From Marinilabilia salmonicolor (GTDB lineage Bacteria > Bacteroidota > Bacteroidia > Bacteroidales > Marinilabiliaceae), in NCBI RefSeq assembly GCF_003003035.1, contig NZ_PVTS01000007.1, forward strand, positions 175,445 through 239,444: DNA of 64,000 nucleotides, read 5' to 3'. Positions 1 to 64,000 of this stretch are shown here, in pieces (position 1 is the first letter of the stretch; every line of letters begins with the position of its first letter). A model generated the notes under the pieces. That model worked only from the letters and a program-made list of their open reading frames with translations. It was not told the origin of the DNA and ran no database searches. The position numbers were made by a program, and so were the translations under genes.

Positions 1-1169
1 GCTTTAAAACAGTGACCGCTGTTTGCCATAACAAGAGCAATATGAACATCAGGAAATGCCCTTCGGATTTCAGAAACTCTGGTCCTGAAAAGCGAATCAT
101 TGATTTCTTTTTCCTCAGTTAGCCATAAAACATAGTCGAGACTTGTATCCTCCTCATCTTGAATGGGAAAATGATTCTCTGCCATTCTTAGAAATGCCTG
201 AGTTGCTTTCTCTCCAACATCACTAATAAGACCAACTTTTACATTTGATAACCGGGCGGGTAAAAAAGGGCCTTCTTTCCTGTGAAAAAAACGAATGCCC
301 TGCTCTAACACCTGTCTGCGAGCCAGGTGTGCTATAGATTCAGGAACGGAGTCCGCAGGAAAGAAATCGCATTGAACCTGTTGTAATACCTCCAGGATTT
401 TATTGCATCCCTGATCCAACTCCTCCTCAACCAGTAGTTTGTTTTCATAAGCTCTTGCCAGCTTTTCAATATCCTTCATCGGATTTTCTGAAAGAAAGAA
501 AACGCCCTGTGAAACCGCTTTTTCAAAAGATGTCGGCAATTCAGAATGCCCTTCTCCTTTCCATGAGCTGAATACTCCTCTATGATTCGGATTGCTTATA
601 TACTCAAGCGCCTGACTTCTTTCAAGCAGGCGATCAGGCATTTGCATGGCAGGAATGGCAATGCCCTCTCCACTATTGCCGGCAATTACCCAAAGTGCAA
701 ACGGGAAATGACTCAATGTGGATTTGCCCCATGAATAATTCACTTCATGAAAAAGATATTGGTGATCGGCAAGAACAAACTTTTTTTGGGAATGGTAAAG
801 GTGAGTCAATAAATCCACTCTCAGGATTTGTTTCATTTGTTTGTCATCTACCGATCTAATTGCCCTGATATCCGGAAATGGAAATACCTGGTGCTCTCCG
901 AAAAAACCGTCAATTACATTCAGCATACTTCCTGACGTAACCAATGGATTCTGAAAGGTACCCTCTTCAGAAGTACTATTGCCGGAGGCGGTTGTTGTTG
1001 CCGGCAGAAGAATTAATGCAATCTTTTCCCTGACAGACAGACTGTCAACCGAAGTTTCACGAAATTTTCGTGCAAGTGAAAAATCAACAGAATATTGAGC
1101 TTCTGAAAAATTATTCCCTCCAAAAAACAACAACAAGAAAAATATATAGTGCAGTAATTTCCTCTTCAT
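1..1169 (-). CDS. Divergent GH3-like secreted protein, partial
   Basis: Continuous minus-strand reading frame starting with ATG at 1169 and running off the left edge, so the C-terminus is missing. It opens with a signal peptide (MKRKLLHYIFFLLLFF then a likely cut after SEA). The order of segments loosely resembles bacterial GH3 beta-N-acetylglucosaminidases: an early 'SVREKIALILLPA' stretch, a segment with 'QMPDRLLERSQ', 'FEKAVSQGVFFLSENPMKDI' which looks like the end of a GH3 barrel, and then a second domain with 'VKVGLISDVGEKAT' and 'HIALVMANSGH'. I do not see the usual nucleophile signature (SDxLxM type). The family assignment is inference from pattern only; the coding frame and export signal are clear. 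It is divergent from the receiver protein at 1373. Confidence 0.55.
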   Translation of the reverse strand, partial: MKRKLLHYIFFLLLFFGGNNFSEAQYSVDFSLARKFRETSVDSLSVREKIALILLPATTTASGNSTSEEGTFQNPLVTSGSMLNVIDGFFGEHQVFPFPDIRAIRSVDDKQMKQILRVDLLTHLYHSQKKFVLADHQYLFHEVNYSWGKSTLSHFPFALWVIAGNSGEGIAIPAMQMPDRLLERSQALEYISNPNHRGVFSSWKGEGHSELPTSFEKAVSQGVFFLSENPMKDIEKLARAYENKLLVEEELDQGCNKILEVLQQVQCDFFPADSVPESIAHLARRQVLEQGIRFFHRKEGPFLPARLSNVKVGLISDVGEKATQAFLRMAENHFPIQDEEDTSLDYVLWLTEEKEINDSLFRTRVSEIRRAFPDVHIALVMANSGHCFK

Positions 1170-1372
1170 TTTACAATGCCGATATTGGCCCGTTTAACAT
1201 TGTGACTCACCTAAAGTCACTCAAAAGAACAAAAAAAAGAACGTTTCAGCAATCCTTCATCACAAAAAAGAAACAACCAATTATTTTTTGTTAAAAATTC
1301 AGGGATATTAAAAAATAAAGTGTTATTTTGGACAATCCAAATTCATTAAATCTATTTTAAGTACAATATATT

Positions 1373-1777
1373 ATGTCGGATTCGAATTTAAGCGATGCAC
1401 TAAACCAGGACTGGGGAGACAAGGTTATTTTGGTAGTGGAAGATGTAGATACCAATAAAATATTCTTTGATGCAGCCCTGCGCCGAACCAGTGCAAAAAT
1501 TCTTTGGGCCAAAGACGGACAACAAGCCATTGACTTGTTTAAGGATAATGAGGTTGATTTGGTTTTAATGGATTTGCAGTTACCCGTAATGGATGGCTAT
1601 ACTGCAACCCGTGAAATCAAGAAAATCAACCCGAATATACCGGTTATTGCTCAGACAGCTCATGTGATGTCCGGTGAAAGAGAAAAATGTATGGAAGCCG
1701 GTTGTGATGACTACCTGGCCAAACCTATCAGATTGCAGATTTTAATTGAAACTTTGTCTAAATTTCTGAATGGTTAA
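1373..1777 (+). CDS. Stand-alone receiver (CheY-like) response regulator
   Basis: A 134-residue protein made of one receiver domain and no output domain. Visible receiver residues are the acidic pair E23/D24, phospho-acceptor D67 in 'LVLMDLQLPVMDG', switch residue T95 in 'IAQTAH', and K117 in 'DDYLAKPI'. The sequence is most like the C-terminal receivers of hybrid histidine kinases, so it may act in a phosphorelay or by protein contact. No kinase is co-directional; the nearest kinase (1842-2873) is convergent and of the LytS type, which normally pairs with LytTR regulators, so a partnership is not implied. A hairpin terminator follows directly. Confidence 0.9.
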   Translation: MSDSNLSDALNQDWGDKVILVVEDVDTNKIFFDAALRRTSAKILWAKDGQQAIDLFKDNEVDLVLMDLQLPVMDGYTATREIKKINPNIPVIAQTAHVMSGEREKCMEAGCDDYLAKPIRLQILIETLSKFLNG

Positions 1778-1796
1778 CAGTGATTTTATTTTAAAG

Positions 1797-1838
1797 AAAA
1801 AGCGGATTTTCCATAATGGAGCATCCGCTTTTTTTTTA
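1797..1838. terminator. Bidirectional rho-independent terminator
   Basis: AAAAGCGGAT pairs with ATCCGCTTTT across a 15-nt loop. It is flanked by A-rich sequence on the left and a T-run on the right, so it can stop both the receiver gene and the convergent kinase gene. Confidence 0.8.
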
Positions 1839-1841
1839 TTC

Positions 1842-2873
1842 TCAATTTATATTTATCAGTGGAATATGAACCTCAAAAACCCCGCGGGAATGAATTACTT
1901 CAATATCCTGACCGGTAAGGTACTGATACCTGCCCCGGAGGTTCTCAAGCCCCAGTTTCAGGGAATCGGCATCTGAGTTTAGTTCATTGCGGCTGTTTCT
2001 AACCACCAAATACCCATTCTTTATCAATACATCAATCTTCATGGGGTTTTCGGCAGAAAAACGGTTGTGCTTAAAAGCATTTTCCATTAACAACTGCACC
2101 GAAAGAGGTACAATTTTATAGCTCTTTAATCCGTCTGTGGGAAGGTTGTAATGAAAAGAGCTCCCAAAACGCATCTCCTGCAGATACAGATAACGTGAAG
2201 CCAGCTTTAACTCCCGTTCCAAAGAAACCAGGTCATCATCCTGTAATTCAAGAATATCCCTATACATTCCTGACAATCTGGAAAGAAAGTGTTTAGCTCT
2301 GTCAGGACTTTTATCTATCAGGGAGGTAGCCACATTCAGGCTGTTAAAAAGAAAATGCGGATTCACCTGACTTTTGAGTACATCGTATTTGGCACTCAAT
2401 GCCTCCCTCTTTAGCATCTCCTGTTGTTTTATCTCTTTTTTCCAGTCGAGAAAGAATGTCCGGGCATAGAACCACAGTGAAATGAAGTAAAGTATGACAA
2501 ATTCGGTAACCCAAATACCGGGAAAATCGCGAAGAAAAACGCCAAATGGCATTCCCTGAACGGCGGAAAACCACAACCAGTTGGTAACAAAAATGACAAG
2601 TCCGGAATAGAGGGTGGTCACTCCCAAAGAAATAAAAACAGCCCGTATCGGTTTATCTATCCAGGAGGTATATGGCCCTATTGCCAGTCCATATAAAAAT
2701 TTATTGAAAAACAACCCCAACCCAAGCATCAATGAATATCCGATGTTTTGCAGGATTAAATCAGGTTGCGTCATACAATAGGGACAATTGATCCATTGAA
2801 AAAACACACCTATTGCTACAGAGATGCCACCATAGAGAAGAATTTCAAAAAAAATCCCGGGACGCCTTGTCAT
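1842..2873 (-). CDS. LytS/YehU-type sensor histidine kinase
   Basis: A 343-residue membrane kinase. About four hydrophobic segments fill residues 8-140, followed by a short coiled linker and a His_kinase domain with phospho-accepting H173 in 'QVNPHFLFNSLN'. The ATPase N-box is 'LLMENAFKHN' (261-270) and the G-box 'LGLENLRGRY' (307-316). This family usually signals to a LytTR response regulator encoded next door, but none is present here. The gene is the third of a minus-strand run, 37 bp after the TPR gene and downstream of the TonB receptor, so it is probably co-transcribed with an outer-membrane uptake system (inference). Its stop lies just past a bidirectional terminator. Confidence 0.9.
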   Translation of the reverse strand: MTRRPGIFFEILLYGGISVAIGVFFQWINCPYCMTQPDLILQNIGYSLMLGLGLFFNKFLYGLAIGPYTSWIDKPIRAVFISLGVTTLYSGLVIFVTNWLWFSAVQGMPFGVFLRDFPGIWVTEFVILYFISLWFYARTFFLDWKKEIKQQEMLKREALSAKYDVLKSQVNPHFLFNSLNVATSLIDKSPDRAKHFLSRLSGMYRDILELQDDDLVSLERELKLASRYLYLQEMRFGSSFHYNLPTDGLKSYKIVPLSVQLLMENAFKHNRFSAENPMKIDVLIKNGYLVVRNSRNELNSDADSLKLGLENLRGRYQYLTGQDIEVIHSRGVFEVHIPLININ

Positions 2874-2910
2874 TATTTATCTTTTAAATCTACAATTGGT
2901 TATCGATGAG

Positions 2911-3549
2911 TTACTCTTCCCCAATAGATGCAAGCTGGCTTTCGGTCAGCTCCCTTCCCCATTGCGGCCATATTTCACTCTGTGGATCAAAGGTATCAAA
3001 TAATTCTGCAGCTTTTTCATAAAGAGGCCGGGCTTTTGCTGCTCCACCACCAAACATTGCAGGGGTATAAAATACATTCTGAGCCTTACAAAACCATATA
3101 CGTGGATTCTCCGGGTTCAGTTTTTCCGCCTTTTCAAGCGCTTCATTCGAAAGGGCCGAATATTTCATTCCACGCATGGGGTTGGTAATACGCATAGAAT
3201 GGATGAGTCCCTGAAGAACATGGTTTTCAGACTCATTCGGATTGAGTGCCATAGCTTTATCAAGCATTGATTGGGCTTTATCCAGAGTTTTGTCAATCAC
3301 CTCCCCATCTTCAAGATGATAGGTAATGCTCACATATGAATAAGCAGAATAATAATAAGGAAGCCACCGATCTTTTTCTGTTTCACCAATCCTGAAAAAT
3401 CTGGCAGCAATACTTTCAAGTTTATCCGCCTCCTGTGACTGATACATCTCTTCAATGGTCTGTTTCATTGCGGATTCATAGTCTGCTGCCTTTGTTGCAA
3501 AAGAAATTAAAAAAGACAAAATCAAAATTGCTAAAGTTTTCATAATCAA
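2911..3549 (-). CDS. Exported TPR-containing protein
   Basis: A 212-residue protein with a signal peptide (MIMKTLAILILSFLISFATKA) and tetratricopeptide-like helices; a clear unit is 'SMLDKAMALNPNESENHVLQ' around residues 92-112 and another covers 'EALEKAEKLNPENPRIWF'. A glycine-rich loop 'FGGGAAKARPLYEKAAELF' follows. Likely periplasmic; the specific role is unknown. The start could equally be the second Met two codons later. It lies 13 bp behind the TonB receptor and 37 bp ahead of the LytS-type kinase, so a receptor-associated function is an inference from the operon only. Confidence 0.8.
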   Translation of the reverse strand: MIMKTLAILILSFLISFATKAADYESAMKQTIEEMYQSQEADKLESIAARFFRIGETEKDRWLPYYYSAYSYVSITYHLEDGEVIDKTLDKAQSMLDKAMALNPNESENHVLQGLIHSMRITNPMRGMKYSALSNEALEKAEKLNPENPRIWFCKAQNVFYTPAMFGGGAAKARPLYEKAAELFDTFDPQSEIWPQWGRELTESQLASIGEE

Positions 3550-3562
3550 AATATTTAAAAGG

Positions 3563-5716
3563 TTAATTTATGGATATAAAGACGCCAAGAAAAATAAATT
3601 GCTTCACATCCGGTTTAATGGTAATTAGTGAACTGTTTTCAGCATCTCCGGAAAGAGAGACTCTGCGATACCCCAGAACATTTTCACGTCCCAGTACATT
3701 TGATACGCTCAGGTGAACAATGGTAAACTGACCGAACAAGCTTGTCAGGTAACTCAGATTTGCCCCCAGATCGCTGTAATTGGGTGATGTGTGTGTCATG
3801 AAAGTATCATCACCGGGAATGTGATAAGGTCTGCCGGAATTCCACATCCAGGTAAGACCGATTTGTGATCTTATGGGAGAAACAAATTGTTTAGCTACCA
3901 GGCTGAAAGTGTGAGGTGCAATAAATTCAGGAGTTACCTTTTCAGGATAGTCCATAAATTTTCTTTCCGAATCAACATAAGAATAGGATATCCAAAAATC
4001 CAGATTGTCAATCAGCGATTTGTCACGATAGAAAAAATCAATTCCTTTGGCATAACCATTTCCTTCGTTTCCCGTTGGTGCAAACTCTCCAAAATCATTG
4101 TATATACCGGTAATCAGATCGGAATAGTTTTTATGATAAGCCTCAGCCCGAAAAAGTCGTGTTGCCAGACTTCCGGTTTGCAAACCCATAATGAAATGCT
4201 CTGCTTTTTGCATTTTCACCCCACGGTTATACTTTAGGAAATCGCTCTGTGCTGTCTGAAAAAAATGCCCCCAGGCCAGAGAGAACGTAGTGCTTTCTCC
4301 GGCGGCAAAAGCCATTGCGGCACGCGGAGAAAAGACTTTTTCATCCGACTGGGTGGAATATTCAAACCGCAAACCGGGTCTGAAAGCAATGTCAGGATGA
4401 AGGCGCCATTCAGCCTCTGAAAAAGCAGAATACAGATCATCTGAAAAGGTGGCATTTACTGAAAAACCACTTTCCGTTTGCCGGTAAGTTTCATCGAAAC
4501 TTGTTTTCTGCCAGGCTCCCCCGTAAGTAAGTTTCAGTCTGCTATTCAATTGAGAAATCAGCTTTACCTTTGCCTCTGAGGCCCATTCTCCTGTTTTTTG
4601 ATTGTGTATTCCGGCTTGAAAATCCTGATTGTCATAAGTATAGGAAGCGCCCCCTTTCATTAATGTTTTATCGGTCAAGGAGCGATGGTAAGTGCTGTTA
4701 ACATAAACATTGCCTCCCGTTTCATCAATCATCAATTCCTGTCCTGAACCATCAGGAACAAAGAAAGATTGCCCACCATAATCTCCGGAGACAAAAAACT
4801 TAAACAAACTTCCCTTTTCCCCTTTTTGGCGATAACTTACATTTCCATTGAATGCCTCCACATGATCTTCCCAATCCATGTGGTTCTTCACCAAAGAGTT
4901 GTAAGGGCCAAAATTAAAATAGCCTCCTGTGGCCGAAAAGGACCGGTTGTTCCCCACCCATGTGTTGGCCAGCTCTCCTCCAATGCTCATCAGCGATACA
5001 CTGGTAAGTTCCTCGATAGCCACATCCTGAGATTCGAGTACCAAAACCGATGAGAGTGCCTGCCCAAACTCTGCAGAATAGCCGCCAGTACTGAAAAAGG
5101 TGCCTTCGAACAATGAAGGCGAAAAACGCCCACGGGTTGGCAGGTCCGGAACCTTGGAATAATAGGGTTTGGCAGCGAGGACACCATCCATTAAGACACG
5201 TGTTTCGGAAGCATCACCCCCTCTTACCAGTAACCGCCCGTCATCGGCTGCGACCTGAGTTCCGGGCAGCGTTTTTAAAGCAGTACCTATGTCCCCCAGT
5301 GACCCGGCAGTGGTATAGATGTCCATCGGATCCATCACGGCAGCTCTTTTTTTATCGCCTGCTTCAAAACTGCCGGCGGTAATGGTAACCGCATTAAGGC
5401 TGGTAATACTTTCACTTAACTGAACATCGATGGGTACATTTTCCGCCCCGGCTAAACTTTTTTCAACGCTCTGATATCCCACAAAACTGAAAATGAGCGT
5501 CAATTCTCCGGAATCAGGAATTTCCAGTTTATACAATCCTGCCTTATCGGTAATGGTGCCATCGTAACTGTCCTTAACATAGACATTGGCTCCGGGGAGT
5601 CCCTCGCCTGTCCGCTTGTCAGTAACATGCCCACTTACTACAACCTGGGCCAGCAAAGATGGTAGAAAAGTGAAAAATGAAAAGACAAGAATAATAGATT
5701 TAAGTTTCAGGTTCAT
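3563..5716 (-). CDS. TonB-dependent outer-membrane receptor
   Basis: About 717 residues from the ATG at 5716, chosen because it puts the signal peptide (NLKLKSIILVFSFFTFLPSLLAQ) at the N-terminus; an in-frame upstream ATG at 5752 would add 12 non-signal residues. After the signal comes a carboxypeptidase-regulatory-like beta-sandwich ('VSGHVTDKRTGEGLPGANVY'), then the plug ('LKTLPGTQVAADDGRLLVRG', 'RVLMDGV') and a 22-strand-type barrel ending in an aromatic-flanked strand 'QFIFLGVFISIN'. No SusD partner is present, so it is not a classical polysaccharide-utilisation pair; the substrate cannot be told. First gene of an operon with the TPR protein and the LytS-type kinase. Confidence 0.92.
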   Translation of the reverse strand: MNLKLKSIILVFSFFTFLPSLLAQVVVSGHVTDKRTGEGLPGANVYVKDSYDGTITDKAGLYKLEIPDSGELTLIFSFVGYQSVEKSLAGAENVPIDVQLSESITSLNAVTITAGSFEAGDKKRAAVMDPMDIYTTAGSLGDIGTALKTLPGTQVAADDGRLLVRGGDASETRVLMDGVLAAKPYYSKVPDLPTRGRFSPSLFEGTFFSTGGYSAEFGQALSSVLVLESQDVAIEELTSVSLMSIGGELANTWVGNNRSFSATGGYFNFGPYNSLVKNHMDWEDHVEAFNGNVSYRQKGEKGSLFKFFVSGDYGGQSFFVPDGSGQELMIDETGGNVYVNSTYHRSLTDKTLMKGGASYTYDNQDFQAGIHNQKTGEWASEAKVKLISQLNSRLKLTYGGAWQKTSFDETYRQTESGFSVNATFSDDLYSAFSEAEWRLHPDIAFRPGLRFEYSTQSDEKVFSPRAAMAFAAGESTTFSLAWGHFFQTAQSDFLKYNRGVKMQKAEHFIMGLQTGSLATRLFRAEAYHKNYSDLITGIYNDFGEFAPTGNEGNGYAKGIDFFYRDKSLIDNLDFWISYSYVDSERKFMDYPEKVTPEFIAPHTFSLVAKQFVSPIRSQIGLTWMWNSGRPYHIPGDDTFMTHTSPNYSDLGANLSYLTSLFGQFTIVHLSVSNVLGRENVLGYRRVSLSGDAENSSLITIKPDVKQFIFLGVFISIN

Positions 5717-5970
5717 TGTGCAATGATTTGTAGGTTGAACTTTACCATGCAAATTATGACAAACCCAAAGCCTTTAGCAATATTTAAGTGATGAGTGGTA
5801 AAATAAATCCGATGAGCAGGAAAAAGGTCCGATAAACAACAATCGTTACAAGCAAAAATGTCACACAATCTCGGTTGTTTCCTGAAAAAAGTCCATTTTT
5901 GTATAATTAATGAACTTAACCTGCCTTATAAGAACAAGGCAGGCAAGTACTGTCCGGAAAAACTATTATA

Positions 5971-6035
5971 ATGAAACGAGCATGGCAACGGTTGCCTCAA
6001 AAGAGAATGTAAACAATCAACCATGCGAGTTCCAT
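5971..6035 (+). repeat. Hairpin leader repeat E1
   Basis: The ends ATGAAACGAGCATGG and CCATGCGAGTTCCAT can pair over 12 of 15 positions with a loop of about 35 nt. The copy is repeated 96 bp downstream (E2) and, with a different inner stem, at 38717 (E3). It is followed by an AT-rich stretch that leads into E2. Confidence 0.75.
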
Positions 6036-6066
6036 CAGACCAATAACTTAGATAAATTATTTACGG

Positions 6067-6132
6067 ATGAAACGAGCATGGCAAGGGGTGTCACAAAAGA
6101 CAATGTATAAATTCCTTGCATGCGAGTTCCAT
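6067..6132 (+). repeat. Hairpin leader repeat E2
   Basis: Same ends as E1, but the stem continues through GCAAGG/CCTTGC. The element ends 28 nt before the ATG of the SDR gene, and the intervening sequence (AATTAATTTTATACGG) resembles that after E3 at 38753-38780. It probably lies in the 5' untranslated region of the SDR operon. Confidence 0.75.
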
Positions 6133-6160
6133 CCGGCCTTGAAAAATTAATTTTATACGG

Positions 6161-6970
6161 ATGAAAGACAAAGTAATAATCATCACAGGAGCTTCTTCAG
6201 GTATAGGCCTTGCCTGTGCAAGGGATTTCGCCTCCAGAGGTGCAAAAATATCACTGGCAGCCCGAAGTGCTGACAAACTATCCAAAATTGAGGAAGAGCT
6301 TACCGCATCGGGTCATGAAGTTTTGGTAACGCCCACGGATGTTAGCAGAGAGGAAGATTGTAAGGTGCTTATTGAGCAAACAGTCAAAAGGTTTGGGAAG
6401 ATAGATGTGCTGGTCAATAATGCAGGAATCTCTATGAGGGCTCTCTTTAAAGACCTGGATCTCTCTGTACTCAGGCAACTGATGGATGTAAATTTCTGGG
6501 GAACGGTATATTGCACAAAACATGCACTTCCTCATCTTTTAGAGACCAAAGGTTCGGTAGTCGGGGTTTCTTCTATCGCTGGATTTATTGGGCTGCCCGG
6601 ACGAACAGGTTATTCGGCATCTAAATTTGCCATGCACGGATTTTTACAAACGCTGCGTACCGAAAACCTGAAAACCGGTCTTCATGTCCTTATTGCTGCC
6701 CCAGGCTTTACAGCGTCCAATGTACGTAAAGCTGCACTAACTGCCGATGGATCCAACCAGGGCGAGACACCTCGTGCAGAAGACAAAATGATGAGTGCAG
6801 AAGAGGTCGCCCGTCACCTTGCCAAAGCAATCCTGAAGAGAAAAAGAACATTGATCCTGACTTTCAAGGAAGGAAAATTGACCGTTTTTCTGAGTAAGTG
6901 GTGGCCCTCGCTGGTTGAAAAACTATCATACAGTCACATGGCCAAAGAACCTGATTCACCATTCAAATAA
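6161..6970 (+). CDS. Short-chain dehydrogenase/reductase (SDR)
   Basis: A 269-residue classical SDR. The Rossmann motif TGASSGIG is at 9-16, NNAG at 86-89, and the catalytic Ser about 138, Y151 and K155 ('YSASK'). The C-terminal 60 residues are basic and hydrophobic ('VFLSKWWPSLVEKL'), as in DHRS7-like membrane-associated reductases; the substrate is not evident. It is preceded by two hairpin leader repeats and is 5 bp from the thioesterase gene, so an operon is likely. Confidence 0.9.
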   Translation: MKDKVIIITGASSGIGLACARDFASRGAKISLAARSADKLSKIEEELTASGHEVLVTPTDVSREEDCKVLIEQTVKRFGKIDVLVNNAGISMRALFKDLDLSVLRQLMDVNFWGTVYCTKHALPHLLETKGSVVGVSSIAGFIGLPGRTGYSASKFAMHGFLQTLRTENLKTGLHVLIAAPGFTASNVRKAALTADGSNQGETPRAEDKMMSAEEVARHLAKAILKRKRTLILTFKEGKLTVFLSKWWPSLVEKLSYSHMAKEPDSPFK

Positions 6971-6975
6971 GCACC

Positions 6976-7380
6976 ATGCTAAAACATACCACCAAAATTC
7001 GTGTTCGTTACGGCGAAACAGATCAAATGGGAATCGTAAACAATGCCGTTTATCCATCTTATTTTGAAGTTGGACGAACCGAAATGTTTCGCGATCTGGG
7101 TGTGCCCTACAGCAAAATAGAGGAAGAGGGAATAATGCTTCCGCTCTCCGAATTGCATGTAAAATACCATCACCCCGCCGTTTACGATGAAGAAATTACC
7201 ATTGAGACCTATATTGAGGATTTTCCAACATCCCGGATTCGCTTCAAATACAACATTTATAATGAATCGCAGAAGTTGTTGGTCTCCGGAGAGACAGTCC
7301 TTGCGTTTTTGAATGCGGAAACCCGACGCCCCACCAGAATTCCGAAATATCTGGCAGACCTGATCGGACCCTATTTTTAA
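6976..7380 (+). CDS. Acyl-CoA thioesterase, hot-dog fold (YbgC/FadM type)
   Basis: A 134-residue single hot-dog domain. 'RVRYGETDQMGIVNNAVYPSYFE' near the N-terminus is the family signature, with D16 in the catalytic position. Members hydrolyse acyl-CoA thioesters in the cytosol. It begins 5 bp after the SDR stop, so the two are probably translated from one message; a shared lipid or acyl-CoA substrate is possible but not shown. Confidence 0.9.
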   Translation: MLKHTTKIRVRYGETDQMGIVNNAVYPSYFEVGRTEMFRDLGVPYSKIEEEGIMLPLSELHVKYHHPAVYDEEITIETYIEDFPTSRIRFKYNIYNESQKLLVSGETVLAFLNAETRRPTRIPKYLADLIGPYF

Positions 7381-7421
7381 TCATTTTAGCCGGAGATTGC
7401 ACTAAATAGAAAAAAAGCAAC

Positions 7422-9395
7422 ATGAATCATACAACATTTTCCTTTGTAGTAGAGCAATTTGCCGATTTACGAATTCTTCGATATCCGGTGAGCGGTTTTG
7501 AGGAGTTGTCGATAAAGCAAAAGGAACTCATCTACTATTTGTCACAGGCAGCAGTAGAAGGGCGGGATATACTCTTCGATCAGAACTACAAACATAATCT
7601 GACCATCAGAAGAACCCTTGAAGCTGTTTATGAACATTACAATGGTAACAGAGAAAGCAGCGAATTTTCAAGGTTTGAGATATTTCTTAAAAGAGTATGG
7701 TTTTCCAATGGCATTCATCACCACTACTCTACCGCAAAAATCACTCCCGGATTTAATGCGGATTTCTTCAAACAAGCAGTTCAAAGCATTGATGACAAGC
7801 ATCTTCCCCTGAGGACTAACGAATCCAAACAGGATTTAATCAATCGTCTGACTCTGATATTGTTTAATCCTGAAGTTGCGGCACGTCGGGTGAATCAAAA
7901 TGAAAATGAGGATCTGATTGCCACTTCAGCCAACCATTACTACGACAATGTTTCCCAACAGGAAGCTGAGTCTTTCTATGCCTCCAGAAAAGATCCTGAA
8001 GACAAAACACCGGTTTCGCATGGAATGAACAGCCTGCTGACCAATGAGAACGGTCAAATAGTTGAAAAAGCATGGAAAATTGGGGGCATCTACTCCCCTG
8101 CCATTGAAAAAATAGTGTACTGGCTAAAAAAAGCACATCAGGTCGCTGAAAATGATCAGCAAAAAAAAGTTATTTCCCTACTGACAGATTTTTATGAAAC
8201 AGGAGATCTGAGCACCTTCGACCAATACAATATTGAATGGCTTCAGGATCAGGATTCACGTGTTGACTTTATCAATGGTTTTATCGAAACGTACGGAGAT
8301 CCGCTGGGATTGAAGGCCAGCTGGGAAAGTGTGGTAAATTTCAAAAACACAGAAGCAACCCGGCGAACTGAAACAATCAGCAAAAATGCCCAATGGTTCA
8401 AAGATCATTCCCCCATTGATGAGCGATTCAAAAAACAGGAAGTACGGGGCGTTTCTGCAAAAGTGATCAATGTGGCCATGTTGGGAGGCGATTGCTATCC
8501 TCATACTCCTATTGGCATCAATTTGCCCAATGCCGACTGGTTACGAAAGGAATATGGCTCCAAATCGGTAACCATCGAAAACATTACCTATGCCTATGAT
8601 CAGGCAGCCAAAGGAACAGGATTTCTTGAAGAATTCTGCTCTTCCGAAGAGGAGATTGCCCGTCATAAAAAGTACGGATTCCAGGCGGGTAATTTGCACA
8701 CTGACCTTCATGAATGCCTGGGACATGGTTCCGGTCAGTTACTCGATGGCATCAACGGGGATGAGCTGAAAGCCTATGGAGCAGTAATAGAAGAAGCCAG
8801 AGCCGACCTTTTTGCCCTCTATTATATGGGGGACAAAAAACTCATAGAACTGGAATTACTTCCTGACGAGGAAGCATTCAAGGCAGAATATGACAATTAT
8901 ATCCGCAATGGATTGCTTACGCAGATAACCCGTATTGCATTGGGAGACAATATTGAACAGGCACATATGCGCAACCGGCAGTTGATTGCTTCCTGGGCAT
9001 TTGAATACGGAAAGGCATCTAATGTGATTGAAAAGGTCATCCGCGATGGGAAGACTTTCTTTACCATTAATGATTACAAAGGACTGAGGGAACTGTTTGC
9101 AACCCTTTTGGCCGAAATTCAGCGCATTAAATCAGAAGGTGATTTTGAATCGGCCAAAAATCTGGTGGAGAGATACGCAGTAAAAATTGACAAAGAGCTG
9201 CATGCTGAAGTACTGGAAAGATACAAAAAACTGAATCTGGCACCTTACAGTGGATTTGTTAATCCGGTTTATCGTCTGCAGAAAGATGAAAAGGACAACA
9301 TTACCGATGTAGTTCCTGATTACACCGAAGGGTATGCAGAACAAATGATGCGTTACAGTCGTGAGCATTCGTGGCTGCCTGATTATAATTCCTGA
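7422..9395 (+). CDS. Dipeptidyl peptidase III (family M49)
   Basis: A 657-residue protein carrying the M49 zinc motif HEXXGH as 'HECLGH' (H430, E431, H435) and the downstream glutamate ligand in 'VIEEARADLF' (E457/E458). DPP III removes dipeptides from the N-terminus of small peptides. No signal peptide is seen, so it should be cytosolic, unlike exported peptidases elsewhere in the window. Length is near that of bacterial DPP III. It follows the thioesterase by 41 bp on the same strand. No terminator is seen after it before the TPP riboswitch. Confidence 0.92.
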   Translation: MNHTTFSFVVEQFADLRILRYPVSGFEELSIKQKELIYYLSQAAVEGRDILFDQNYKHNLTIRRTLEAVYEHYNGNRESSEFSRFEIFLKRVWFSNGIHHHYSTAKITPGFNADFFKQAVQSIDDKHLPLRTNESKQDLINRLTLILFNPEVAARRVNQNENEDLIATSANHYYDNVSQQEAESFYASRKDPEDKTPVSHGMNSLLTNENGQIVEKAWKIGGIYSPAIEKIVYWLKKAHQVAENDQQKKVISLLTDFYETGDLSTFDQYNIEWLQDQDSRVDFINGFIETYGDPLGLKASWESVVNFKNTEATRRTETISKNAQWFKDHSPIDERFKKQEVRGVSAKVINVAMLGGDCYPHTPIGINLPNADWLRKEYGSKSVTIENITYAYDQAAKGTGFLEEFCSSEEEIARHKKYGFQAGNLHTDLHECLGHGSGQLLDGINGDELKAYGAVIEEARADLFALYYMGDKKLIELELLPDEEAFKAEYDNYIRNGLLTQITRIALGDNIEQAHMRNRQLIASWAFEYGKASNVIEKVIRDGKTFFTINDYKGLRELFATLLAEIQRIKSEGDFESAKNLVERYAVKIDKELHAEVLERYKKLNLAPYSGFVNPVYRLQKDEKDNITDVVPDYTEGYAEQMMRYSREHSWLPDYNS

Positions 9396-9439
9396 TATTG
9401 CTAAGGATAGAAAATTTTGATTAAATTTGTTGATACAAA

Positions 9440-9517
9440 CTGTTAGGGGTGCTCCATTGGGGGCTGAGAATAAACCCTTTCACCTGATATGTATAATAAC
9501 AGCGTAGGGAAACAGTA
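9440..9517 (+). promoter_or_regulatory. TPP riboswitch (THI element)
   Basis: Conserved blocks in order: AGGGGTGC, GGGGCTGAGAA, AACCCTTTCACCTGAT, and AATAACAGCGTAGGGAA. This matches the thiamine pyrophosphate aptamer. It stands 206 bp before thiM, with a terminator between, so thiamine pyrophosphate is expected to shut off the salvage operon by early transcription termination. Confidence 0.95.
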
Positions 9518-9556
9518 GCTCAATGACCATTGTTTTTACAATAATACACTCCATTG

Positions 9557-9592
9557 AAAAGCTGTTTTGCCTGTGCAGAACAGCTTTTTTTA
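9557..9592 (+). terminator. Terminator of the TPP riboswitch expression platform
   Basis: AAAAGCTGTT pairs with AACAGCTTTT around TTGCCTGTGCAG and is followed by a T-run. Its place 40 nt after the aptamer and before thiM marks it as the regulated terminator. Confidence 0.85.
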
Positions 9593-9722
9593 TTGTTGAT
9601 TTCCCGGAATTATCAGGGGTGCAGAAAAACATCTGTATCACCTCATATTTTAAGAAATCCGGTTATTTCCTGTCAGGTGGTGAAAAGTGCACAGTTTGTT
9701 TAACCTTCAAAAAACAAACACT

Positions 9723-10517
9723 ATGATTACAGCACAAGGTGTAAGCAAAAACCTTCAAAATTTGCGAAACCAGACCCCTTTGGTTCACAATATTACCAAT
9801 TATGTGGTCATGAACAACACAGCCAATGCGCTTCTGTCGGTAGGTGCCAGTCCGGTTATGGCTCATGCCCCGGAAGAGATGGAAGCAATGGCAGGAATTG
9901 CCTCTTCACTGGTCATCAATATTGGCACTCTGAGCAAAGAATGGATTGAGGGTATGATGACAGCCGGGAAAACAGCACACAAGAGAGGTATTCCGCTAAT
10001 TCTGGACCCTGTAGGTGCCGGAGCGACCGGCTTTCGCACCCAAACCTGCCACCAGATCATCAAAGAATGCAAACCCGATGTCATTCGGGGAAATGCCTCT
10101 GAAATAATGGCACTCATCAGCAGTGATGTCAAAACCAAAGGAGTGGACAGCACCGAATCATCTGAAAATGCAATAGAACTGGCTAAAACCTTGGCCAAAG
10201 AGACCGGAGCAGTCGTAAGCATCAGTGGCCCGGTCGATTACATCACCGATGGAGCAAGTATCTTCACCATAAAAAATGACATTCCTTTGATGCCAAAAGT
10301 TACAGGAATGGGATGTACGGCCAGTGCGCTTACCGGTGCTGTGGCTGCTGTATGTACCGATTCGCTTGAAGCCGCTGCAACAGCTATGGCTATAATGGCT
10401 GTTGCCGGAGAAATGACCTTGCCTCTGGCCAAAGGCCCCGGAACATTTCAGGCTCATTTTCTCGACGCGCTTTATAGCATGGGCGATAAAGAAATATTAC
10501 AATATCTGAAATTATGA
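9723..10517 (+). CDS. thiM: Hydroxyethylthiazole kinase
   Basis: Phosphorylates 4-methyl-5-(2-hydroxyethyl)thiazole in thiamine salvage. The start at 9723 is chosen over an in-frame ATG 36 bp upstream because family members begin just before 'PLVHNITNYVVMNNTANALL', which is the thiazole-binding N-terminus. 'GIPLILDPVGAGAT' and 'VTGMGCTASALTGA' (catalytic Cys and anion hole) are present. About 264 residues, normal length. First gene after the TPP riboswitch; its stop overlaps the thiE start by 4 bp (ATGA). Confidence 0.96.
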   Translation: MITAQGVSKNLQNLRNQTPLVHNITNYVVMNNTANALLSVGASPVMAHAPEEMEAMAGIASSLVINIGTLSKEWIEGMMTAGKTAHKRGIPLILDPVGAGATGFRTQTCHQIIKECKPDVIRGNASEIMALISSDVKTKGVDSTESSENAIELAKTLAKETGAVVSISGPVDYITDGASIFTIKNDIPLMPKVTGMGCTASALTGAVAAVCTDSLEAAATAMAIMAVAGEMTLPLAKGPGTFQAHFLDALYSMGDKEILQYLKL

Positions 10518-11158
10518 GACCATCTTTTTCATTAGATCTGTACCTGGTTACCGACCGGGATCTTTCTTTGGGACGATCACTGACTGAAATTGTTGAAAAA
10601 GCTGTTAAAGGAGGTATTACAATGGTTCAACTCAGGGAGAAAAATGCTTCCACCCGACAGTTTGTACATGAAGCACTTCAAATCAGGCCCATCCTAAAAA
10701 AGAATGGGATTCCTCTGATTATTAATGATCGTGTGGATGTGGCAATGGCCATTGATGCCGATGGAGTTCACCTGGGACAAAATGATATGCAGTGGCAGAT
10801 GGCAAGAACTCTCTTGGGTCCTGAAAAAATCATCGGCCTTTCTATTGAAAATGTGGATCAATTAACCGATGCCAATGAGGCAAATATCGATTACATTGGT
10901 ATCAGCCCCGTTTTCACCACGCCCACAAAAAAGGAGCTATTCAAAGGCTTAGGATTATCCGAAACCGGTAAAATTGCAACACTTTCAAAGCATCCATCCG
11001 TGGCCATTGGAGGTATTAATAAATCCAATGCGGCAGGTGTTTTAAGCACAGGTACCAATGGTATTTCCGTAGTTTCAGCGATTTGTTCTGCAGAAGACCC
11101 GGAAGCTGCTGCCAAAGAACTGTCCGACATTATTCAACAAGAAAAAAAACAATCCTGA
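10514..11158 (+). CDS. thiE: Thiamine phosphate synthase
   Basis: Joins hydroxymethylpyrimidine pyrophosphate and thiazole phosphate. The 214-residue TIM barrel shows 'YLVTDRDL' at the start, 'GITMVQLREKNAS' (pyrophosphate site), 'IINDRVDVAMAIDADGVHLGQ', 'IGISPVFTTPTKKE' and 'VAIGGINKSN' near the end. It overlaps thiM by 4 bp and is followed 2 bp later by thiD, so translation is probably coupled. Confidence 0.96.
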   Translation: MRPSFSLDLYLVTDRDLSLGRSLTEIVEKAVKGGITMVQLREKNASTRQFVHEALQIRPILKKNGIPLIINDRVDVAMAIDADGVHLGQNDMQWQMARTLLGPEKIIGLSIENVDQLTDANEANIDYIGISPVFTTPTKKELFKGLGLSETGKIATLSKHPSVAIGGINKSNAAGVLSTGTNGISVVSAICSAEDPEAAAKELSDIIQQEKKQS

Positions 11159-11160
11159 CT

Positions 11161-11970
11161 ATGAAGCAATACAATACGGTTTTGACCATTGCCGGAAGTG
11201 ATAGTGGCGGAGGAGCCGGCATTCAGGCAGACCTGAAAACCATATCAGCGTGTGGATGCTATGGAATGTCTGTGATTACGGCTATCACAGCACAAAACAC
11301 CCGGGGAGTTTCTGATATCTTCCAGGTTCAGTTGTCAACCATCGAAAAACAAATTGATGCTGTCATGTCCGACATTGGTGCTAAGGCAGTAAAGATAGGC
11401 ATGTTACACTCTACGGAAGTCATTGAATTGATCGCTCGTAAAATGGAGGATTACAATGTCAAAAACCTTGTAATTGACCCGGTAATGGTTGCCACTTCAG
11501 GAGATAAGTTACTGCGTGATGAAGCGATACATGCACTTAACGAAATATTATTGCCCAAAGCCAGGGTCATTACACCCAACATTCCTGAAGCAGAAATTCT
11601 TTTGGGAGGAAAACTGGAGCAGCAATGCAAGTTGCCGGAAGCCGCCCAAAAACTCTCTTCCGGAAGTAGTGCATCCGTATTGCTAAAAGCCGGACATCTC
11701 AGTGACAAGGAGTTGATTGATGTATTTTACAATGCGGAGAGCAGCGAAATGATCTATCTGAAATCTCATCGAATCACCACTCCCAATACGCATGGCACGG
11801 GATGTACACTTTCATCGGCCATAGCTTCATTTTTGGCGGCAGATGAATCTTTAAACAAAGCCGTTCGCAAAGGAAAAGATTATATTGAGGGGGCCATCAA
11901 AAAAGGCAGGAATTATAAAATTGGTCATGGACATGGGCCCGTTCATCATTTTCACAAATGGTGGAAGTAA
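11161..11970 (+). CDS. thiD: Hydroxymethylpyrimidine/phosphomethylpyrimidine kinase
   Basis: Phosphorylates HMP and HMP-phosphate for ThiE. 269 residues from the ATG at 11161, chosen because the family starts with 'VLTIAGSDSGGGAGIQADLK'. 'VIDPVMVATSGDKLL' and 'NTHGTGCTLSSAIAS' are the nucleotide and catalytic motifs. An in-frame start 78 bp upstream would overlap thiE and add residues unlike the family. C-terminal 'GHGHGPVHHFHKWWK' is typical of ThiD followed by TenA. Confidence 0.95.
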   Translation: MKQYNTVLTIAGSDSGGGAGIQADLKTISACGCYGMSVITAITAQNTRGVSDIFQVQLSTIEKQIDAVMSDIGAKAVKIGMLHSTEVIELIARKMEDYNVKNLVIDPVMVATSGDKLLRDEAIHALNEILLPKARVITPNIPEAEILLGGKLEQQCKLPEAAQKLSSGSSASVLLKAGHLSDKELIDVFYNAESSEMIYLKSHRITTPNTHGTGCTLSSAIASFLAADESLNKAVRKGKDYIEGAIKKGRNYKIGHGHGPVHHFHKWWK

Positions 11971-12006
11971 CCGGGAAATCATGCCTAAAATCATAAGCAC
12001 CGTACC

Positions 12007-12714
12007 ATGAATACATTTTTAGCGCTGAATACCCCACCTGCCGGACCGTTTACAGGCGAATTGTGGGAAAGCAACAGATCTTTTACAGATGAGATTATTT
12101 ACCATCCTTTTTGTAAGGGAATGTCGGATGGTACGCTTCCCGCTGATGCTTTTAGACATTATCTGGCTCAAGACCTGTTATATATTGAACAGGACGCCCG
12201 GGCATTTGCAATTACAGCCGGTAGGGCCACTACTTACGAGGCATTCTCGTTTTTTATGGATATGGCACGGGATGGCCTGGAAATTGAACGGAATCTTCAC
12301 CGCGATTTACTGCCGTTTTTCGGGGTTGAACGACCGGATAAAATGTCACGAATTTGTCGGGGTTACACCACTTTTTTGCTGGATACCGCGCTAAAAACTT
12401 CGTATCCGGAATCAGTTGCTGCTCTGTTGCCCTGTTTTTGGGTTTACCGGGAAACAGGCCTGAAAATTCGCAAAGATGCTGTTAAAAAGAACCCATTTCA
12501 AAAATGGCTGGAGACCTATTCAGATGAAGCATATGGCAGGTATGTTGAACAATTTATACAAATTGCAGAAGAACTACTATTCGGTGCAACTCTCACAATG
12601 CGTAAAAAGATGCATTATGCTTTCAGACGAAGCTGTGAATTTGAGAAAGCATTTTTCAGCGAAGCTCTGAACATCAAAAAAGATAAGGAAAAGAAAACTG
12701 GACAGCTGTTTTAA
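12007..12714 (+). CDS. tenA: TenA-family thiaminase II / aminopyrimidine aminohydrolase
   Basis: Salvages the pyrimidine part of degraded thiamine. In the 235-residue all-helical protein the active-site set is visible by comparison with Bacillus TenA: D56 and Y59 ('LAQDLLYIEQD'), Y120, catalytic C143 and Y147 ('LLPCFWVYRETG'), Y171 and a C-terminal glutamate in 'CEFEKAFF'. It is the last gene of the riboswitch-controlled set thiM-thiE-thiD-tenA, which amounts to a complete salvage pathway from thiazole and aminopyrimidine to thiamine phosphate. Confidence 0.93.
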   Translation: MNTFLALNTPPAGPFTGELWESNRSFTDEIIYHPFCKGMSDGTLPADAFRHYLAQDLLYIEQDARAFAITAGRATTYEAFSFFMDMARDGLEIERNLHRDLLPFFGVERPDKMSRICRGYTTFLLDTALKTSYPESVAALLPCFWVYRETGLKIRKDAVKKNPFQKWLETYSDEAYGRYVEQFIQIAEELLFGATLTMRKKMHYAFRRSCEFEKAFFSEALNIKKDKEKKTGQLF

Positions 12715-12721
12715 AAATTCC

Positions 12722-12729
12722 TATTTTTG
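12722..12729 (+). promoter_or_regulatory. Candidate -7 promoter box
   Basis: TATTTTTG fits the Bacteroidota -7 consensus TAnnTTTG and lies 58 bp ahead of the gene at 12788. No clear -33 TTTG was found. Confidence 0.35.
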
Positions 12730-12787
12730 CTCAACAAATAATGCATCCTGTAAATGGATGTGCACAAACCTTTAAACTTAATTTACC

Positions 12788-13228
12788 ATGAAGAAATTAT
12801 TCCTTGCGCTTTTTATCAGCATCCCGATGGTTGCAGCAGCCCAAAGCAACACCGAAACCATTACTACATTTTTGGAAGGAATCATCAACTTTCAGGAAGT
12901 AGAAGTTAACGACCACAATCCCATCATTTCTATTGGTGAACTGGCTGCTCAACAAGCAGACACCACCATCGTATTAACCGGAGAAAACGTCAGTGAAACT
13001 TTCGATAAAGCGATGAATTACAATCATTCTTTAATTGTTGTGGGCATCCACACAGCCGTATTGGTTAGTAGCTGGGAAGATTGTACCCCCTCCGGTGCAT
13101 GGGATGCATGTATGCCCATGGGAGAAGGATTTGTTAAACGGACTGCCCTGGAAAAAGAGACCGGATATATCAATAACATTATTGGTATTCCCGACAATCA
13201 GGAAAGAAAAGTTTATCTCTTCAATTAA
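12788..13228 (+). CDS. Small exported protein of unknown function
   Basis: 146 residues with a clear signal peptide (MKKLFLALFISIPMVAAAQ). The mature part has no motif I recognise; two cysteines flank 'TPSGAWDA' and could form a disulfide in the periplasm. It is separated from tenA by 73 bp with its own candidate -7 box and is closed by a strong terminator, so it is probably a single-gene unit. Confidence 0.75.
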   Translation: MKKLFLALFISIPMVAAAQSNTETITTFLEGIINFQEVEVNDHNPIISIGELAAQQADTTIVLTGENVSETFDKAMNYNHSLIVVGIHTAVLVSSWEDCTPSGAWDACMPMGEGFVKRTALEKETGYINNIIGIPDNQERKVYLFN

Positions 13229-13248
13229 AAAGCCTAATTTGCAAAAAA

Positions 13249-13288
13249 GAGAGCTGCCCAATAAAAAATGGACAGCCCTTCTTTTTTT
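13249..13288. terminator. Rho-independent terminator
   Basis: GAGCTGCCCA pairs imperfectly with TGGACAGCCC over an A-rich loop, then TTCTTTTTTT. Follows the gene at 12788. Confidence 0.75.
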
Positions 13289-13388
13289 CATTTTGTCATT
13301 CCCAGATTCGCATAACCCCCAAATCCACCTTGATAAATCTTTATCCACAGGATAACAATCTGAGGAGTAACAATGCAGGACAAATAAT

Positions 13389-13853
13389 CTAAGACGCTTC
13401 AAAGCGTAGTTCTTCCTGCGTAGTTATTTTCTCACAATAATGGCATCTGAGGGCCACTTCCTTCTTGTTAATGACACTAAAGTGCGTGGTTACCGCCTCA
13501 TTGTTGGTCACACATTTGGGATTAAAACACTTGACAATCCCCACAATGGTATCCGGAATGGTCACATCACTCTTCTCCACCACTTCAAAATTTTTAATCA
13601 CATTCAATCTGGCATGAGGTGCCACCAGAGAGATCTTATTGATTTCATGATCCTGAAAGAACACCTCTGAAACTTTGATAATTGCTTTTCGGCCCTGTTT
13701 TTTGCTGTCCAGATTGGCACCAAATGTTATCTGAGTACTGATTTTATCGAGTCCCAGTATGGTAATTACTTTAAACAGGTTCTCTGACGGAATGTGATCA
13801 ATCACCGTTCCGTTTTCTATTGCACTAACTTTTAATTCTTTACTATTGGCCAT
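13389..13853 (-). CDS. pyrI: Aspartate carbamoyltransferase regulatory subunit
   Basis: 154 residues. The N-terminal nucleotide-binding domain has 'IENGTVIDHI' and the C-terminal zinc domain has C109, C114, C137 and C140 ('KCFNPKC', 'CHYCEK'). It binds allosteric nucleotides and holds the catalytic trimers together. It lies 31 bp behind pyrB, the usual pyrBI order. Confidence 0.97.
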   Translation of the reverse strand: MANSKELKVSAIENGTVIDHIPSENLFKVITILGLDKISTQITFGANLDSKKQGRKAIIKVSEVFFQDHEINKISLVAPHARLNVIKNFEVVEKSDVTIPDTIVGIVKCFNPKCVTNNEAVTTHFSVINKKEVALRCHYCEKITTQEELRFEAS

Positions 13854-13884
13854 TTTTTTCTGTCTTCAAAAGATTAAACTACGA

Positions 13885-14802
13885 TTATTTAAGTCCCATT
13901 ACGGCAGCTATCAAAGCCATACGGGCAAAAACCCCGTTTCTGGCCTGATCAAAATAGTAGGCTTTGGGACTGGCATCCACATCTGTATGAATCTCATTAA
14001 CTCTGGGAAGTGGATGCAATACCCGCATATTATCTTTTGTTCCCTTGAGCATATTCCGCTTAAGCACATAAGCATTTTTCACTCTTTCGTACTCCATTGG
14101 ATCGGAAAAGCGCTCCTTCTGAACACGGGTCATGTAGATAATATCGGCTTCATCAATAATTTCAGATAATTCTCCGTGTTCATAATAGGGAATGCCATGT
14201 TCCTCAAGAAAAAGTTTGTATTCGCGTGGCATACGCAACTCTTCCGGAGAAACAAAATGAAAGGTTGGATTAAAATCAGACAAGGCCATCAGGAGTGAAT
14301 GAACAGTCCGCCCGTACTTCAGATCACCGACCAAAAAGATATTCAGATCATCCAGTTTTCCCTGGGTTTTTCGGATAGAATACAAATCAAGCATGGTCTG
14401 TGTAGGGTGTTGATTGGCTCCATCTCCGGCATTGATTACCGGAACCAAAGATTGCTCGGAAGCATATCTGGCACTACCCTCAAGCGGATGTCTCATCACA
14501 ATAAGATCGGCATAGCGGCTTACCATCTGAATGGTATCTTTCAGACTCTCTCCTTTTGTGGCAGACGAGGACGCAGAATCAGAAAATCCCACTACCCGAC
14601 CTCCCAGCCGGTTGATGGCAGTTTCAAAACTCAGTCTTGTACGGGTTGACGGCTCAAAAAAGAGACTTCCAACGACTTTCCCTTCCAGTAACTTTTGGTT
14701 GGGGTTGGCTTCGAATTCTTCAGCAAGGTCAAGAATGTGCAGAATCTCTTCTTTGCTGAAATCATTGATGGAGACCAGGCTCCGGTTCTTCATCTGAGGC
14801 AT
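13885..14802 (-). CDS. pyrB: Aspartate carbamoyltransferase catalytic subunit
   Basis: Commits carbamoyl phosphate and aspartate to pyrimidine synthesis. 305 residues with the phosphate-binding loop '[12 protein letters not shown]' (S52-T55), '[16 protein letters not shown]', and 'HPLPRVNEI'. The upstream 200 bp hold a putative attenuator: a leader reading frame, a U-rich stretch and a terminator hairpin with no upstream gene to terminate, so transcription is probably tuned by UTP supply as in enteric pyrBI (inference). Confidence 0.97.
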
Positions 14803-14814
14803 ATTGTTCTTTAT

Positions 14815-15000
14815 CTAATGGTTTAAAATATGGTGTTTCAGAAATTTGGGCACAAAAAAAGACCCGGTCAATAAATAACCAGGTCCTTCGACAAATATTT
14901 TAAAGAAAAAATGAAAGAGATGTTGATGTAAAAAAACAACATTTTTGCATTTGAGATGCCTGATTTTCAGGCCACTTTCTATTTTATTTTGATTTGACAT
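14815..15000 (-). CDS. Putative pyrBI leader peptide
   Basis: A 61-codon frame from ATG at 15000 to TAG at 14817-14815, only 12 nt before pyrB. It is Phe-rich ('LFHFFFKIF') because it reads through a U-rich tract, and it runs right through the terminator hairpin at 14853-14887, the layout of enterobacterial pyrL. An alternative 16-codon frame (ATG at 14950, stop at 14902-14900) ends before the hairpin. Which one is translated cannot be told from sequence. Confidence 0.45.
   Translation of the reverse strand: MSNQNKIESGLKIRHLKCKNVVFLHQHLFHFFFKIFVEGPGYLLTGSFFVPKFLKHHILNH
14853..14887 (-). terminator. pyrBI attenuator hairpin
   Basis: On the minus strand GACCTGGT pairs with ACCGGGTC and is followed by TTTTTTT. 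No gene on this strand lies upstream (the neighbour at 15291 is divergent), so it should act on the pyrB leader transcript. A smaller hairpin ATGTTG/CAACAT at 14920-14942 and a U-rich stretch precede it and could pause RNA polymerase. Confidence 0.75.
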
Positions 15001-15009
15001 ATCAAAAAA

Positions 15010-15017
15010 CAAAACTA
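15010..15017 (-). promoter_or_regulatory. Candidate promoter of the pyrBI leader
   Basis: TAGTTTTG (minus strand) matches TAnnTTTG, with TTTA 19 nt upstream in the -33 place. Transcription would begin only a few bases before the leader ATG at 15000. Confidence 0.4.
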
Positions 15018-15265
15018 TCTATTTTTTTCCGGATTGTAAAGGAAAAATTTTGTTTTGATTGAAGAAAATTAATAATCCGAATCATTCAACAGTCATTTAT
15101 AATAACACATGAATTTATATCCCCATCAACCCTGTCAAAACCCTTAAAACAGCGTATTTGTTAATCAAAATTTTCTGAAGGATGGTGAAGCCTCTATTTT
15201 TGTGTTTTGCCGTAATGAGTCAGGGTTTCACTCAAAGTGAAGCCCAGACTTTTTTAATAAAATGC

Positions 15266-15273
15266 TACTTTTG
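15266..15273 (+). promoter_or_regulatory. Candidate -7 promoter box
   Basis: TACTTTTG fits TAnnTTTG and sits 18 bp before the methylase start at 15291, implying a very short leader. Confidence 0.4.
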
Positions 15274-15290
15274 CAAAAATTCATTGAACT

Positions 15291-15998
15291 ATGCAGGGAA
15301 AACTATATATGGTTCCCAACCATTTGGGAAACGAACAAACCGGATTTACGATACCAACAGAAGTGGCGACTTTAGCATGCAAGCTTCGTTTTTTCATAGT
15401 AGAAAATATCCGTACGGCCCGTCGTTATCTCAGATTGTTGGATGCACATATGGACATCGACAACTCTACCTTTTTTTTGCTTGATAAACACACAGGCCCC
15501 AAAGAATATTCAACCTTCTTAAAGCCCATCCGGCATGGACATGACATCGGGGTAATATCCGAAGCCGGTTGTCCCGGCGTTGCCGATCCGGGAGCAGAAA
15601 TTGTAAAGATTGCTCACCAGAAAAATATTCAGGTAGTTCCATTGGTCGGTCCCTCCTCCATACTTATGGCACTGATGGCATCAGGCATGAACGGGCAAAG
15701 CTTCGCTTTCAATGGTTATTTGCCCATAGATAAATCAGAACGCCCTAAAGCAATTAAACAATTGGAAGCCAGAAGTTCCAAAGAGCAGCAGACCCAGTTA
15801 TTTATTGAAGCACCCTACCGTAACAACGCCATGGCACAGGATCTTTTAAAACACTGTCGCCCTGATACCAGGTTATGCATTGCCTGTAATATCTCTATGC
15901 CTGATGAGTTTGTGGTTACCCGAACCATTTCACAATGGAAAGGGAATCTCCCCGAATTGCACAAAAAACCTACGATGTTCCTGATTCAGGGAATTTAA
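15291..15998 (+). CDS. RsmI-like SAM-dependent methyltransferase (tetrapyrrole methylase fold)
   Basis: 235 residues of the TP_methylase fold. 'GVISEAGCPGVADPGAEIV' corresponds to the RsmI motif around the SAM-binding 'DPG', and 'PLVGPSSILMALMASGMNGQSFAFNGYLP' to its second conserved block. True RsmI 2'-O-methylates 16S rRNA C1402. This protein differs from canonical RsmI at the N-terminus ('LYMVPNHLGN'), so it may be a paralogue with another substrate. It is convergent with truA, with 12 bp between the stops. Confidence 0.85.
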   Translation: MQGKLYMVPNHLGNEQTGFTIPTEVATLACKLRFFIVENIRTARRYLRLLDAHMDIDNSTFFLLDKHTGPKEYSTFLKPIRHGHDIGVISEAGCPGVADPGAEIVKIAHQKNIQVVPLVGPSSILMALMASGMNGQSFAFNGYLPIDKSERPKAIKQLEARSSKEQQTQLFIEAPYRNNAMAQDLLKHCRPDTRLCIACNISMPDEFVVTRTISQWKGNLPELHKKPTMFLIQGI

Positions 15999-16010
15999 TG
16001 AATACCATAT

Positions 16011-16769
16011 TCAAACTTTTCGCTGAAACATCGTTTCGGGATATTCTATATGCGTCAGGAAAAGGGCCTGAGGAGGAGCTGATGTTCCTGCTCTTCCCCT
16101 GTCTTTAGATTCAATTATTTCACAAAAATCATCTACGGATAATTTCTTTCGACCGACTTCCAACAAGGTTCCTACCACTGCACGCACCATATTTCTTAAA
16201 AAGCGATCGGCAGAAATGGTAAAAACATACCGATCATCTCTTTTCTCCCAAAAAGCTTCAGTGATATGGCAAAAGTTGGTTTTATTTCCTCCATGTAACC
16301 GGGCAAAACTGGTGAAATCATCATAATCCTTAAGTTTTTCTGCCGCCAGGTTCATATAATCAAAATCAGGAATAAACCAGGGACGGTGTGTCAGGCCATC
16401 CAAAAATGGGTTTTTGCGGAGTACAAGATGGTATTCATAAGTTCTGGATATTGCATCGTAACGTGAATGAGCATCATCTGACACGGGAGTAGCAGAATAG
16501 AGTGCAATGCCGGGAGGCAACAAACTATTTGCTTTTTTCAACAATACCACTTCATCGAACGGAAATGGACTGGCATCAAAATGAGCTACGAAGTAAGAGG
16601 CATGAACTCCGGTATCTGTCCTGCCCGCCCCTGTAATTCGAATATCCTCCTGCAGAAGAGTTGTCAGCACTTGTTCCAGCTTCTGCTGAACAGTCACAGC
16701 ATTCGGTTGCTTTTGCCATCCGTGAAAATTGGCCCCATTGTATGCCAACTCTATAAAGTACCGTCCCAT
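16011..16769 (-). CDS. truA: tRNA pseudouridine(38-40) synthase
   Basis: Isomerises uridines 38-40 in the tRNA anticodon arm. 252 residues with catalytic D52 in 'GAGRTDTGVHA', 'YNGANFHGWQ' at the N-terminus and 'DRFLRNMVRAVVGTLLEVG' in the C-terminal domain. Normal length. Confidence 0.96.
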   Translation of the reverse strand: MGRYFIELAYNGANFHGWQKQPNAVTVQQKLEQVLTTLLQEDIRITGAGRTDTGVHASYFVAHFDASPFPFDEVVLLKKANSLLPPGIALYSATPVSDDAHSRYDAISRTYEYHLVLRKNPFLDGLTHRPWFIPDFDYMNLAAEKLKDYDDFTSFARLHGGNKTNFCHITEAFWEKRDDRYVFTISADRFLRNMVRAVVGTLLEVGRKKLSVDDFCEIIESKDRGRAGTSAPPQALFLTHIEYPETMFQRKV

Positions 16770-16962
16770 TTTTTTGCTAATTGTTAGAATTCATCCACAA
16801 AGAAAAGATTTTCCATTGAAACCGGGGCAGTCAGATTAATTCATATATCATTTGACACAAAAAAAGCGCCTGTACATTGACAGATTATTCAGGTTTTTGT
16901 AACTTTTAAAACCGGGAAAGAAAAACCTGCCGGGTCCGATAAAACCATAAAAACTAAACATT

Positions 16963-17397
16963 ATGGACAATACCAAGCCCGTTGACAAGACCTCGAAATC
17001 AATTCAGGAAATTGAGAAAATTCTCCTAATGCTTCTTCTTTCTCAGGAAAAAGGAGATATTGAAAGTTTTACCGATTGTTTTCTTCACGATTCTTCAGTG
17101 GTTCATATCGGGACAGATGTGGATGAATACTTTACCACCTGGCGAGATTATCTGCACCAGATTGATGAGTTTCTTATTTCACGGAAGGGGCATGAAATTA
17201 ACGCCCAGGAAACCAGGATCAGACTCAATAAGGAACAAAACACCGCCTGGTATTCACAACTCATCGATACCTGCTATGAAACAAAGGGTGAGATTACCCG
17301 CATAGAAGGCTTCAGACACACGGGTGTTTTGGTAAAAACAGAAAATGGCTGGAAAATTGTACAAAGTCATGTTTCAGCACCACTGATTAATGATTAG
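16963..17397 (+). CDS. SnoaL-like / nuclear transport factor 2-fold protein
   Basis: 144 residues with the cone-shaped NTF2 pattern: N-terminal helix 'EKILLMLLLSQEKGDIESF', then alternating strands, 'NTAWYSQLIDTCY' and 'GVLVKTENGWKIVQSHVSAPL' at the end. Related proteins of this type (SnoaL_3/DUF4440) have diverse or unknown roles; no catalytic residue can be assigned. A terminator follows. Confidence 0.75.
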   Translation: MDNTKPVDKTSKSIQEIEKILLMLLLSQEKGDIESFTDCFLHDSSVVHIGTDVDEYFTTWRDYLHQIDEFLISRKGHEINAQETRIRLNKEQNTAWYSQLIDTCYETKGEITRIEGFRHTGVLVKTENGWKIVQSHVSAPLIND

Positions 17398-17428
17398 CAA
17401 TAACCATTGCGGACTTATCTGAGAATAT

Positions 17429-17456
17429 CCATTGCCAGTGATGCAATGGCTTTTTG
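17429..17456 (+). terminator. Rho-independent terminator
   Basis: CCATTGC and GCAATGG form a perfect 7-bp stem followed by CTTTTTG. It separates the gene at 16963 from the one at 17488 and argues against any start upstream of 17488. Confidence 0.75.
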
Positions 17457-17487
17457 TTGTAATTCAATTAAAACAAAACAGAGTAGT

Positions 17488-17919
17488 ATGAAAAAACAAG
17501 TTGGAATTTGGATGAACACTGACAAAGCAGTGTTGGTGAGTTTAATGAACGGAAAGGAAGAAAAAATTCAAACTATTGAATCGGACGTAGAGACACGTTC
17601 TCACAATCCCCGGGAAATGAAGCCCGGTTCACGAACCGGCTCCATACTTATTGATGTGGATAAAAAAATGACTCAACGCAAGACTCATCAATTGCACAAT
17701 TATTTTGAAAAAGTTATTCATTCAATAGCCTCTGATACAGGGGAAATTTTTATATTCGGACCAGCAAACACCAAAAAGCATTTTGAAAAAGAGCTGAAAA
17801 AACATGCTCCGTTTCAGACCATGAAGCTGGAACTTGAATCAGCAGATAAAATGACCCAACCACAAATGATTGCCAGAATTAAAAATCACTTTGTGAAGAA
17901 CGGGAACCATAAAAGTTAA
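17488..17919 (+). CDS. Conserved small protein, eRF1-like 'translational machinery' type (tentative)
   Basis: 143 residues. 'VGIWMNTDKAVLVSLMNGKEE' followed by 'DVETRSHNPREMKPGSR', 'HQLHNYFEKVIHSI' and 'EIFIFGPANTKKHFEKELKK' resembles small bacterial proteins that share a fold with the release-factor / Pelota domain. Function is not established, and this assignment is from pattern only. Pcm begins 10 bp downstream, but a terminator-like hairpin lies just inside the predicted pcm start. Confidence 0.6.
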   Translation: MKKQVGIWMNTDKAVLVSLMNGKEEKIQTIESDVETRSHNPREMKPGSRTGSILIDVDKKMTQRKTHQLHNYFEKVIHSIASDTGEIFIFGPANTKKHFEKELKKHAPFQTMKLELESADKMTQPQMIARIKNHFVKNGNHKS

Positions 17920-17929
17920 TTTGGCAATA

Positions 17930-18685
17930 ATGATTATGCAAAAAAGAATATTTGATATGAAGATGAGTGCCTGCCTTTTCAGGGCAGGCATTCTTCTGTT
18001 TTTTCTTCTCCTTCCGATAAATTCGGTTTTTATGCAGGGTTATGAAAATCATCCATATCAGGAACAACAGAAAGCAATGGTTCGAAACCAAATCGTTGCA
18101 AGAGGGATTAAATCCAAAGCGGTAATTGATGCCATGGGAAAAGTTCCCCGGCATATGTTTGTTCCTTACAACACCCGAACCTTTGCTTACAATGATCAGC
18201 CTCTCCCCATCGGGCATAATCAAACCATTTCTCAACCTTACATCGTTGCATATATGACAGAAGCCCTGGGAGCCAAAGCAGGTGACAAAGTTCTGGAAAT
18301 TGGCACAGGCTCGGGATACCAGGCTGCAATATTGGCTGAAATGGGTATTGAGGTTTTTACCATAGAAATTATTCCTGATCTGGCAGAAACAGCCCGGAGA
18401 AACCTGAAGAGAACCGGATACAATAAGGTCAACACCCGACTGGGCGACGGCTATGCCGGATGGCCCGAGGAAGCCCCCTTTGATGCAATCATCATTACTG
18501 CAGCACCTGAAGCCATTCCTCAGGCACTGGTAGAACAGTTAAAAACAGGAGGAACCATGATTTTGCCGGTGGGTCCCAGGGAAAGTACCCAATCGTTGAA
18601 GAAAGTGGTAAAAAGATCAAAAGGAATCAGGCAAACCACCCTTTTACCGGTTCGTTTTGTGCCTATGATCCGATCTTACAATTAG
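17930..18685 (+). CDS. pcm: Protein-L-isoaspartate O-methyltransferase, possibly exported
   Basis: Repairs isoaspartyl residues using SAM. Core motifs are clear: 'DQPLPIGHNQTISQPYIVA', SAM loop 'VLEIGTGSGYQAAILAE', and 'FDAIIITAAPEAIP'. From the ATG at 17930 the protein gains a hydrophobic leader ('LFRAGILLFFLLLPINSVF') that looks like a signal peptide. The DNA encoding that leader also forms a terminator-like hairpin (17961-18004), so the true start might be ATG 18032, giving a cytosolic enzyme of about 217 residues. Followed 3 bp later by the HEAT-like gene. Confidence 0.9.
   Translation: MIMQKRIFDMKMSACLFRAGILLFFLLLPINSVFMQGYENHPYQEQQKAMVRNQIVARGIKSKAVIDAMGKVPRHMFVPYNTRTFAYNDQPLPIGHNQTISQPYIVAYMTEALGAKAGDKVLEIGTGSGYQAAILAEMGIEVFTIEIIPDLAETARRNLKRTGYNKVNTRLGDGYAGWPEEAPFDAIIITAAPEAIPQALVEQLKTGGTMILPVGPRESTQSLKKVVKRSKGIRQTTLLPVRFVPMIRSYN
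17961..18004 (+). terminator. Terminator-like hairpin overlapping the pcm N-terminus
   Basis: GATGAGTGCCTGCC pairs with GGCAGGCATTCTTC around TTTTCAG and runs into CTGTTTTTTCTTC. It could end transcription from 17488, or simply reflect the codons of a signal peptide. The two readings conflict and are discussed under pcm. Confidence 0.5.
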
Positions 18686-18688
18686 GAT

Positions 18689-19198
18689 ATGAATTGGGAA
18701 AAAGAATTGAACATTCTGCTGGAAGAACGAAAAATATCGCAGGTTGTTGACTATTTGTTCAGTTCACCAGAGGAGATACCGCAACTTATCGGATTAACAA
18801 AGCACAGAAAGAAAAAAACTGCATGGCGTGCTGCATGGGTAATTGACCATTTGAATATGCAGAAACCCGGTGTTGTTGCTCCTTTTTACCCGGAAATAAT
18901 TCAAATTCTTAAATCAACATCCTTTGACGGGGTTCGCCGATCTTTACTAAAAGTCATGCTGGGTGCCCCGGTCGAAAAGAGAGATGACGGTGAATTACTG
19001 GATCTATGTTTCAGGTGGATTGTCTCACCTGATATCCCAATTGCTGTCAGAGTATATTCCATGCAATATGTTCACGATTTACTTCCCGAATATCCGGAAC
19101 TAAAAAATGAATTCAGACACAGTCTCCTGTTAGCACTTGATGACCAAAGTAAAGGAGTAAAAGCCAGGGCAGGAAGGATATTGTCCAGTTTGCCTTAG
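18689..19198 (+). CDS. HEAT-repeat-like protein
   Basis: 169 residues, all helical, with repeating pairs such as 'KKTAWRAAWVIDHLNM', 'GVRRSLLKVMLGAPV', 'IAVRVYSMQYVHDLLPEYPEL' and 'KGVKARAGRILSSL'. These look like HEAT/armadillo units that bind proteins. No signal peptide. It starts 3 bp after pcm and is probably co-transcribed; no function is known. Repeat A1 begins at its stop. Confidence 0.7.
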   Translation: MNWEKELNILLEERKISQVVDYLFSSPEEIPQLIGLTKHRKKKTAWRAAWVIDHLNMQKPGVVAPFYPEIIQILKSTSFDGVRRSLLKVMLGAPVEKRDDGELLDLCFRWIVSPDIPIAVRVYSMQYVHDLLPEYPELKNEFRHSLLLALDDQSKGVKARAGRILSSLP

Positions 19199-19200
19199 TT

Positions 19201-19416
19201 TCTGTCCATAAAGTACCACTTGCGTCGTTACGCTTGCCGCCCAAATACTCATTTACGATTAGGAAATTCCGTTTTTGGGGGCTTCGCAAACTTAGAAATT
19301 GGGGATTTCTGACCAGAAACAGCTCTATAAAATAAGAAAAATTTCTCAAGTTCGCTGTCTCTGTTCAGAAGGTTCCGCTAATGGCGTAACGCAGTAAACG
19401 GGACTTTATGGACAGA
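19201..19416. repeat. Family A intergenic repeat, copy A1 (composite)
   Basis: Ends are a perfect 14-bp inverted repeat, TCTGTCCATAAAGT and ACTTTATGGACAGA. Inside is a hairpin (19236-19281, GCCGCCCAAA with TTTTTGGGGGC) and then an inverted segment matching the right part of A2 and A3, so this copy looks like two A elements head to head. No coding frame. It fills most of the 327-bp gap to msrA. Confidence 0.8.
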
Positions 19417-19525
19417 TATTAAATATAATACCGGGGAGGTTTAAACAGGCTGAAAGCACGAAAAATCCTCCCCTTCTCATTATTGTTTAAAGACTTTAGG
19501 CCTTTTAAAAACGCATCATTGACGG

Positions 19526-20119
19526 TTATTTTAGTTTCTGCTCAAATTTCTCCCTGAACTTTTTAAGCTTCGGATTAATAACCACCTGACAATAAGGCTG
19601 ATTAGGATTGTTCTCAAAATAATTCTGATGATAGTTTTCGGCGACAAAGAAGTCACCGGCCGGACTTATTTCCGTAACCACAGGTTTGTTATATACTTCC
19701 TGACGCTTCAACTCCTCAATAACCTCTTCAGCTTCTTGTCTTTGTTGTTCGGAATTATAAAATATTACCGACCGGTATTGTGTCCCCACATCGGCCCCCT
19801 GTCTGTTCAATGTTGTCGGGTCATGCACAGAAAAAAATACGGAAAGTATCTCTTTGTAGGTAATTCTGGCTGAATCAAAAAAGACCCGGATCACTTCGGC
19901 GTGACCGGTAAGTCCGGAACAAACCTCCCGATAAGTGGGATTTGCAATCTTTCCGCCGCTATATCCCGATTCCACTTTAGTAACTCCTTGTAGTTCTTCA
20001 AAAACAGCTTCAATGCACCAGAAGCATCCGCCGCCTAAAATCGCAGTCTCTTCTTTACTATTTGCTTGTATCATAATACTTGTCTGGATTATCAATGTTA
20101 ATAAAAATAATTTCTTCAT
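19526..20119 (-). CDS. msrA: Peptide methionine sulfoxide reductase A, exported
   Basis: Reduces methionine-S-sulfoxide in proteins. 197 residues; catalytic motif 'GGGCFWCIEAVFEELQGV' with C32 nucleophile, plus 'GHAEVIRVFFD', 'VGTQYRSVIFY' and 'AENYHQNYF'. The first 20 residues (MKKLFLLTLIIQTSIMIQAN) look like a signal peptide, which would place repair in the periplasm. No MsrB is adjacent. Confidence 0.95.
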   Translation of the reverse strand: MKKLFLLTLIIQTSIMIQANSKEETAILGGGCFWCIEAVFEELQGVTKVESGYSGGKIANPTYREVCSGLTGHAEVIRVFFDSARITYKEILSVFFSVHDPTTLNRQGADVGTQYRSVIFYNSEQQRQEAEEVIEELKRQEVYNKPVVTEISPAGDFFVAENYHQNYFENNPNQPYCQVVINPKLKKFREKFEQKLK

Positions 20120-20179
20120 TCGTTTTCAATTTTGGATTATCACAAACCTGATGATTAAACCGTACCTCATTACTTCGTG

Positions 20180-20336
20180 TCTGTCCATAAAGTACCATTT
20201 ACTGCGTTTCGCCATCAGCGGAAATTGCTCATTTACTCAAGTAAACTCCGCATTTCCGCTGATGGCAAGCCTTGTAAACGGAACCCTCTGAACAGACACA
20301 GCGAACTTGAGAAACTTTACTTAGTTTATAGACAGA
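20180..20336. repeat. Family A intergenic repeat, copy A2
   Basis: Left end TCTGTCCATAAAGTACCA; right end CTTAGTTTATAGACAGA (12 of 14 matching the left end). Its inner hairpin (20211-20266) has 13-bp perfect arms CATCAGCGGAAAT/ATTTCCGCTGATG and an apex CATTTAC-TCA-AGTAAACTCC. The right part (GAACAGACACAGCGAACTTG) is shared with A3. Confidence 0.85.
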
Positions 20337-20348
20337 CTCTACTTAGTC

Positions 20349-20494
20349 TCTGTCCATAAACTAAGCGTTTTTCAAGTGTTTGAACTATAAAGTTCAAATT
20401 CAAGGCGTGTGAAAAATATAAACCGCAGAATACTACTGTATTTGAGGATTTAGATTTTGAGCAACAACGCAGAAGTTGGACTTTATAGACAAAC
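20349..20494. repeat. Family B intergenic repeat, copy B1
   Basis: Begins TCTGTCCATAAACTAAGCG and ends GGACTTTATAGACAAAC, so its termini resemble those of family A. Interior features are TTTGAACTATAAAGTTCAAA (small palindrome) and TTTGAGCAACAACGCAGAAG. It follows A2 after 12 bp, the same A-then-B order seen at 58704-58970. No coding frame. Confidence 0.85.
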
Positions 20495-20553
20495 ATTACT
20501 TAAACTAAAAAAGATAGCACTTGGTTCAAAGTAATAAACCAGATCAAAACCTC

Positions 20554-20561
20554 TATCTTTG
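20554..20561 (+). promoter_or_regulatory. Candidate promoter of the YgiQ gene
   Basis: TATCTTTG fits TAnnTTTG exactly and lies only 12 bp before the TTG start at 20573, so the transcript would be almost leaderless. Confidence 0.45.
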
Positions 20562-20572
20562 CAAAAAAAAGT

Positions 20573-22477
20573 TTGCAAAACAAGTTCCACATAACAAATT
20601 GGTTGCCTACAACGGCAAAAGAGGTAAAAGAACACGGATGGGATGAACTGGATGTTATCCTTTTTTCAGGCGATGCCTATGTTGACCATCCCTCATTTGG
20701 AGCTGCAGTAATCGGTCGCGTACTTTATGACCTGGGACTCAGGGTAGCCATCGTTCCACAGCCCAACTGGCGTGATGATCTCAGGGATTTCAAAAAACTG
20801 GGGATTCCACGGTTATTTTTCGGTGTTACCGCCGGAAATATGGATTCCATGGTTAATCACTACACCGCCGGCAAGCGTTTGCGATCGAATGATGCATATA
20901 CACCCGGCGGCAAATCAGGGTTTCGCCCGGATTATGCTACTGTTGTATATACCAGGATTCTTAAAGAGCTCTTTCCGGATGTTCCGGTAATTGTTGGAGG
21001 CATAGAAGCCTCTTTGAGACGATTCACCCACTATGATTATTGGAAAAACGAACTAAAACCTAACATTCTCAGCTGGAGTGGCGCAGACCTGCTGGTTTAC
21101 GGAATGGGTGAACACCCCTTGAAAGAATTGGTTCGGTTACTGCGGAAAGGAGTTCCTGTGGAAAGCCTGAACACCATTCCTCAAACTGCCATCTTGCAAG
21201 ATAAAGAGGCTCCTTTACCAAAAAATAAAAACTGGGAAGAGATCGAACTTTTCCCGCATGAAGAATGCCTGGAGGACCAAACAAAATTTGCCCAAAACTT
21301 CAGACACATAGAAGAAGAATCCAACAGGATGCATCCGGCACGACTTCATCAGATATGTGGAGATCAAAGAATTGTGGTAAATCCTGCCCTGCCTCCGTTA
21401 AAGGAAAAGGAGGTGGACTATTCATTCAGCCTTCCCTACACCAGACTACCACATCCACGCTATCATAACAAAGGTGCCATTCCGGCTTTTGACATGATAA
21501 AGGATTCTGTGAATCTTCACCGGGGATGTTTTGGGGGATGTAGCTTTTGTACCATATCAGCCCATCAGGGCAAGTTTATAAGTTCAAGATCGGAAGAGTC
21601 AATTCTCCGGGAGATTCAACAAGTTGCAGACAGTGAAGATTTTAAAGGAAGCATTTCTGATTTGGGCGGCCCCAGCGCAAATATGTATAAAATGCAGGGT
21701 AAAGGCCTGAGTATTTGCGAAAAATGCAAAAGACCTTCCTGTATCTTCCCATCAGTCTGCAAAAACCTGAATACATCGCACCAACCACTCACCGAAATAT
21801 ACCGAAAAGCAGATCAAATTTCCGGAATCAGAAAAACTTTCATTGGAAGCGGAGTACGTTACGATATGCTGCTCAATGAAAATGCGCCTGAAGAAGAAAG
21901 AAAAACGCATCAGGAGTATCTGAAAGAGCTGTTGATAAAACATGTTTCCGGCCGTTTAAAGGTAGCTCCGGAACATACATCCGACAAGGTATTGAAGACT
22001 ATGCGCAAACCATCATTTGGCCTTTTCAAACGTTTTACGCATAAGTTTCAAAAGATCAATGAGGAAGCCGGCCTTAACCAGCAAATTATTCCATACTTCA
22101 TTTCCAGTCATCCCGCCTGTGAAGAAAGGGATATGGCACTTCTTGCAGCAGAGACCAAATCGCTGAATTTTAACCTGGAACAAGTTCAGGATTTCACCCC
22201 TACTCCAATGACACTGGCCACTGTAATGTATTACACCGGATTGGATCCCTATACCATGAAAAAAGTTTATGTGGCCCGTGACAAGGAAGAAAAAACAGGC
22301 CAAAGACAATATTTCTTCTGGTATAAACCACAAATGCGTCAACAACTGGAACGAAAAATCAGAAACTCCGGATGGTTTGATGTTTTGAAAGTACTGTTTC
22401 CCGATAAACAACCGGGTAACACCACAACCAGAAAACAAAATTATTCAAAAAAGAAAAGAATTTCCCGCAAGAGGTAA
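20573..22477 (+). CDS. YgiQ-family radical SAM protein
   Basis: 634 residues. N-terminal YgiQ domain 'DVILFSGDAYVDHPSFGAA', then the radical SAM cluster motif C-X3-C-X2-C in 'HRGCFGGCSFCTISAHQG', and an additional cysteine set 'ICEKCKRPSCIFPSVC' typical of the family. The C-terminal tail is very basic ('TTTRKQNYSKKKRISRKR'). The reaction is unknown. The start is TTG; no in-frame ATG lies upstream, and the first internal ATG would remove the conserved N-terminus. It has its own promoter box between repeat B1 and the start. Confidence 0.9.
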   Translation: MQNKFHITNWLPTTAKEVKEHGWDELDVILFSGDAYVDHPSFGAAVIGRVLYDLGLRVAIVPQPNWRDDLRDFKKLGIPRLFFGVTAGNMDSMVNHYTAGKRLRSNDAYTPGGKSGFRPDYATVVYTRILKELFPDVPVIVGGIEASLRRFTHYDYWKNELKPNILSWSGADLLVYGMGEHPLKELVRLLRKGVPVESLNTIPQTAILQDKEAPLPKNKNWEEIELFPHEECLEDQTKFAQNFRHIEEESNRMHPARLHQICGDQRIVVNPALPPLKEKEVDYSFSLPYTRLPHPRYHNKGAIPAFDMIKDSVNLHRGCFGGCSFCTISAHQGKFISSRSEESILREIQQVADSEDFKGSISDLGGPSANMYKMQGKGLSICEKCKRPSCIFPSVCKNLNTSHQPLTEIYRKADQISGIRKTFIGSGVRYDMLLNENAPEEERKTHQEYLKELLIKHVSGRLKVAPEHTSDKVLKTMRKPSFGLFKRFTHKFQKINEEAGLNQQIIPYFISSHPACEERDMALLAAETKSLNFNLEQVQDFTPTPMTLATVMYYTGLDPYTMKKVYVARDKEEKTGQRQYFFWYKPQMRQQLERKIRNSGWFDVLKVLFPDKQPGNTTTRKQNYSKKKRISRKR

Positions 22478-22534
22478 AGCCCTTAAAATAAGTATGTTTT
22501 ATAGTTGCGCATGGATGTTTGGAGATTGCTTCGG

Positions 22535-22696
22535 GCGCTGCCCTTCCAATGACGGATTTTTGTAATAAACAAGAAATCAGCAAAATAATAGTTGGCCCCC
22601 TTTCGGGGACCCGTTCCCATTTGTTCAGCTTACCCCGGGTCGTTAACCCGGGGTAAGTCAAATTTGCCCCTTCGGGGACGGGCCAGTTCTGTCATT
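22535..22696. repeat. Tandem intergenic repeat D1
   Basis: A GC-rich unit containing GGCCCCCTTTCGGGGACC and the palindrome ACCCCGGGTCGTTAACCCGG, ending AAATTTGCCCCTTCGGGGAC. The same order recurs about 190 bp later (D2). The hairpins are strong, but no poly-T follows them. Confidence 0.7.
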
Positions 22697-22724
22697 AACG
22701 CATTATGCCACAATTATTTGAGGT

Positions 22725-22890
22725 GATCACTCGCAATGGCGGATTTTCACAACAAGCAGAAAGTCAGGATTGTAATTATTGGCCCCCATTCGGGAACCTG
22801 ACCCCGCTTGTTCAGTCTTACCCCGGGTTTTCGACCCGGGGTTATTCAAATTTGCCCCTTTCAGGGACCTGCCAGGTCTGTCGTAACCCC
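22725..22890. repeat. Tandem intergenic repeat D2
   Basis: Second, diverged copy of D1: TTGGCCCCCATTCGGGAACC, TTACCCCGGGTTTTCGACCC, AAATTTGCCCCTTTCAGGGA. Differences in the stems are partly matched on both sides. Translated frames across D1 and D2 have no protein character. Confidence 0.7.
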
Positions 22891-22904
22891 CTTTTTCCCT
22901 CCGC

Positions 22905-23073
22905 ACTAGTAGTGCGTTCGAGAAATAGTATTTCAAATATTTTGCTTTCATTTTTTCTATCTGCAAGGCCAAATTTTGAAGCATAGCCATAGCTACGTTG
23001 AAAAATTTTAACGATGCAGAATGGGAAAAGGGATGTAAAATATGAGATAGTATTTTGTGATCGCACTACTAGT
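22905..23073. mobile_element. MITE-like element C
   Basis: 169 bp bounded by perfect 12-bp inverted repeats ACTAGTAGTGCG and CGCACTACTAGT; pairing continues imperfectly inward (GAAATAGTATTTCAAATATT with AAAATATGAGATAGTATTTT). No coding frame. Its right end abuts a fragment of family B, which suggests insertion into or next to a B copy. Called MITE-like from structure only. Confidence 0.6.
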
Positions 23074-23109
23074 TCAAACACGTGAAAAACGCTTAGTTTA
23101 TAGACAGAC
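23073..23109 (-). repeat. Family B 5'-end fragment, copy B4 (inverted)
   Basis: Reverse complement of the first 37 bp of family B (AACGCTTAGTTTATAGACAG with GTTCAAACACGTG before it). The remainder of B is absent; element C begins where the B sequence stops. Confidence 0.65.
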
Positions 23110-23173
23110 TTGAAGTAGTGTCTGGACAGAAACTAAGTAGATGAATCTCTGACAATGGCATGGGCTTTTTTAC

Positions 23174-23181
23174 TATATTTG
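23174..23181 (+). promoter_or_regulatory. Candidate promoter of the DUF4197 gene
   Basis: TATATTTG fits TAnnTTTG, 28 bp before the ATG at 23210. Confidence 0.4.
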
Positions 23182-23209
23182 TTAAAACAATTATAAAATC
23201 CATTTTATT

Positions 23210-23947
23210 ATGAAACGAATTCTACTCCCCATATTCTTAGTTGTATTCACAGGTTGTGCAGAACTGGCTCAAATTGCCAAAGAAATAGATACTAATCGGC
23301 CACTTACACAAACTGAGGTAATCAGCGGACTAAAGCAAGCATTGACTATTGGCGCAGATTCCGCTGCATCAGAACTGTCTGCAACCAACGGTTATTATCT
23401 GGATCAACTGGTAAAAATCACATTGCCCCCTGAAGCATCAGTTGTGACAGAAAACATTTCCAAACTTCCCGGTGGCGAAAAACTGGTGGAAGATGTAATT
23501 CTGCGCATTAACCGTTCTGCGGAAGATGCTGCCAAAGAAGCAGCACCGGTTTTTGCCCGGGCAGTTACCGGCATGACTATCCAGGATGGATTTAACATTC
23601 TTAGAGGAGAAAAAGATGCTGCTACTCAATATCTCAAATCCCAGACCTACCGGGAACTATACAATCTGTATCAACCAAAAATAAAAAAGAGTCTGGACAA
23701 AGAAATTGTGGGCAACCTCTCCACCAACGAGTCATGGGATACACTTACCGGTCAATGGAACAGAGTAGCTGGTTCAATTGTGGGAAAAATGGCCAATCTT
23801 GAAACTGTAGATACTGATTTGGATAAATATCTGACCGAAAAAGCATTGGACGGCCTGTTTTTGAAGCTGGCTTTGGAGGAAGAAAAAATCAGGGAAGACC
23901 CAAAGGCCAGGGTAACGGCCCTGCTTAAAAGAGTATTTGGCCAGTAA
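23210..23947 (+). CDS. DUF4197 lipoprotein
   Basis: 245 residues. Lipobox 'VVFTGC' with C16 follows a short basic and hydrophobic leader. The body has the DUF4197 order: 'LTQTEVISGLKQALTIGAD', 'ITLPPEA', 'AEDAAKEAAPVFARAVTGMT', 'DGFNILRGEKDAATQYLKSQT'. The fold is helical and the function unknown. It stands alone between repeat clusters, with its own promoter box. Confidence 0.88.
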   Translation: MKRILLPIFLVVFTGCAELAQIAKEIDTNRPLTQTEVISGLKQALTIGADSAASELSATNGYYLDQLVKITLPPEASVVTENISKLPGGEKLVEDVILRINRSAEDAAKEAAPVFARAVTGMTIQDGFNILRGEKDAATQYLKSQTYRELYNLYQPKIKKSLDKEIVGNLSTNESWDTLTGQWNRVAGSIVGKMANLETVDTDLDKYLTEKALDGLFLKLALEEEKIREDPKARVTALLKRVFGQ

Positions 23948-23960
23948 CCTTTAAATAGTG

Positions 23961-24116
23961 TCTGCCCATAAAGTACCATTTGCGTCGTTACCCTTGCCGC
24001 CAAAATACTCATTCACCCAAGTAAACCCCGTTTTTGGCGGCTTCCCAAGCCTAGCAACTGGCACTTTCTGAACAGACACAGCGAACTTGAGAAACTTTAC
24101 TTAGTTTATAGACGGG
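23961..24116. repeat. Family A intergenic repeat, copy A3
   Basis: TCTGCCCATAAAGTACCA at the left and CTTAGTTTATAGACGGG at the right. The inner hairpin 23996-24041 pairs GCCGCCAAAA with TTTTTGGCGGC around CATTCAC-CCA-AGTAAACCCC. The right part is nearly identical to A2. The last 16 bp overlap the 3' end of the radical SAM gene at 24101. Confidence 0.85.
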
Positions 24117-25054
24117 CTATATAATCGCCCTTGCCAGGTATTTTGGGCCAGCATTCGTTTGCGTACCATCTCTACGATCTGAAAATTTTTCAGACCCCAG
24201 CGGGGGGCCAGCAGCAATTCATAGGGTGCCTGACTGGCCAATCGTTCCACCACAATGGAGGGATTCAAACGTTCAAGAAAATCAATAACTATTTCAATGT
24301 ATTCATCCGGATCAAGGACTCTGTACTGATCCGGATCTGCTTGATATTTTCGTCCCAAATCAGATCCTTTAACATACTGAAGCTGATGAAGTTTCAGGTA
24401 ATTCAGTGGGAGCTCAGATAAAATATCCGCATGCGATAACATCACTTCATTGGATTCTCCGGGGAGTCCCATTATTAAATGGCCGCCCACAGGTAATCCC
24501 ACTTTATTCAGCTTTAGAATGGCCTCGCGGGTCTCCTCAAAGGTATGCCCCCTGTTTACATGCTTCAGGGTTTCTTCGTTAGTCGATTCAATACCCAGTT
24601 CCACCACCACATAATAATCCTTCTGCAATTGGGCAAAGTACTCAATCAACTCATCAGGAAGACAATCGGGGCGGGTGCCAACAACCAGTCCGACAATCCC
24701 CGGATGGTTTAATGCTTCTTCATACATCTGTTTCAGTTGATCCAAAGGCCCGTAAGTATTGGTATAGGCCTGAAAATAGGCAAGGTACAATTGGTCGGGG
24801 TATCTGGCACGGAAAAAGGACATCCCGGTTTCCAGCTGGTTGGCAATACTCATTCCCGGTTCACAATAATCCGGATTAAATGTTTTATTGTTACAGAATG
24901 TACATCCACCTGTGCCTCTGCTACCATCCCGGTTGGGGCAGGTAAATCCTACATTCAGAGAAAGTTTCTGAACGCGGTTGTTAAATTTGTTACGCAGAAA
25001 GTTACTGTAATCGTTGAAAGGATTATGGTGGCCCCAGGGGTATTTATAAGACAT
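24101..25054 (-). CDS. TIGR01212-family radical SAM protein (YhcC-like)
   Basis: 317 residues. The atypical cluster motif is 'VGFTCPNRDGSRGTGGCTFC' (C39, C51, C54), characteristic of this family, followed by 'YLAYFQAYTNTYGPLDQLK' and 'GHLIMGLPGES'. Role unknown; Elp3-related. The final codons (SPSIN and the TAA) are read from the end of repeat A3, so repeat insertion may have reshaped the C-terminus. Confidence 0.92.
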   Translation of the reverse strand: MSYKYPWGHHNPFNDYSNFLRNKFNNRVQKLSLNVGFTCPNRDGSRGTGGCTFCNNKTFNPDYCEPGMSIANQLETGMSFFRARYPDQLYLAYFQAYTNTYGPLDQLKQMYEEALNHPGIVGLVVGTRPDCLPDELIEYFAQLQKDYYVVVELGIESTNEETLKHVNRGHTFEETREAILKLNKVGLPVGGHLIMGLPGESNEVMLSHADILSELPLNYLKLHQLQYVKGSDLGRKYQADPDQYRVLDPDEYIEIVIDFLERLNPSIVVERLASQAPYELLLAPRWGLKNFQIVEMVRKRMLAQNTWQGRLYSPSIN

Positions 25055-25160
25055 GAAGTGCTTTTTGCAGCAAAGATAAAGAAAAAAATCACCTATTTCT
25101 TAAGTACCAATCATCCAACAAATAGGAAATATCAAGAGAATCCAGCCTCTATAGAAAGCA

Positions 25161-27086
25161 TCAATGGCTTATAATCAAGGATTTATTAATACAACTAACC
25201 AGTATTTCACGGGAAATTGGCTTACTCACAACATCATTAAGTCCGTTTTCGGCAATTTTCTTATTCTCTTTTTGTTTTGTTTTGTCTGCTAATCCAAGAA
25301 TCACAACATTCGGATTCATACTTTTGAGTTGTCGTCCTACCCTTTCTCCCTCATTATCACGCATATTCAAATCCAGCAGAATTAAATCAATATTACCATG
25401 CTCACGACAGGTTTTAATTGCCTTAACAGCTGTGGGTGCTTTAAAAATACGCATATTGTCTCCGAAGTCACGCAAAATAATTTCACGGATAAAAATATAC
25501 TCCATTTCATCAACTCCTGCAATGAGCAAATTGTATTGATCTAAATTTGAAGAACTACCGCCAATATATTTTTTTTCGGACGAACCAGATGAAGCATCTT
25601 TTCTCAGCCATAGATCAAAATAAAAAACAGAACCTTTTCCGGGGGTGGAATCAACCATTATCCGGCTTCCCATTTTATCGATTATTCTTGAGGCAATAGT
25701 CAGACCAAGTCCATTGCCACCGAAAGCTCTTGTTGCTCCACTATCGGTTTGATAAAAAGGCTGAAAAACAAGGCTCTGCATATCAGGAGCAATTCCTACG
25801 CCCGTATCTTCAACATAAAACCTGATTTTATCACCACTTTTTAAACAACCAAAATAAATATTTCCCTCTTTTGTGAATTTAACGGCATTAGACAAAAGAT
25901 TTTCCATTACTTGTCTCAACCGTGCGGAGTCAAGATAAACGGTTGCATTCTCAAATTCAGCCTCAACCATGGGTTTATTCATTTTAACACGGCTTCCGGT
26001 ATTGTCAGAAAATGATTTAAACAGGGACATCATAAAACCGGGTAACCGAATCGGGCTTTTTTTCAAAACCACATTGTCCGTTTCCATTTTACTGATGTCC
26101 ATTATATCATCCACAATCCCTAACAACCGGTGGGTTGACTCAATAACAATCTGAAGATATGAATTGCGCTTATCATCAGGGGTATCGGACATCTTTGCCA
26201 ACTCTGAAAACCCGAGAATTGCATTCATGGGCGTCCTGATTTCGTGGGACATATTTTGCAAAAATGCAGCCTTTAACACTTCACTCTCCCGTGCTTTCTG
26301 CCTTATATCAATAAGCTCTTGATAGCACTTCTTTTTCTCTGTAATGTCTTCTTTTAGGGCTATAAAATGAGTGTTTATTCCTTCAGGATCAAATACCGGA
26401 ACAATAGTTGCTTTTTCAAAAAATAATTCTCCATTACTCCTTTTATTAATAAACTCCCCTCTCCAAACTGCCCCCATTTTAATAGTCTTCCATAACTGTT
26501 CATAATCATCAGGTGGAACCAGACCGGATTTTAGTAATCCCGGCTTTTCCCCTATGACTTGGTCAGCAGAATAACCCGAAACTTCTATAAAAGCATCATT
26601 CACATACTCAATGGTTCCCTCATTATCTGTAATCATAACAGAAACAGGGCTAAGTTTCAGTGCTTCTGAAAATATGCTGAAATCACCTTCACTTCCATGA
26701 GATAGAAAGTTACCTTCAAAAGACTTTTCTTTCTTATTTGGCTGAACTGATTCTTCGGCCCTTAAAGTCGTTATGGTAGTGATGATTATGGAATCATTAA
26801 GAATTTTACTTTCAAACTTTAAATTTCTTTGTGAATCAAACAAAGTACTAATCCCAACATTCTGTTTTTGCCATAACTTAGCCAGAATGGAAAAGAAATC
26901 AGATTTTTCTGAATTGGATTGATTTTTTTGGAAAGAATCGAATAAATTCGGATACAGTCTCCGAAATTCCTTGTTGGTACCAGTTAAATCAAATTTCAAA
27001 ACCTGATCATCCCCATCAGTTATAACCTTATGGCACACTGATGCAACCGGTAAATTGTCAAATATTTCCTGATACAAGTTGTCCAT
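25161..27086 (-). CDS. Hybrid PAS histidine kinase
   Basis: 641 residues, no obvious membrane segment. An N-terminal PAS-like region (1-110), a canonical PAS/PAC (about 140-250, 'VMITDNEGTIEYVNDAF'), HisKA with H281 in 'NMSHEIRTPMNAILGF', HATPase ('MENLLSNAVKFTKEGN', 'VEDTGVGIAPD', 'GGNGLGLTIAS') and a C-terminal receiver. The receiver keeps 'DLILLDLNMRDNEG' and the 'SKPIS' lysine, but the usual acidic pair is replaced by 'IAGVDE', so phosphotransfer may be weak. No regulator is adjacent; it could pass phosphate to a separate receiver such as the one at 1373 (speculative). Confidence 0.9.
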   Translation of the reverse strand: MDNLYQEIFDNLPVASVCHKVITDGDDQVLKFDLTGTNKEFRRLYPNLFDSFQKNQSNSEKSDFFSILAKLWQKQNVGISTLFDSQRNLKFESKILNDSIIITTITTLRAEESVQPNKKEKSFEGNFLSHGSEGDFSIFSEALKLSPVSVMITDNEGTIEYVNDAFIEVSGYSADQVIGEKPGLLKSGLVPPDDYEQLWKTIKMGAVWRGEFINKRSNGELFFEKATIVPVFDPEGINTHFIALKEDITEKKKCYQELIDIRQKARESEVLKAAFLQNMSHEIRTPMNAILGFSELAKMSDTPDDKRNSYLQIVIESTHRLLGIVDDIMDISKMETDNVVLKKSPIRLPGFMMSLFKSFSDNTGSRVKMNKPMVEAEFENATVYLDSARLRQVMENLLSNAVKFTKEGNIYFGCLKSGDKIRFYVEDTGVGIAPDMQSLVFQPFYQTDSGATRAFGGNGLGLTIASRIIDKMGSRIMVDSTPGKGSVFYFDLWLRKDASSGSSEKKYIGGSSSNLDQYNLLIAGVDEMEYIFIREIILRDFGDNMRIFKAPTAVKAIKTCREHGNIDLILLDLNMRDNEGERVGRQLKSMNPNVVILGLADKTKQKENKKIAENGLNDVVSKPISREILVSCINKSLIISH

Positions 27087-27226
27087 AAATCAACACTGAT
27101 AAGCTCCTTTCAATAATAGTTGTTCATCGAATCATATCTATTCCCAAATCATAGAGGTATTCAAAACATAACGAAATTTTGGAACAATTAGTTACTATAA
27201 AAAAGCACAAAATTTACTTATCCAAT

Positions 27227-27994
27227 TCAGTCAACAATCTCAAAATAATCCCCATCTTTCCAGGCAGGAAACTTTTCTCTGAAAGCATTCATTTCATCTC
27301 TGTCCAGGTCTGCATAAAGAATATTGGGATTTTCCGAAGATTTCCGGGAGATTATTGCACCTTTGGGTGATAGTACTACAGACCCTCCTTGATAGTCAAT
27401 GCCGGGAGCCTTTCCGGTTCTGTTTACCCCCAACACATAACATTGATTTTCGATAGCCCGTGCTTTCAACAAGGTGTTCCACACATCCTGCCTTACCGCG
27501 GGCCAGTTGGCCACATAAATCAGGATATCATAATCATTTCGGTTACGACTCCAAACCGGGAAGCGAAGGTCGTAACAAACCTGTGGGAGTATCCGCCATT
27601 CGCCCAAAGAAAAAATTTTTCTCTCTTTCCCGGCACTATAGTGGTTTTGCTCTTCACTCATTCTAAACAAATGGCGCTTATCATAATACTTCACTTTTAC
27701 TGCAGGAGATGCAAAATAGAAACGATTGTAAAAGTTGTTCTCTTCCGAAGCGATGGAGCTTCCTGCTAAGGAGAATTGATATTTTTCAGCCATTAACTGC
27801 AACCACCGGGGAGTCTCTGTTAACGCAGAAGAGGCTATTTTTTCCGGATTCATGGTAAAGCCTGTTGTAAACATTTCAGGCAAAACAACCAGGGAACAAT
27901 TATTTTCCAGACGCTCAAAAAGGTTTTCAAACATTTTGAGATTTCTGTCAATATTTTCCCAATATAACTCGGGTTGCAATAAGGCTACTTTCAT
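27227..27994 (-). CDS. Nitrilase-superfamily omega-amidase (YafV/Nit2 type)
   Basis: 255 residues. The catalytic triad is readable as E40 ('VVLPEMFTTGF'), K106 ('YYDKRHLF') and C140 ('LPQVCYDLRFPVWSRN'). Relatives hydrolyse alpha-ketoglutaramate or alpha-ketosuccinamate in methionine salvage and glutamine transamination; this substrate is inferred from similarity. It starts 22 bp after the PBP4 gene and ends the ADH-DUF6340-PBP4-amidase run. Confidence 0.9.
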   Translation of the reverse strand: MKVALLQPELYWENIDRNLKMFENLFERLENNCSLVVLPEMFTTGFTMNPEKIASSALTETPRWLQLMAEKYQFSLAGSSIASEENNFYNRFYFASPAVKVKYYDKRHLFRMSEEQNHYSAGKERKIFSLGEWRILPQVCYDLRFPVWSRNRNDYDILIYVANWPAVRQDVWNTLLKARAIENQCYVLGVNRTGKAPGIDYQGGSVVLSPKGAIISRKSSENPNILYADLDRDEMNAFREKFPAWKDGDYFEIVD

Positions 27995-28016
27995 AAACCT
28001 TCGGTTTTATAATATT

Positions 28017-29447
28017 TCATTCAATCAGTGTGTTCAAAAACAAATCTGTCATATAATCCTCCAACACCTCCCTAGCCTCCTTTGTTTCAAGATCATGATG
28101 ATTAATAATTATAGAAAAAGCAAATGGTTCTTCGCCTGATGGAAAAAAATATCCTGCATAGCCCAAAACATCCTGCATTGAACCACTTTTACCATAAATT
28201 TTTCCCTGTAAAGAAGGATGACGCCACATATATTTTAAAGTTCCGTAATGCCCGTTTCGGGAGAGAGAATTCTTAAATTCGGAAAATAACGGACTCTCCT
28301 GATAAAGATGCTCCAACATTCCGACCATAAAAGTGGATGAAAGTTTATTAAGGGGTGAAAGCCCGCTACCATCAGCAATTCCAAGATAAGCATTTGCGGT
28401 TTTATCTTTCCAGAACCGGTCAACCTCCGACAACCCTCTATCCCAGACAGAGAGAAGAGAATCATCCTTCATAAGCCCCAATGAGAGCAATAAATGATCC
28501 GCAAAAAGATTGATACTTCGCTGGTTGGTTTCTGCAATTATTTCTGACAAAAGAGGAGATTTTATTTCTCCAATCAGTCTGCTCTGTTTCTTCCAACTGT
28601 CATGAAGTATGCGCTCTACAGGGATTTTAGTTTCCCTGCGAAAGAGATCCTGTACCTCATTGCCAAAAGTAATACCCGGATGTGGAAGCGCTCCTTTAAT
28701 GGTAAATGATTTACGTGCAGCAGGCATAGAACCTCTTATTTGCCACTCTTCCTGCCCGGGAACTCCGTAGATGTATGCACTGTCCTTATTATGTGCAGCC
28801 GACCGCACAAAGCTTGTGAAAGTAATATTGTTTTGAGGAGGGTTAACCGCAGTTACTTTACAGATCTCTCCCACCCGGGCCGGAGATTGCAGCATCAATT
28901 CGAAAGTATTATCCCGCCACGAAAGTCCCGCCGGGGGTGCTCCGTAATAATTCCCCATATCTTCCCACAGTCTCTTTGAAGGGTACCTGAATGGATCAAA
29001 ACAATTTTCATCAATCAGAATTTTACCTGTGATGCCAGTGATGCCCTCCTTTCTTAAAAATCCTGCCACCTGCTGAATAACAATATCGGGGTGGTTATCT
29101 TCAAAATATTTTGAGCCAAGAGTGGGATCACCTGAACCTTCAATAATCAGGTTGCCCTGAAGGATTCCGTTTTCAACAGGTCCCGAAACATAAAAACGTG
29201 TGGAATATTGAAAACCTGGCCCCAATTGCTCCAACGCCGTGGCTGTAGTTACCAGTTTCATCAGACTGGCAGAAATCATTGCTTTTTCGCCATTCTGGGA
29301 GGTTAGCGTTTCTCCGGTTTTTAAATTTCTGACAACAATGGAATATGAAGAATGCGCCGGAAGCCTGCTCATCAAATCCTGAGATTTCACAGGAGTCGAA
29401 ACAAGAATCAGCAATAAAATCAATATACCTGCGAAAGGTTTATTCAT
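28017..29447 (-). CDS. dacB: D-alanyl-D-alanine carboxypeptidase/endopeptidase (PBP4, peptidase S13)
   Basis: Trims peptidoglycan peptides in the periplasm. 476 residues from the ATG at 29447, which sits inside the last codons of the upstream gene (8-bp overlap) and exposes a signal peptide (NKPFAGILILLLILVSTPVKS). Active-site motifs: S61-L-M-K64 ('MISASLMKLV'), the SxN motif in 'ETNQRSINLFAD', and 'YGKSGSM'. Normal length. A longer in-frame start at 29504 would bury the signal. Confidence 0.93.
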   Translation of the reverse strand: MNKPFAGILILLLILVSTPVKSQDLMSRLPAHSSYSIVVRNLKTGETLTSQNGEKAMISASLMKLVTTATALEQLGPGFQYSTRFYVSGPVENGILQGNLIIEGSGDPTLGSKYFEDNHPDIVIQQVAGFLRKEGITGITGKILIDENCFDPFRYPSKRLWEDMGNYYGAPPAGLSWRDNTFELMLQSPARVGEICKVTAVNPPQNNITFTSFVRSAAHNKDSAYIYGVPGQEEWQIRGSMPAARKSFTIKGALPHPGITFGNEVQDLFRRETKIPVERILHDSWKKQSRLIGEIKSPLLSEIIAETNQRSINLFADHLLLSLGLMKDDSLLSVWDRGLSEVDRFWKDKTANAYLGIADGSGLSPLNKLSSTFMVGMLEHLYQESPLFSEFKNSLSRNGHYGTLKYMWRHPSLQGKIYGKSGSMQDVLGYAGYFFPSGEEPFAFSIIINHHDLETKEAREVLEDYMTDLFLNTLIE

Positions 29448-30492
29448 AAATCCCGTATTGTTTGTCCAGTTTTTTCTTCTCCTGGAGTCTGGCTGAAAGT
29501 TCAATATAGTAGTCCTTAGCCATTTTGTGCTCGTAGCTGTTCATACCTAAGCCTCCGGCTTCCTGAAAATGCTCGAGGGCTCTGTAAGCCCAGGATGTGG
29601 CCTCCAGAAAATTCCCTTTTATTTCCTGTGACAAAGCCAGATTGTATGCAGCCCGGGCTTTTTGTTTTTTTTTCCCGTTTTCATAAATGTAATACCAAAC
29701 TTTTCCTGCCTCATCCCAGTCGCCCCTATTCATATGAATTTGGGCCTCATAAAACAGCGGATGACCTTTTTTAAAGAAAAACCGGGTTTCACTTTGCCAT
29801 GTGGGAGATACATAATCGGAATACTGAAAACCGGCATACAAAGCTGCTTCTTTCAATGCATTTCGTATGGCTGGCAGTTTTTCCACTGCATTCCCTACGG
29901 TAAGTCCTGCCCCATCCCAAAAAATTGTATCTCTCTGTAAGTGCACATCAAGAATATCGTTGGAAAGATTATTGTGGATTTTCCAATAAGCAGTAGTTCT
30001 TGCATCCAAGGTAGCATAATACTGACCTTCAATGTCAATCACATTAATTACCGTTCCATATTCATAATGTCCAAGTTCAATTACAGCCTGTGCATTGTAT
30101 TTTGCACAAAGAGAGTCCACAACAATGGGTGAAAGTTGAGCCATCGGCTCTCCTTTCTCTGGAGAATTCAAAGGTTGATTTACTATATAAACCGAATCAA
30201 AAAAAGCCTTTGACTGTAAAGATTCAACAAGCGACTGGTTGATCTGCATTCCAAAATCTTCCACAAAAATAGAATCAATGGTATATTCCATTCTAGGGAC
30301 CTTTATTTTGTGGATTCCTTTGTCTTCAGGTCTAAAAGGATAAGCATTGTCCACCACAACAACAGAGGCAATCTCAACCGGTAAAGCCACGTCGGCGGGT
30401 TTAAGCACATCCAGTTCAATGGTTGAATACGAAACACACCCCGGCAATAAAAATACCAAACCGGGTAAGATCCATTTTTTGATTCGGTTCAT
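29440..30492 (-). CDS. DUF6340 lipoprotein with TPR-like C-terminus
   Basis: 350 residues. Lipobox 'VFLLPGC' with C19. The N-terminal part ('SVVVVDNAYPFRPEDKG', 'AQAVIELGHYEYG') matches the Bacteroidota DUF6340 pattern; the C-terminal 120 residues are helical repeats ('KARAAYNLALSQEIKGNFLE'). Function unknown, cell-envelope location. It overlaps dacB by 8 bp, and its start is 12 bp behind the alcohol dehydrogenase gene. Confidence 0.85.
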   Translation of the reverse strand: MNRIKKWILPGLVFLLPGCVSYSTIELDVLKPADVALPVEIASVVVVDNAYPFRPEDKGIHKIKVPRMEYTIDSIFVEDFGMQINQSLVESLQSKAFFDSVYIVNQPLNSPEKGEPMAQLSPIVVDSLCAKYNAQAVIELGHYEYGTVINVIDIEGQYYATLDARTTAYWKIHNNLSNDILDVHLQRDTIFWDGAGLTVGNAVEKLPAIRNALKEAALYAGFQYSDYVSPTWQSETRFFFKKGHPLFYEAQIHMNRGDWDEAGKVWYYIYENGKKKQKARAAYNLALSQEIKGNFLEATSWAYRALEHFQEAGGLGMNSYEHKMAKDYYIELSARLQEKKKLDKQYGIYE

Positions 30493-30504
30493 AGAATAGA
30501 AGTA

Positions 30505-31668
30505 TTACAAAGCTCTTTTCAGAATGGCAACCACATCCTCAGCATCCAATCGTCTGAAAGAGCCGATTTTACCAAATATACAAGCTTTTTTACCCATTTC
30601 GTCGAAATGATCACCGGGAATTTGTGCCTCTGAAAGAGTTGCAGGCATTCCCAAAGAATTGAAAAATGCCCGGACAGCATTGATTCCTTTTTCTGCGGCT
30701 TTCCGATCATCCGGCTCTTCCACTTTCCACACATTTCGTGCCATTTGAGCAAATTTGGGTGCTGTTTCTTCATTTAGCACATATTGCATCCACACCGGAT
30801 GAATAATGGCCAGTCCGGCACCGTGTGTAAGATCATAAATGGCGCTGACCTCATGCTCAATGCCATGCGTAGCCCAATCGCCCGTTTTCTTACCGGTAAG
30901 GGTAAGTCCGTTTAATGCCAGACTACCGGCCCACAGCAAATTGGCACGTGCCTCATAGTTTTCGGGCTCTTCAAGAGCAATAGGCCCGTATTTGATACAA
31001 GTTTTCAAGATAGATTCGGCAATCGTATCCTGAACAAATGTACCCTCTCCCGGAGCAAAATAGTTCTCAAAAATATGACTCATAATATCCACCGTCCCTG
31101 CAGCTGTGTGGTACTGATTCACCGAAAAAGTATAGGTGGGATCCAAAACTGAGAATTTAGGAACCAAAAGCGGACTTCCCATGCCTCTTTTTTCCTGTGT
31201 CTCTTCATTGGTAATCACGGCATTTCCGTTCATTTCTGAACCAGTGGCGGCAAGTGTTAAAACGGTTCCCAAAGGAAGGGGATTTTCCACCCGGGCCTTT
31301 TGCATGGGGAAATCCCAGGCATCACCCTCATAATTAACCGCTGCCGCAATGGCTTTCGATGCATCAATGACACTTCCGCCTCCAATGGCCAGAATAAAAT
31401 CAATATTATTCTCGCGACATAGTTTCACACCATCTCTTACTGATGTGACACGGGGATTTGGCTGAATACCAGGCAACTCAACAAAAAACAGATCATTCTC
31501 CTTTAGCTGTTTCACTACCTGATCATACAAACCGATTCGTTTCACAGATCCCCCTCCATAGGTCAGCAATACCCTGGAACCATGTGCCTTGATCTCTTTA
31601 GCTGTATCAGCAACTTTGTCTTTCCCAAACAATATTTTCGTTGGGACATGATAATTGAAATTTTGCAT
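30505..31668 (-). CDS. Iron-containing alcohol dehydrogenase (YqhD/BDH type)
   Basis: 387 residues. 'GGGSVIDASKAIA' binds the cofactor; metal ligands are expected in 'GTVDIMSHIFENYF' (D, H) and 'THGIEHEVSAIYDLTHGAG' (H, H). These enzymes reduce aldehydes such as butyraldehyde or methylglyoxal with NADPH, consistent with fermentation. First gene of the minus-strand run ending with the omega-amidase; a terminator separates it from fabG. Confidence 0.93.
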   Translation of the reverse strand: MQNFNYHVPTKILFGKDKVADTAKEIKAHGSRVLLTYGGGSVKRIGLYDQVVKQLKENDLFFVELPGIQPNPRVTSVRDGVKLCRENNIDFILAIGGGSVIDASKAIAAAVNYEGDAWDFPMQKARVENPLPLGTVLTLAATGSEMNGNAVITNEETQEKRGMGSPLLVPKFSVLDPTYTFSVNQYHTAAGTVDIMSHIFENYFAPGEGTFVQDTIAESILKTCIKYGPIALEEPENYEARANLLWAGSLALNGLTLTGKKTGDWATHGIEHEVSAIYDLTHGAGLAIIHPVWMQYVLNEETAPKFAQMARNVWKVEEPDDRKAAEKGINAVRAFFNSLGMPATLSEAQIPGDHFDEMGKKACIFGKIGSFRRLDAEDVVAILKRAL

Positions 31669-31700
31669 ATCTATTCGTTTAGTGTACGTAATTTAAACAA

Positions 31701-31733
31701 TAAAAGGCACCTTCAGTTTGAAAGTACCTTTTA
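31701..31733. terminator. Terminator after fabG
   Basis: On the minus strand AAAAGGTAC pairs with GTGCCTTTT around TTTCAAACTGAAG, then ATTGTTT. Nearly symmetrical, so it may work on both strands. Confidence 0.65.
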
Positions 31734-31756
31734 ATATTTTTAATCGAGGAAATGAA

Positions 31757-32503
31757 TCATGTATTCATTCCACCACAAACATTAATTACCTGGCCGGACA
31801 CATAAGAAGATAGGTCCGATCCCAAATAAACACATGTATTGGCTACATCTTCGGGAGTTCCGCCACGTTTCAACGGAATTTGGTTTTCCCAGGCCTTCCG
31901 AACATCATCTGGCAGAGCACCGGTCATCTCAGTAATGATAAATCCGGGTGCAATTGCGTTACTGCGAATTCCGCGTGATCCCAGCTCCTTTGCAATGGAT
32001 TTGGTAAACCCAATCAAGCCGGCTTTCGATGCACTGTAATTGGACTGTCCTGCATTCCCTGATACACCCACAACCGAACTCATATTGATGATGGATCCGG
32101 AACGTTGCTTAAGCATTGTTTTCTGAACAGCTTTGGTAAAGTTAAAAGCAGACTTCAGATTCACGGTAATTACTGCATCCCACTGATCTTCGGTCATTCT
32201 CATCAGCAGCGTATCCTTGGTGATTCCGGCATTGTTGACCAGGATATCAACCTGACCAAATTCTTTTACAATTTCATCAACAACCTGCTGAGTTTCCTCA
32301 AATTTTGCAGCATTAGAAGCATATCCTTTGGCTTTAACACCCATTGCTTCAATCTCTTTCTCAGTAGCCTGAGCAGCTTCGTTGTATTCCAAATCGGTAA
32401 ACGCAACATTGCATCCTTCGGCAGCAAATCGAAGAGCGATAGCCTTACCTATTCCCCGGGCTGCGCCGGTCACAATTGCGGTTTTTCCTTCTAGTAATTT
32501 CAT
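31757..32503 (-). CDS. fabG: 3-oxoacyl-ACP reductase
   Basis: 248-residue SDR of the FabG type: 'VTGAARGIGKAIALRFA', 'NNAGITKDTLLMRMTEDQWD', catalytic 'NMSSVVGVSGNAGQSNYSAS' with YSASK, and the tail 'SSYVSGQVINVCGGM'. It performs the first reduction of fatty-acid elongation. It is not beside acpP or fabF here. A 28-bp motif at 32568-32595, 65 bp upstream, recurs before the lipoprotein gene at 51719. Confidence 0.95.
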   Translation of the reverse strand: MKLLEGKTAIVTGAARGIGKAIALRFAAEGCNVAFTDLEYNEAAQATEKEIEAMGVKAKGYASNAAKFEETQQVVDEIVKEFGQVDILVNNAGITKDTLLMRMTEDQWDAVITVNLKSAFNFTKAVQKTMLKQRSGSIINMSSVVGVSGNAGQSNYSASKAGLIGFTKSIAKELGSRGIRSNAIAPGFIITEMTGALPDDVRKAWENQIPLKRGGTPEDVANTCVYLGSDLSSYVSGQVINVCGGMNT

Positions 32504-32567
32504 TTCAAAATCTGGTTTAAGTTTCTGATTCTAACTCTACAAAAACAAACTTTAATTTTATTTCGAA

Positions 32568-32595
32568 CTGTAAAGATGTTAAAACTTTTGTAATT
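32568..32595 (-). promoter_or_regulatory. Shared upstream motif, copy 1
   Basis: Minus-strand CAAAAGTTTTAACATCTTTA, in a 28-bp block matching 51744-51771 at 25 positions and in the same orientation relative to its gene. Probably a promoter or operator. Confidence 0.45.
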
Positions 32596-32649
32596 AGCGG
32601 AGTATTTAAAACTATTTTAACAGCTTAGAACCACCATTAACGCTGTAAA

Positions 32650-33717
32650 TCAGCTGTTTTTGTTATCGTCCTCAAGAGTAATTCTGGCTTTGGGCAGATA
32701 TTGCGGATATTCCCGTTGCAAAAAGGCAATTAGTTCCTCTCTTAGCCGGACCCGCAAATCCCAGGCTCGGGGAGAATTGGAGGCGCTTACCAGGGCTCTC
32801 AGTTCCATGGTCTTTTCGGTACAATTGGTTACCTGCAAAACATTGACATTACCATCCCACTCCGGAATTTCCGGCAAAATGCGTTTCATCTCCTCGCGCA
32901 TTGCTTCAACCGGAAAGCCATAGTCCACATAAATAAATACTGTGCCCATAATCTCAGCTGAATGCCTGGTCCAGTTCTGAAACGGTTTCTCTATAAAATA
33001 GTTGATGGGTACCACCAAACGTCGCTTATCCCATATTCGGATAACAACATAAGTCAGGGTAATTTCTTCTATCCATCCCCACTCCCCTTCTACTATTACC
33101 GCATCCTCAAGCCTGATGGGTTGTGTAATGGCAATCTGGAAACCTGCCAATAACAGGGATAAACTCTTTTGAGCTGCAAAACCAAGAATCAATCCGGCAA
33201 TACCGGCGGAAGCCAATAAGCTGAGACCGATTTCCCGGATTTTCTCAAAACTAAGCAATGCCACCGCCAGGGAAATAAAAACAATCAGAAAAATCATAAT
33301 TCGCTCAAAAACCCGCATCTGGGTGTGCATTTTCCGGGCCTTAAGATTGTTTTCATTTTCCATATCATACCCTGCCAGCACAAAATGTTTAATGCTCTTG
33401 ATGATAGCAATGCCCAGCCAGGTAATAATAAACACCAACAATAGAAAAACCAGCTGATTGGTTTCCATATTCCAGTAATTCTGAAAATAGTGATTCAAAA
33501 CACTGACAGCAATACTTACCAATAACAGCTTTAAGGGTGTCTTAACCAGATTAAACACATTGTCAATGCCGGTCTTCAATTGACGTCGCATGATACGTCT
33601 AAGAGTTCGGGTAACCCATACGCCTACCACCCAGGCAGCGACCAGCACTATAACGGAAACCAAAATGGGAATCCACAAGGATTCTGGTTCTCTGTTATTT
33701 GAAAATATCTCTACCAT
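32650..33717 (-). CDS. Small-conductance mechanosensitive channel family protein (MscS)
   Basis: 355 residues with about five hydrophobic helices (near 15-35, 60-80, 90-110, 135-155 and 160-180) and then the MscS beta domain: 'SLLASAGIAGLILGFAAQKS' is the pore helix, and 'VEGEWGWIEEITLTYVVIR' plus 'NWTRHSAEIMG' are the soluble domain. Protects against osmotic downshock. It starts 13 bp behind sir2 in the sucD-sir2-mscS run. Confidence 0.93.
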   Translation of the reverse strand: MVEIFSNNREPESLWIPILVSVIVLVAAWVVGVWVTRTLRRIMRRQLKTGIDNVFNLVKTPLKLLLVSIAVSVLNHYFQNYWNMETNQLVFLLLVFIITWLGIAIIKSIKHFVLAGYDMENENNLKARKMHTQMRVFERIMIFLIVFISLAVALLSFEKIREIGLSLLASAGIAGLILGFAAQKSLSLLLAGFQIAITQPIRLEDAVIVEGEWGWIEEITLTYVVIRIWDKRRLVVPINYFIEKPFQNWTRHSAEIMGTVFIYVDYGFPVEAMREEMKRILPEIPEWDGNVNVLQVTNCTEKTMELRALVSASNSPRAWDLRVRLREELIAFLQREYPQYLPKARITLEDDNKNS

Positions 33718-33730
33718 ATATCAACTGAAA

Positions 33731-34468
33731 TTACAATCGTTGTTCAAGAGCAAGAAGAACCTCAGAAGCTTTACCTACAAGGTGAATATCGGTCAATGGG
33801 CCTGTGAAATTACTGGGTTTGGGATTGATTTCAATGATGGTAGCACCATTTCGTTTAGCTTCCCAGGGCACCATTGCCGCGGGCATTACCTCCCCAAGAC
33901 TTCCAATAATCAAACACACTTCGGAATTACGAGCGGCTTCAAGACTTCCCGCATATGCTTCAGTCGGAATTGACTCGCCAAAAAAGGTAAAATCCGGTTT
34001 GACAAGTCCGCTGCATTTTGGGCAGGTAACCGGTAATTTTTGAAAATTTACATCCTGTGAGGGAAAATAATGACCGCACTGAGTACATACCATCCGCTGG
34101 GAATTACCATGAAATTCATATACCACCGAACTGCCTCCGGCCTGATGCAGGTTATCGATATTCTGGGTAATGACACATTTCAACAACCCTTGCTGCTCCA
34201 TTCTTCCCAGCACTTTATGCGCATCATTGGGTTGGGCAACGCCAAAATAATCATAAAAGATCTCTCTGATTACGCTCCACGATTCCTTTGGATTCTCATG
34301 AAAATAGTCCAGATCCAGCACCTGAGAATCATATTTCGCCCAGATTCCATTCTCTCCCCTGAAAGGTGGAATGCCACTTTCTACAGATATGCCTGCACCC
34401 GTAAAGGCAATGGTGTATTTAGAATTGCGTAAAGCATTTACAGCTTTCTCCAATTGCTGTTCTCTCAT
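33731..34468 (-). CDS. Sir2-family NAD-dependent protein deacylase
   Basis: 245 residues from the ATG at 34468, 5 bp after sucD; the longer frame to 34540 would overlap sucD and add unrelated residues. NAD motif 'FTGAGISVESGIPPFRG', 'TQNIDNLHQAGGS' with catalytic H in 'EFHGNSQ', and four zinc cysteines ('VCTQCG', 'TCPKCSG'). Removes acyl groups from lysines. The Y-x-x-R pair that marks desuccinylases of the SIRT5/CobB type is not seen at the expected place, so plain deacetylation is the safer call despite the sucD neighbour. Confidence 0.94.
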   Translation of the reverse strand: MREQQLEKAVNALRNSKYTIAFTGAGISVESGIPPFRGENGIWAKYDSQVLDLDYFHENPKESWSVIREIFYDYFGVAQPNDAHKVLGRMEQQGLLKCVITQNIDNLHQAGGSSVVYEFHGNSQRMVCTQCGHYFPSQDVNFQKLPVTCPKCSGLVKPDFTFFGESIPTEAYAGSLEAARNSEVCLIIGSLGEVMPAAMVPWEAKRNGATIIEINPKPSNFTGPLTDIHLVGKASEVLLALEQRL

Positions 34469-34473
34469 AGGTT

Positions 34474-35343
34474 TTATTTCAAGGCGTTCTTCATGGTAAC
34501 TCCCAGATCGGCCGGGGATTCCACCACATGAATGCCACACTCCTCCATTACCTTCATCTTGGCAGCTGCGGTATCATCCTTTCCTCCGATAATGGCCCCT
34601 GCATGTCCCATGCGGCGTCCTTTGGGGGCTGTCTGTCCGGCAATAAAACCAACGACGGGTTTTGTTCCATGATCTTTGATCCATCGTGCGGCCTCCGTTT
34701 CCATGCTTCCACCTATTTCACCTATGATCACAATGCCTTCAGTATTGTCATCCTCCATGAGCAATTTTACCGCATCCAAAGTTGAAGTCCCGATAACCGG
34801 ATCACCCCCAATACCGATACAAGTGCTTTGCCCCAGACCAAGCTTGGTAAGCTGATCCACCGCCTCATAGGTCAACGTTCCCGAACGGCTGATAACTCCA
34901 ATACCCCCCTCTTTATGGATAAAGCCGGGCATAATTCCAACTTTAGCTTTTCCCGGACTAATGATTCCGGGACAGTTGGGCCCGATTAACCGGCTGTTTC
35001 TGGATGAAAGATAATCCTTTACTTTGATCATATCAGAAGTGGGAATTCCTTCACTGATGGCAACAATCAGTTTGATTCCGGCATCGGCAGCCTCCATTAT
35101 GGCATCAGCAGCAAAGGCAGGTGGAACAAAAATCACCGAGGTATCGGCTCCGGTTTCTGCAACGGCATCTGACACTGTATTAAAAACAGGCAGTCCAAGA
35201 TGGGTTGTCCCTGCTTTGCCTGGGGTAACACCTCCCACAACATTGGTTCCATAATCTATCATTTGTTCAGCATGAAAAGTTCCCTCTTTTCCTGTAAAAC
35301 CCTGAACAATCACCCTGGATTGCTGATCAATTAATACGCTCAT
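34474..35343 (-). CDS. sucD: Succinyl-CoA synthetase alpha subunit
   Basis: 289 residues. '[20 protein letters not shown]' opens the CoA-binding domain, and '[12 protein letters not shown]' carries the phospho-histidine. Interconverts succinyl-CoA and succinate with ATP or GTP. The beta subunit gene sucC is not in the neighbourhood, which is common in Bacteroidota. It heads the sucD-sir2-mscS operon. A TATTTTTG box on the minus strand (35398-35405) may be its promoter. Confidence 0.96.
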
Positions 35344-35458
35344 AAATAAAACAAATTCTAATGGTTAGCAAAAAAATGAAATTTCGTAGATAATCGTCAA
35401 AAATAAAATTAAAACAATTTCATAATATCTATTTAACATCCAATGGGGCCAAAGAGTT

Positions 35459-35466
35459 TATTTTTG
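35459..35466 (+). promoter_or_regulatory. Candidate promoter of the MCP-like gene
   Basis: TATTTTTG fits TAnnTTTG, 28 bp before the ATG at 35495. It is divergent from a similar box for sucD at 35398-35405. Confidence 0.4.
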
Positions 35467-35494
35467 ATGTCAAACCATTAAACTCAAAACACTT

Positions 35495-37462
35495 ATGAAC
35501 TGGCAATCAATGACAATCCGCCACAAGCTATTTTTAGGTTTCGGACTTATACTTTTAGTCACGGTTCTGTTTGGAGCACTACTGCTTTCAGGACTTTTCT
35601 CCATCAACACCTCCTCCCGATCGCTTTACAACGAAAAGATACCGGCACTCAGTCATACTTACCAATTACAAAATCATTGGCAACAAGCGATCTTCAATCT
35701 TCGAAGCTTTTCCAACTCTAAGGAGGATAAATATTACATTCTGGCCAATCATCATCTTTCTCAAGCCGAAAAAACACTCTCCCGGCTACAGGAGGCATCC
35801 GATAATCTCCAAAGCAATAAGTGGCAGCACATCGAAAAAGAACTTTCCGGTTTCAGAAAACAAAGTGCAAAAGCTTATGTAGCGGCTGGAAAAGTAGAAA
35901 AATCTTATGCCCAACTGGATTCAGCACAAATTAAGCTTCAGAAGCTATCTGATAATTATTTGCATTTGCAATACAACAAGCTGAAAAAGGATGTGGACAA
36001 AAAATCGGCGGACTACATCATTAAGCGCCGTGTGGATAAGATCAATCTAATGAATGAGATAGTAAGTGCTGCGGAAAACCTTAAAATAACCATCGGAGAA
36101 ACCAATTATAGAAATGACCCCACTCTGTTGAACGATCTGTCCGGTGCCTTTGATATCATCAGCAACAATGTACAAACCATTTTGCCTATGACAACCAAAC
36201 AATACGACTTGGATGCACTAAACGAAATTCTGATCCAAAATGAGATCTGCAAAGAATCACTCTCCACACTTAAGGATAACTGGCAGATTTACAGTCAACT
36301 TAATAACCATGATTTTCTCGAAAGAGGGCTGTCACTTACCATGGAGATGGCTAACAAACAAGAAGACACCCTCAAACGCAGTGCGCAGTTAAATCTCGAA
36401 CACGCATCCAATGCTACCCATGTATGGTGGTGGAGCATTTCTCTGGCACTCCTGATTGGCATTCTTTTAGCCTGGCGCATCAGTCGCTCACTATCCGATC
36501 CGTTGCTTGAACTTACGCATCTGTCCGAATTACAATCAGATGGAATTCTGGTATCCATCCCGGAATCGGAGCGCAATGATGAAATCGGAAAACTTACCAG
36601 ATCCATGAAGGCACACCAGGATCAGGCCACCAGAATGGTGCAGGCATTAACCAACATCGGGAAATCTCTCAACGACCTGACACAACGCCTGAAGAGCAGA
36701 TCAAATGAGTTAAATGAAACCACAACGTCGCAAGCTTCCTCGGCTGAAGAAATATCTGCCTCGGTGGAAGAGATGCTGTCACTGACAGAAAACAGCAGTA
36801 CGGAAGCCGGCACAGCAGCGTCTGAACTGGAAAAGGCAAGAAAAGATATGGACACTTATATCTCACAAAACCGGCAGGCCATCGATATTATGCAATCTCT
36901 TATTTCCAGGTCATCCTCCATCTCTGAATTGGCGTCACAGACCTACATTTTATCATTGAATGCCTCTATTGAAGCTAAACGAGGTGATGGAACTAATAAC
37001 GGTTTTGCCGCCATTGCCAATGCGATGCGGGAACTTGCAGCAAAAGTCAAAGAGGTGGCAGGGCAACTTAATTCCATCAGTGAGCAGGGACAATCATCTT
37101 CGGATGAAGCCATTAAAAACCTGGATAACATCAATACGATTATTTCTCACAACCAGAAAATAATGTATAATATGGCATCCACCTCTTTACAACAGAATAC
37201 AGAAACATCTCATATTGCTGCAGCTATACAGCAACTTAATCTGCAAACCCAAAATACCGCCCAAATGGTTGAATTTCTGACTTCTGAAGCAGACCACATT
37301 GAAAGTCACACCAATGAGTTACAGGATATTCTATCTTTTTACAAAAAGGACAATGAGGAAGCATCGAATCTGCCACAGATCAATCAGTGGGAATGGGCAG
37401 AGCTGCTGGCTAATGACGAAAACGACCAACCGGAAGAAGTCAGAGTAACGGTACTAAACTGA
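35495..37462 (+). CDS. Methyl-accepting chemotaxis-like transmembrane protein
   Basis: 655 residues: transmembrane helix at about 12-34, a helical periplasmic sensor of about 270 residues (four-helix-bundle type), a second helix at about 308-326, HAMP, and a shortened signalling domain. The tip reads 'LSLNASIEAKRGDGTNNGFA', a degenerate form of the usual NAAIEAARAGE, and the methylation helices are short. No che genes are in the window, so it may signal to something other than a flagellar CheA, for example a gliding or taxis-independent pathway (inference). Confidence 0.85.
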   Translation: MNWQSMTIRHKLFLGFGLILLVTVLFGALLLSGLFSINTSSRSLYNEKIPALSHTYQLQNHWQQAIFNLRSFSNSKEDKYYILANHHLSQAEKTLSRLQEASDNLQSNKWQHIEKELSGFRKQSAKAYVAAGKVEKSYAQLDSAQIKLQKLSDNYLHLQYNKLKKDVDKKSADYIIKRRVDKINLMNEIVSAAENLKITIGETNYRNDPTLLNDLSGAFDIISNNVQTILPMTTKQYDLDALNEILIQNEICKESLSTLKDNWQIYSQLNNHDFLERGLSLTMEMANKQEDTLKRSAQLNLEHASNATHVWWWSISLALLIGILLAWRISRSLSDPLLELTHLSELQSDGILVSIPESERNDEIGKLTRSMKAHQDQATRMVQALTNIGKSLNDLTQRLKSRSNELNETTTSQASSAEEISASVEEMLSLTENSSTEAGTAASELEKARKDMDTYISQNRQAIDIMQSLISRSSSISELASQTYILSLNASIEAKRGDGTNNGFAAIANAMRELAAKVKEVAGQLNSISEQGQSSSDEAIKNLDNINTIISHNQKIMYNMASTSLQQNTETSHIAAAIQQLNLQTQNTAQMVEFLTSEADHIESHTNELQDILSFYKKDNEEASNLPQINQWEWAELLANDENDQPEEVRVTVLN

Positions 37463-37468
37463 GAAATA

Positions 37469-38479
37469 CTACCGAACCAACTCAACGATTGTTTCCACCC
37501 ATTCATCATTCAAATTGAGACAGGGAATGGCCGTAAAAGACTCCCCTCCTGCTTCCAGAAATGTTTCCCGGCCTTCTATCTTTATCTCTTCCAGTGTTTC
37601 GAGACAATCGCTCACAAAAGCCGGCGTAATAACCAACAACTTCGTTATGCCTTGCGTTGGAAAAACTTCCAACACATCCGCTGTGGCGGGCCCCAGCCAT
37701 CTATCACTGCCCAAACGGGATTGAAAGGACACACTGTATTTTTCTGAAGGTATTTGAAGATACTCTGCAACAAGACGGGTTGTCTCAAAAACCTGATGAC
37801 GGTAACATTTCTGATGAGCGGGTGATTCCTTCTGACAGCAGTCGTCACTCTTCAGACAATGGTTACCAGTGATATCTCCTTTCAGAATATGCCGCTCGGG
37901 AACCCCATGATAACTAAAAAGCAAATGGTCGTAATCCGCTTCGACGTGAGGCTTGATGGTTTCAGCCAGTGCTTTCACATATCCCGGATAGTTGTAGTAG
38001 GGAGCAATCACTTTTAGTTGAAATTTCCAAGGCCCTTTTTCCCAGGAATTTTTTACATGTTCCACGGCTGTTTCATAGCTACTCATGGCATAATGAGGAT
38101 ATAACGGGAATAAGACCACTTCTTCCACATCCGGATGTTCTTCAGCGATCTGAGAGAGAGCAGCTTCAGGAGTCGGATTGCCATAACGCATACACATATA
38201 TGTGGGCATACCTGAGTGCTCCTGAACTTTACGGGTCAGTTTTTCCGTCAGTACAATCAACGGGGATCCTTCATCAGTCCAGATACTTTTGTACTTTGCC
38301 CCGCTTTTGGGTGCTCTGAATGGGGCTATAATTCCATTAACCAACAACCATCGGGGGACTTTGGGAATATCGATAACCCGTTCATCCATCAGGAATTCTC
38401 TTAAATATTTTCGTACATCGGAGGTTTGAGTGGAATCCGGGGATCCCAGATTGGCTAAAAGAATGACTTTTTTTGACAT
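37469..38479 (-). CDS. hemH: Ferrochelatase
   Basis: Inserts ferrous iron into porphyrin. 336 residues from the ATG at 38479 ('MSKKVILLANLGSPDS'); seven further residues are possible from 38500. The catalytic His is in 'LLFSYHGVPERH' and the conserved Glu in 'FVSDCLETLEEI'. 'DDCCQKESPAHQKCYRHQ' holds three cysteines resembling the region that binds 2Fe-2S in some ferrochelatases; whether a cluster forms is unknown. Convergent with the MCP-like gene, with 6 bp between stops. Confidence 0.95.
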   Translation of the reverse strand: MSKKVILLANLGSPDSTQTSDVRKYLREFLMDERVIDIPKVPRWLLVNGIIAPFRAPKSGAKYKSIWTDEGSPLIVLTEKLTRKVQEHSGMPTYMCMRYGNPTPEAALSQIAEEHPDVEEVVLFPLYPHYAMSSYETAVEHVKNSWEKGPWKFQLKVIAPYYNYPGYVKALAETIKPHVEADYDHLLFSYHGVPERHILKGDITGNHCLKSDDCCQKESPAHQKCYRHQVFETTRLVAEYLQIPSEKYSVSFQSRLGSDRWLGPATADVLEVFPTQGITKLLVITPAFVSDCLETLEEIKIEGRETFLEAGGESFTAIPCLNLNDEWVETIVELVR

Positions 38480-38716
38480 AGAACTAACTGAATAAATCAC
38501 TTACCACAGGAAAGAACAAACTTGTTTTACTCCGGTAATCGTGATAGATATTTAACTTACGAAAATAGCATATTTAGGAAGAAACAATCATTTTTAAGAT
38601 AGGTTCTCACAAATAAAAAATCCTCACTTTTCAATGAACACACTCAAATAATAAGAAAAATGCGTACTTTTAATAATTGAATTCAATCTAAATTTCTAAT
38701 TAAAAACCGTAAACGA

Positions 38717-38752
38717 ATGAAACGAGTCCCGAATAATCGGGACGAGTTCCAT
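38717..38752 (+). repeat. Hairpin leader repeat E3
   Basis: Ends ATGAAACGAG and CGAGTTCCAT as in E1 and E2, but the inner stem is GTCCCGA-ATAA-TCGGGAC (7-bp perfect). The three unpaired positions in the outer stem are the same ones as in E1 and E2. It ends 28 nt before the M16 peptidase ATG. Confidence 0.75.
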
Positions 38753-38780
38753 TAAACCTTTACAATTAAATTTTACAGTA

Positions 38781-41765
38781 ATGAAACACATGATTTATTT
38801 GGTGGCAATCACCATGATGATTTCAATGTGGTCATGTTCAGATGGCCCTGCCCACAAAGAAGGTGAAGTCTATCACGGCTTCAGACTAATCGAGAATCGA
38901 TTTGTCGAAGAAGTCAATGCCAATTGTCTTTATTTCGAACACGAGAAAAGCGGTGCGCGATTGATGAAAATTGCAGCTGATGATGCCAACAAGGTATTTG
39001 CTGTTTCTTTTAAGACATTGCCTCAGAACGACTATGGAACACCTCATATCATTGAGCATTCCGTTCTCAATGGCTCTGAGAATTTTCCGGCCAAAAGTCC
39101 TTTTGACATTCTCCGGAAAGGATCATTGAATACTTTTTTGAATGCCATGACCTGGCCGGATTACACGGCTTACCCCATCGCCAGTATGAACAACAAGGAT
39201 TATTTCAATCTGATGCATGTCTATATGGATGCGGTATTCAATCCGTTACTGCATTCCGATCCACGCATCCTCAAACAGGAAGGCTGGCACTACGAACTTG
39301 ACGACATGGATGGAGAAATCACCTATAAAGGGGTCGTTTACAATGAAATGAAAGGAGCTTTTTCTGATCCCGAACGTCAGATGGGTTATCACACCTATAA
39401 AGTTTTGTTTCCCGATAATACGTATGGTGTTTCCTCTGGAGGACATCCCGAAGCCATTCCCGAGTTGACTTATGATTATTTTAAAAACTTTCATAAAACC
39501 TATTATCATCCTTCCAACAGTTTTATTTTTCTTTACGGAGATGCCGATCTGGACAAGGAACTGGAGTTCCTGAACAGTGAATATCTCTCCAATTACGAAA
39601 AGCAGGAGGAAAAACTGGAAATTCCCCTCCAGGAGCCTTTTAGTGAAAAGAAAACACTGGAGGAGTCTTACAGTGTTCCTGAAGGAAGTGACACGCGCGA
39701 CAAAACATTTCTGGGATACTATTATGTAGCAGGACTCACTACAGACCAAGACCTTACAATGGCGCTTGACATTATCTCTGAGGCACTGGTAAACCACGAA
39801 TCAGCTCCACTGCGTCTTGCGCTTCAGGAAGCCGGCATCGGGAAAGACATTTATGCTTATGTGGATGACAGCAAGCAGAATATCTTCCAGTTCATTGTTC
39901 AGAATGCGAATCCCGAGGATGGGGAAAAATTTCAGGAGGTGGTATCTGAAACACTCCGGAAAGTTGCGCAGGAAGGTTTTGAAGAAGAGATGATTGAAGG
40001 AATCGTCAACCGGATGGAGTTCAGACTCAGAGAGGGCGATAGTCCCTACAAAGGATTGATTTACCTTTTCTCATTGAAAAACAGTTTTCTTTTCGCTGAT
40101 GATATCTACGACGGTATTGAGTTCGAAAAACCGCTGGCCGCAGTAAAAGAAGGCATCAAAAATGGTATGCTTCAGCAAATTGTACAAGACTATTTCATCG
40201 ACAATCCACATGCCCTGATGATGGTATTCAAGCCTGAGCCCGGATTGGAAAAGGAGATGTCAGAACAGACAAAAGCAAAGCTCGCTGAGTATAAAGCAAG
40301 CCTTTCTGAAGAAGAGCTGCAAAAACTTGTTGAGGAAACCAAAGCGCTGAAAGAGTATCAGCAGGCTGAAGATTCCCCCGAAGCAGTAGCGTCTATCCCC
40401 ATGTTGTCACGATCAGACATCAGCACAGATGTTCAGTGGTATGAAGTGGCTGAAAAAAGCATAGGTGACATCCCTGTGTTGCATTATGAGGACTTCACCA
40501 ACGATATTGTCTATGCCAATTTCTTTTTCGATTTACGACCACTTCCACAGGAACTCATCCCCTATGCAAACCTGCTGAGTCAGTTGCTGGGAAAAATGAA
40601 TACTGAAAACTACAGCTTTGGTGAGCTCGATAATGCACTGAACATTCATACCGGGGGCTTTTATACTTATCTGAATTCTTATTTGGAAAATGATTCAGAT
40701 GATAAACTTATTCCAAAACTCCGAATCACTGCAAAAGCTACGGTGGACAAAACAGATAAGCTCTTTGAATTATTGGATGAGATTCTCAATCACACAAAAA
40801 TAGATGATACAGAACGTTTAAAAGAGCTACTGATTCGTCATCAATCACAGGTGGAATCTCAAGCCAAAAATTACGGTGTGGGCGTAGCAATGAACCGGCT
40901 TACCTCCTATTTTAAGAATGCAGGTATGTTCAATGAAATGATTAATGGTCTGACATATTATGATTTTGTCACAGATTTGACGGAGAATTTTGATTCCAGG
41001 AATGAAGAAATCATTGCCAATCTGCAAAAAGTGGCCTCATTGCTCATCAAAAAGCAAAATCTTATTGCCGGTATCACTTGTTCGGGAGAAAATTTCACTA
41101 CCTACCAGGAAGCTTTCAATAATTTTGTTCCTGAACTGGCGGAAGGTGAAGTATCTCTGAACCAATGGAAATTCAACCTTGAACCTAAAAATGAGGGACT
41201 CATGTCTTCTTCATTGGTGCAGTATGTGACCAAAGGCTATGACTACAAAAAGCTGGGATATGAATGGGACGGAAAAATGGAAGTTCTTAACCAGATTCTT
41301 TCCACGGATTACCTTCAAACCCAAATTCGAGTAATGGGTGGTGCTTATGGCGGATGGGCACAAGTTTCGCCTACAGGAACATTGATGTTCGCTTCCTACC
41401 GGGATCCCAACCTCACTGAAACACTTGACAATTATGATGCAGGTGCAGAATACCTGCAGAATTTTGACGCCGACAGTACAGAAATGACCCGATACATCAT
41501 TGGTACCATTTCCAACATCGATTATCCTTCAACTGCGTCTCAAAGAGGCACCATTGCCATGAGCAATTATTTTAAGAAAGAGACCAAAGAAAAGATGCAG
41601 AAGGAGCGCAACGCCATACTAAACACGACTGCCGAAGATATTTCCGGTTACGCGCAGTTAATTTCAGATGTAATGAGTCAGGACATTTATTGTGTATATG
41701 GTAACGATCAAAAGATCAATGCGCATGAAGAGTTGTTCGAGTCTGTACGTCAGGTTGTACAGTAA
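38781..41765 (+). CDS. M16C peptidase (PreP-like) lipoprotein
   Basis: 994 residues, matching the two-half architecture of presequence-protease-like M16C enzymes. Inverted zinc motif HXXEH is 'HIIEH' (H89, E92, H93), with a downstream glutamate ligand expected near 'YNEMKGAFSDPERQ'. Lipobox 'ISMWSC' with C19 places it on an envelope membrane, where it would degrade peptides. It is preceded by hairpin leader E3 and followed by a strong terminator, so it is probably monocistronic. Confidence 0.94.
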   Translation: MKHMIYLVAITMMISMWSCSDGPAHKEGEVYHGFRLIENRFVEEVNANCLYFEHEKSGARLMKIAADDANKVFAVSFKTLPQNDYGTPHIIEHSVLNGSENFPAKSPFDILRKGSLNTFLNAMTWPDYTAYPIASMNNKDYFNLMHVYMDAVFNPLLHSDPRILKQEGWHYELDDMDGEITYKGVVYNEMKGAFSDPERQMGYHTYKVLFPDNTYGVSSGGHPEAIPELTYDYFKNFHKTYYHPSNSFIFLYGDADLDKELEFLNSEYLSNYEKQEEKLEIPLQEPFSEKKTLEESYSVPEGSDTRDKTFLGYYYVAGLTTDQDLTMALDIISEALVNHESAPLRLALQEAGIGKDIYAYVDDSKQNIFQFIVQNANPEDGEKFQEVVSETLRKVAQEGFEEEMIEGIVNRMEFRLREGDSPYKGLIYLFSLKNSFLFADDIYDGIEFEKPLAAVKEGIKNGMLQQIVQDYFIDNPHALMMVFKPEPGLEKEMSEQTKAKLAEYKASLSEEELQKLVEETKALKEYQQAEDSPEAVASIPMLSRSDISTDVQWYEVAEKSIGDIPVLHYEDFTNDIVYANFFFDLRPLPQELIPYANLLSQLLGKMNTENYSFGELDNALNIHTGGFYTYLNSYLENDSDDKLIPKLRITAKATVDKTDKLFELLDEILNHTKIDDTERLKELLIRHQSQVESQAKNYGVGVAMNRLTSYFKNAGMFNEMINGLTYYDFVTDLTENFDSRNEEIIANLQKVASLLIKKQNLIAGITCSGENFTTYQEAFNNFVPELAEGEVSLNQWKFNLEPKNEGLMSSSLVQYVTKGYDYKKLGYEWDGKMEVLNQILSTDYLQTQIRVMGGAYGGWAQVSPTGTLMFASYRDPNLTETLDNYDAGAEYLQNFDADSTEMTRYIIGTISNIDYPSTASQRGTIAMSNYFKKETKEKMQKERNAILNTTAEDISGYAQLISDVMSQDIYCVYGNDQKINAHEELFESVRQVVQ

Positions 41766-41800
41766 GTGCATAGGGCTCCGGGTCTTTTGAAAAAACAGAA

Positions 41801-41849
41801 AACCCACATTGCAGGGAGATTAAAATCCTGCAATGTGGGTTGTTTTTTT
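41801..41849 (+). terminator. Rho-independent terminator
   Basis: AACCCACATTGCAGG and CCTGCAATGTGGGTT form a perfect 15-bp stem followed by GTTTTTTT. Confidence 0.92.
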
Positions 41850-41872
41850 CCGGCTTTATTCTCTTTGATTTC

Positions 41873-41918
41873 AATATATTTGCCCAAAAGGGATTTCATC
41901 CTTTAAACCCTGATCCCA
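41873..41918. repeat. Family F intergenic repeat, short copy F1
   Basis: GCCCAAAAGGGATTTCATCC followed by TTTAAACCCTGATCCCA. The same block starts the larger element at 45890, with few differences. Confidence 0.65.
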
Positions 41919-41935
41919 TTTATGGTTTTGGAAGG

Positions 41936-42235
41936 TTAAAGTTCCACACTTACATGAAGCTTCCCTCCTAATCCTTTTTCAATAATTTTTCGCAAAGTTG
42001 AAATTCTTATATCACTAGAAGCCCTCTCTATTTTTGAGATGTATGTTCTTTTTACATTCAGTTTATCTGCCAGTTCTTGTTGCGTTAAATTGGCCTTTTT
42101 GCGAGATTCTTTTATCAACTCTGCAACCATAAAAGCCTCTGCTTTTTGTTTGAATTCTTCACGACGCGGTGTACCTTCTTCGCCGTACTTTTGGTCAAAG
42201 AGTTCATTTATTGTTTTGGGATTCTTTGTTGTCAT
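41936..42235 (-). CDS. HigA-type antitoxin, XRE helix-turn-helix
   Basis: 99 residues. A C-terminal HTH_3 domain: 'ANLTQQELADKLNVKRTYIS' then 'KIERASSDIRISTLRKIIEK'. It lies directly behind a RelE/HigB-like toxin reading frame with a 32-bp overlap, the standard HigBA order. It would bind the operator and neutralise the toxin; the toxin frame is interrupted here, so it may now be an orphan. Confidence 0.88.
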   Translation of the reverse strand: MTTKNPKTINELFDQKYGEEGTPRREEFKQKAEAFMVAELIKESRKKANLTQQELADKLNVKRTYISKIERASSDIRISTLRKIIEKGLGGKLHVSVEL

Positions 42236-42539
42236 AATACATCCTTCTTAATTTTTTTGCCTGAGCAATTTCTTTTCTTGGTGTTTTTTGTGTTTTCTTT
42301 TGAAAACCATGCAATAGAATCACCAATTTATTGTCATCAAAAAAAGAAAAAATGCGGTAGATATTGCTTCCTGCCTCAATTCTGATTTCATAAATGCCAT
42401 CATCAAGGTGTTAAAAAAACTTTGTAGAGATTCGTTCTACTGATATTACAATTTGCAACACATAATCAACTTTTTCTTTTGCAGAAAGTGAGTTGTAAAA
42501 ATGCCAAAAGTAGTCTTCATAGGGTTCAAGGGTTCTCAT
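42204..42539 (-). pseudogene. HigB/RelE-like (Gp49 family) toxin with in-frame stop
   Basis: From ATG 42539 the frame encodes 'MRTLEPYEDYFWHFYNSLSA', reaches TAA at 42413-42411 (codon 43, after 'STKFF'), and continues in the same frame with 'HLDDGIYEIRIEAGSNIYRI' and 'LVILLHGFQKKTQKTPRKEI' to TGA at 42206-42204. The continuation is the conserved core of Gp49-type RNases. A single change (AAA to TAA, Lys to stop, beside a T-run) explains the interruption. Readthrough or a sequencing error are alternatives. Confidence 0.85.
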
Positions 42540-42764
42540 AATTCACCTGTAAATGTAACTAATTAGTTTCTATTTTAATATTCTCATGGATAATATTTTA
42601 AAACTAACACACCACAAGACACCGCAAAACCGCATGTATTGCAAAGTAAATGAAGCAATTATTATATTCTAACTGATAAATATTTTCAATAAAGGGAAAA
42701 ATGTCAGATATATTTTGTCGTTTTATTTTTTATCATTGAAATCCATAGTCCCTTATCTCAGGAT

Positions 42765-44000
42765 CTACTTATCCAGTGCTTCAAGACGTTTCAGCAATGG
42801 CGGATGCGAATAATTAAAGAAAACATACCAGGGATGTGGTGTGGGATTACTAAGGGCATTGGCTGAAATCTTTTTCAGGGCGGTTTGCAAGGCTTCCGGT
42901 TCTGCATATTTTGCTGCAAAAGCATCGGCCTGGTATTCATTGCGGCGAGAAAAAATGGTCATTCCCAATCCTGACAAACTGCTCACCGGGCTATACAAAA
43001 TACCAAAACCTATCAGGCCAATATGAAAAACAGGTTTTGATGCACCTAAAGCTTCTGACAGGGCCGGCTCATTGACAAACCATCCCAGTAGAAACAGCAT
43101 AACCCCGGTTTGTAAAAGCCCCAAAACAGTACTCCAAACAATATGCTTCAAACGAAAATGGCCGATCTCATGAGCCAGAACGGCAACGATTTCATCTGTA
43201 TCCAAATCATTAATCAGGGTATCGAAAAGAACAATCCTTTTATTTTTTCCAAATCCGCTGAAAAAGGCGTTGGCTTTGGTTGAACGTTTCGAACCATCCA
43301 TCACAAATACATTCTCCAGGGTAAAACCGGCCTTTTGACTCATTTTTTCTATGGCACTGCGCAATTCGCCTTCCTCCAAAGGTGTCTGTTTGTTGAAAAG
43401 CGGCAAAATAAGGGTGGTATAAAACTTACTGAAGAAAATCATAAACGCCGAAAGTCCTATCCAGGCATAAAGCCAGAACCAACGTCCGGCAAACTCATAA
43501 AACCAGATTACAAGCCCCAACAATATGCCACCCATGATGGCCCCTATAACAATGCCTTTTATCTGATCAAGCACAAAGATTTTGGGCGTGGTTTTGTTGA
43601 ATCCGAACTTTTCCTCAATTACAAAGGTCTGATAAAGAGAAAAAGGGATCCCTATCACCATAGAGGCCAATCCGATAGCTCCAAAAAAGAACAAAGGACG
43701 CCACAACCAATGTGTTGTCAACTGTTGCACCAATTCATCTACCCGGGCAAATCCATGAAACCACAAAAAAACCAGCAACACTAACAAACTAAAAGTGGAG
43801 CTTATCTTTCCGAACCGGTGATTCACTTTCCGGTATTGCTTCTGTTTTTCAAATTTCTCCTGGGGATAGACGTCTGATAATCGCTCAGGAACCTTATCCG
43901 TCCAGCTTTTGCGGTTCAATTCTTCCAGGATCCAACCCCACACGGCATCCAGAAGAAGAATAGCAATAATAATAAAGAACAGCAGTGTATGTGTTTGCAT
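42765..44000 (-). CDS. M48 family metallopeptidase (Ste24/CAAX protease type)
   Basis: 411 residues from the ATG at 44000; an upstream in-frame TTG at 44024 is less likely. Multiple membrane helices (about 5-25, 68-83, 102-125, 148-170, 178-195) and the zinc motif 'LAHEIGHFRLKH' (H277, E278, H281), with a third ligand in 'NEYQADAFAAKYA'. Cleaves membrane proteins; eukaryotic homologues process CAAX proteins, but the bacterial role is proteolytic quality control. Confidence 0.93.
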   Translation of the reverse strand: MQTHTLLFFIIIAILLLDAVWGWILEELNRKSWTDKVPERLSDVYPQEKFEKQKQYRKVNHRFGKISSTFSLLVLLVFLWFHGFARVDELVQQLTTHWLWRPLFFFGAIGLASMVIGIPFSLYQTFVIEEKFGFNKTTPKIFVLDQIKGIVIGAIMGGILLGLVIWFYEFAGRWFWLYAWIGLSAFMIFFSKFYTTLILPLFNKQTPLEEGELRSAIEKMSQKAGFTLENVFVMDGSKRSTKANAFFSGFGKNKRIVLFDTLINDLDTDEIVAVLAHEIGHFRLKHIVWSTVLGLLQTGVMLFLLGWFVNEPALSEALGASKPVFHIGLIGFGILYSPVSSLSGLGMTIFSRRNEYQADAFAAKYAEPEALQTALKKISANALSNPTPHPWYVFFNYSHPPLLKRLEALDK

Positions 44001-44495
44001 CGGTTTATTTTTAAGAAGCTGCAAACTTAGTTTTTACAGGGCTTAAAAACAAACCGGGAAACTGGTCAATATTCCGTTAAAAAAAACACAAACGCAATGA
44101 CGTAAAGTTTTATTATGAGATTCTTGCACTTAATGCCGTCGCTTATACAAACAATTAATTATCAAATATCTCAAAAAGCATTATAGGGTTTTGGCCGGTG
44201 TTCAATAAGAAAAAGTATTTCGTATTTTACATTCGACACCTTCAGCGTCGGTCATTTTCAAATTGAAAACAGTCATAAATATGTGAGCCCTTCAGGCTCC
44301 TTCTGTCCATAAGGAGTAAGACGTAGAGTCATAAAAGAAGAATAGAAAAGCAATAACTTCACAAATAAAAAGCTGTGAACCTTTGACCGAAAAACGAGAC
44401 AATCCGGTCGCAACTCCACAGCCTATTCTTCATCAAAATTCCTCTCTTTAACTTTCAGTCTCCGCTCTGCAACATAAACTCAGGCCCTCTCACAA
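44001..44495. other. Intergenic region without a gene
   Basis: No credible reading frame. It contains a minus-strand terminator (listed separately), short inverted pieces such as ACACCTTCAGCGTCGG, and TTCTGTCCATAAGG, which resembles a decayed family A end. Confidence 0.5.
44362..44423 (-). terminator. Terminator after the LVIVD gene
   Basis: On the minus strand GGCTGTG...GACCG pairs with CGGTC...CACAGC in two helices and runs into TTTTTATTTG. Confidence 0.65.
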
Positions 44496-45767
44496 CTAAT
44501 TATCATAAACAGGTAAATAACTCAGTCTTTGAATATCTTCCAGCGAAGAGTAATCGTACTGATACAGTCCATCCTTACCTATCACCAAAAGAACTTCCCC
44601 CAGGGGAATCACGTCATAGGCATCAATATCCTTGTAATGGGCAATCAAATTCTCATCAATGGCATAAGGATCATTGGCATGATAAATTTTGAGGCCCGCT
44701 TTTCCGTCACAAACAAATAGCACCTCATTTTCAATCCCCAGCCCATAAGGTTCTGTCATTGGGTAAGTCTCCAGTAACTCAGGATATTCAATGACGGAAA
44801 TATCGATGACCTCCAGTTGACTTTCGATGGCTCCGCAGAGATTTCCTCCCCGAAGCGTAACATACGCATAATCCCCCTCTACTACTACCGGATCACAGGC
44901 TGAGGCATGTCTAAATTGGGAAATAAACTGAGGACTGGAGGGATCCTGAAGACTGTAAACAAACATCCCCGAACGTGCTCCGATAAACAGCATCTGATTG
45001 TATGGAAACAGGGTCTCTATTTCCCAGCTTACAGGAATCCGCTTACTGTATTCAGGATTGGCGGCATCCGACACATCAAACAAATTCAAAGAGGCCTTAT
45101 CGATGGCATACAAGTAATCACCATATACCGTAAAACGGGCCATGGAGCCTCCCTGCCCTGTTCCGGTATTACTGACGTTGCTTGCCAGTGCACCATCCAT
45201 CAGAAAAAATGAAGACTCCCAGCGGGGAAAATGTCGATATTCATCACTATCACCGGACACATCTTCTGTTTTCTCGGTCACTTTATACCCGGTAACCACT
45301 CCCCGGGCTTGATCTATGTCGTCAAGTATCCCCACTTCATATTCAGGAATGATGTATGGAAAAACATTAGTATCGCGATCCACCTCCATAATATTGTTCA
45401 TATCGCTAATGTCAATGGTCAGCAGATCAATGTAACTGTCGGCATAAAGTTTATCTCCTTTAATTGCCATATCCACATTCCCCGGTATCTCAATAAACGA
45501 TAAAACTTCAGGATTGGAGGGATCGGCATTGTTAACCACGTGGATGCCTTTCTGGTATTCGTTGATAAAGATAAAATCGTCTTTAAAATAAAATTTTCCG
45601 GGTTGACGGATGGCTTCCGCACTTTTTAGCGCAAAAGAAGAGCGCAAATCCTCATAACTGAGGTACTCAGGGGTATTCACCGTGTAGGTTTCTTCAATCC
45701 GGTCACTACAGGAAGAGAAGCCGGCTATAAGAACCAATGTCAGTAGAAGAATGGAAACTTTTTTCAT
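44496..45767 (-). CDS. LVIVD-repeat lipoprotein
   Basis: 423 residues from the ATG at 45767. Lipobox 'LVLIAGFSSC' with C20. The body is a beta-propeller-like series of LVIVD-type repeats such as 'GIHVVNNADPSNPEVLSFI', 'LLTIDISDMNNIMEVD', 'LNLFDVSDAANPEYSKRI', 'MFVYSLQDPSSPQFISQF' and 'LEVIDISVIEYPELLETYP'. Such proteins are surface or periplasmic and of unknown function. A longer frame upstream to 45860 lacks a signal and is discounted. Confidence 0.9.
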   Translation of the reverse strand: MKKVSILLLTLVLIAGFSSCSDRIEETYTVNTPEYLSYEDLRSSFALKSAEAIRQPGKFYFKDDFIFINEYQKGIHVVNNADPSNPEVLSFIEIPGNVDMAIKGDKLYADSYIDLLTIDISDMNNIMEVDRDTNVFPYIIPEYEVGILDDIDQARGVVTGYKVTEKTEDVSGDSDEYRHFPRWESSFFLMDGALASNVSNTGTGQGGSMARFTVYGDYLYAIDKASLNLFDVSDAANPEYSKRIPVSWEIETLFPYNQMLFIGARSGMFVYSLQDPSSPQFISQFRHASACDPVVVEGDYAYVTLRGGNLCGAIESQLEVIDISVIEYPELLETYPMTEPYGLGIENEVLFVCDGKAGLKIYHANDPYAIDENLIAHYKDIDAYDVIPLGEVLLVIGKDGLYQYDYSSLEDIQRLSYLPVYDN

Positions 45768-45889
45768 GTTGTTTGATTTTTGGGTTTTTAGTATAAGAAT
45801 AGATTTTTCGTAAATACCATTGTTTATCAGATGCATATATGCGTAAAAGGTTGCGTTCAATAATTTTACTTACGTGACAATAGTGTACT

Positions 45890-46118
45890 AAATATTTCCC
45901 AAAAGGGATTTCATCCCTTAGACCCTGACCTACTTTCTTGTCTTGATACAAGAAAGTAGGCAAAGAAGATCAAGACTGTGCCAGCTTTCGCTCTAAAAAC
46001 TACAGTTCTTTTATCGTAATCGTCAAAACTCATCTCGCTTGCTACGCGCTCGAGATTCAAACAGAGACGATTTTACGATAAAAAAACCTTGTTTTTAGGC
46101 TTACCTGTCAAGGTCAGT
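45890..46118. repeat. Family F palindromic element F2
   Basis: Begins with the F1 block, then CCTACTTTCTTG/CAAGAAAGTAGG (12-bp stem, 45929-45960), then nested arms TTTTATCGTAATCGTC and GACGATTTTACGATAAAA around ATCTCGCTTGCTACGCGCTC. CTAAAAAC and GTTTTTAG form an outer pair. The whole can fold into a long branched hairpin. It fills most of the gap to 46221. Confidence 0.7.
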
Positions 46119-46220
46119 CCTTTCAAGCAAGCCAGCATATTCAAAATGTTAATTCATTAGAACTAATTCACCTACGCAACTAAAAAGAAAAAAACCCATC
46201 TTTACTGAAAACCCAAAGAA

Positions 46221-46790
46221 ATGAAAACAACAATTACCATTTTGCTGCTGATATCGACTTTTTGCAGTCAGGCTCAGGAAAAAGAAATAACAGTTAATGA
46301 AGATCAGAAAGAATATGCCATTTTCACCTCTTTCGGTCAGTTTATTGGCTCATCCGGGGATGAAAAAGGAAGTATAAGTTCATTTCGGATTGCACCGGCA
46401 CTTAAACTGGGTAATCACTGGGCGGTTGGATTAACCACGGGAGTAGAATGGTTTGATGTAACTCTTTTGCCCGTTGGCCCTGATATCAAATACTTTCTCT
46501 CATCAAAAAACAATGGCGGATTTTTCCTGCAGGGCGCATTGGGGCATTCATTTCCTCTTGAAGATGCAAGCCTGGAATACGCAGAAATTTTGGAAACCAA
46601 CGGTGGATTTTTCACAAATTCTCATTTGGGATATGTATTCCCTATGAAAGGAAACAGCAAACTGTTTATCTCTGCGGGCTATCATTATCAGGTATCCGGG
46701 CATGTGCAGGAGCACTGGATATACAGAGAGCTGGAAAGAAAAATAAAATACAACCGGTTTTCGGTGAGAATCGGAATGGCAATTTTCTAA
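46221..46790 (+). CDS. Small outer-membrane beta-barrel protein
   Basis: 189 residues with a signal peptide (MKTTITILLLISTFCSQAQ). Alternating hydrophobic strands with aromatic girdles ('HWAVGLTTGVEWFDV', 'GGFFLQGALGHSFPL', 'SKLFISAGYHYQVSG') end in 'RFSVRIGMAIF', a typical C-terminal barrel strand with final Phe. Eight strands are plausible. Substrate unknown. Terminator follows at once. Confidence 0.8.
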   Translation: MKTTITILLLISTFCSQAQEKEITVNEDQKEYAIFTSFGQFIGSSGDEKGSISSFRIAPALKLGNHWAVGLTTGVEWFDVTLLPVGPDIKYFLSSKNNGGFFLQGALGHSFPLEDASLEYAEILETNGGFFTNSHLGYVFPMKGNSKLFISAGYHYQVSGHVQEHWIYRELERKIKYNRFSVRIGMAIF

Positions 46791-46833
46791 AACAACAATG
46801 GCGACTGAAAATCAGCCGCCATCGTTGTTTTTA
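46791..46833 (+). terminator. Rho-independent terminator
   Basis: AACAACAATGGCG pairs with CGCCATCGTTGTT (one mismatch), then TTTT. Confidence 0.8.
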
Positions 46834-46844
46834 ATGATATATAG

Positions 46845-46996
46845 CGTTTGCAAGAAAACTAAGGTTATTCAGTCTTTGATAAGAAAGCGCCAAATACGAG
46901 GCTTTCGAAGTTTTTGAAAACAAGGAGTTTACTTTTCGTAAATGACTGTTTCAAAAACGAGAATAACGAAGTAGTTGGTGTTATCTTGCAAAGACG
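46845..46996. repeat. Palindromic element G
   Basis: Imperfect terminal inverted repeat CGTTTGCAAGAAAAC and GTTATCTTGCAAAGACG. The inner hairpin (46910-46958) pairs GTTTTTGAAA with TTTCAAAAAC. Read on the minus strand, its apex is CATTTAC-GAAA-AGTAAACTCC, the same apex as in family A copy A2, although the arms are unrelated. Confidence 0.7.
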
Positions 46997-47005
46997 ATGT
47001 ACGAA

Positions 47006-47821
47006 TCATTGTTTCTGCACCGGTCCTCGTTTGATGGCTTTTTGCACATAGTACAAGCCGGCAATCACAAAGGGAATACTCAGAATTTGTCCCATATTGA
47101 TGGCCATTCCTGCTTCAAAAGCCTCCTGATCAGCCTTCACAAATTCAATGATAAAACGTGAAGCAAAAACACCTATCAGAAAAACGCCGAAGAGAAGCCC
47201 CTGACGTAGTCTTGCATTGGTTTTCCAATACAAGAACATCAAATAGACAAATGTACCAAGATACGCAAGAGCTTCATATATTTGAGTTGGATGCCTAAGC
47301 GTAACTATTTCCTGGCCGTCAACTCGCTGGAACCAAAAAGCCCAGGGTACATCAGTAACCCGACCCACAATTTCGGAATTCATAAGATTGCCCAGTCTGA
47401 TAAAGACTGCCGCCAAAGCAACCGGTACCACCAGACGATCAAGAATCCAAAGCATCGGTTTTTTGGAAACTTTTTTGGAATAGTAATAGATGGCTACCAA
47501 TATTCCGATGGCCCCGCCGTGACTTGCCAGCCCGCCATGCCAGATGGCCAGAATCTCTCCCGGATGCTGCGAGTAATAATCCCATCCGTAGAAAAAGACA
47601 TGCCCCAGGCGGGCTCCGATAACGGTGGCTACCACCACATAAATAAAGAGTTTATCGAGCCATTTTTCGGGAAGTTCTTCCCGTTTAAACATCCGCTCAA
47701 TGATGTAGTAACCCGATAAAAAAGCCAGGGCAAAAAGCAGTCCGTAATAACGAACGGTCAACGGCCCCAGAGAGAAAATCTCCGGATCGGGGTTCCAGCT
47801 AATATAATTCAGTAAAAACAT
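47006..47821 (-). CDS. lgt: Prolipoprotein diacylglyceryl transferase
   Basis: First enzyme of lipoprotein maturation, in the inner membrane. 271 residues, about seven helices. Conserved stretches: 'VRYYGLLFALAFLSGYYI', 'GARLGHVFFYGWDYY', 'WHGGLASHGGAIG', the signature 'RLGNLMNSEIVGRVTDVPW' and 'HPTQIYEALAY'. It follows secA by 6 bp, which suggests an export operon. The many lipoproteins in the window would be its substrates. Confidence 0.96.
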   Translation of the reverse strand: MFLLNYISWNPDPEIFSLGPLTVRYYGLLFALAFLSGYYIIERMFKREELPEKWLDKLFIYVVVATVIGARLGHVFFYGWDYYSQHPGEILAIWHGGLASHGGAIGILVAIYYYSKKVSKKPMLWILDRLVVPVALAAVFIRLGNLMNSEIVGRVTDVPWAFWFQRVDGQEIVTLRHPTQIYEALAYLGTFVYLMFLYWKTNARLRQGLLFGVFLIGVFASRFIIEFVKADQEAFEAGMAINMGQILSIPFVIAGLYYVQKAIKRGPVQKQ

Positions 47822-47827
47822 AAATCG

Positions 47828-50800
47828 TTATTTTCCGTGACATTGTTTGTATTTCTTACCACTTCCGCAAGGACAGGGATCGTTACGTCCAACCTTCTTT
47901 TCCACACGTACAGGCTCTGCCTTGGGCTTTTCTTTTGGTGCTTCTCCGGGCTGCCCGCCTCTCGACGCCACACCGGGTGCTCCCACTCCCGGCATTTCAT
48001 CTTTCTGCATTTTCAAACGCCCCAGATCGCTGCGTTTGCGCTCTTCGGCCTGTTTCACCTGACTGGCATCCCTGATGGGAATGTGGGCCTTGGCCAGTGA
48101 AGCAACCACCTTGCGGTTATTCTCCCCAATCATGGTCTTGAAAAGGTTAAACGACTCAAACTTATAAATCAACAGCGGATCTTTTTGTTCATACGAAGCA
48201 TTTTGTACCGCCTGCTTCAGGTCGTCAAGCTCCCGAAGGTGCTCTTTCCAGGCTTCGTCGATGGTAAGCAGCAACATGGCCTTGGAGAATGATTTGGCCA
48301 AATCGGCACCCTCTGTCTCGTAAGCTTTTTTGAGATTGGTGGTAATCTGGAACACCCGCTGACCGTCAGAAATGGGAACCACAATATTTTCATAAACTTC
48401 CCCCTTATTCTCAAAGACATCTTTGACTACAGGATAAGCCTGACGGGCAATGGTCTCCATCTTACGCTGATAATTGTCCCATACCTTAGTATGTAACTTA
48501 TCTGCAAGCTCTTCCACCTTGGTTTTCATAAACTCCTCCTGTTTGAAGGGAGAATCGGTAGAGAAAGTACGTATCAACTCGGTTTTGAATCCTTCAAAAT
48601 CATTGGTTCCCTGATATTCGGTTACCAATTCCTCACAGGTATCCAGCATCATATTGGAGATATCCACCTGAATACGCTCACCATACAGAGCATGCTTACG
48701 TTTGGTATAAATCACCTCACGCTGTGAGTTCATCACATCATCATATTCCAGCAGACGCTTACGAATACCAAAGTTGTTCTCTTCCACTTTCTTCTGCGCC
48801 CGCTCAATACTCTTGGTAATCATACTGTGCTGAATCACTTCCCCGTCCTGGATTCCCATACGGTCCATATATTTCACAATACGATCGGAACCAAACAGAC
48901 GCATCAGATTGTCTTCGAGCGAAACAAAGAACTGAGAAGAACCCGGGTCCCCCTGACGACCGGCACGACCACGTAACTGACGGTCCACACGACGCGACTC
49001 GTGACGCTCGGTACCCACAATGGCCAAACCGCCGGCCTCTTTTACCTCTTTGGACAGCTTGATATCGGTACCACGACCTGCCATGTTGGTAGCAATGGTC
49101 ACCACACCTTCCTTACCGGCATCGGCAACAATCTCGGCTTCCCGCTGGTGTTGCTTGGCATTCAATACATTGTGCTTGATACCACGAATTTTAAGCATCC
49201 GGCTGAGCAACTCCGAGACTTCCACTGAGGTAGTACCCACAAGTACCGGTCTGCCGGCTTTTACAAGTCCGGAGATCTCCTCGATAACAGCGTTGTATTT
49301 CTCCCGGGTGGTTTTATATACCAGGTCTTCATGGTCTTTCCGGGTAATCGGGCGATTGGTGGGAATCACCACCACATCCAGTTCGTAAATGTCCCAGAAT
49401 TCTCCTGCTTCCGTCTCGGCAGTACCGGTCATACCAGCGAGCTTATTATACATCCTGAAATAATTCTGGAGGGTAATGGTAGCATAGGTCTGTGTGGACG
49501 CTTCCACTTTAACCCTTTCTTTAGCTTCAATAGCCTGGTGCAAACCGTCGGAGTAGCGACGCCCCTCCATGATACGGCCGGTCTGCTCATCCACAATTTT
49601 CACCTTGTTGTCCATCACCACATATTCCACATCCTTCTCGAACATGGCATACGCCTTAAGCAACTGATTTACCGTGTGAACACGCTCCGATTTAACAGCA
49701 TAATTCTGAAGCAGCTCATCCTTTTTAGCCACTCTGTCTTCTTCACTCAGGCTGTCATCCTTGTCAAGTGTCGCCACTTCGGAACCAATATCCGGAAGCA
49801 CGAAGAAGCTGGCATCATCACTGGTTCCTGTTATCAAATCGATTCCCTGATCGGTCATCTCCACCGAATTGGTTTTCTCATCAATCACAAAATAAAGGGG
49901 ATCGGTCACCACATGCATATTCTTGTTGTTCTCCTGCATGTAGAAGTTCTCTGTTTTGAGCATACGGGCCTTCATGCCCTGCTCACTCAGAAACTTAATG
50001 ATGGCCTTATTTTTAGGAAGTCCTTTGTAGGCACGAAGCAACAGCAGCGCGCCTTCGTCCTGCTCTTTAGAATTCTCAGATTTGAGTTTCTGCTTAGCTT
50101 CGGCAAGTATTTTGGTCACCAAAGCACGCTGTGTCTCAAAGAGTTTCTCTACTTTGGGGCGATACTCCATGAAGAGCTCGTCAGTCCCTTTGTTGGGTAC
50201 AGGACCGGAGATAATCAATGGCGTACGTGCATCGTCAATCAATACGGAGTCCACCTCATCCACGATGGCATAGTTGTGCTTGCGCTGCACCAGGTCTTTG
50301 GGCGAAACAGCCATATTGTCACGCAGATAGTCAAAACCAAACTCATTGTTGGTTCCGTAGGTAATGTCTGCTTTGTAAGCAGCCCTGCGAGCCTCGGAGT
50401 TGGGCTGGTGTTTATCGATACAATCCACGCTCAGTCCATGGAACATGAAAATGGGCCCCATCCATTCAGAGTCACGTTTGGCCAGGTAATCGTTCACCGT
50501 TACCAGGTGTACGCCTCTTCCGGTCAGTGCATTCAAAAACACCGGCAGGGTTGCCACAAGGGTTTTACCTTCCCCTGTAGCCATCTCGGCAATTTTACCC
50601 TGATGAAGGACCACACCACCAAAGAGCTGCACGTCGTAATGCACCATATCCCAGGTGATTTCGTTACCTCCCGCCTGCCAGGTATTGTGATAAATGGCAT
50701 TTTCACCCTCTATCTCTACAAAATCGTATTTCGCAGCCAGGTCGCGGTCGAAATCAGAAGCATTAACCGTTACTGTTTCGTTTTCTTTGAAGCGCCGGGC

Positions 50801-51160
50801 AGTCTCTTTAACTACAGCAAATGCTTCGGGAAGAATTTCATCCAGCGTACCTTTGAGTTTTTCGGTAATTTCGTCCTCCAGCTTATCAATCTGGTCATAA
50901 ATATCCTCACGCTCATTGATGCCCATTTTTTGGGTATCCGCTTTCTCTTTAAGCTCATCAATTTGCTTTTGCTCCTCACTTACTTTATCGTTCAGGCGGG
51001 CTTTAAGATCTAACGTGCGTTGACGCAGCTCATCATTGGAGAGCTTCTCTATCTCAGGAGAAACTGCTTTTATTTGTTCGACAACAGGCATCACCAGCTT
51101 CTGGTCACGCGTAAACTTACTGCCAAACAACTTGGTCATTATCTGATTAAATGCAGACAT
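47828..51160 (-). CDS. secA: Preprotein translocase ATPase
   Basis: 1110 residues, the length common in Bacteroidota. Walker A '[20 protein letters not shown]', '[16 protein letters not shown]', '[20 protein letters not shown]' and '[15 protein letters not shown]' of the helicase core, a long insertion between the nucleotide-binding motifs, and a C-terminal SEC-C zinc motif '[15 protein letters not shown]' after a Pro/Gly-rich linker. Drives protein export through SecYEG. Confidence 0.98.
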
Positions 51161-51275
51161 ATATTTCTAACAATTAATATTTTACAAAATGAAAATTCAC
51201 TTGCGGTTATCTGCAGAATTGGTGCCAAAAAAATCAGGCAATAAAACTGATACCGAAAGTGTCGGGAATGAACAA

Positions 51276-51719
51276 TCAGGCCACAGAAGGTCCAGCCCGT
51301 ATTTCAAGAGAAGGAAAAGTAGCAGAATTCCGGGTTTCCGGCTTCTGCCTAAGGTACCTTTTATCCTGCAAATCTGTCAGCCACACCTCCGAACCACATC
51401 GCTGGGGTAATGTAAACAAAACCGCATCGGGTAAAATCTCCGGTAGCACGGAAATGCCTGACAAAGCAGAAATATTTACAGTAGAAAAAACAGGCAAAGC
51501 TTCTTTGGAATCGCCTGATAAAACAGAGGACTTGGAAATTTTCACAAAATAGTGTTTCCCATTACCTTCCCTGAGGGCTTTGACGACCTCTTCGGCGGAG
51601 ATGTTTTTCTCCGGACTATCGGGCCATCCTTCATGGGGCTGACACGCACCTACAGCTACATAAACCGTAAGTGTTACCCCAAGCAGGGTCAAACATCCTA
51701 TTTCAGAATAGTTTCGCAC
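51276..51719 (-). CDS. Hypothetical lipoprotein
   Basis: 147 residues if read from GTG at 51719, giving a short basic start, a hydrophobic stretch and lipobox 'YVAVGAC'. The mature part is compact ('ISAEEVVKALREGNGKHYFV', 'CGSEVWLTDLQDKRYLRQ') and has no relative I recognise. The frame continues upstream to 51830, but a 28-bp motif shared with the fabG promoter region lies at 51744-51771, favouring the GTG. An opposite-strand frame (51259-51552) is judged a shadow. 115 bp upstream of secA. Confidence 0.5.
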   Translation of the reverse strand: MRNYSEIGCLTLLGVTLTVYVAVGACQPHEGWPDSPEKNISAEEVVKALREGNGKHYFVKISKSSVLSGDSKEALPVFSTVNISALSGISVLPEILPDAVLFTLPQRCGSEVWLTDLQDKRYLRQKPETRNSATFPSLEIRAGPSVA

Positions 51720-51743
51720 AAATATCTTTTTCTCCGTTTCGGC

Positions 51744-51771
51744 CTGTAAAGATGTTAAAAGTTTTGCAATT
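51744..51771 (-). promoter_or_regulatory. Shared upstream motif, copy 2
   Basis: Minus-strand CAAAACTTTTAACATCTTTA, 25 of 28 positions equal to the block upstream of fabG. It lies 25 bp before the GTG start of the lipoprotein gene. Confidence 0.45.
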
Positions 51772-51830
51772 TTCGTGGGTTTTCGGGGGAATTTAACATT
51801 GAAGGTTGAGTTGAACCACATAAGACACAT

Positions 51831-52223
51831 AAGGATTTGAAGAATATGTGGTTTTCATCGGAGTTGAAAAAGTGAACAAGGTTTTAAGGCAGAAGTTGGT
51901 GGGATTTCAAACCGATCACCGAACAGCGGATTCCGATTCACCATTGACAGGTATGGCGGCCTCCAATCCGCCATTCAAGACTCGCAGAAACCCATACGCC
52001 ATTAGAAGGCTGATTGCCTCGATCCTGCCGCTTTACTTGTCGAAAATCGGCCACATTATGGAAACGGCGGATCGGCTTCGGCTGTGCCGCTTTCCTTAGA
52101 AAGAATCCGCCGCACCTGATTTCCACATATATAACCTCCAACGGATTGGCCTCTGCTCTGCCGCTCTCAACAGAAAAAATCGGCCGAACCAAGAGACCTG
52201 CATTTGACGGTCTGCTCCATGCT
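51831..52223. other. Intergenic region with short imperfect repeats
   Basis: No credible gene. Three imperfect blocks of about 33 bp lie 57-73 bp apart, each with GCCGCT at the front and AATCGGCC- or AATCCGCC-like sequence at the end (near 52026, 52083 and 52156). An earlier GGCGGCCTCCAATCCGCC may be a fourth, weaker one. Confidence 0.45.
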
Positions 52224-53237
52224 CTATGCCCCGCACTCCATGCGCTTTGCAAACTCCACCACTCTCCGGGCCTCCTCAAAACTATTGGTTTCCATCAACT
52301 CCTTGCGCAGTTCGGCTGCACCCCTGAAATCGGAGATGTATATTTTAAAAAAGCGTTTAAGAATCGGAAAAGGTCGTGTTTTGCCCCATGCTGCCTCATA
52401 AAGTTGAAGATGTTTTAGGAGGGTATCGAGTCTTTGATCGGTGTCAATGTTTGACAAGTCCGACTGAAACATCCAGGGATTTCTGAAGATGCCGCGACCG
52501 ATCATGACGCCATCAGTTTTGTATCTTTTGCAACGGTCATGGAGATCATCCAGCGAAAAGACATCGCCGTTACCAATGAGCGGAACATCAGGTGCCAAAT
52601 CATCGCGTATGGCTGAGGCTTTGGCAATTTCATTCCAGTCGGCTTCCCCTTCCGACATTTGTTTCTGGATGCGGCCATGCAATATAACACCATCCAGAGG
52701 CTGACGAAACAAAAAATCCATCCAGCGTTCGGTATCTACCTTTTTGAGGCCTGTACGCGTTTTGACACTTACCGGAAGAGAGGTGCTTTCACTGGTGGCC
52801 TGTATTATTTCTGCAGCCAGGGATTCGTTGTCGATTAGCGCTGAACAGCTGCCGTGGGCAACAACGTTTCGCACGGGGCAACCCATATTAATATCAATCC
52901 CGTCGAAATCGTAATTCTCATCAATGTATTTTACTGCTTCGAGGTATTTTTCGGGTTTATTTCCCCATATCTGTGCAACTATCTTCACCCCTTTCTCTTT
53001 GAGCAGTTGACGTTCTGTTTCTGACACGACCAATCGCTGTGCCACATTTTCTCGCCCCTGGGGGTGACATAATCCATCGGTAGAGGTAAACTCGGTAAAT
53101 ACCACATCCAGATGGCCGGGGAGCGTGTTGTGCAGCACCAATTCCCGAAAGGCTGTGTCAGTGACATCTTCCATGGGAGCCAGCATCACCAGCGGGCGTT
53201 TGGCAGTTTTCCAGAAATTATTTTTTGTATTCGGCAT
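52224..53237 (-). CDS. tRNA-dihydrouridine synthase
   Basis: 337 residues, FMN-dependent TIM barrel. 'LAPMEDVTDTAFREL' near the N-terminus, 'GIDINMGCPVRNVVAHGSCS' with the probable catalytic Cys C131, 'VKTRTGLKKVDTERW', 'LHGRIQKQMSEGEADW' and 'GNGDVFSLDD'. Reduces specific uridines in tRNA; which position cannot be told. Confidence 0.94.
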   Translation of the reverse strand: MPNTKNNFWKTAKRPLVMLAPMEDVTDTAFRELVLHNTLPGHLDVVFTEFTSTDGLCHPQGRENVAQRLVVSETERQLLKEKGVKIVAQIWGNKPEKYLEAVKYIDENYDFDGIDINMGCPVRNVVAHGSCSALIDNESLAAEIIQATSESTSLPVSVKTRTGLKKVDTERWMDFLFRQPLDGVILHGRIQKQMSEGEADWNEIAKASAIRDDLAPDVPLIGNGDVFSLDDLHDRCKRYKTDGVMIGRGIFRNPWMFQSDLSNIDTDQRLDTLLKHLQLYEAAWGKTRPFPILKRFFKIYISDFRGAAELRKELMETNSFEEARRVVEFAKRMECGA

Positions 53238-53435
53238 GTTGTTTAAAACACATAAGGAAAATTAAAACTTATGCCATATCAGGCATATAAGGAGAAGACT
53301 CTGTCCTTCCATATCAACTCCGGAGCGAGCGTAGAACATTGGGGTTTCATTTTTCTCTTCCGGCACAGCCACTTGTTCCGCTTATTTCACTAATTCTATG
53401 TTACCGCTATAGCACAGTCCTGCAACTTTAATAAC

Positions 53436-54449
53436 CTATATCTCAACCTTAGCCTCAACCTTAGCCTCAGCCTCAGCCTCACTCATACTCTGCCCTAAAG
53501 AATCCCTCTGACTCAATTGGCTAAATTCCCGGAAACACTCCTCGCTGCAGCATCCTGCATATTTCTCAGCACATTCATCGCACTGAATAACCAGTTTGTG
53601 ACAAGGGTCGTAAGCACAATTCACGTGGGTATCGCACGATTTACCACACTGATGACAATGGCTGATAACATCTTCCGTAATCCGCTCTCCCAGCCTGTCG
53701 TCAAAGACAAAATTCTTCCCGATAAATTGTGAGGGTAATCCGGCCCTTTTAATCTCATGGGTGTAAGCAATTACCCCGCCATGCAATTGGTTGACATCCG
53801 AAAAGCCATGATGACGCATCCAGGCACTGGCCTTTTCGCAGCGTACACCCCCGGTGCAGTAGAGCAGTATTTTCTTATCTTTCTGTTCCTGAAGTTGCTC
53901 AACGACCAACTCCACTTCTTCACGGAAAGTTCTTACTTCAGGACAGATGGCCCTCTCGAAATGCCCGACCTCGCTTTCATAGCTGTTGCGCATATCCACC
54001 ACAATCACACCTTCCTGTTGGGCCAGATTGTGAAATTCTATGGGAGAAAGTCGTGTTCCCACATTGGTCACATCGAATACTTCATCCTTAAGCCCGTCAG
54101 CCACAATTTTAGGGCGAACTTTAACAACCAGCTTCAGAAAGGACTTTCCATCATCCTCCACAGCCCATTTGAGAGGTACATTCTTCAACGCCGGAACAAT
54201 CTCAAGGTATGCGATAAAAGCATCAATAAAATGCTCCGGCACACTCATCTGGGCGTTAATGCCTTCATGAGCCACATACACCCGTCCATAGCATTGCAAC
54301 TGATCCCAGGCAATATAGAGTTCATCGCGAAACTCCTGAGGGTTTTCAATATTAACATACTTGTAAAATGAAACGGTGCGACGATGAAATTTTTCCGCCT
54401 GCAATCTTGCTTTCAACGCCGAAGGCCCTAATCGATTATATAATAACAT
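53436..54449 (-). CDS. trhO: tRNA uridine(34) hydroxylase (rhodanese type)
   Basis: 337 residues. An N-terminal acylphosphatase-like domain ('YVNIENPQEFRDELYIAWDQ'), a rhodanese domain with catalytic Cys in 'ILLYCTGGVRCEKASAW', and a C-terminal cysteine-rich zinc region ('CHQCGKSCDTHVNCAYDPCH', 'CDECAEKYAGCCSEEC'). Makes 5-hydroxyuridine at tRNA position 34. The last 14 residues (EAEAEAKVEAKVEI) come from tandem 6-bp units and look like a low-complexity addition. Confidence 0.94.
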   Translation of the reverse strand: MLLYNRLGPSALKARLQAEKFHRRTVSFYKYVNIENPQEFRDELYIAWDQLQCYGRVYVAHEGINAQMSVPEHFIDAFIAYLEIVPALKNVPLKWAVEDDGKSFLKLVVKVRPKIVADGLKDEVFDVTNVGTRLSPIEFHNLAQQEGVIVVDMRNSYESEVGHFERAICPEVRTFREEVELVVEQLQEQKDKKILLYCTGGVRCEKASAWMRHHGFSDVNQLHGGVIAYTHEIKRAGLPSQFIGKNFVFDDRLGERITEDVISHCHQCGKSCDTHVNCAYDPCHKLVIQCDECAEKYAGCCSEECFREFSQLSQRDSLGQSMSEAEAEAKVEAKVEI

Positions 54450-54637
54450 TTTCTATCCATTTTTGAAGCTTAAACGAGGGGCAAAGATAGAAACTTTTAC
54501 CATTTCGGACAAAACAGTCTTATTTCAAATTCTCTCCCACACTCCACCAGCAATAACCAATAATCCTCCTGTTTTATTTGAGAAAGCCGTTATTTCGTTA
54601 TTAGAAAAAATTGAAACTAATTCTCAAAAAAAACAAT

Positions 54638-55639
54638 ATGAAAAAACTATTTCCGCTTTTGCTGTTGATTTTGGTATTCAGCAGTTGCCAAACCAAATCA
54701 GGAAACTCCAGCCCAATGAATTCAGAAAACGAAGAAGTCAAATACAGTGGGAATCCCCTCTTTGAGGAACCTTTCACTGCCGATCCGTCGGTGCTCGTTC
54801 ACAACGATACCTTGTATCTGTTTACCGGCAGCGATGAGCAAGTAGAAGGAGTTGATGGATTTCTGATGAACAAATGGTACATATTCTCCACTACTGACAT
54901 GGTAAACTGGACCAATCACGGTTCCAAGCTATCGGTAGATGATTTTGAATGGGGTTCACACAATGCCTTTGCCGGAGACATCGTAGAAAACCATGGCAGA
55001 TTTTGGTGGTATGTACCCATCGTGCATAAAGATCCTGCAACCCGGGTGAATGAAGGTTTTGCCATGGGCGTTGCGGTGGCCGATCATCCCACAGGTCCTT
55101 ATCACGACCCGGTAGGCGAAGCACTGATCATGGACACCACCACCAACTCCATTCCGCTGAATATTGATCCGATCGTTTTTGTTGATGACGACGGTGAAGT
55201 CTATTTTTATTGGGGATCGTGGAACGAAGTGCGTATGGTTAAACTCAAAAGTAACATGATGGAACTGGATGGACCAGTGCAAAACGTAGAAGGTTTGACC
55301 AACTTCTTCGAAGCTCCTTATGTCCATAAACGCGGAGACACTTATTACATGAGTTATGCAGCGGGTTATCCTTCACGTACGGAATATGCCACCAGTAAAA
55401 GCATTACCGGCCCGTGGAAACATCAGGGAGTCATTAATGATACCATTCCTAACTCTCCAACCAACCATCAGGCCATCGTCAACTTTAAAGGGAACGATTA
55501 TTTCATTTACCATACCGCGGGATTGGAAAACGGAGGTCCTTTTCGTCGCAGCGTCTGCATCGATAAACTGGAATATGATGAAAACGGACTAATTAAAAAA
55601 GTAGTCAGAACTGAAAAGGGGGTTTCGATGATTGAGTAA
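54638..55639 (+). CDS. GH43-family glycoside hydrolase, lipoprotein
   Basis: 333 residues from the ATG at 54638. Lipobox 'LILVFSSC' with C17. The five-bladed propeller carries the GH43 triad: general base D49 in 'TADPSVLV', pKa-modulating D177 in 'NIDPIVFVDDDG', and acid E225 in 'FFEAPYVHK'. Family members act on arabinose- or xylose-containing side chains. An isolated gene without SusC/D; a GH5 enzyme follows after 600 bp, so a small glycan set is possible. Confidence 0.92.
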   Translation: MKKLFPLLLLILVFSSCQTKSGNSSPMNSENEEVKYSGNPLFEEPFTADPSVLVHNDTLYLFTGSDEQVEGVDGFLMNKWYIFSTTDMVNWTNHGSKLSVDDFEWGSHNAFAGDIVENHGRFWWYVPIVHKDPATRVNEGFAMGVAVADHPTGPYHDPVGEALIMDTTTNSIPLNIDPIVFVDDDGEVYFYWGSWNEVRMVKLKSNMMELDGPVQNVEGLTNFFEAPYVHKRGDTYYMSYAAGYPSRTEYATSKSITGPWKHQGVINDTIPNSPTNHQAIVNFKGNDYFIYHTAGLENGGPFRRSVCIDKLEYDENGLIKKVVRTEKGVSMIE

Positions 55640-55670
55640 TATCTCTCCTTTGTCAACGGCCCTTGCTCGT

Positions 55671-55804
55671 ACCTTTCTTCGTACCTGTATCGGGCCTTCA
55701 TTGACTGTTGTTCGACTGTTGTTCGGCTGTTCTCCGACTCCTATAGGATCGGAGAACAGTAGAACAAAGGCCGAACAAGCCCCGAAGAAGGCACGAAGAA
55801 AGGT
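55671..55804. repeat. Long inverted repeat downstream of GH43
   Basis: Outer arms ACCTTTCTTCGT/ACGAAGAAAGGT (12 bp perfect) and inner arms CTGTTCTCCGA/TCGGAGAACAG (11 bp perfect) with partly pairing sequence between. The left arm contains GACTGTTGTTC twice. It could terminate the GH43 transcript in either direction. The 450 bp beyond it, up to 56250, hold nothing I can identify. Confidence 0.75.
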
Positions 55805-56250
55805 CAATTATCATATAGCTAACGAGCTTATCATCAGTGCCTTAATCAATTTTCTTATTTAATAAAAAATTACAACACACATAAAAAAACCAAACTATAA
55901 CCACTCATTTTAAATGACTTACAAATATATTCATATAACAAATTATTAAGCTGAAGCATATATGAAATGCTGTGCGGACTGCTTTTCCACCGGTTCTACC
56001 ATCCACCTTTCCACCTTTTCCATCGATTCTCCCTGCATACTCAAAGTCCCCACCAGGGAGGATTTAGGGAAATCTTTATTCATTACAACTCATTACAGGA
56101 ACATTCTTTTCATTTTATTTTAAAAAAAGTCGTTTTATCTTGCACCCATCAGTCGTTTGATTGCAGACAGCCGTTCCGGAAGCAGGACTCTCTTTTTGTT
56201 TTCGGCAAAACAACAGATATTTGCATTTCCCATTAATCCAGGTTAGCACA

Positions 56251-57264
56251 ATGAAGAAAAAACGCACCACCATACTCATTTTTCTGGCCATTGCCATGAT
56301 TCTCTATTTCACCAATTCAGAATCAAGGATGACTGTTAATGGCAGACACCTGTTTGATGCCAACGGCGAACAGGTTGTATTGCGAGGCGTCAATGAAATG
56401 TTTATCTGGTCGGATGATCCTACGGGCGATACGCTGATGACTGAAATTGCTCAAACGGGTGCCAACACTGTTCGTATTGTCTGGCTTAGCGATGAAGATG
56501 ACTCCACTGCGACGGCTGACAACCTGGACAAAGTGATTCAGAATGCCATCAACAATGGAATGTTCCCCATGCCTGAACTTCACGGAGCTACAGGTGATTT
56601 TGAAAAGTTACAAAGTCAGGTTGATTATTGGGTGAAACCCCAAATTGTAAAAGTCCTACGGAAACATGAACCTTACCTGCTGTTGAATATCGCTAATGAA
56701 TGTGGTGGACACGATGTGAAAGCGCCTGAATTCCTGAAAGGTTATAAAAAGGCTATCTCACGCATTCGTGAAACCGGGCTTCGGTGTCCACTGGTCATCG
56801 ATGCCTCCGGTTGGGGACAGGATATTGACATTCTTATGGAAACCGGCCCGGAACTTCTTAAACACGATCCCGAAACCAATTTGCTTTTCTCTGTTCATAT
56901 CTGGTGGCCTGCCGACGATGGTGCTACCGACAGAATAATCAACGGATTGCAAAAAGCGGTAGATATGGATCTCCCTCTGATTGTAGGGGAATTTGCGCCC
57001 ATGGGTGTTGGTTGCAAAGAGTGGATTGATTACAAAACCATTATGAACGAATGTCAAAAGCACAAAATTGGTTGGCTGGCCTGGTCGTGGGGAGATGTCC
57101 CTAACGGAGATTGTTCCCTGATGGACATGACTCGCGGAGAAAAACGCGGCACTTATGAAGGATTGGTTGATTGGGGGCTTGAAATAGCTGTCACACATCC
57201 TGTGAGCATCCAAAAGACATCGATTCGAACTAAATATCTGAAGGATAAGATGAAAGGAAATTAG
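56251..57264 (+). CDS. GH5-family glycoside hydrolase (mannanase/cellulase-like)
   Basis: 337 residues from the ATG at 56251. An N-terminal membrane anchor or signal (TTILIFLAIAMILYF), then 'NGRHLFDANGEQVVLRGVNE', the acid/base E150 in 'LLLNIANECGG', and nucleophile E247 in 'LPLIVGEFAPMG'. The pattern is nearest to bacterial GH5 beta-mannanases, but the substrate is an inference. It sits between the GH43 gene and a convergent MFS carrier. Confidence 0.9.
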   Translation: MKKKRTTILIFLAIAMILYFTNSESRMTVNGRHLFDANGEQVVLRGVNEMFIWSDDPTGDTLMTEIAQTGANTVRIVWLSDEDDSTATADNLDKVIQNAINNGMFPMPELHGATGDFEKLQSQVDYWVKPQIVKVLRKHEPYLLLNIANECGGHDVKAPEFLKGYKKAISRIRETGLRCPLVIDASGWGQDIDILMETGPELLKHDPETNLLFSVHIWWPADDGATDRIINGLQKAVDMDLPLIVGEFAPMGVGCKEWIDYKTIMNECQKHKIGWLAWSWGDVPNGDCSLMDMTRGEKRGTYEGLVDWGLEIAVTHPVSIQKTSIRTKYLKDKMKGN

Positions 57265-57377
57265 TCAGTAGTGGAATTTCCAAATCCAGATTGCAATAAC
57301 ACCCATTGCTCAAAGGTAAAAGCCACGGCAGTAATGATATTTCCTTAGGTTCCCCTATGTTCCCAATTTAGGGAGCT

Positions 57378-58616
57378 TTACTTCTTGCAATCAATTTTAT
57401 AAATAAACCAAACCGTCAATAGGGAGAAAAAGACAAACAACCCCACAAAAGTAGTGAACCCCAACTGATCAATGATCCATCCTCCAAAAAGAGGAAAAAG
57501 CACCGGCAAAATATTTCCGGCACCGGTGATGCCGGCATAAAGTGCCCGGTTTTCTTTTCCTGATACTTCGAGTAACACTCCATTCATGGTAATATTGAAA
57601 AGTGAAAAGACCACTCCGCCAATCAGGAATACAAAATAGAGTGAAGACAAGTCCTTACTAAGCAGCGTTAGTGCGGCCATCAAAACAGATAACACCACAT
57701 TTCCGTAAAGCATGTAATTGTAACGCATCTTTTTTGCTCCTGCTGCCACCAGAAGACTGACTACCACCATGCCGATCACCTTATACAACAAAAAATCACC
57801 CGTAGAAGCACTCCCGGCATTCAGATAATCTTTTCCGTAAAGCACAACAAAAGGCAGGAACGACACTGAAATTCCCTGCGTATTGATAAATCCTAAAAAA
57901 TGCACCAGGCTTTTATTCTCTTTCATCTCCCTGCGCATGACCGAAAAAAAGTTGAAAGTTCCTTTAATCCGGAATCTGGAGGCAATTTCCTCTCTGATGG
58001 ACCAGAAACCAATGGATGCCAGTAACAGGAAAAATCCACCGGACAAGAACATGTAGGCATAATTCACAGGATAACTTTCTGATGCCAGAACCCATTTGGC
58101 TACATAGGCAGAAACAAGTACAATGGCTCCGGACAAGACCTGCCGGGCAGAGAAAAAACTTTTTCGTTTCTCTTCCAGCAACGATTTACCGATGATGTCC
58201 ATATAACTGACATTGGCAAAAGAGCCACCCAAAGCAAATACAGAGATAAAAAAGAAAATCAACCATAAAACCCAGTTGGCATCTCCTGCCTGCATGAAGA
58301 AGATAATTCCTCCCAGAGCTCCGATCGATAGTATTCTGAAATTAATGCCTAATAACAAAAACTTCTTTTTGTATGGCTGATTGCTGATGTATGGAGCAAA
58401 AAACAACTGGGCAAAACGAGTGCCGCCCAACAAGATTGCAGTCATTATTCCCACATGCAAAGAAGTCCCCCCCGACTCAATCAGCATAGCCGGCAAAACC
58501 GTATCCACATCCATAAAATTCTTTGCAAAGGCCAGCAGGGATGCATGCCACAGAAAAGCATAGAAATTACGTTGTGAAGACGCCGGGGAAATAGTTTCGG
58601 ACCGGGAAGTGCTCAT
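57378..58616 (-). CDS. Major facilitator superfamily transporter
   Basis: 412 residues with about 12 hydrophobic helices and a central cytoplasmic loop near residues 200-225 ('IREEIASRFRIKGTFNFFSV'). The helix 2-3 region 'LGGTRFAQLFFAPYIS' and the charged loops fit MFS. The substrate cannot be told; proximity to GH43 and GH5 makes a sugar plausible. Convergent with the GH5 gene. Confidence 0.88.
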   Translation of the reverse strand: MSTSRSETISPASSQRNFYAFLWHASLLAFAKNFMDVDTVLPAMLIESGGTSLHVGIMTAILLGGTRFAQLFFAPYISNQPYKKKFLLLGINFRILSIGALGGIIFFMQAGDANWVLWLIFFFISVFALGGSFANVSYMDIIGKSLLEEKRKSFFSARQVLSGAIVLVSAYVAKWVLASESYPVNYAYMFLSGGFFLLLASIGFWSIREEIASRFRIKGTFNFFSVMRREMKENKSLVHFLGFINTQGISVSFLPFVVLYGKDYLNAGSASTGDFLLYKVIGMVVVSLLVAAGAKKMRYNYMLYGNVVLSVLMAALTLLSKDLSSLYFVFLIGGVVFSLFNITMNGVLLEVSGKENRALYAGITGAGNILPVLFPLFGGWIIDQLGFTTFVGLFVFFSLLTVWFIYKIDCKK

Positions 58617-58703
58617 TGAATCTTTCTTTTCGGTTTCTTACTCTGTATATTGGTTAACAAAACGTTTAACCGGTTTATTTGTTTTAAAGTAATTAAATAG
58701 TTA

Positions 58704-58813
58704 CTGTCCATAAAGTACCACTTGCATCCCCGAAGGATCGGGGCAGGCTTAGCAATTGGCACTTTCTGACCAGAAACAGCTCTAAAATCAGAATATGCTT
58801 AGTTTATGGACAG
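58704..58813. repeat. Family A intergenic repeat, copy A4 (short)
   Basis: CTGTCCATAAAGTACCACTT at the left and CTTAGTTTATGGACAG at the right. The variable hairpin of A1-A3 is replaced by CCCCGA-AGGA-TCGGGG (58728-58743), flanked by the conserved TTGC and GCAATTGGCAC. Confidence 0.85.
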
Positions 58814-58825
58814 GCACTAAATAGT

Positions 58826-58970
58826 CTCTGTCCATATACTAAGCGTTTTTAATGTGTTTGAACTAGAAAGTTCAAATTCAAGGCGTGTGAATAATCTAAA
58901 TCGCAGAATACCAATGTGTTTAAGGGTTTAGGCTTTGAGCCACAACGCAGACGTTGGACTTTATAGACAA
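58826..58970. repeat. Family B intergenic repeat, copy B2
   Basis: TCTGTCCATATACTAAGCG to GGACTTTATAGACAA, with TTTGAACTAGAAAGTTCAAA inside. It follows A4 after 12 bp, repeating the A2-B1 order. Confidence 0.85.
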
Positions 58971-59096
58971 CCACAAATAGGAACTTTTAACGGACAATTT
59001 ATTACCACCAAAAGCAACCTTTTTTAAATTACAAGTCTTACATTCGTAAACAGAACCCTGTTTGCATAAACCATTATTTTTAAAAAACTCAAAAAT

Positions 59097-59891
59097 ATGA
59101 AAATCTCAAAAACATTGTTTTTTGCCTCTATTGTCGCATTAACATATACCGGTTGCTCACACAAAACCTCAGGGAAAATTACCTCAGATAACCCGTCCAC
59201 TGATAAAATTCAAGGTATCAGCGGAGTTTATGAAGGATTGCTTCCCTGTGCCGACTGTCCCGGTATTGAAACAACTCTGACCATCAACCCGGATAATTCT
59301 TTTGAAATTTCACAGGTTTACATCGACCGGGACAGTGTTCCATTTATCTCGTCAGGCAAAATAACAAAAGGAGATAAAGATAATATCTGGGTATTTAAAA
59401 ACAGGTACAACGAAACCTTTTACCAATTTGAAGATTCAGCCCTGATAATGCTAAACAAAGATCAGGAACGCATCCAGGGGCTTTTGGAAGAACATTATAT
59501 CCTTAAGAAAAAGGAAGATTATCTAAAAAATGATTTGATGGTGACACTGACGGGCAAAAAATGGATATTAACAAAAATAGAAGGGTTGGACAGCCTCCCT
59601 GAAATGGAAGCCCGCTATCCACATATCATTTTCGATGCTGAAGAACAGCGCATTCACGGATTTGCCGGATGCAACTCTTTTTTTGGCCAATATCAGATCC
59701 AACCTGACCACAAAATAAGTTTTGAAAACATTGCTTCCACTAAAATGTATTGTGCCCACACAATGGAGTTGGAGTCAGCTTTCCTCATAGCACTCAGTAA
59801 TTGTAAGGAGTTATCTGTCACCGGTCACACACTTCAATTTCAAAATGCCGGGGGGCAAACCATCGCAGTTTTTGAAGACCTGGATTTATAG
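59097..59891 (+). CDS. NlpE-META fusion lipoprotein
   Basis: 264 residues. Lipobox 'IVALTYTGC' with C20. The N-terminal domain is NlpE-like ('GVYEGLLPCADCPGIETTLT', CxxC), and the C-terminal domain is META/HslJ-like ('LTGKKWILTKIEG', 'IHGFAGCNSFFGQYQ', 'STKMYCAHTMELESAFLIAL'). NlpE in enterics senses surface and copper stress; META proteins are linked to heat or novobiocin tolerance. An envelope-stress role is inference. Convergent with the Crp/Fnr gene. Confidence 0.9.
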   Translation: MKISKTLFFASIVALTYTGCSHKTSGKITSDNPSTDKIQGISGVYEGLLPCADCPGIETTLTINPDNSFEISQVYIDRDSVPFISSGKITKGDKDNIWVFKNRYNETFYQFEDSALIMLNKDQERIQGLLEEHYILKKKEDYLKNDLMVTLTGKKWILTKIEGLDSLPEMEARYPHIIFDAEEQRIHGFAGCNSFFGQYQIQPDHKISFENIASTKMYCAHTMELESAFLIALSNCKELSVTGHTLQFQNAGGQTIAVFEDLDL

Positions 59892-59905
59892 CAAGCTGTG
59901 CTTTT

Positions 59906-59960
59906 GGAGATTACTTTGAAGTTCACGGGAATCACTGTTGGAAGTAATCTCTCCTTTTTC
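59906..59960. terminator. Bidirectional terminator
   Basis: GGAGATTACTT pairs with AAGTAATCTCTCC (one bulge pair), then TTTTT. It lies between the convergent NlpE-META and Crp/Fnr genes. Confidence 0.7.
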
Positions 59961-60630
59961 ATTCACTATCCTCCAACAATGCCTCACGGTTTATGATTGT
60001 CACCGTCCGTCCATTGGCGTCGATAATTCCACGATGGTGAAGCTCTCTTAGGGTGCGGCTTAGCGAGGGACGGGCAACCCCAAAGAGTTCTGCCAGTTCT
60101 TCCTGACTACGGGGAATGTTGATTTTGCCGTTTTGCTGCTGATTGCGATCCAGCTCCATTAGGTAATGGGCCAACTTACCTTTAAGAGTTTTAAAAGAGA
60201 GGAAACGCAACTTTCCGGAAATAAACTGGGCCCGGTTTGATACTGCATTCAGGAAATTAGTCAAAAACACCTCACTTGTCTGCATAAGTGTCACGACTGA
60301 TTGCCTGGGAATAACGATGAGTTCAGTATATTCCGTAGCACTTACCGTAACAGGAAAACGGTTGTTTTGTCCAAACAGAAATGCCACTGCCAGCGGTCTT
60401 GGTGGCGGAATATCTTCAATCTTCAACACCCGTCCAGAGTAATCTATCATTTCCCCTTTCGTATTGCCTTTGAATACTATTTGCAGCGACCGACACTCAT
60501 CTCCCGCCGAGGCAATAAGCTCTCCTTTGGCATAACTGCGAACCTGATATACAATGCGTGAAAATATTTTTTTTATTTCCTCTTCTGTTAATCCTGAAAA
60601 AAGAGGCGACCTGGATAGTAACTGGTACAT
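59959..60630 (-). CDS. Crp/Fnr-family regulator, HcpR-like
   Basis: 223 residues from the ATG at 60630. A cyclic-nucleotide-like sensor domain ('LFSGLTEEEIKKIF', 'KGELIASAGDECRSLQIVFK') lacks the residues for cAMP binding and the N-terminal Fnr cysteines. The DNA-binding domain has 'RSQEELAELFGVARPSLSRT' as recognition helix. Divergent from a ferredoxin-like gene and hcp, the context of HcpR in Porphyromonas and other anaerobes, where it responds to NO. A perfect palindrome at 60899 is the likely operator. Confidence 0.88.
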   Translation of the reverse strand: MYQLLSRSPLFSGLTEEEIKKIFSRIVYQVRSYAKGELIASAGDECRSLQIVFKGNTKGEMIDYSGRVLKIEDIPPPRPLAVAFLFGQNNRFPVTVSATEYTELIVIPRQSVVTLMQTSEVFLTNFLNAVSNRAQFISGKLRFLSFKTLKGKLAHYLMELDRNQQQNGKINIPRSQEELAELFGVARPSLSRTLRELHHRGIIDANGRTVTIINREALLEDSE

Positions 60631-60898
60631 TATTAGTGAATAGTTTTTAGTTTTTAGAAAATAGTTGAAAAAATCTGAGCAACACCCCTGAACAACAAAA
60701 TGAATCTTCAAAGCCCGGGTATTGAAATCCCCGAAGTCAGCAGGTATCATGCCTATGACGTTAAAGCTCCATAGGAGCGACCCATCTTATAATCCTGGAA
60801 TTTATTCCAGGGGATTCCAGGGATAACAAACAATGACCGGACAACAAAGCCAACACCCCTTTGTAAAAACAAGAAAAATATACAAAAAAACACCCAAA

Positions 60899-60914
60899 TG
60901 TAACAAATGTTACA
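60899..60914. promoter_or_regulatory. Candidate HcpR operator
   Basis: TGTAAC-AAAT-GTTACA, a perfect 6-bp inverted repeat of Crp/Fnr type. It lies 61 bp before the ferredoxin-like start and about 33 bp before a TTTATTTG -7-like box, the place for class II activation. Confidence 0.65.
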
Positions 60915-60974
60915 AACAAAGGATGGGAATGTCCTTTTATTTGCATCAGAAAACAGAAATAACAGACAAAAAAT

Positions 60975-61853
60975 ATGATCAGAGAAGTTGTAAAAATAGA
61001 TGAGGAGTTGTGCGACGGTTGTGGAAATTGCATCCCCAACTGCCACGAGGGAGCTTTGCAAATGATCGATGGAAAAGCCCGCCTGGTAAGTGATCTTTTG
61101 TGCGATGGATTAGGTGCCTGTATCGGTCACTGTCCGCAGGGAGCCATCACAATCGAGAAGCGTGAAGCAGAGCCTTACGATGAAGTAAAAGCCATCCAAC
61201 TGATCATCCCTAAAGGAAAAAATACGGTTGTGGCGCACCTGAAGCACTTAAGAGATCACAACGAAACAGAATACATGAAAGAGGCAGTGGAATATATGAG
61301 AGCCAACAAACCCGCCCTCCCCTTCGACCTGAATGAAGTGATCCGTGAAATGCACCGACCGAAAATTGGTATGATGCAACAACAAAAAGCTCCCGGATGC
61401 CCAGGTTCACAATCAAGAACCATTTCCAGGGAACCGGTTCAAGCAGCAACTCCTTCCGGTGAGCAAGCACCCTCAGAGCTGCGCCAATGGCCGGTACAAA
61501 TGCACCTGATCAATCCGGCTGCAGGATATTTCAGAGGAAGTGATATGGTTTTGGCAGCCGATTGTGTGGCCTTTGCAATGGGAAATTTTCATAGTAAATT
61601 GCTTAAAGGAAAAACCCTGGCCATTGCCTGTCCCAAACTTGATCAGGGAATGGATGTTTATATGGACAAAATTACCAGACTCATCAATGAGGCACAGATT
61701 AACACACTCACTGTGGTCATGATGGAAGTGCCCTGCTGCGGAGGTTTACTCCAGATTGTACAACGAGCAACAGCTCAGGCATCGCGAAAAGTCCCCATCA
61801 AAATGATGGTTGTATCGGTAGAGGGAGATGTGATTAAAGAAGAATGGGTGTGA
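60975..61853 (+). CDS. 4Fe-4S ferredoxin-domain protein, Hcp partner
   Basis: 292 residues. The first cluster motif is complete (C13, C16, C19, C23 in 'LCDGCGNCIPNCHEG'); the second reads 'LCDGLGACIGHCPQG', with Leu where the second Cys should be (C43, L46, C49, C53), so the second centre may be 3Fe-4S or differently ligated. The C-terminal 110 residues ('KTLAIACPKLDQG', 'VMMEVPCCGGLLQIVQ') form a conserved domain of unknown role. Probably passes electrons to Hcp, encoded 112 bp downstream. Confidence 0.9.
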   Translation: MIREVVKIDEELCDGCGNCIPNCHEGALQMIDGKARLVSDLLCDGLGACIGHCPQGAITIEKREAEPYDEVKAIQLIIPKGKNTVVAHLKHLRDHNETEYMKEAVEYMRANKPALPFDLNEVIREMHRPKIGMMQQQKAPGCPGSQSRTISREPVQAATPSGEQAPSELRQWPVQMHLINPAAGYFRGSDMVLAADCVAFAMGNFHSKLLKGKTLAIACPKLDQGMDVYMDKITRLINEAQINTLTVVMMEVPCCGGLLQIVQRATAQASRKVPIKMMVVSVEGDVIKEEWV

Positions 61854-61965
61854 ATCAATGATCAGTTATCAATTACCAATGAATAGTTTATCAGTAATCA
61901 GTTATTTTTTGTAATTAATCAACTGGCTACTGACTAAAATACTAATCACTATAAACTTACTTATC

Positions 61966-63600
61966 ATGAGCATGTTTTGTTATCAATGTCAGGAAGCATC
62001 CAAAGGAACAGGATGCGAAATCAAAGGTGTATGCGGAAAAACATCTGATGTAGCCAATCTTCAGGACCTTCTTCTCTTTGTGACTAAAGGGGTAGCGTGG
62101 TGGAGCCAGAAAGCCGATGAAGCAGGAATCATCAATCCTGTAGCTGAAAAGTACATTATAGACTCTATGTTTATAACCATCACCAATGCCAACTTCGATC
62201 GCAACAAGATTATTGCTCAAATCAAAAAGGGCTTCGAAGTACAGGATTCATTGGCCGAAAAACTGGGGAAAACTCCTGAAAATACTCCCGAATGTGCCAT
62301 CTGGAGAACTGACTCTGAAGAGGCCATGGAAGAAAAAAGCACCAGCGTTGGCGTACTTAGTCACAAAAATGAGGACATTCGTTCCCTCAAGGAGTTACTT
62401 ACTTACGGAATGAAGGGTATCGCAGCGTATGCAGAGCATGCCCACAATCTGGGTTACCACAATGCAGAGGTAAATGCTTTCATGAAAAAAGGACTTGTTG
62501 CCACAGTTGATGAAACGCTGGAGGTGGATGAACTGCTGCCGCTGGTTCTGGAATGTGGGAAATATGGAGTGGAAGTAATGTCTCTGCTCGACAAAGCCAA
62601 TACAGAGAGCTATGGTCACCCCGAAATTACCTCCGTGAATCTGGGGGTTGGCAAAAATCCGGGAATCCTGGTAAGCGGGCACGACCTGAAAGACTTCGAA
62701 GAGCTGTTGAAACAGACTGAAGGAACAGGCATCGATATCTATACGCACAGTGAAATGCTTCCGGCCAATTATTACCCGGCATTCAAAAAATACAAACACT
62801 TCATTGGGAACTACGGAAATTCCTGGTGGGCACAAACCAAAGAATTTGAAAGCTTCAACGGTCCGGTACTGTTAACCACCAACTGCCTGGTTCCGCCAAA
62901 AGAGAGCTACAAAGAGCGTGTTTACACCACAGGTGCTGCTGGATTTGACGGATGTACACATATTCCCGAGCGGAAAGACGGCCAACCCAAAGACTTTTCA
63001 GTACTCATTGAGCATGCACGAAAGTGTCAGGCTCCCACTGAAATTGAGACAGGTGAAATCGTTGGCGGTTTTGCACACAATCAGGTAATGGCATTGGCCG
63101 ATAAAGTGGTGGATGCAGTAAAATCAGGAGCCATCAAAAAGTTTGTGGTAATGGCCGGATGCGACGGACGCGTAAGTTCACGCAGCTACTATACAGATTT
63201 TGCCCAGGAGCTACCGGAAGATTCAGTAATTCTCACAGCCGGTTGTGCCAAATACCGTTACAATAAGCTAAAACTGGGCGATATCGGCGGAATTCCAAGA
63301 ATTCTGGATGCTGGTCAATGTAACGACTCCTACTCACTGGCAGTCATTGCATTGAAGCTAAAAGAGGTATTTGGTCTTGAGGATATCAATGAGTTGCCCA
63401 TTGTGTATAACATTGCCTGGTATGAGCAAAAAGCTGTAATTGTATTGCTGGCACTGCTCTCTTTAGGCGTAAAGAACATCCATCTGGGACCAACGCTGCC
63501 TGCATTCCTTTCGCCCAATGTGGCAAAAGTTCTGGTAGAGCAGTTTGGAATCGGAAGCATCTCCACCGTGGAACAAGATATGGCTGAGATGATGGCTTAA
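61966..63600 (+). CDS. hcp: Hybrid-cluster protein (hydroxylamine/NO reductase)
   Basis: 544 residues. The N-terminal cluster ligands C5, C8, C17 and C23 are spaced C-X2-C-X8-C-X5-C as in anaerobe-type Hcp. Hybrid-cluster residues are in '[10 protein letters not shown]', '[11 protein letters not shown]', '[12 protein letters not shown]' and '[10 protein letters not shown]'. Detoxifies NO or hydroxylamine under anoxic conditions. Probably in one unit with the ferredoxin-like gene, though the 112-bp gap could carry its own promoter. A strong terminator follows. Confidence 0.97.
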
Positions 63601-63630
63601 AACATAAGGGAAAGGGTTAGTTTCTGACAC

Positions 63631-63666
63631 TAAACGGGCGGTTCATCAATCGCCCGTTTTTTTTTA
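63631..63666 (+). terminator. Rho-independent terminator of hcp
   Basis: AAACGGGCG and CGCCCGTTT around GTTCATCAAT, then a T-run of ten. Confidence 0.92.
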
Positions 63667-63779
63667 AGGAAAGGGCGATTAAAAAATTTATATTTCATGA
63701 TTACTACTTTTAAGCCTTCCTGAGGGACCATTGTTTATCTAATAATTCTACTGAGGCCTTAGAATATAACACATAGATA

Positions 63780-63941
63780 TTACAGAGAAAATACCTTGTT
63801 ATTGGTTTTGGTAATGGTTTTTTCTTCCTTGATACTGGCAAGAGATTTAAATTCATCAATGGACATAATCCACTGATTCTTTTTGGTTTCATAATCAAGA
63901 TAGTCTCCATCCTGGTTTCTCGTTAAGATCGTGTTAAACAG
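63780..63941 (-). pseudogene. Possible C-terminal gene remnant
   Basis: Minus-strand frame 'TRNQDGDYLDYETKKNQW' then 'IMSIDEFKSLASIKEEKTIT' up to TAA at 63782-63780 has coding character, but a stop (TAG) precedes it and no start is seen. A family B repeat lies just upstream at 63949, so the 5' part may have been lost. Family not recognised. Confidence 0.3.
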
Positions 63942-63948
63942 CTATAAT

Positions 63949-64000
63949 GAGGATTTATACTTTGAGCAACAACACAGAAGTCGGACTTTATAGACAAACA
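63949..64000. repeat. Family B 3'-end fragment, copy B3
   Basis: GAGGATTTATACTTTGAGCA to GACTTTATAGACAAACA matches the right third of B1 and B2. The 5' part is absent; the window ends here. Confidence 0.7.

Follow-up and report, generated by a model that had tools for sequence, protein, structure and literature searches.

How can a repeat keep its outer frame while the palindrome inside it changes, and still have the two arms of each new palindrome match? The question is raised by four copies of a repeat, family A, in the window, a 64,000-nucleotide stretch of a Marinilabilia salmonicolor contig. The original prediction held that drift alone would not give this pattern and proposed either exchange of a structured module or strong selection for folding, in a non-autonomous element mobilised in trans or in a modular structured RNA. 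Our analysis makes it likely that family A is a gene-free MITE, moved in trans by a putative transposase, with inner hairpins that are swapped as whole blocks by recombination. MITEs are a known kind of element; no description of this family or of swappable hairpins was found in the available portions of the open-licence literature on bacterial MITEs, Marinilabilia and Anaerophaga.

Copies in the window and in related genomes

The positions, left ends and arms first reported for the four copies were borne out, but one of them, A1, is a mosaic rather than a plain copy. Three copies carry the shared left end CTGTCCATAAAGTACCA unchanged (19202, 20181 and 58704), and the fourth, at 23962, departs from it by 1 mismatch. 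Shuffled versions of the window yield a mean of 0.20 matches when up to 3 mismatches are allowed. As described, the arms are CATCAGCGGAAAT/ATTTCCGCTGATG in A2 and of the GCCGCC type in A1 and A3, and A4 has only CCCCGAAGGATCGGGG. A1 spans positions 19198 to 19419 on the + strand (222 bp). Its left part is an M1-type hairpin followed by the tail start AGCTCTA, which by eye is of type R1 and differs from the tail of A2 and A3. From ~19324 onward, A1 consists of the end of another copy, A2-like and in inverted orientation, as indicated by inverted repeat I3, which connects 19324–19377 in A1 with 20279–20332 in A2. The A1 flanks, GCCTTA and TAAATA, show no duplication. A2 (20177–20339, + strand, 163 bp) combines hairpin type M2 (CATCAGCGG/CCGCTGATG) with tail R2, and its target duplication consists of TACTTC on the left (20171–20176) and TACTTA on the right (20340–20345). 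A3 (23958–24119, + strand, 162 bp) has hairpin M1, tail R2 and the flanks TAAATA and TATAAT. A4 (58700–58817, + strand, 118 bp) lacks the main (S2) hairpin, carries only the module CCCCGAAGGATCGGGG (X3) with tail R1, and is bounded by TAAATA at 58694–58699 and 58818–58823.

Elements of a second core type, B, directly adjoin two of these copies. B1 (20346–20496, + strand, 151 bp) follows A2, with TACTTA at 20340–20345 and 20497–20502 on either side, and B2 (58824–58974, + strand) adjoins A4 and has TAAATA in common with it, its right flank AAATAG being one base out of register. The end of a further B-type copy lies at 63948–64000 (+ strand), where the window edge truncates it. The two core types have ends of the same kind, with the common form GTNNCTGTCYATAAA inverted at both ends, and the six whole copies in the window range from 118 to 222 bp and contain no transposase gene.

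The proposal implied further copies elsewhere in the genome and in relatives, and they are abundant, with ~190 left ends in the same genome. Across its 4.79 Mb, 197 left ends of 16 bases (80 and 117 on the two strands) match at up to 2 mismatches, as against 7 (5 and 2) for a reversed control. At up to 1 mismatch this genome has 144 matches and Anaerophaga thermohalophila Valhall (G016) has 378. Among 61 genomes searched at that threshold, 8 to 378 matches each were found in this genome, its four Marinilabilia relatives (G001–G004, including M. rubra WTE16 as G001 and M. salmonicolor JCM 21150 as G004), G016 and A. thermohalophila DSM 12881 (G031); five other genomes have one match each and 49 have none, with the reversed control giving 0–2 per genome and strand. 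In named genomes at least 98 stretches carry the left end and belong to Marinilabilia or Anaerophaga, save three metagenome-assembled records among the matches listed (two Salinivirgaceae and one Lentisphaerae). The four window copies are therefore members of a family present in high copy in Marinilabilia and Anaerophaga. Plasmid and phage collections gave no match to family A ends, and six stretches of viral contigs that match an end exactly, but have no second end in register to pair with it, were attributed to chance.

Target duplications, empty sites and a putative helper

Target duplications and empty sites, both called for by the original prediction, were found. A script paired the ends of 178 A and B elements in 864 kb of this genome and 98 named loci. 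The hexamers that directly flank the two ends match at 5 or more positions in 122 elements and fully in 86. Permuting the right flanks gives a mean of 68 and a maximum of 84 matching elements, so that target preference by itself accounts for 68 of the 122. Eight other registers give only 0–6 of 178, and column agreement is 0.75–0.81 within the 6 bp versus 0.25–0.47 outside. The duplication thus has a single register of 6 bp, with the consensus TANNTA; it is present in 27 of 43 elements when this genome is taken alone, and a clear duplication is missing in 56 of the 178. Some adjacent elements share the hexamer. A2/B1 has TACTTC, TACTTA and TACTTA; A4/B2 has two TAAATA and a last copy shifted by one base from the register; and the pair C1:207983/208186 has three TAAATA. 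It is as if one element had entered the target copy of the other, although the pair C2:303867/304059 does not fit this pattern.

Empty sites exist for A3, for A4 with B2 and for A2 with B1. The A3 site has no element in any of the four Marinilabilia relatives (L278–L281), and in G031 an inverted A element lies near it (L276). The A4+B2 site is without either element in G002 (L299) and G004 (L292), and aligns on one side only in G001, G003 and G016. In G003 the A2+B1 site is one TACTTA with no element (L273), G004 has one inverted A element with an M1 hairpin at the same TACTTA (L290), and G001 and G002 are too diverged to compare. Conversely, the M. salmonicolor locus L240 carries two elements that are absent from the genome of the window (near 2274 and 4059), the latter within a larger insert. 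Family A/B is a MITE: its copies are short and lack a transposase gene, they have terminal inverted repeats and a target-site duplication, and they are present in high copy and vary in presence among related genomes. It is placed in this class by its ends, its size and target duplication, its number of copies and its polymorphism, and no named parent is involved. The idea of a non-autonomous element mobilised in trans is thus upheld by the inverted ends, the 6-bp duplications in one register, the empty sites and the ~190 left ends. These features point to a putative transposase that would act on the element ends and insert at TANNTA with a 6-bp duplication.

We searched for this helper in loci fetched for eight transposase families, covering four to seven genomes per family, and found no gene between GTNNCTGTCYATAAA-type ends. 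The loci scanned were 18 for PF01609 (5 genomes), 1 for PF12762 (5), 30 of 35 listed matches for PF01797 (7), 6 for PF00665 (4), 1 for PF13586 (5), 3 for PF05598 (7) and 1 for PF01610 (7), with no match for PF13358 (7). Single end-like matches occur in L100, L111, L134/L142 and L138, never on both sides of a gene. Neither convergent end pairs 0.3–6 kb apart nor ORFs behind unpaired ends revealed an autonomous partner in 864 kb of the 4.79 Mb of this genome, in 80 named loci or in small contigs of this genome. The terminal inverted repeat of L098 (CACTAGTGTCTATTAA) was considered as a partner end and set aside, its likeness to family A ends being superficial. The helper may have been lost, may lie in unscanned contigs, or may belong to another family.

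An alternative is that RAYT (Y1_Tnp) proteins move the repeats, which would then be palindromes of the REP kind. This genome has ten Y1_Tnp matches, the repeats are palindromic, intergenic and high in copy, and single end-like matches lie near the Y1_Tnp matches of L134/L142 and L138 (G016). However, none of 30 fetched Y1_Tnp loci, which include seven of the ten matches from this genome, is flanked by ends on both sides, and one Y1_Tnp gene of this genome is itself interrupted by a copy, with TACTTA on both sides (L143). The sharp 6-bp duplications, which Y1 transposition is not known to produce, also speak against this origin. Of the two marks of REP/REPIN elements, a repeat-flanked RAYT gene was not seen in the 30 loci and the absence of target duplication does not hold here. 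We regard this origin as very improbable. In the parts of the REP, BIME and REPIN reports that are available (PMC3116915, PMC3733652), those elements resemble family A as high-copy intergenic palindromes and differ from it in that family A has a target duplication, longer terminal repeats and no Y1 transposase partner that we could see. Bacterial MITEs such as Correia elements, in the accessible account (PMC10969869), share several features with family A: these are short, lack a transposase gene, have terminal inverted repeats and a target duplication, are mostly intergenic and have strong predicted folds. By comparison, the ends of family A match no IS found here, its duplication is the 6-bp TANNTA, and it has nested hairpin slots with exchangeable contents.

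Hairpin slots and probable exchange of their contents

The first ~117 bases of the family A element form one long hairpin, closed by a second inverted partner of the left end within the element (CTGKTCAGAAAGTGCC), and are followed by a ~40-base tail with the true right end. Slots inside the long hairpin are filled by palindromic modules. Slot S2 is bounded by GTTACG and CAAGCC. Its lower stem is of type M1 (GCCGCC), M2 (CATTAGCGG and variants), M3 (GTCCG) or M4 (GCCCG), or the slot is empty, as in M. rubra L168. The apex slot, between CTCA and CTSCG, contains TTTAC-N-GTAAA, a 60-base hairpin X2, or TCCCGAAGGATCGGGA; in B elements it contains AATAC-N-GTATT. Modules X3, Y and Z fill additional slots.

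Hairpins and tails are reassorted between copies. From 187 extracted rows, 131 copies were classified (55 were unclassifiable and one was a duplicate), 27 of them without an assigned tail type. Four-gamete quartets number 7 of 168 for hairpin by tail, 3 of 18 for left tag by hairpin and 7 of 84 for left tag by tail, with misclassification or parallel changes as other possible sources of such quartets. The M1 hairpin is paired with all 8 tail types, where single entries (such as M1/R2 and M1/R7) carry weight because the tail classes use a similarity cut-off of 0.75. A3 is the sole M1/R2 combination among the 131 copies and is itself a mosaic, because its M1 hairpin is joined to the tail type of A2, whereas A1 has a tail that starts as in the other type. 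Modules also recur in different frames and slots: X2 is present in A and B frames, and X3 in two slots. Among A copies, X2 occurs in one orientation in three (C2:147045 of this genome, L045 and L173) and in the opposite orientation in two (L198 and, by eye, C1:330912 of this genome). In the M. salmonicolor chimera L045:1547, an A left arm is followed by X2, by ~29 bases like the B flank with two differences, and then by the A frame, placing the A/B junction within the shared module.

Fixed insertion slots, the presence of X2 in both frames and both orientations, and the presence of X3 in two slots could also be explained if the hairpin modules were independent mobile units that enter the loops of other palindromes. 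Against this, 29 of the 30 matches to X2, X3, Y and Z in 1.56 Mb lie inside elements, where 13.9% of random C1 positions fall, and the sole match outside, a 14-mer with one mismatch, was judged to be chance. The X2 at C2:147089 may perhaps have brought a few bases of B flank with it, a hint tempered by some M4 copies with nearly the same bases. We consider independent mobility of the modules unlikely. Block exchange between copies best accounts for the changing palindrome, in agreement with the originally proposed exchange of a structured module, and is supported by the fixed slots, the reassorted hairpins and tails, and the A/B chimera. Since all copies have the flanking frame in common, crossovers or conversion tracts in that frame, or recombination inside modules that copies share, would transfer the two arms of a hairpin together, and self-complementarity would survive a change of sequence without base-by-base selection.

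The available text on the composite repeats BOX, RUP and SPRITE of Streptococcus (PMC3049150) likewise describes modules in variable combination, but BOX copies differ mainly in how many tandem boxB units they contain, whereas family A swaps whole hairpins in fixed slots. BrickBuilt of Porphyromonas gingivalis (PMC4596501) is also a Bacteroidota MITE with a special inner part, which by the title of that report is a minisatellite, in contrast to the exchanged hairpins of family A.

Arm pairing, drift and the conserved loop

Covariation of the arms was examined in 100 unique hairpins, obtained from the 187 rows through 106 with a length of 72–80 and the usual apex. Ten stem positions are 94.4% paired, against 75.7% (maximum 81.3%) when right arms are shuffled between copies and 36–58% in shifted registers. 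Therefore, the arms of one copy belong together, as expected from the original prediction. The compensated arm states, however, represent a few shared types or lineages. Changes within types were scored in three groups that total 90 copies, after four others of 1–5 copies, including M2, had been dropped as too small. Here one-sided arm changes account for 236 cells, compensated changes for 27 and other double changes for 2, counts that include relatedness between copies. This excess indicates that single copies drift and argues against strong stem selection after insertion, although the 27 compensated cells leave room for some constraint at the level of the stem, which may exist. Block exchange followed by drift of single copies could thus account for most of the arm change here without selection on each base pair. 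With hundreds of copies, two genera and empty sites between relatives, the family forms a large natural data set on how the hairpin of a mobile element alters its sequence and yet stays self-complementary.

Matched arms would also be expected, without selection, if copies exchanged nothing and template switching during replication copied arm onto arm (quasipalindrome correction). This process should, however, repair the internal loop formed by CTCA and CTSC, which remains unpaired (Watson-Crick matches in 2 of 400 pairs), and it should not leave the many one-arm changes that persist. Nor can it transfer X2 between A and B frames. Template-switch correction is already disfavoured on these grounds, and we give it little credence.

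A modular structured RNA, in which the repeats are transcribed, one strand must fold and arms alter by compensation only, would account for several features. A2 and A3, the two copies tested as RNA, are predicted to fold beyond chance, with z-scores of −7.4 (+ strand) and −9.4 (− strand) for A2 and −3.8 (+ strand) for A3. The computed fold of A2 is −56.9 kcal/mol on the + strand and −71.8 kcal/mol on the − strand; folded as DNA, A2 has z = −5.5. In 87 of 90 copies it is the minus strand that has the higher stability. The internal loop is also conserved. The 236 one-sided cells comprise 114 transversions and 80 and 42 of two wobble kinds, the larger of which favours the minus strand, as do wobble cells in pairs common to both folds (54 versus 23). 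Selection on one RNA strand was rejected once distinct wobble changes (22 versus 18, p = 0.64) or changes per genome (28 versus 18, p = 0.18) were counted. The excess of one-sided over compensated changes stands against an RNA whose arms change by compensation only, the orientation of copies between neighbouring genes is mixed, with no clear bias (++ 34, −− 22, −+ 20, +− 14; n = 90), and Rfam gives no match above threshold. At gathering score the whole window yields only a TPP riboswitch elsewhere, and 19190–20510 at E up to 1 yields two weak matches far below that score. All 90 scored copies lie outside ORFs of at least 100 residues, by a test that is blind to genes broken by a copy, such as that of L143. 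We therefore find an RNA function of the repeats improbable, and the strong selection for RNA folding proposed at the outset is not supported by the one-sided changes or by the strand, orientation and Rfam tests. Since block exchange can account for most of the arm change here, compensatory change in repeats should be treated with caution and not taken as proof of RNA function.

The internal loop itself is kept closely, with CTCA in 97 of 100 hairpins opposite CTSC in 91 of 100. Its conservation is about that of the adjacent A-T pairs (97–100 of 100) and better than that of the outer stem pairs (commonest pair in 64–83 of 100). That an unpaired loop is kept suggests, as the simplest idea, a protein that reads the loop or the hairpin. 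A bolder and rather doubtful proposal from the same sequence pattern is that CTCA/CTSC is a putative cutting or docking site for a hairpin-specific enzyme that would remove and replace the apex of a folded single strand. If so, family A would exemplify hairpin-cassette exchange, in which any palindrome bounded by the loop could be swapped in, regardless of its orientation and both inside one element family and across families. Integron attC sites, whose R and L boxes are recognised by the IntI integrase, bear a general likeness in their variable arms and conserved unpaired bases.

Comparison of an insertion site and an interrupted gene

A TAATTA site common to two species corresponds to position 323475 of contig C1 in the window's genome and to position 5614 of locus L240 from M. 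salmonicolor. At the L240 site, a long A element, a member of the gene-free MITE family A, carries a Y module, one of the palindromes that fill the inner slots of these elements, while the copy at C1 323475 has lost its hairpin, apparently by deletion between CAGAAA repeats. On contig C6 of the window's genome (L143, positions 207282-207530), an A element splits a Y1_Tnp gene and is flanked by a clean TACTTA duplication.

Fused ends and remnants in the window

At window positions 23112-23139, GAAGTA-GTGTCTGGACAGAAAC-TAAGTA consists of two element ends joined with zero sequence between them, an arrangement that resembles a near-complete internal deletion. A different palindrome of 169 bp, ACTAGTAGTGCG...CGCACTACTAGT (22905-23073), is directly adjoined by a remnant of an end of the B-type, the second core type of the family (23074-23111). 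In loci L013 and L027, A elements are followed by similar sequence.

Other repeats and structured sequences

In A. thermohalophila Valhall (L187, 6356-6810), an insert of ~300 bp containing internal TTAGATTTTTAGAT-like repeats divides the left end of an A element. A dispersed repeat, CATCCGTATAAAATTA...GGTCGGATGGAACTCGCATG, occurs in the window's genome on C1 (~330700 and ~244773) and C2 (~332450), and in locus L197 (~5650); an A element sits within a copy at C2:332454. The GC-rich palindrome CTTACCCCGGGT...ACCCGGGGTAAG, with GGCCCC...GGGGACC, is present in two copies spaced 188 bp apart (window 22560-22870), and a similar stretch lies at C2 ~266200. An inverted repeat at window 55671-55804 has 55-base arms with 75% complementarity, and no sequence common to it and family A was seen. 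The window also contains a TPP riboswitch (9435-9527; RF00059, 67 bits).
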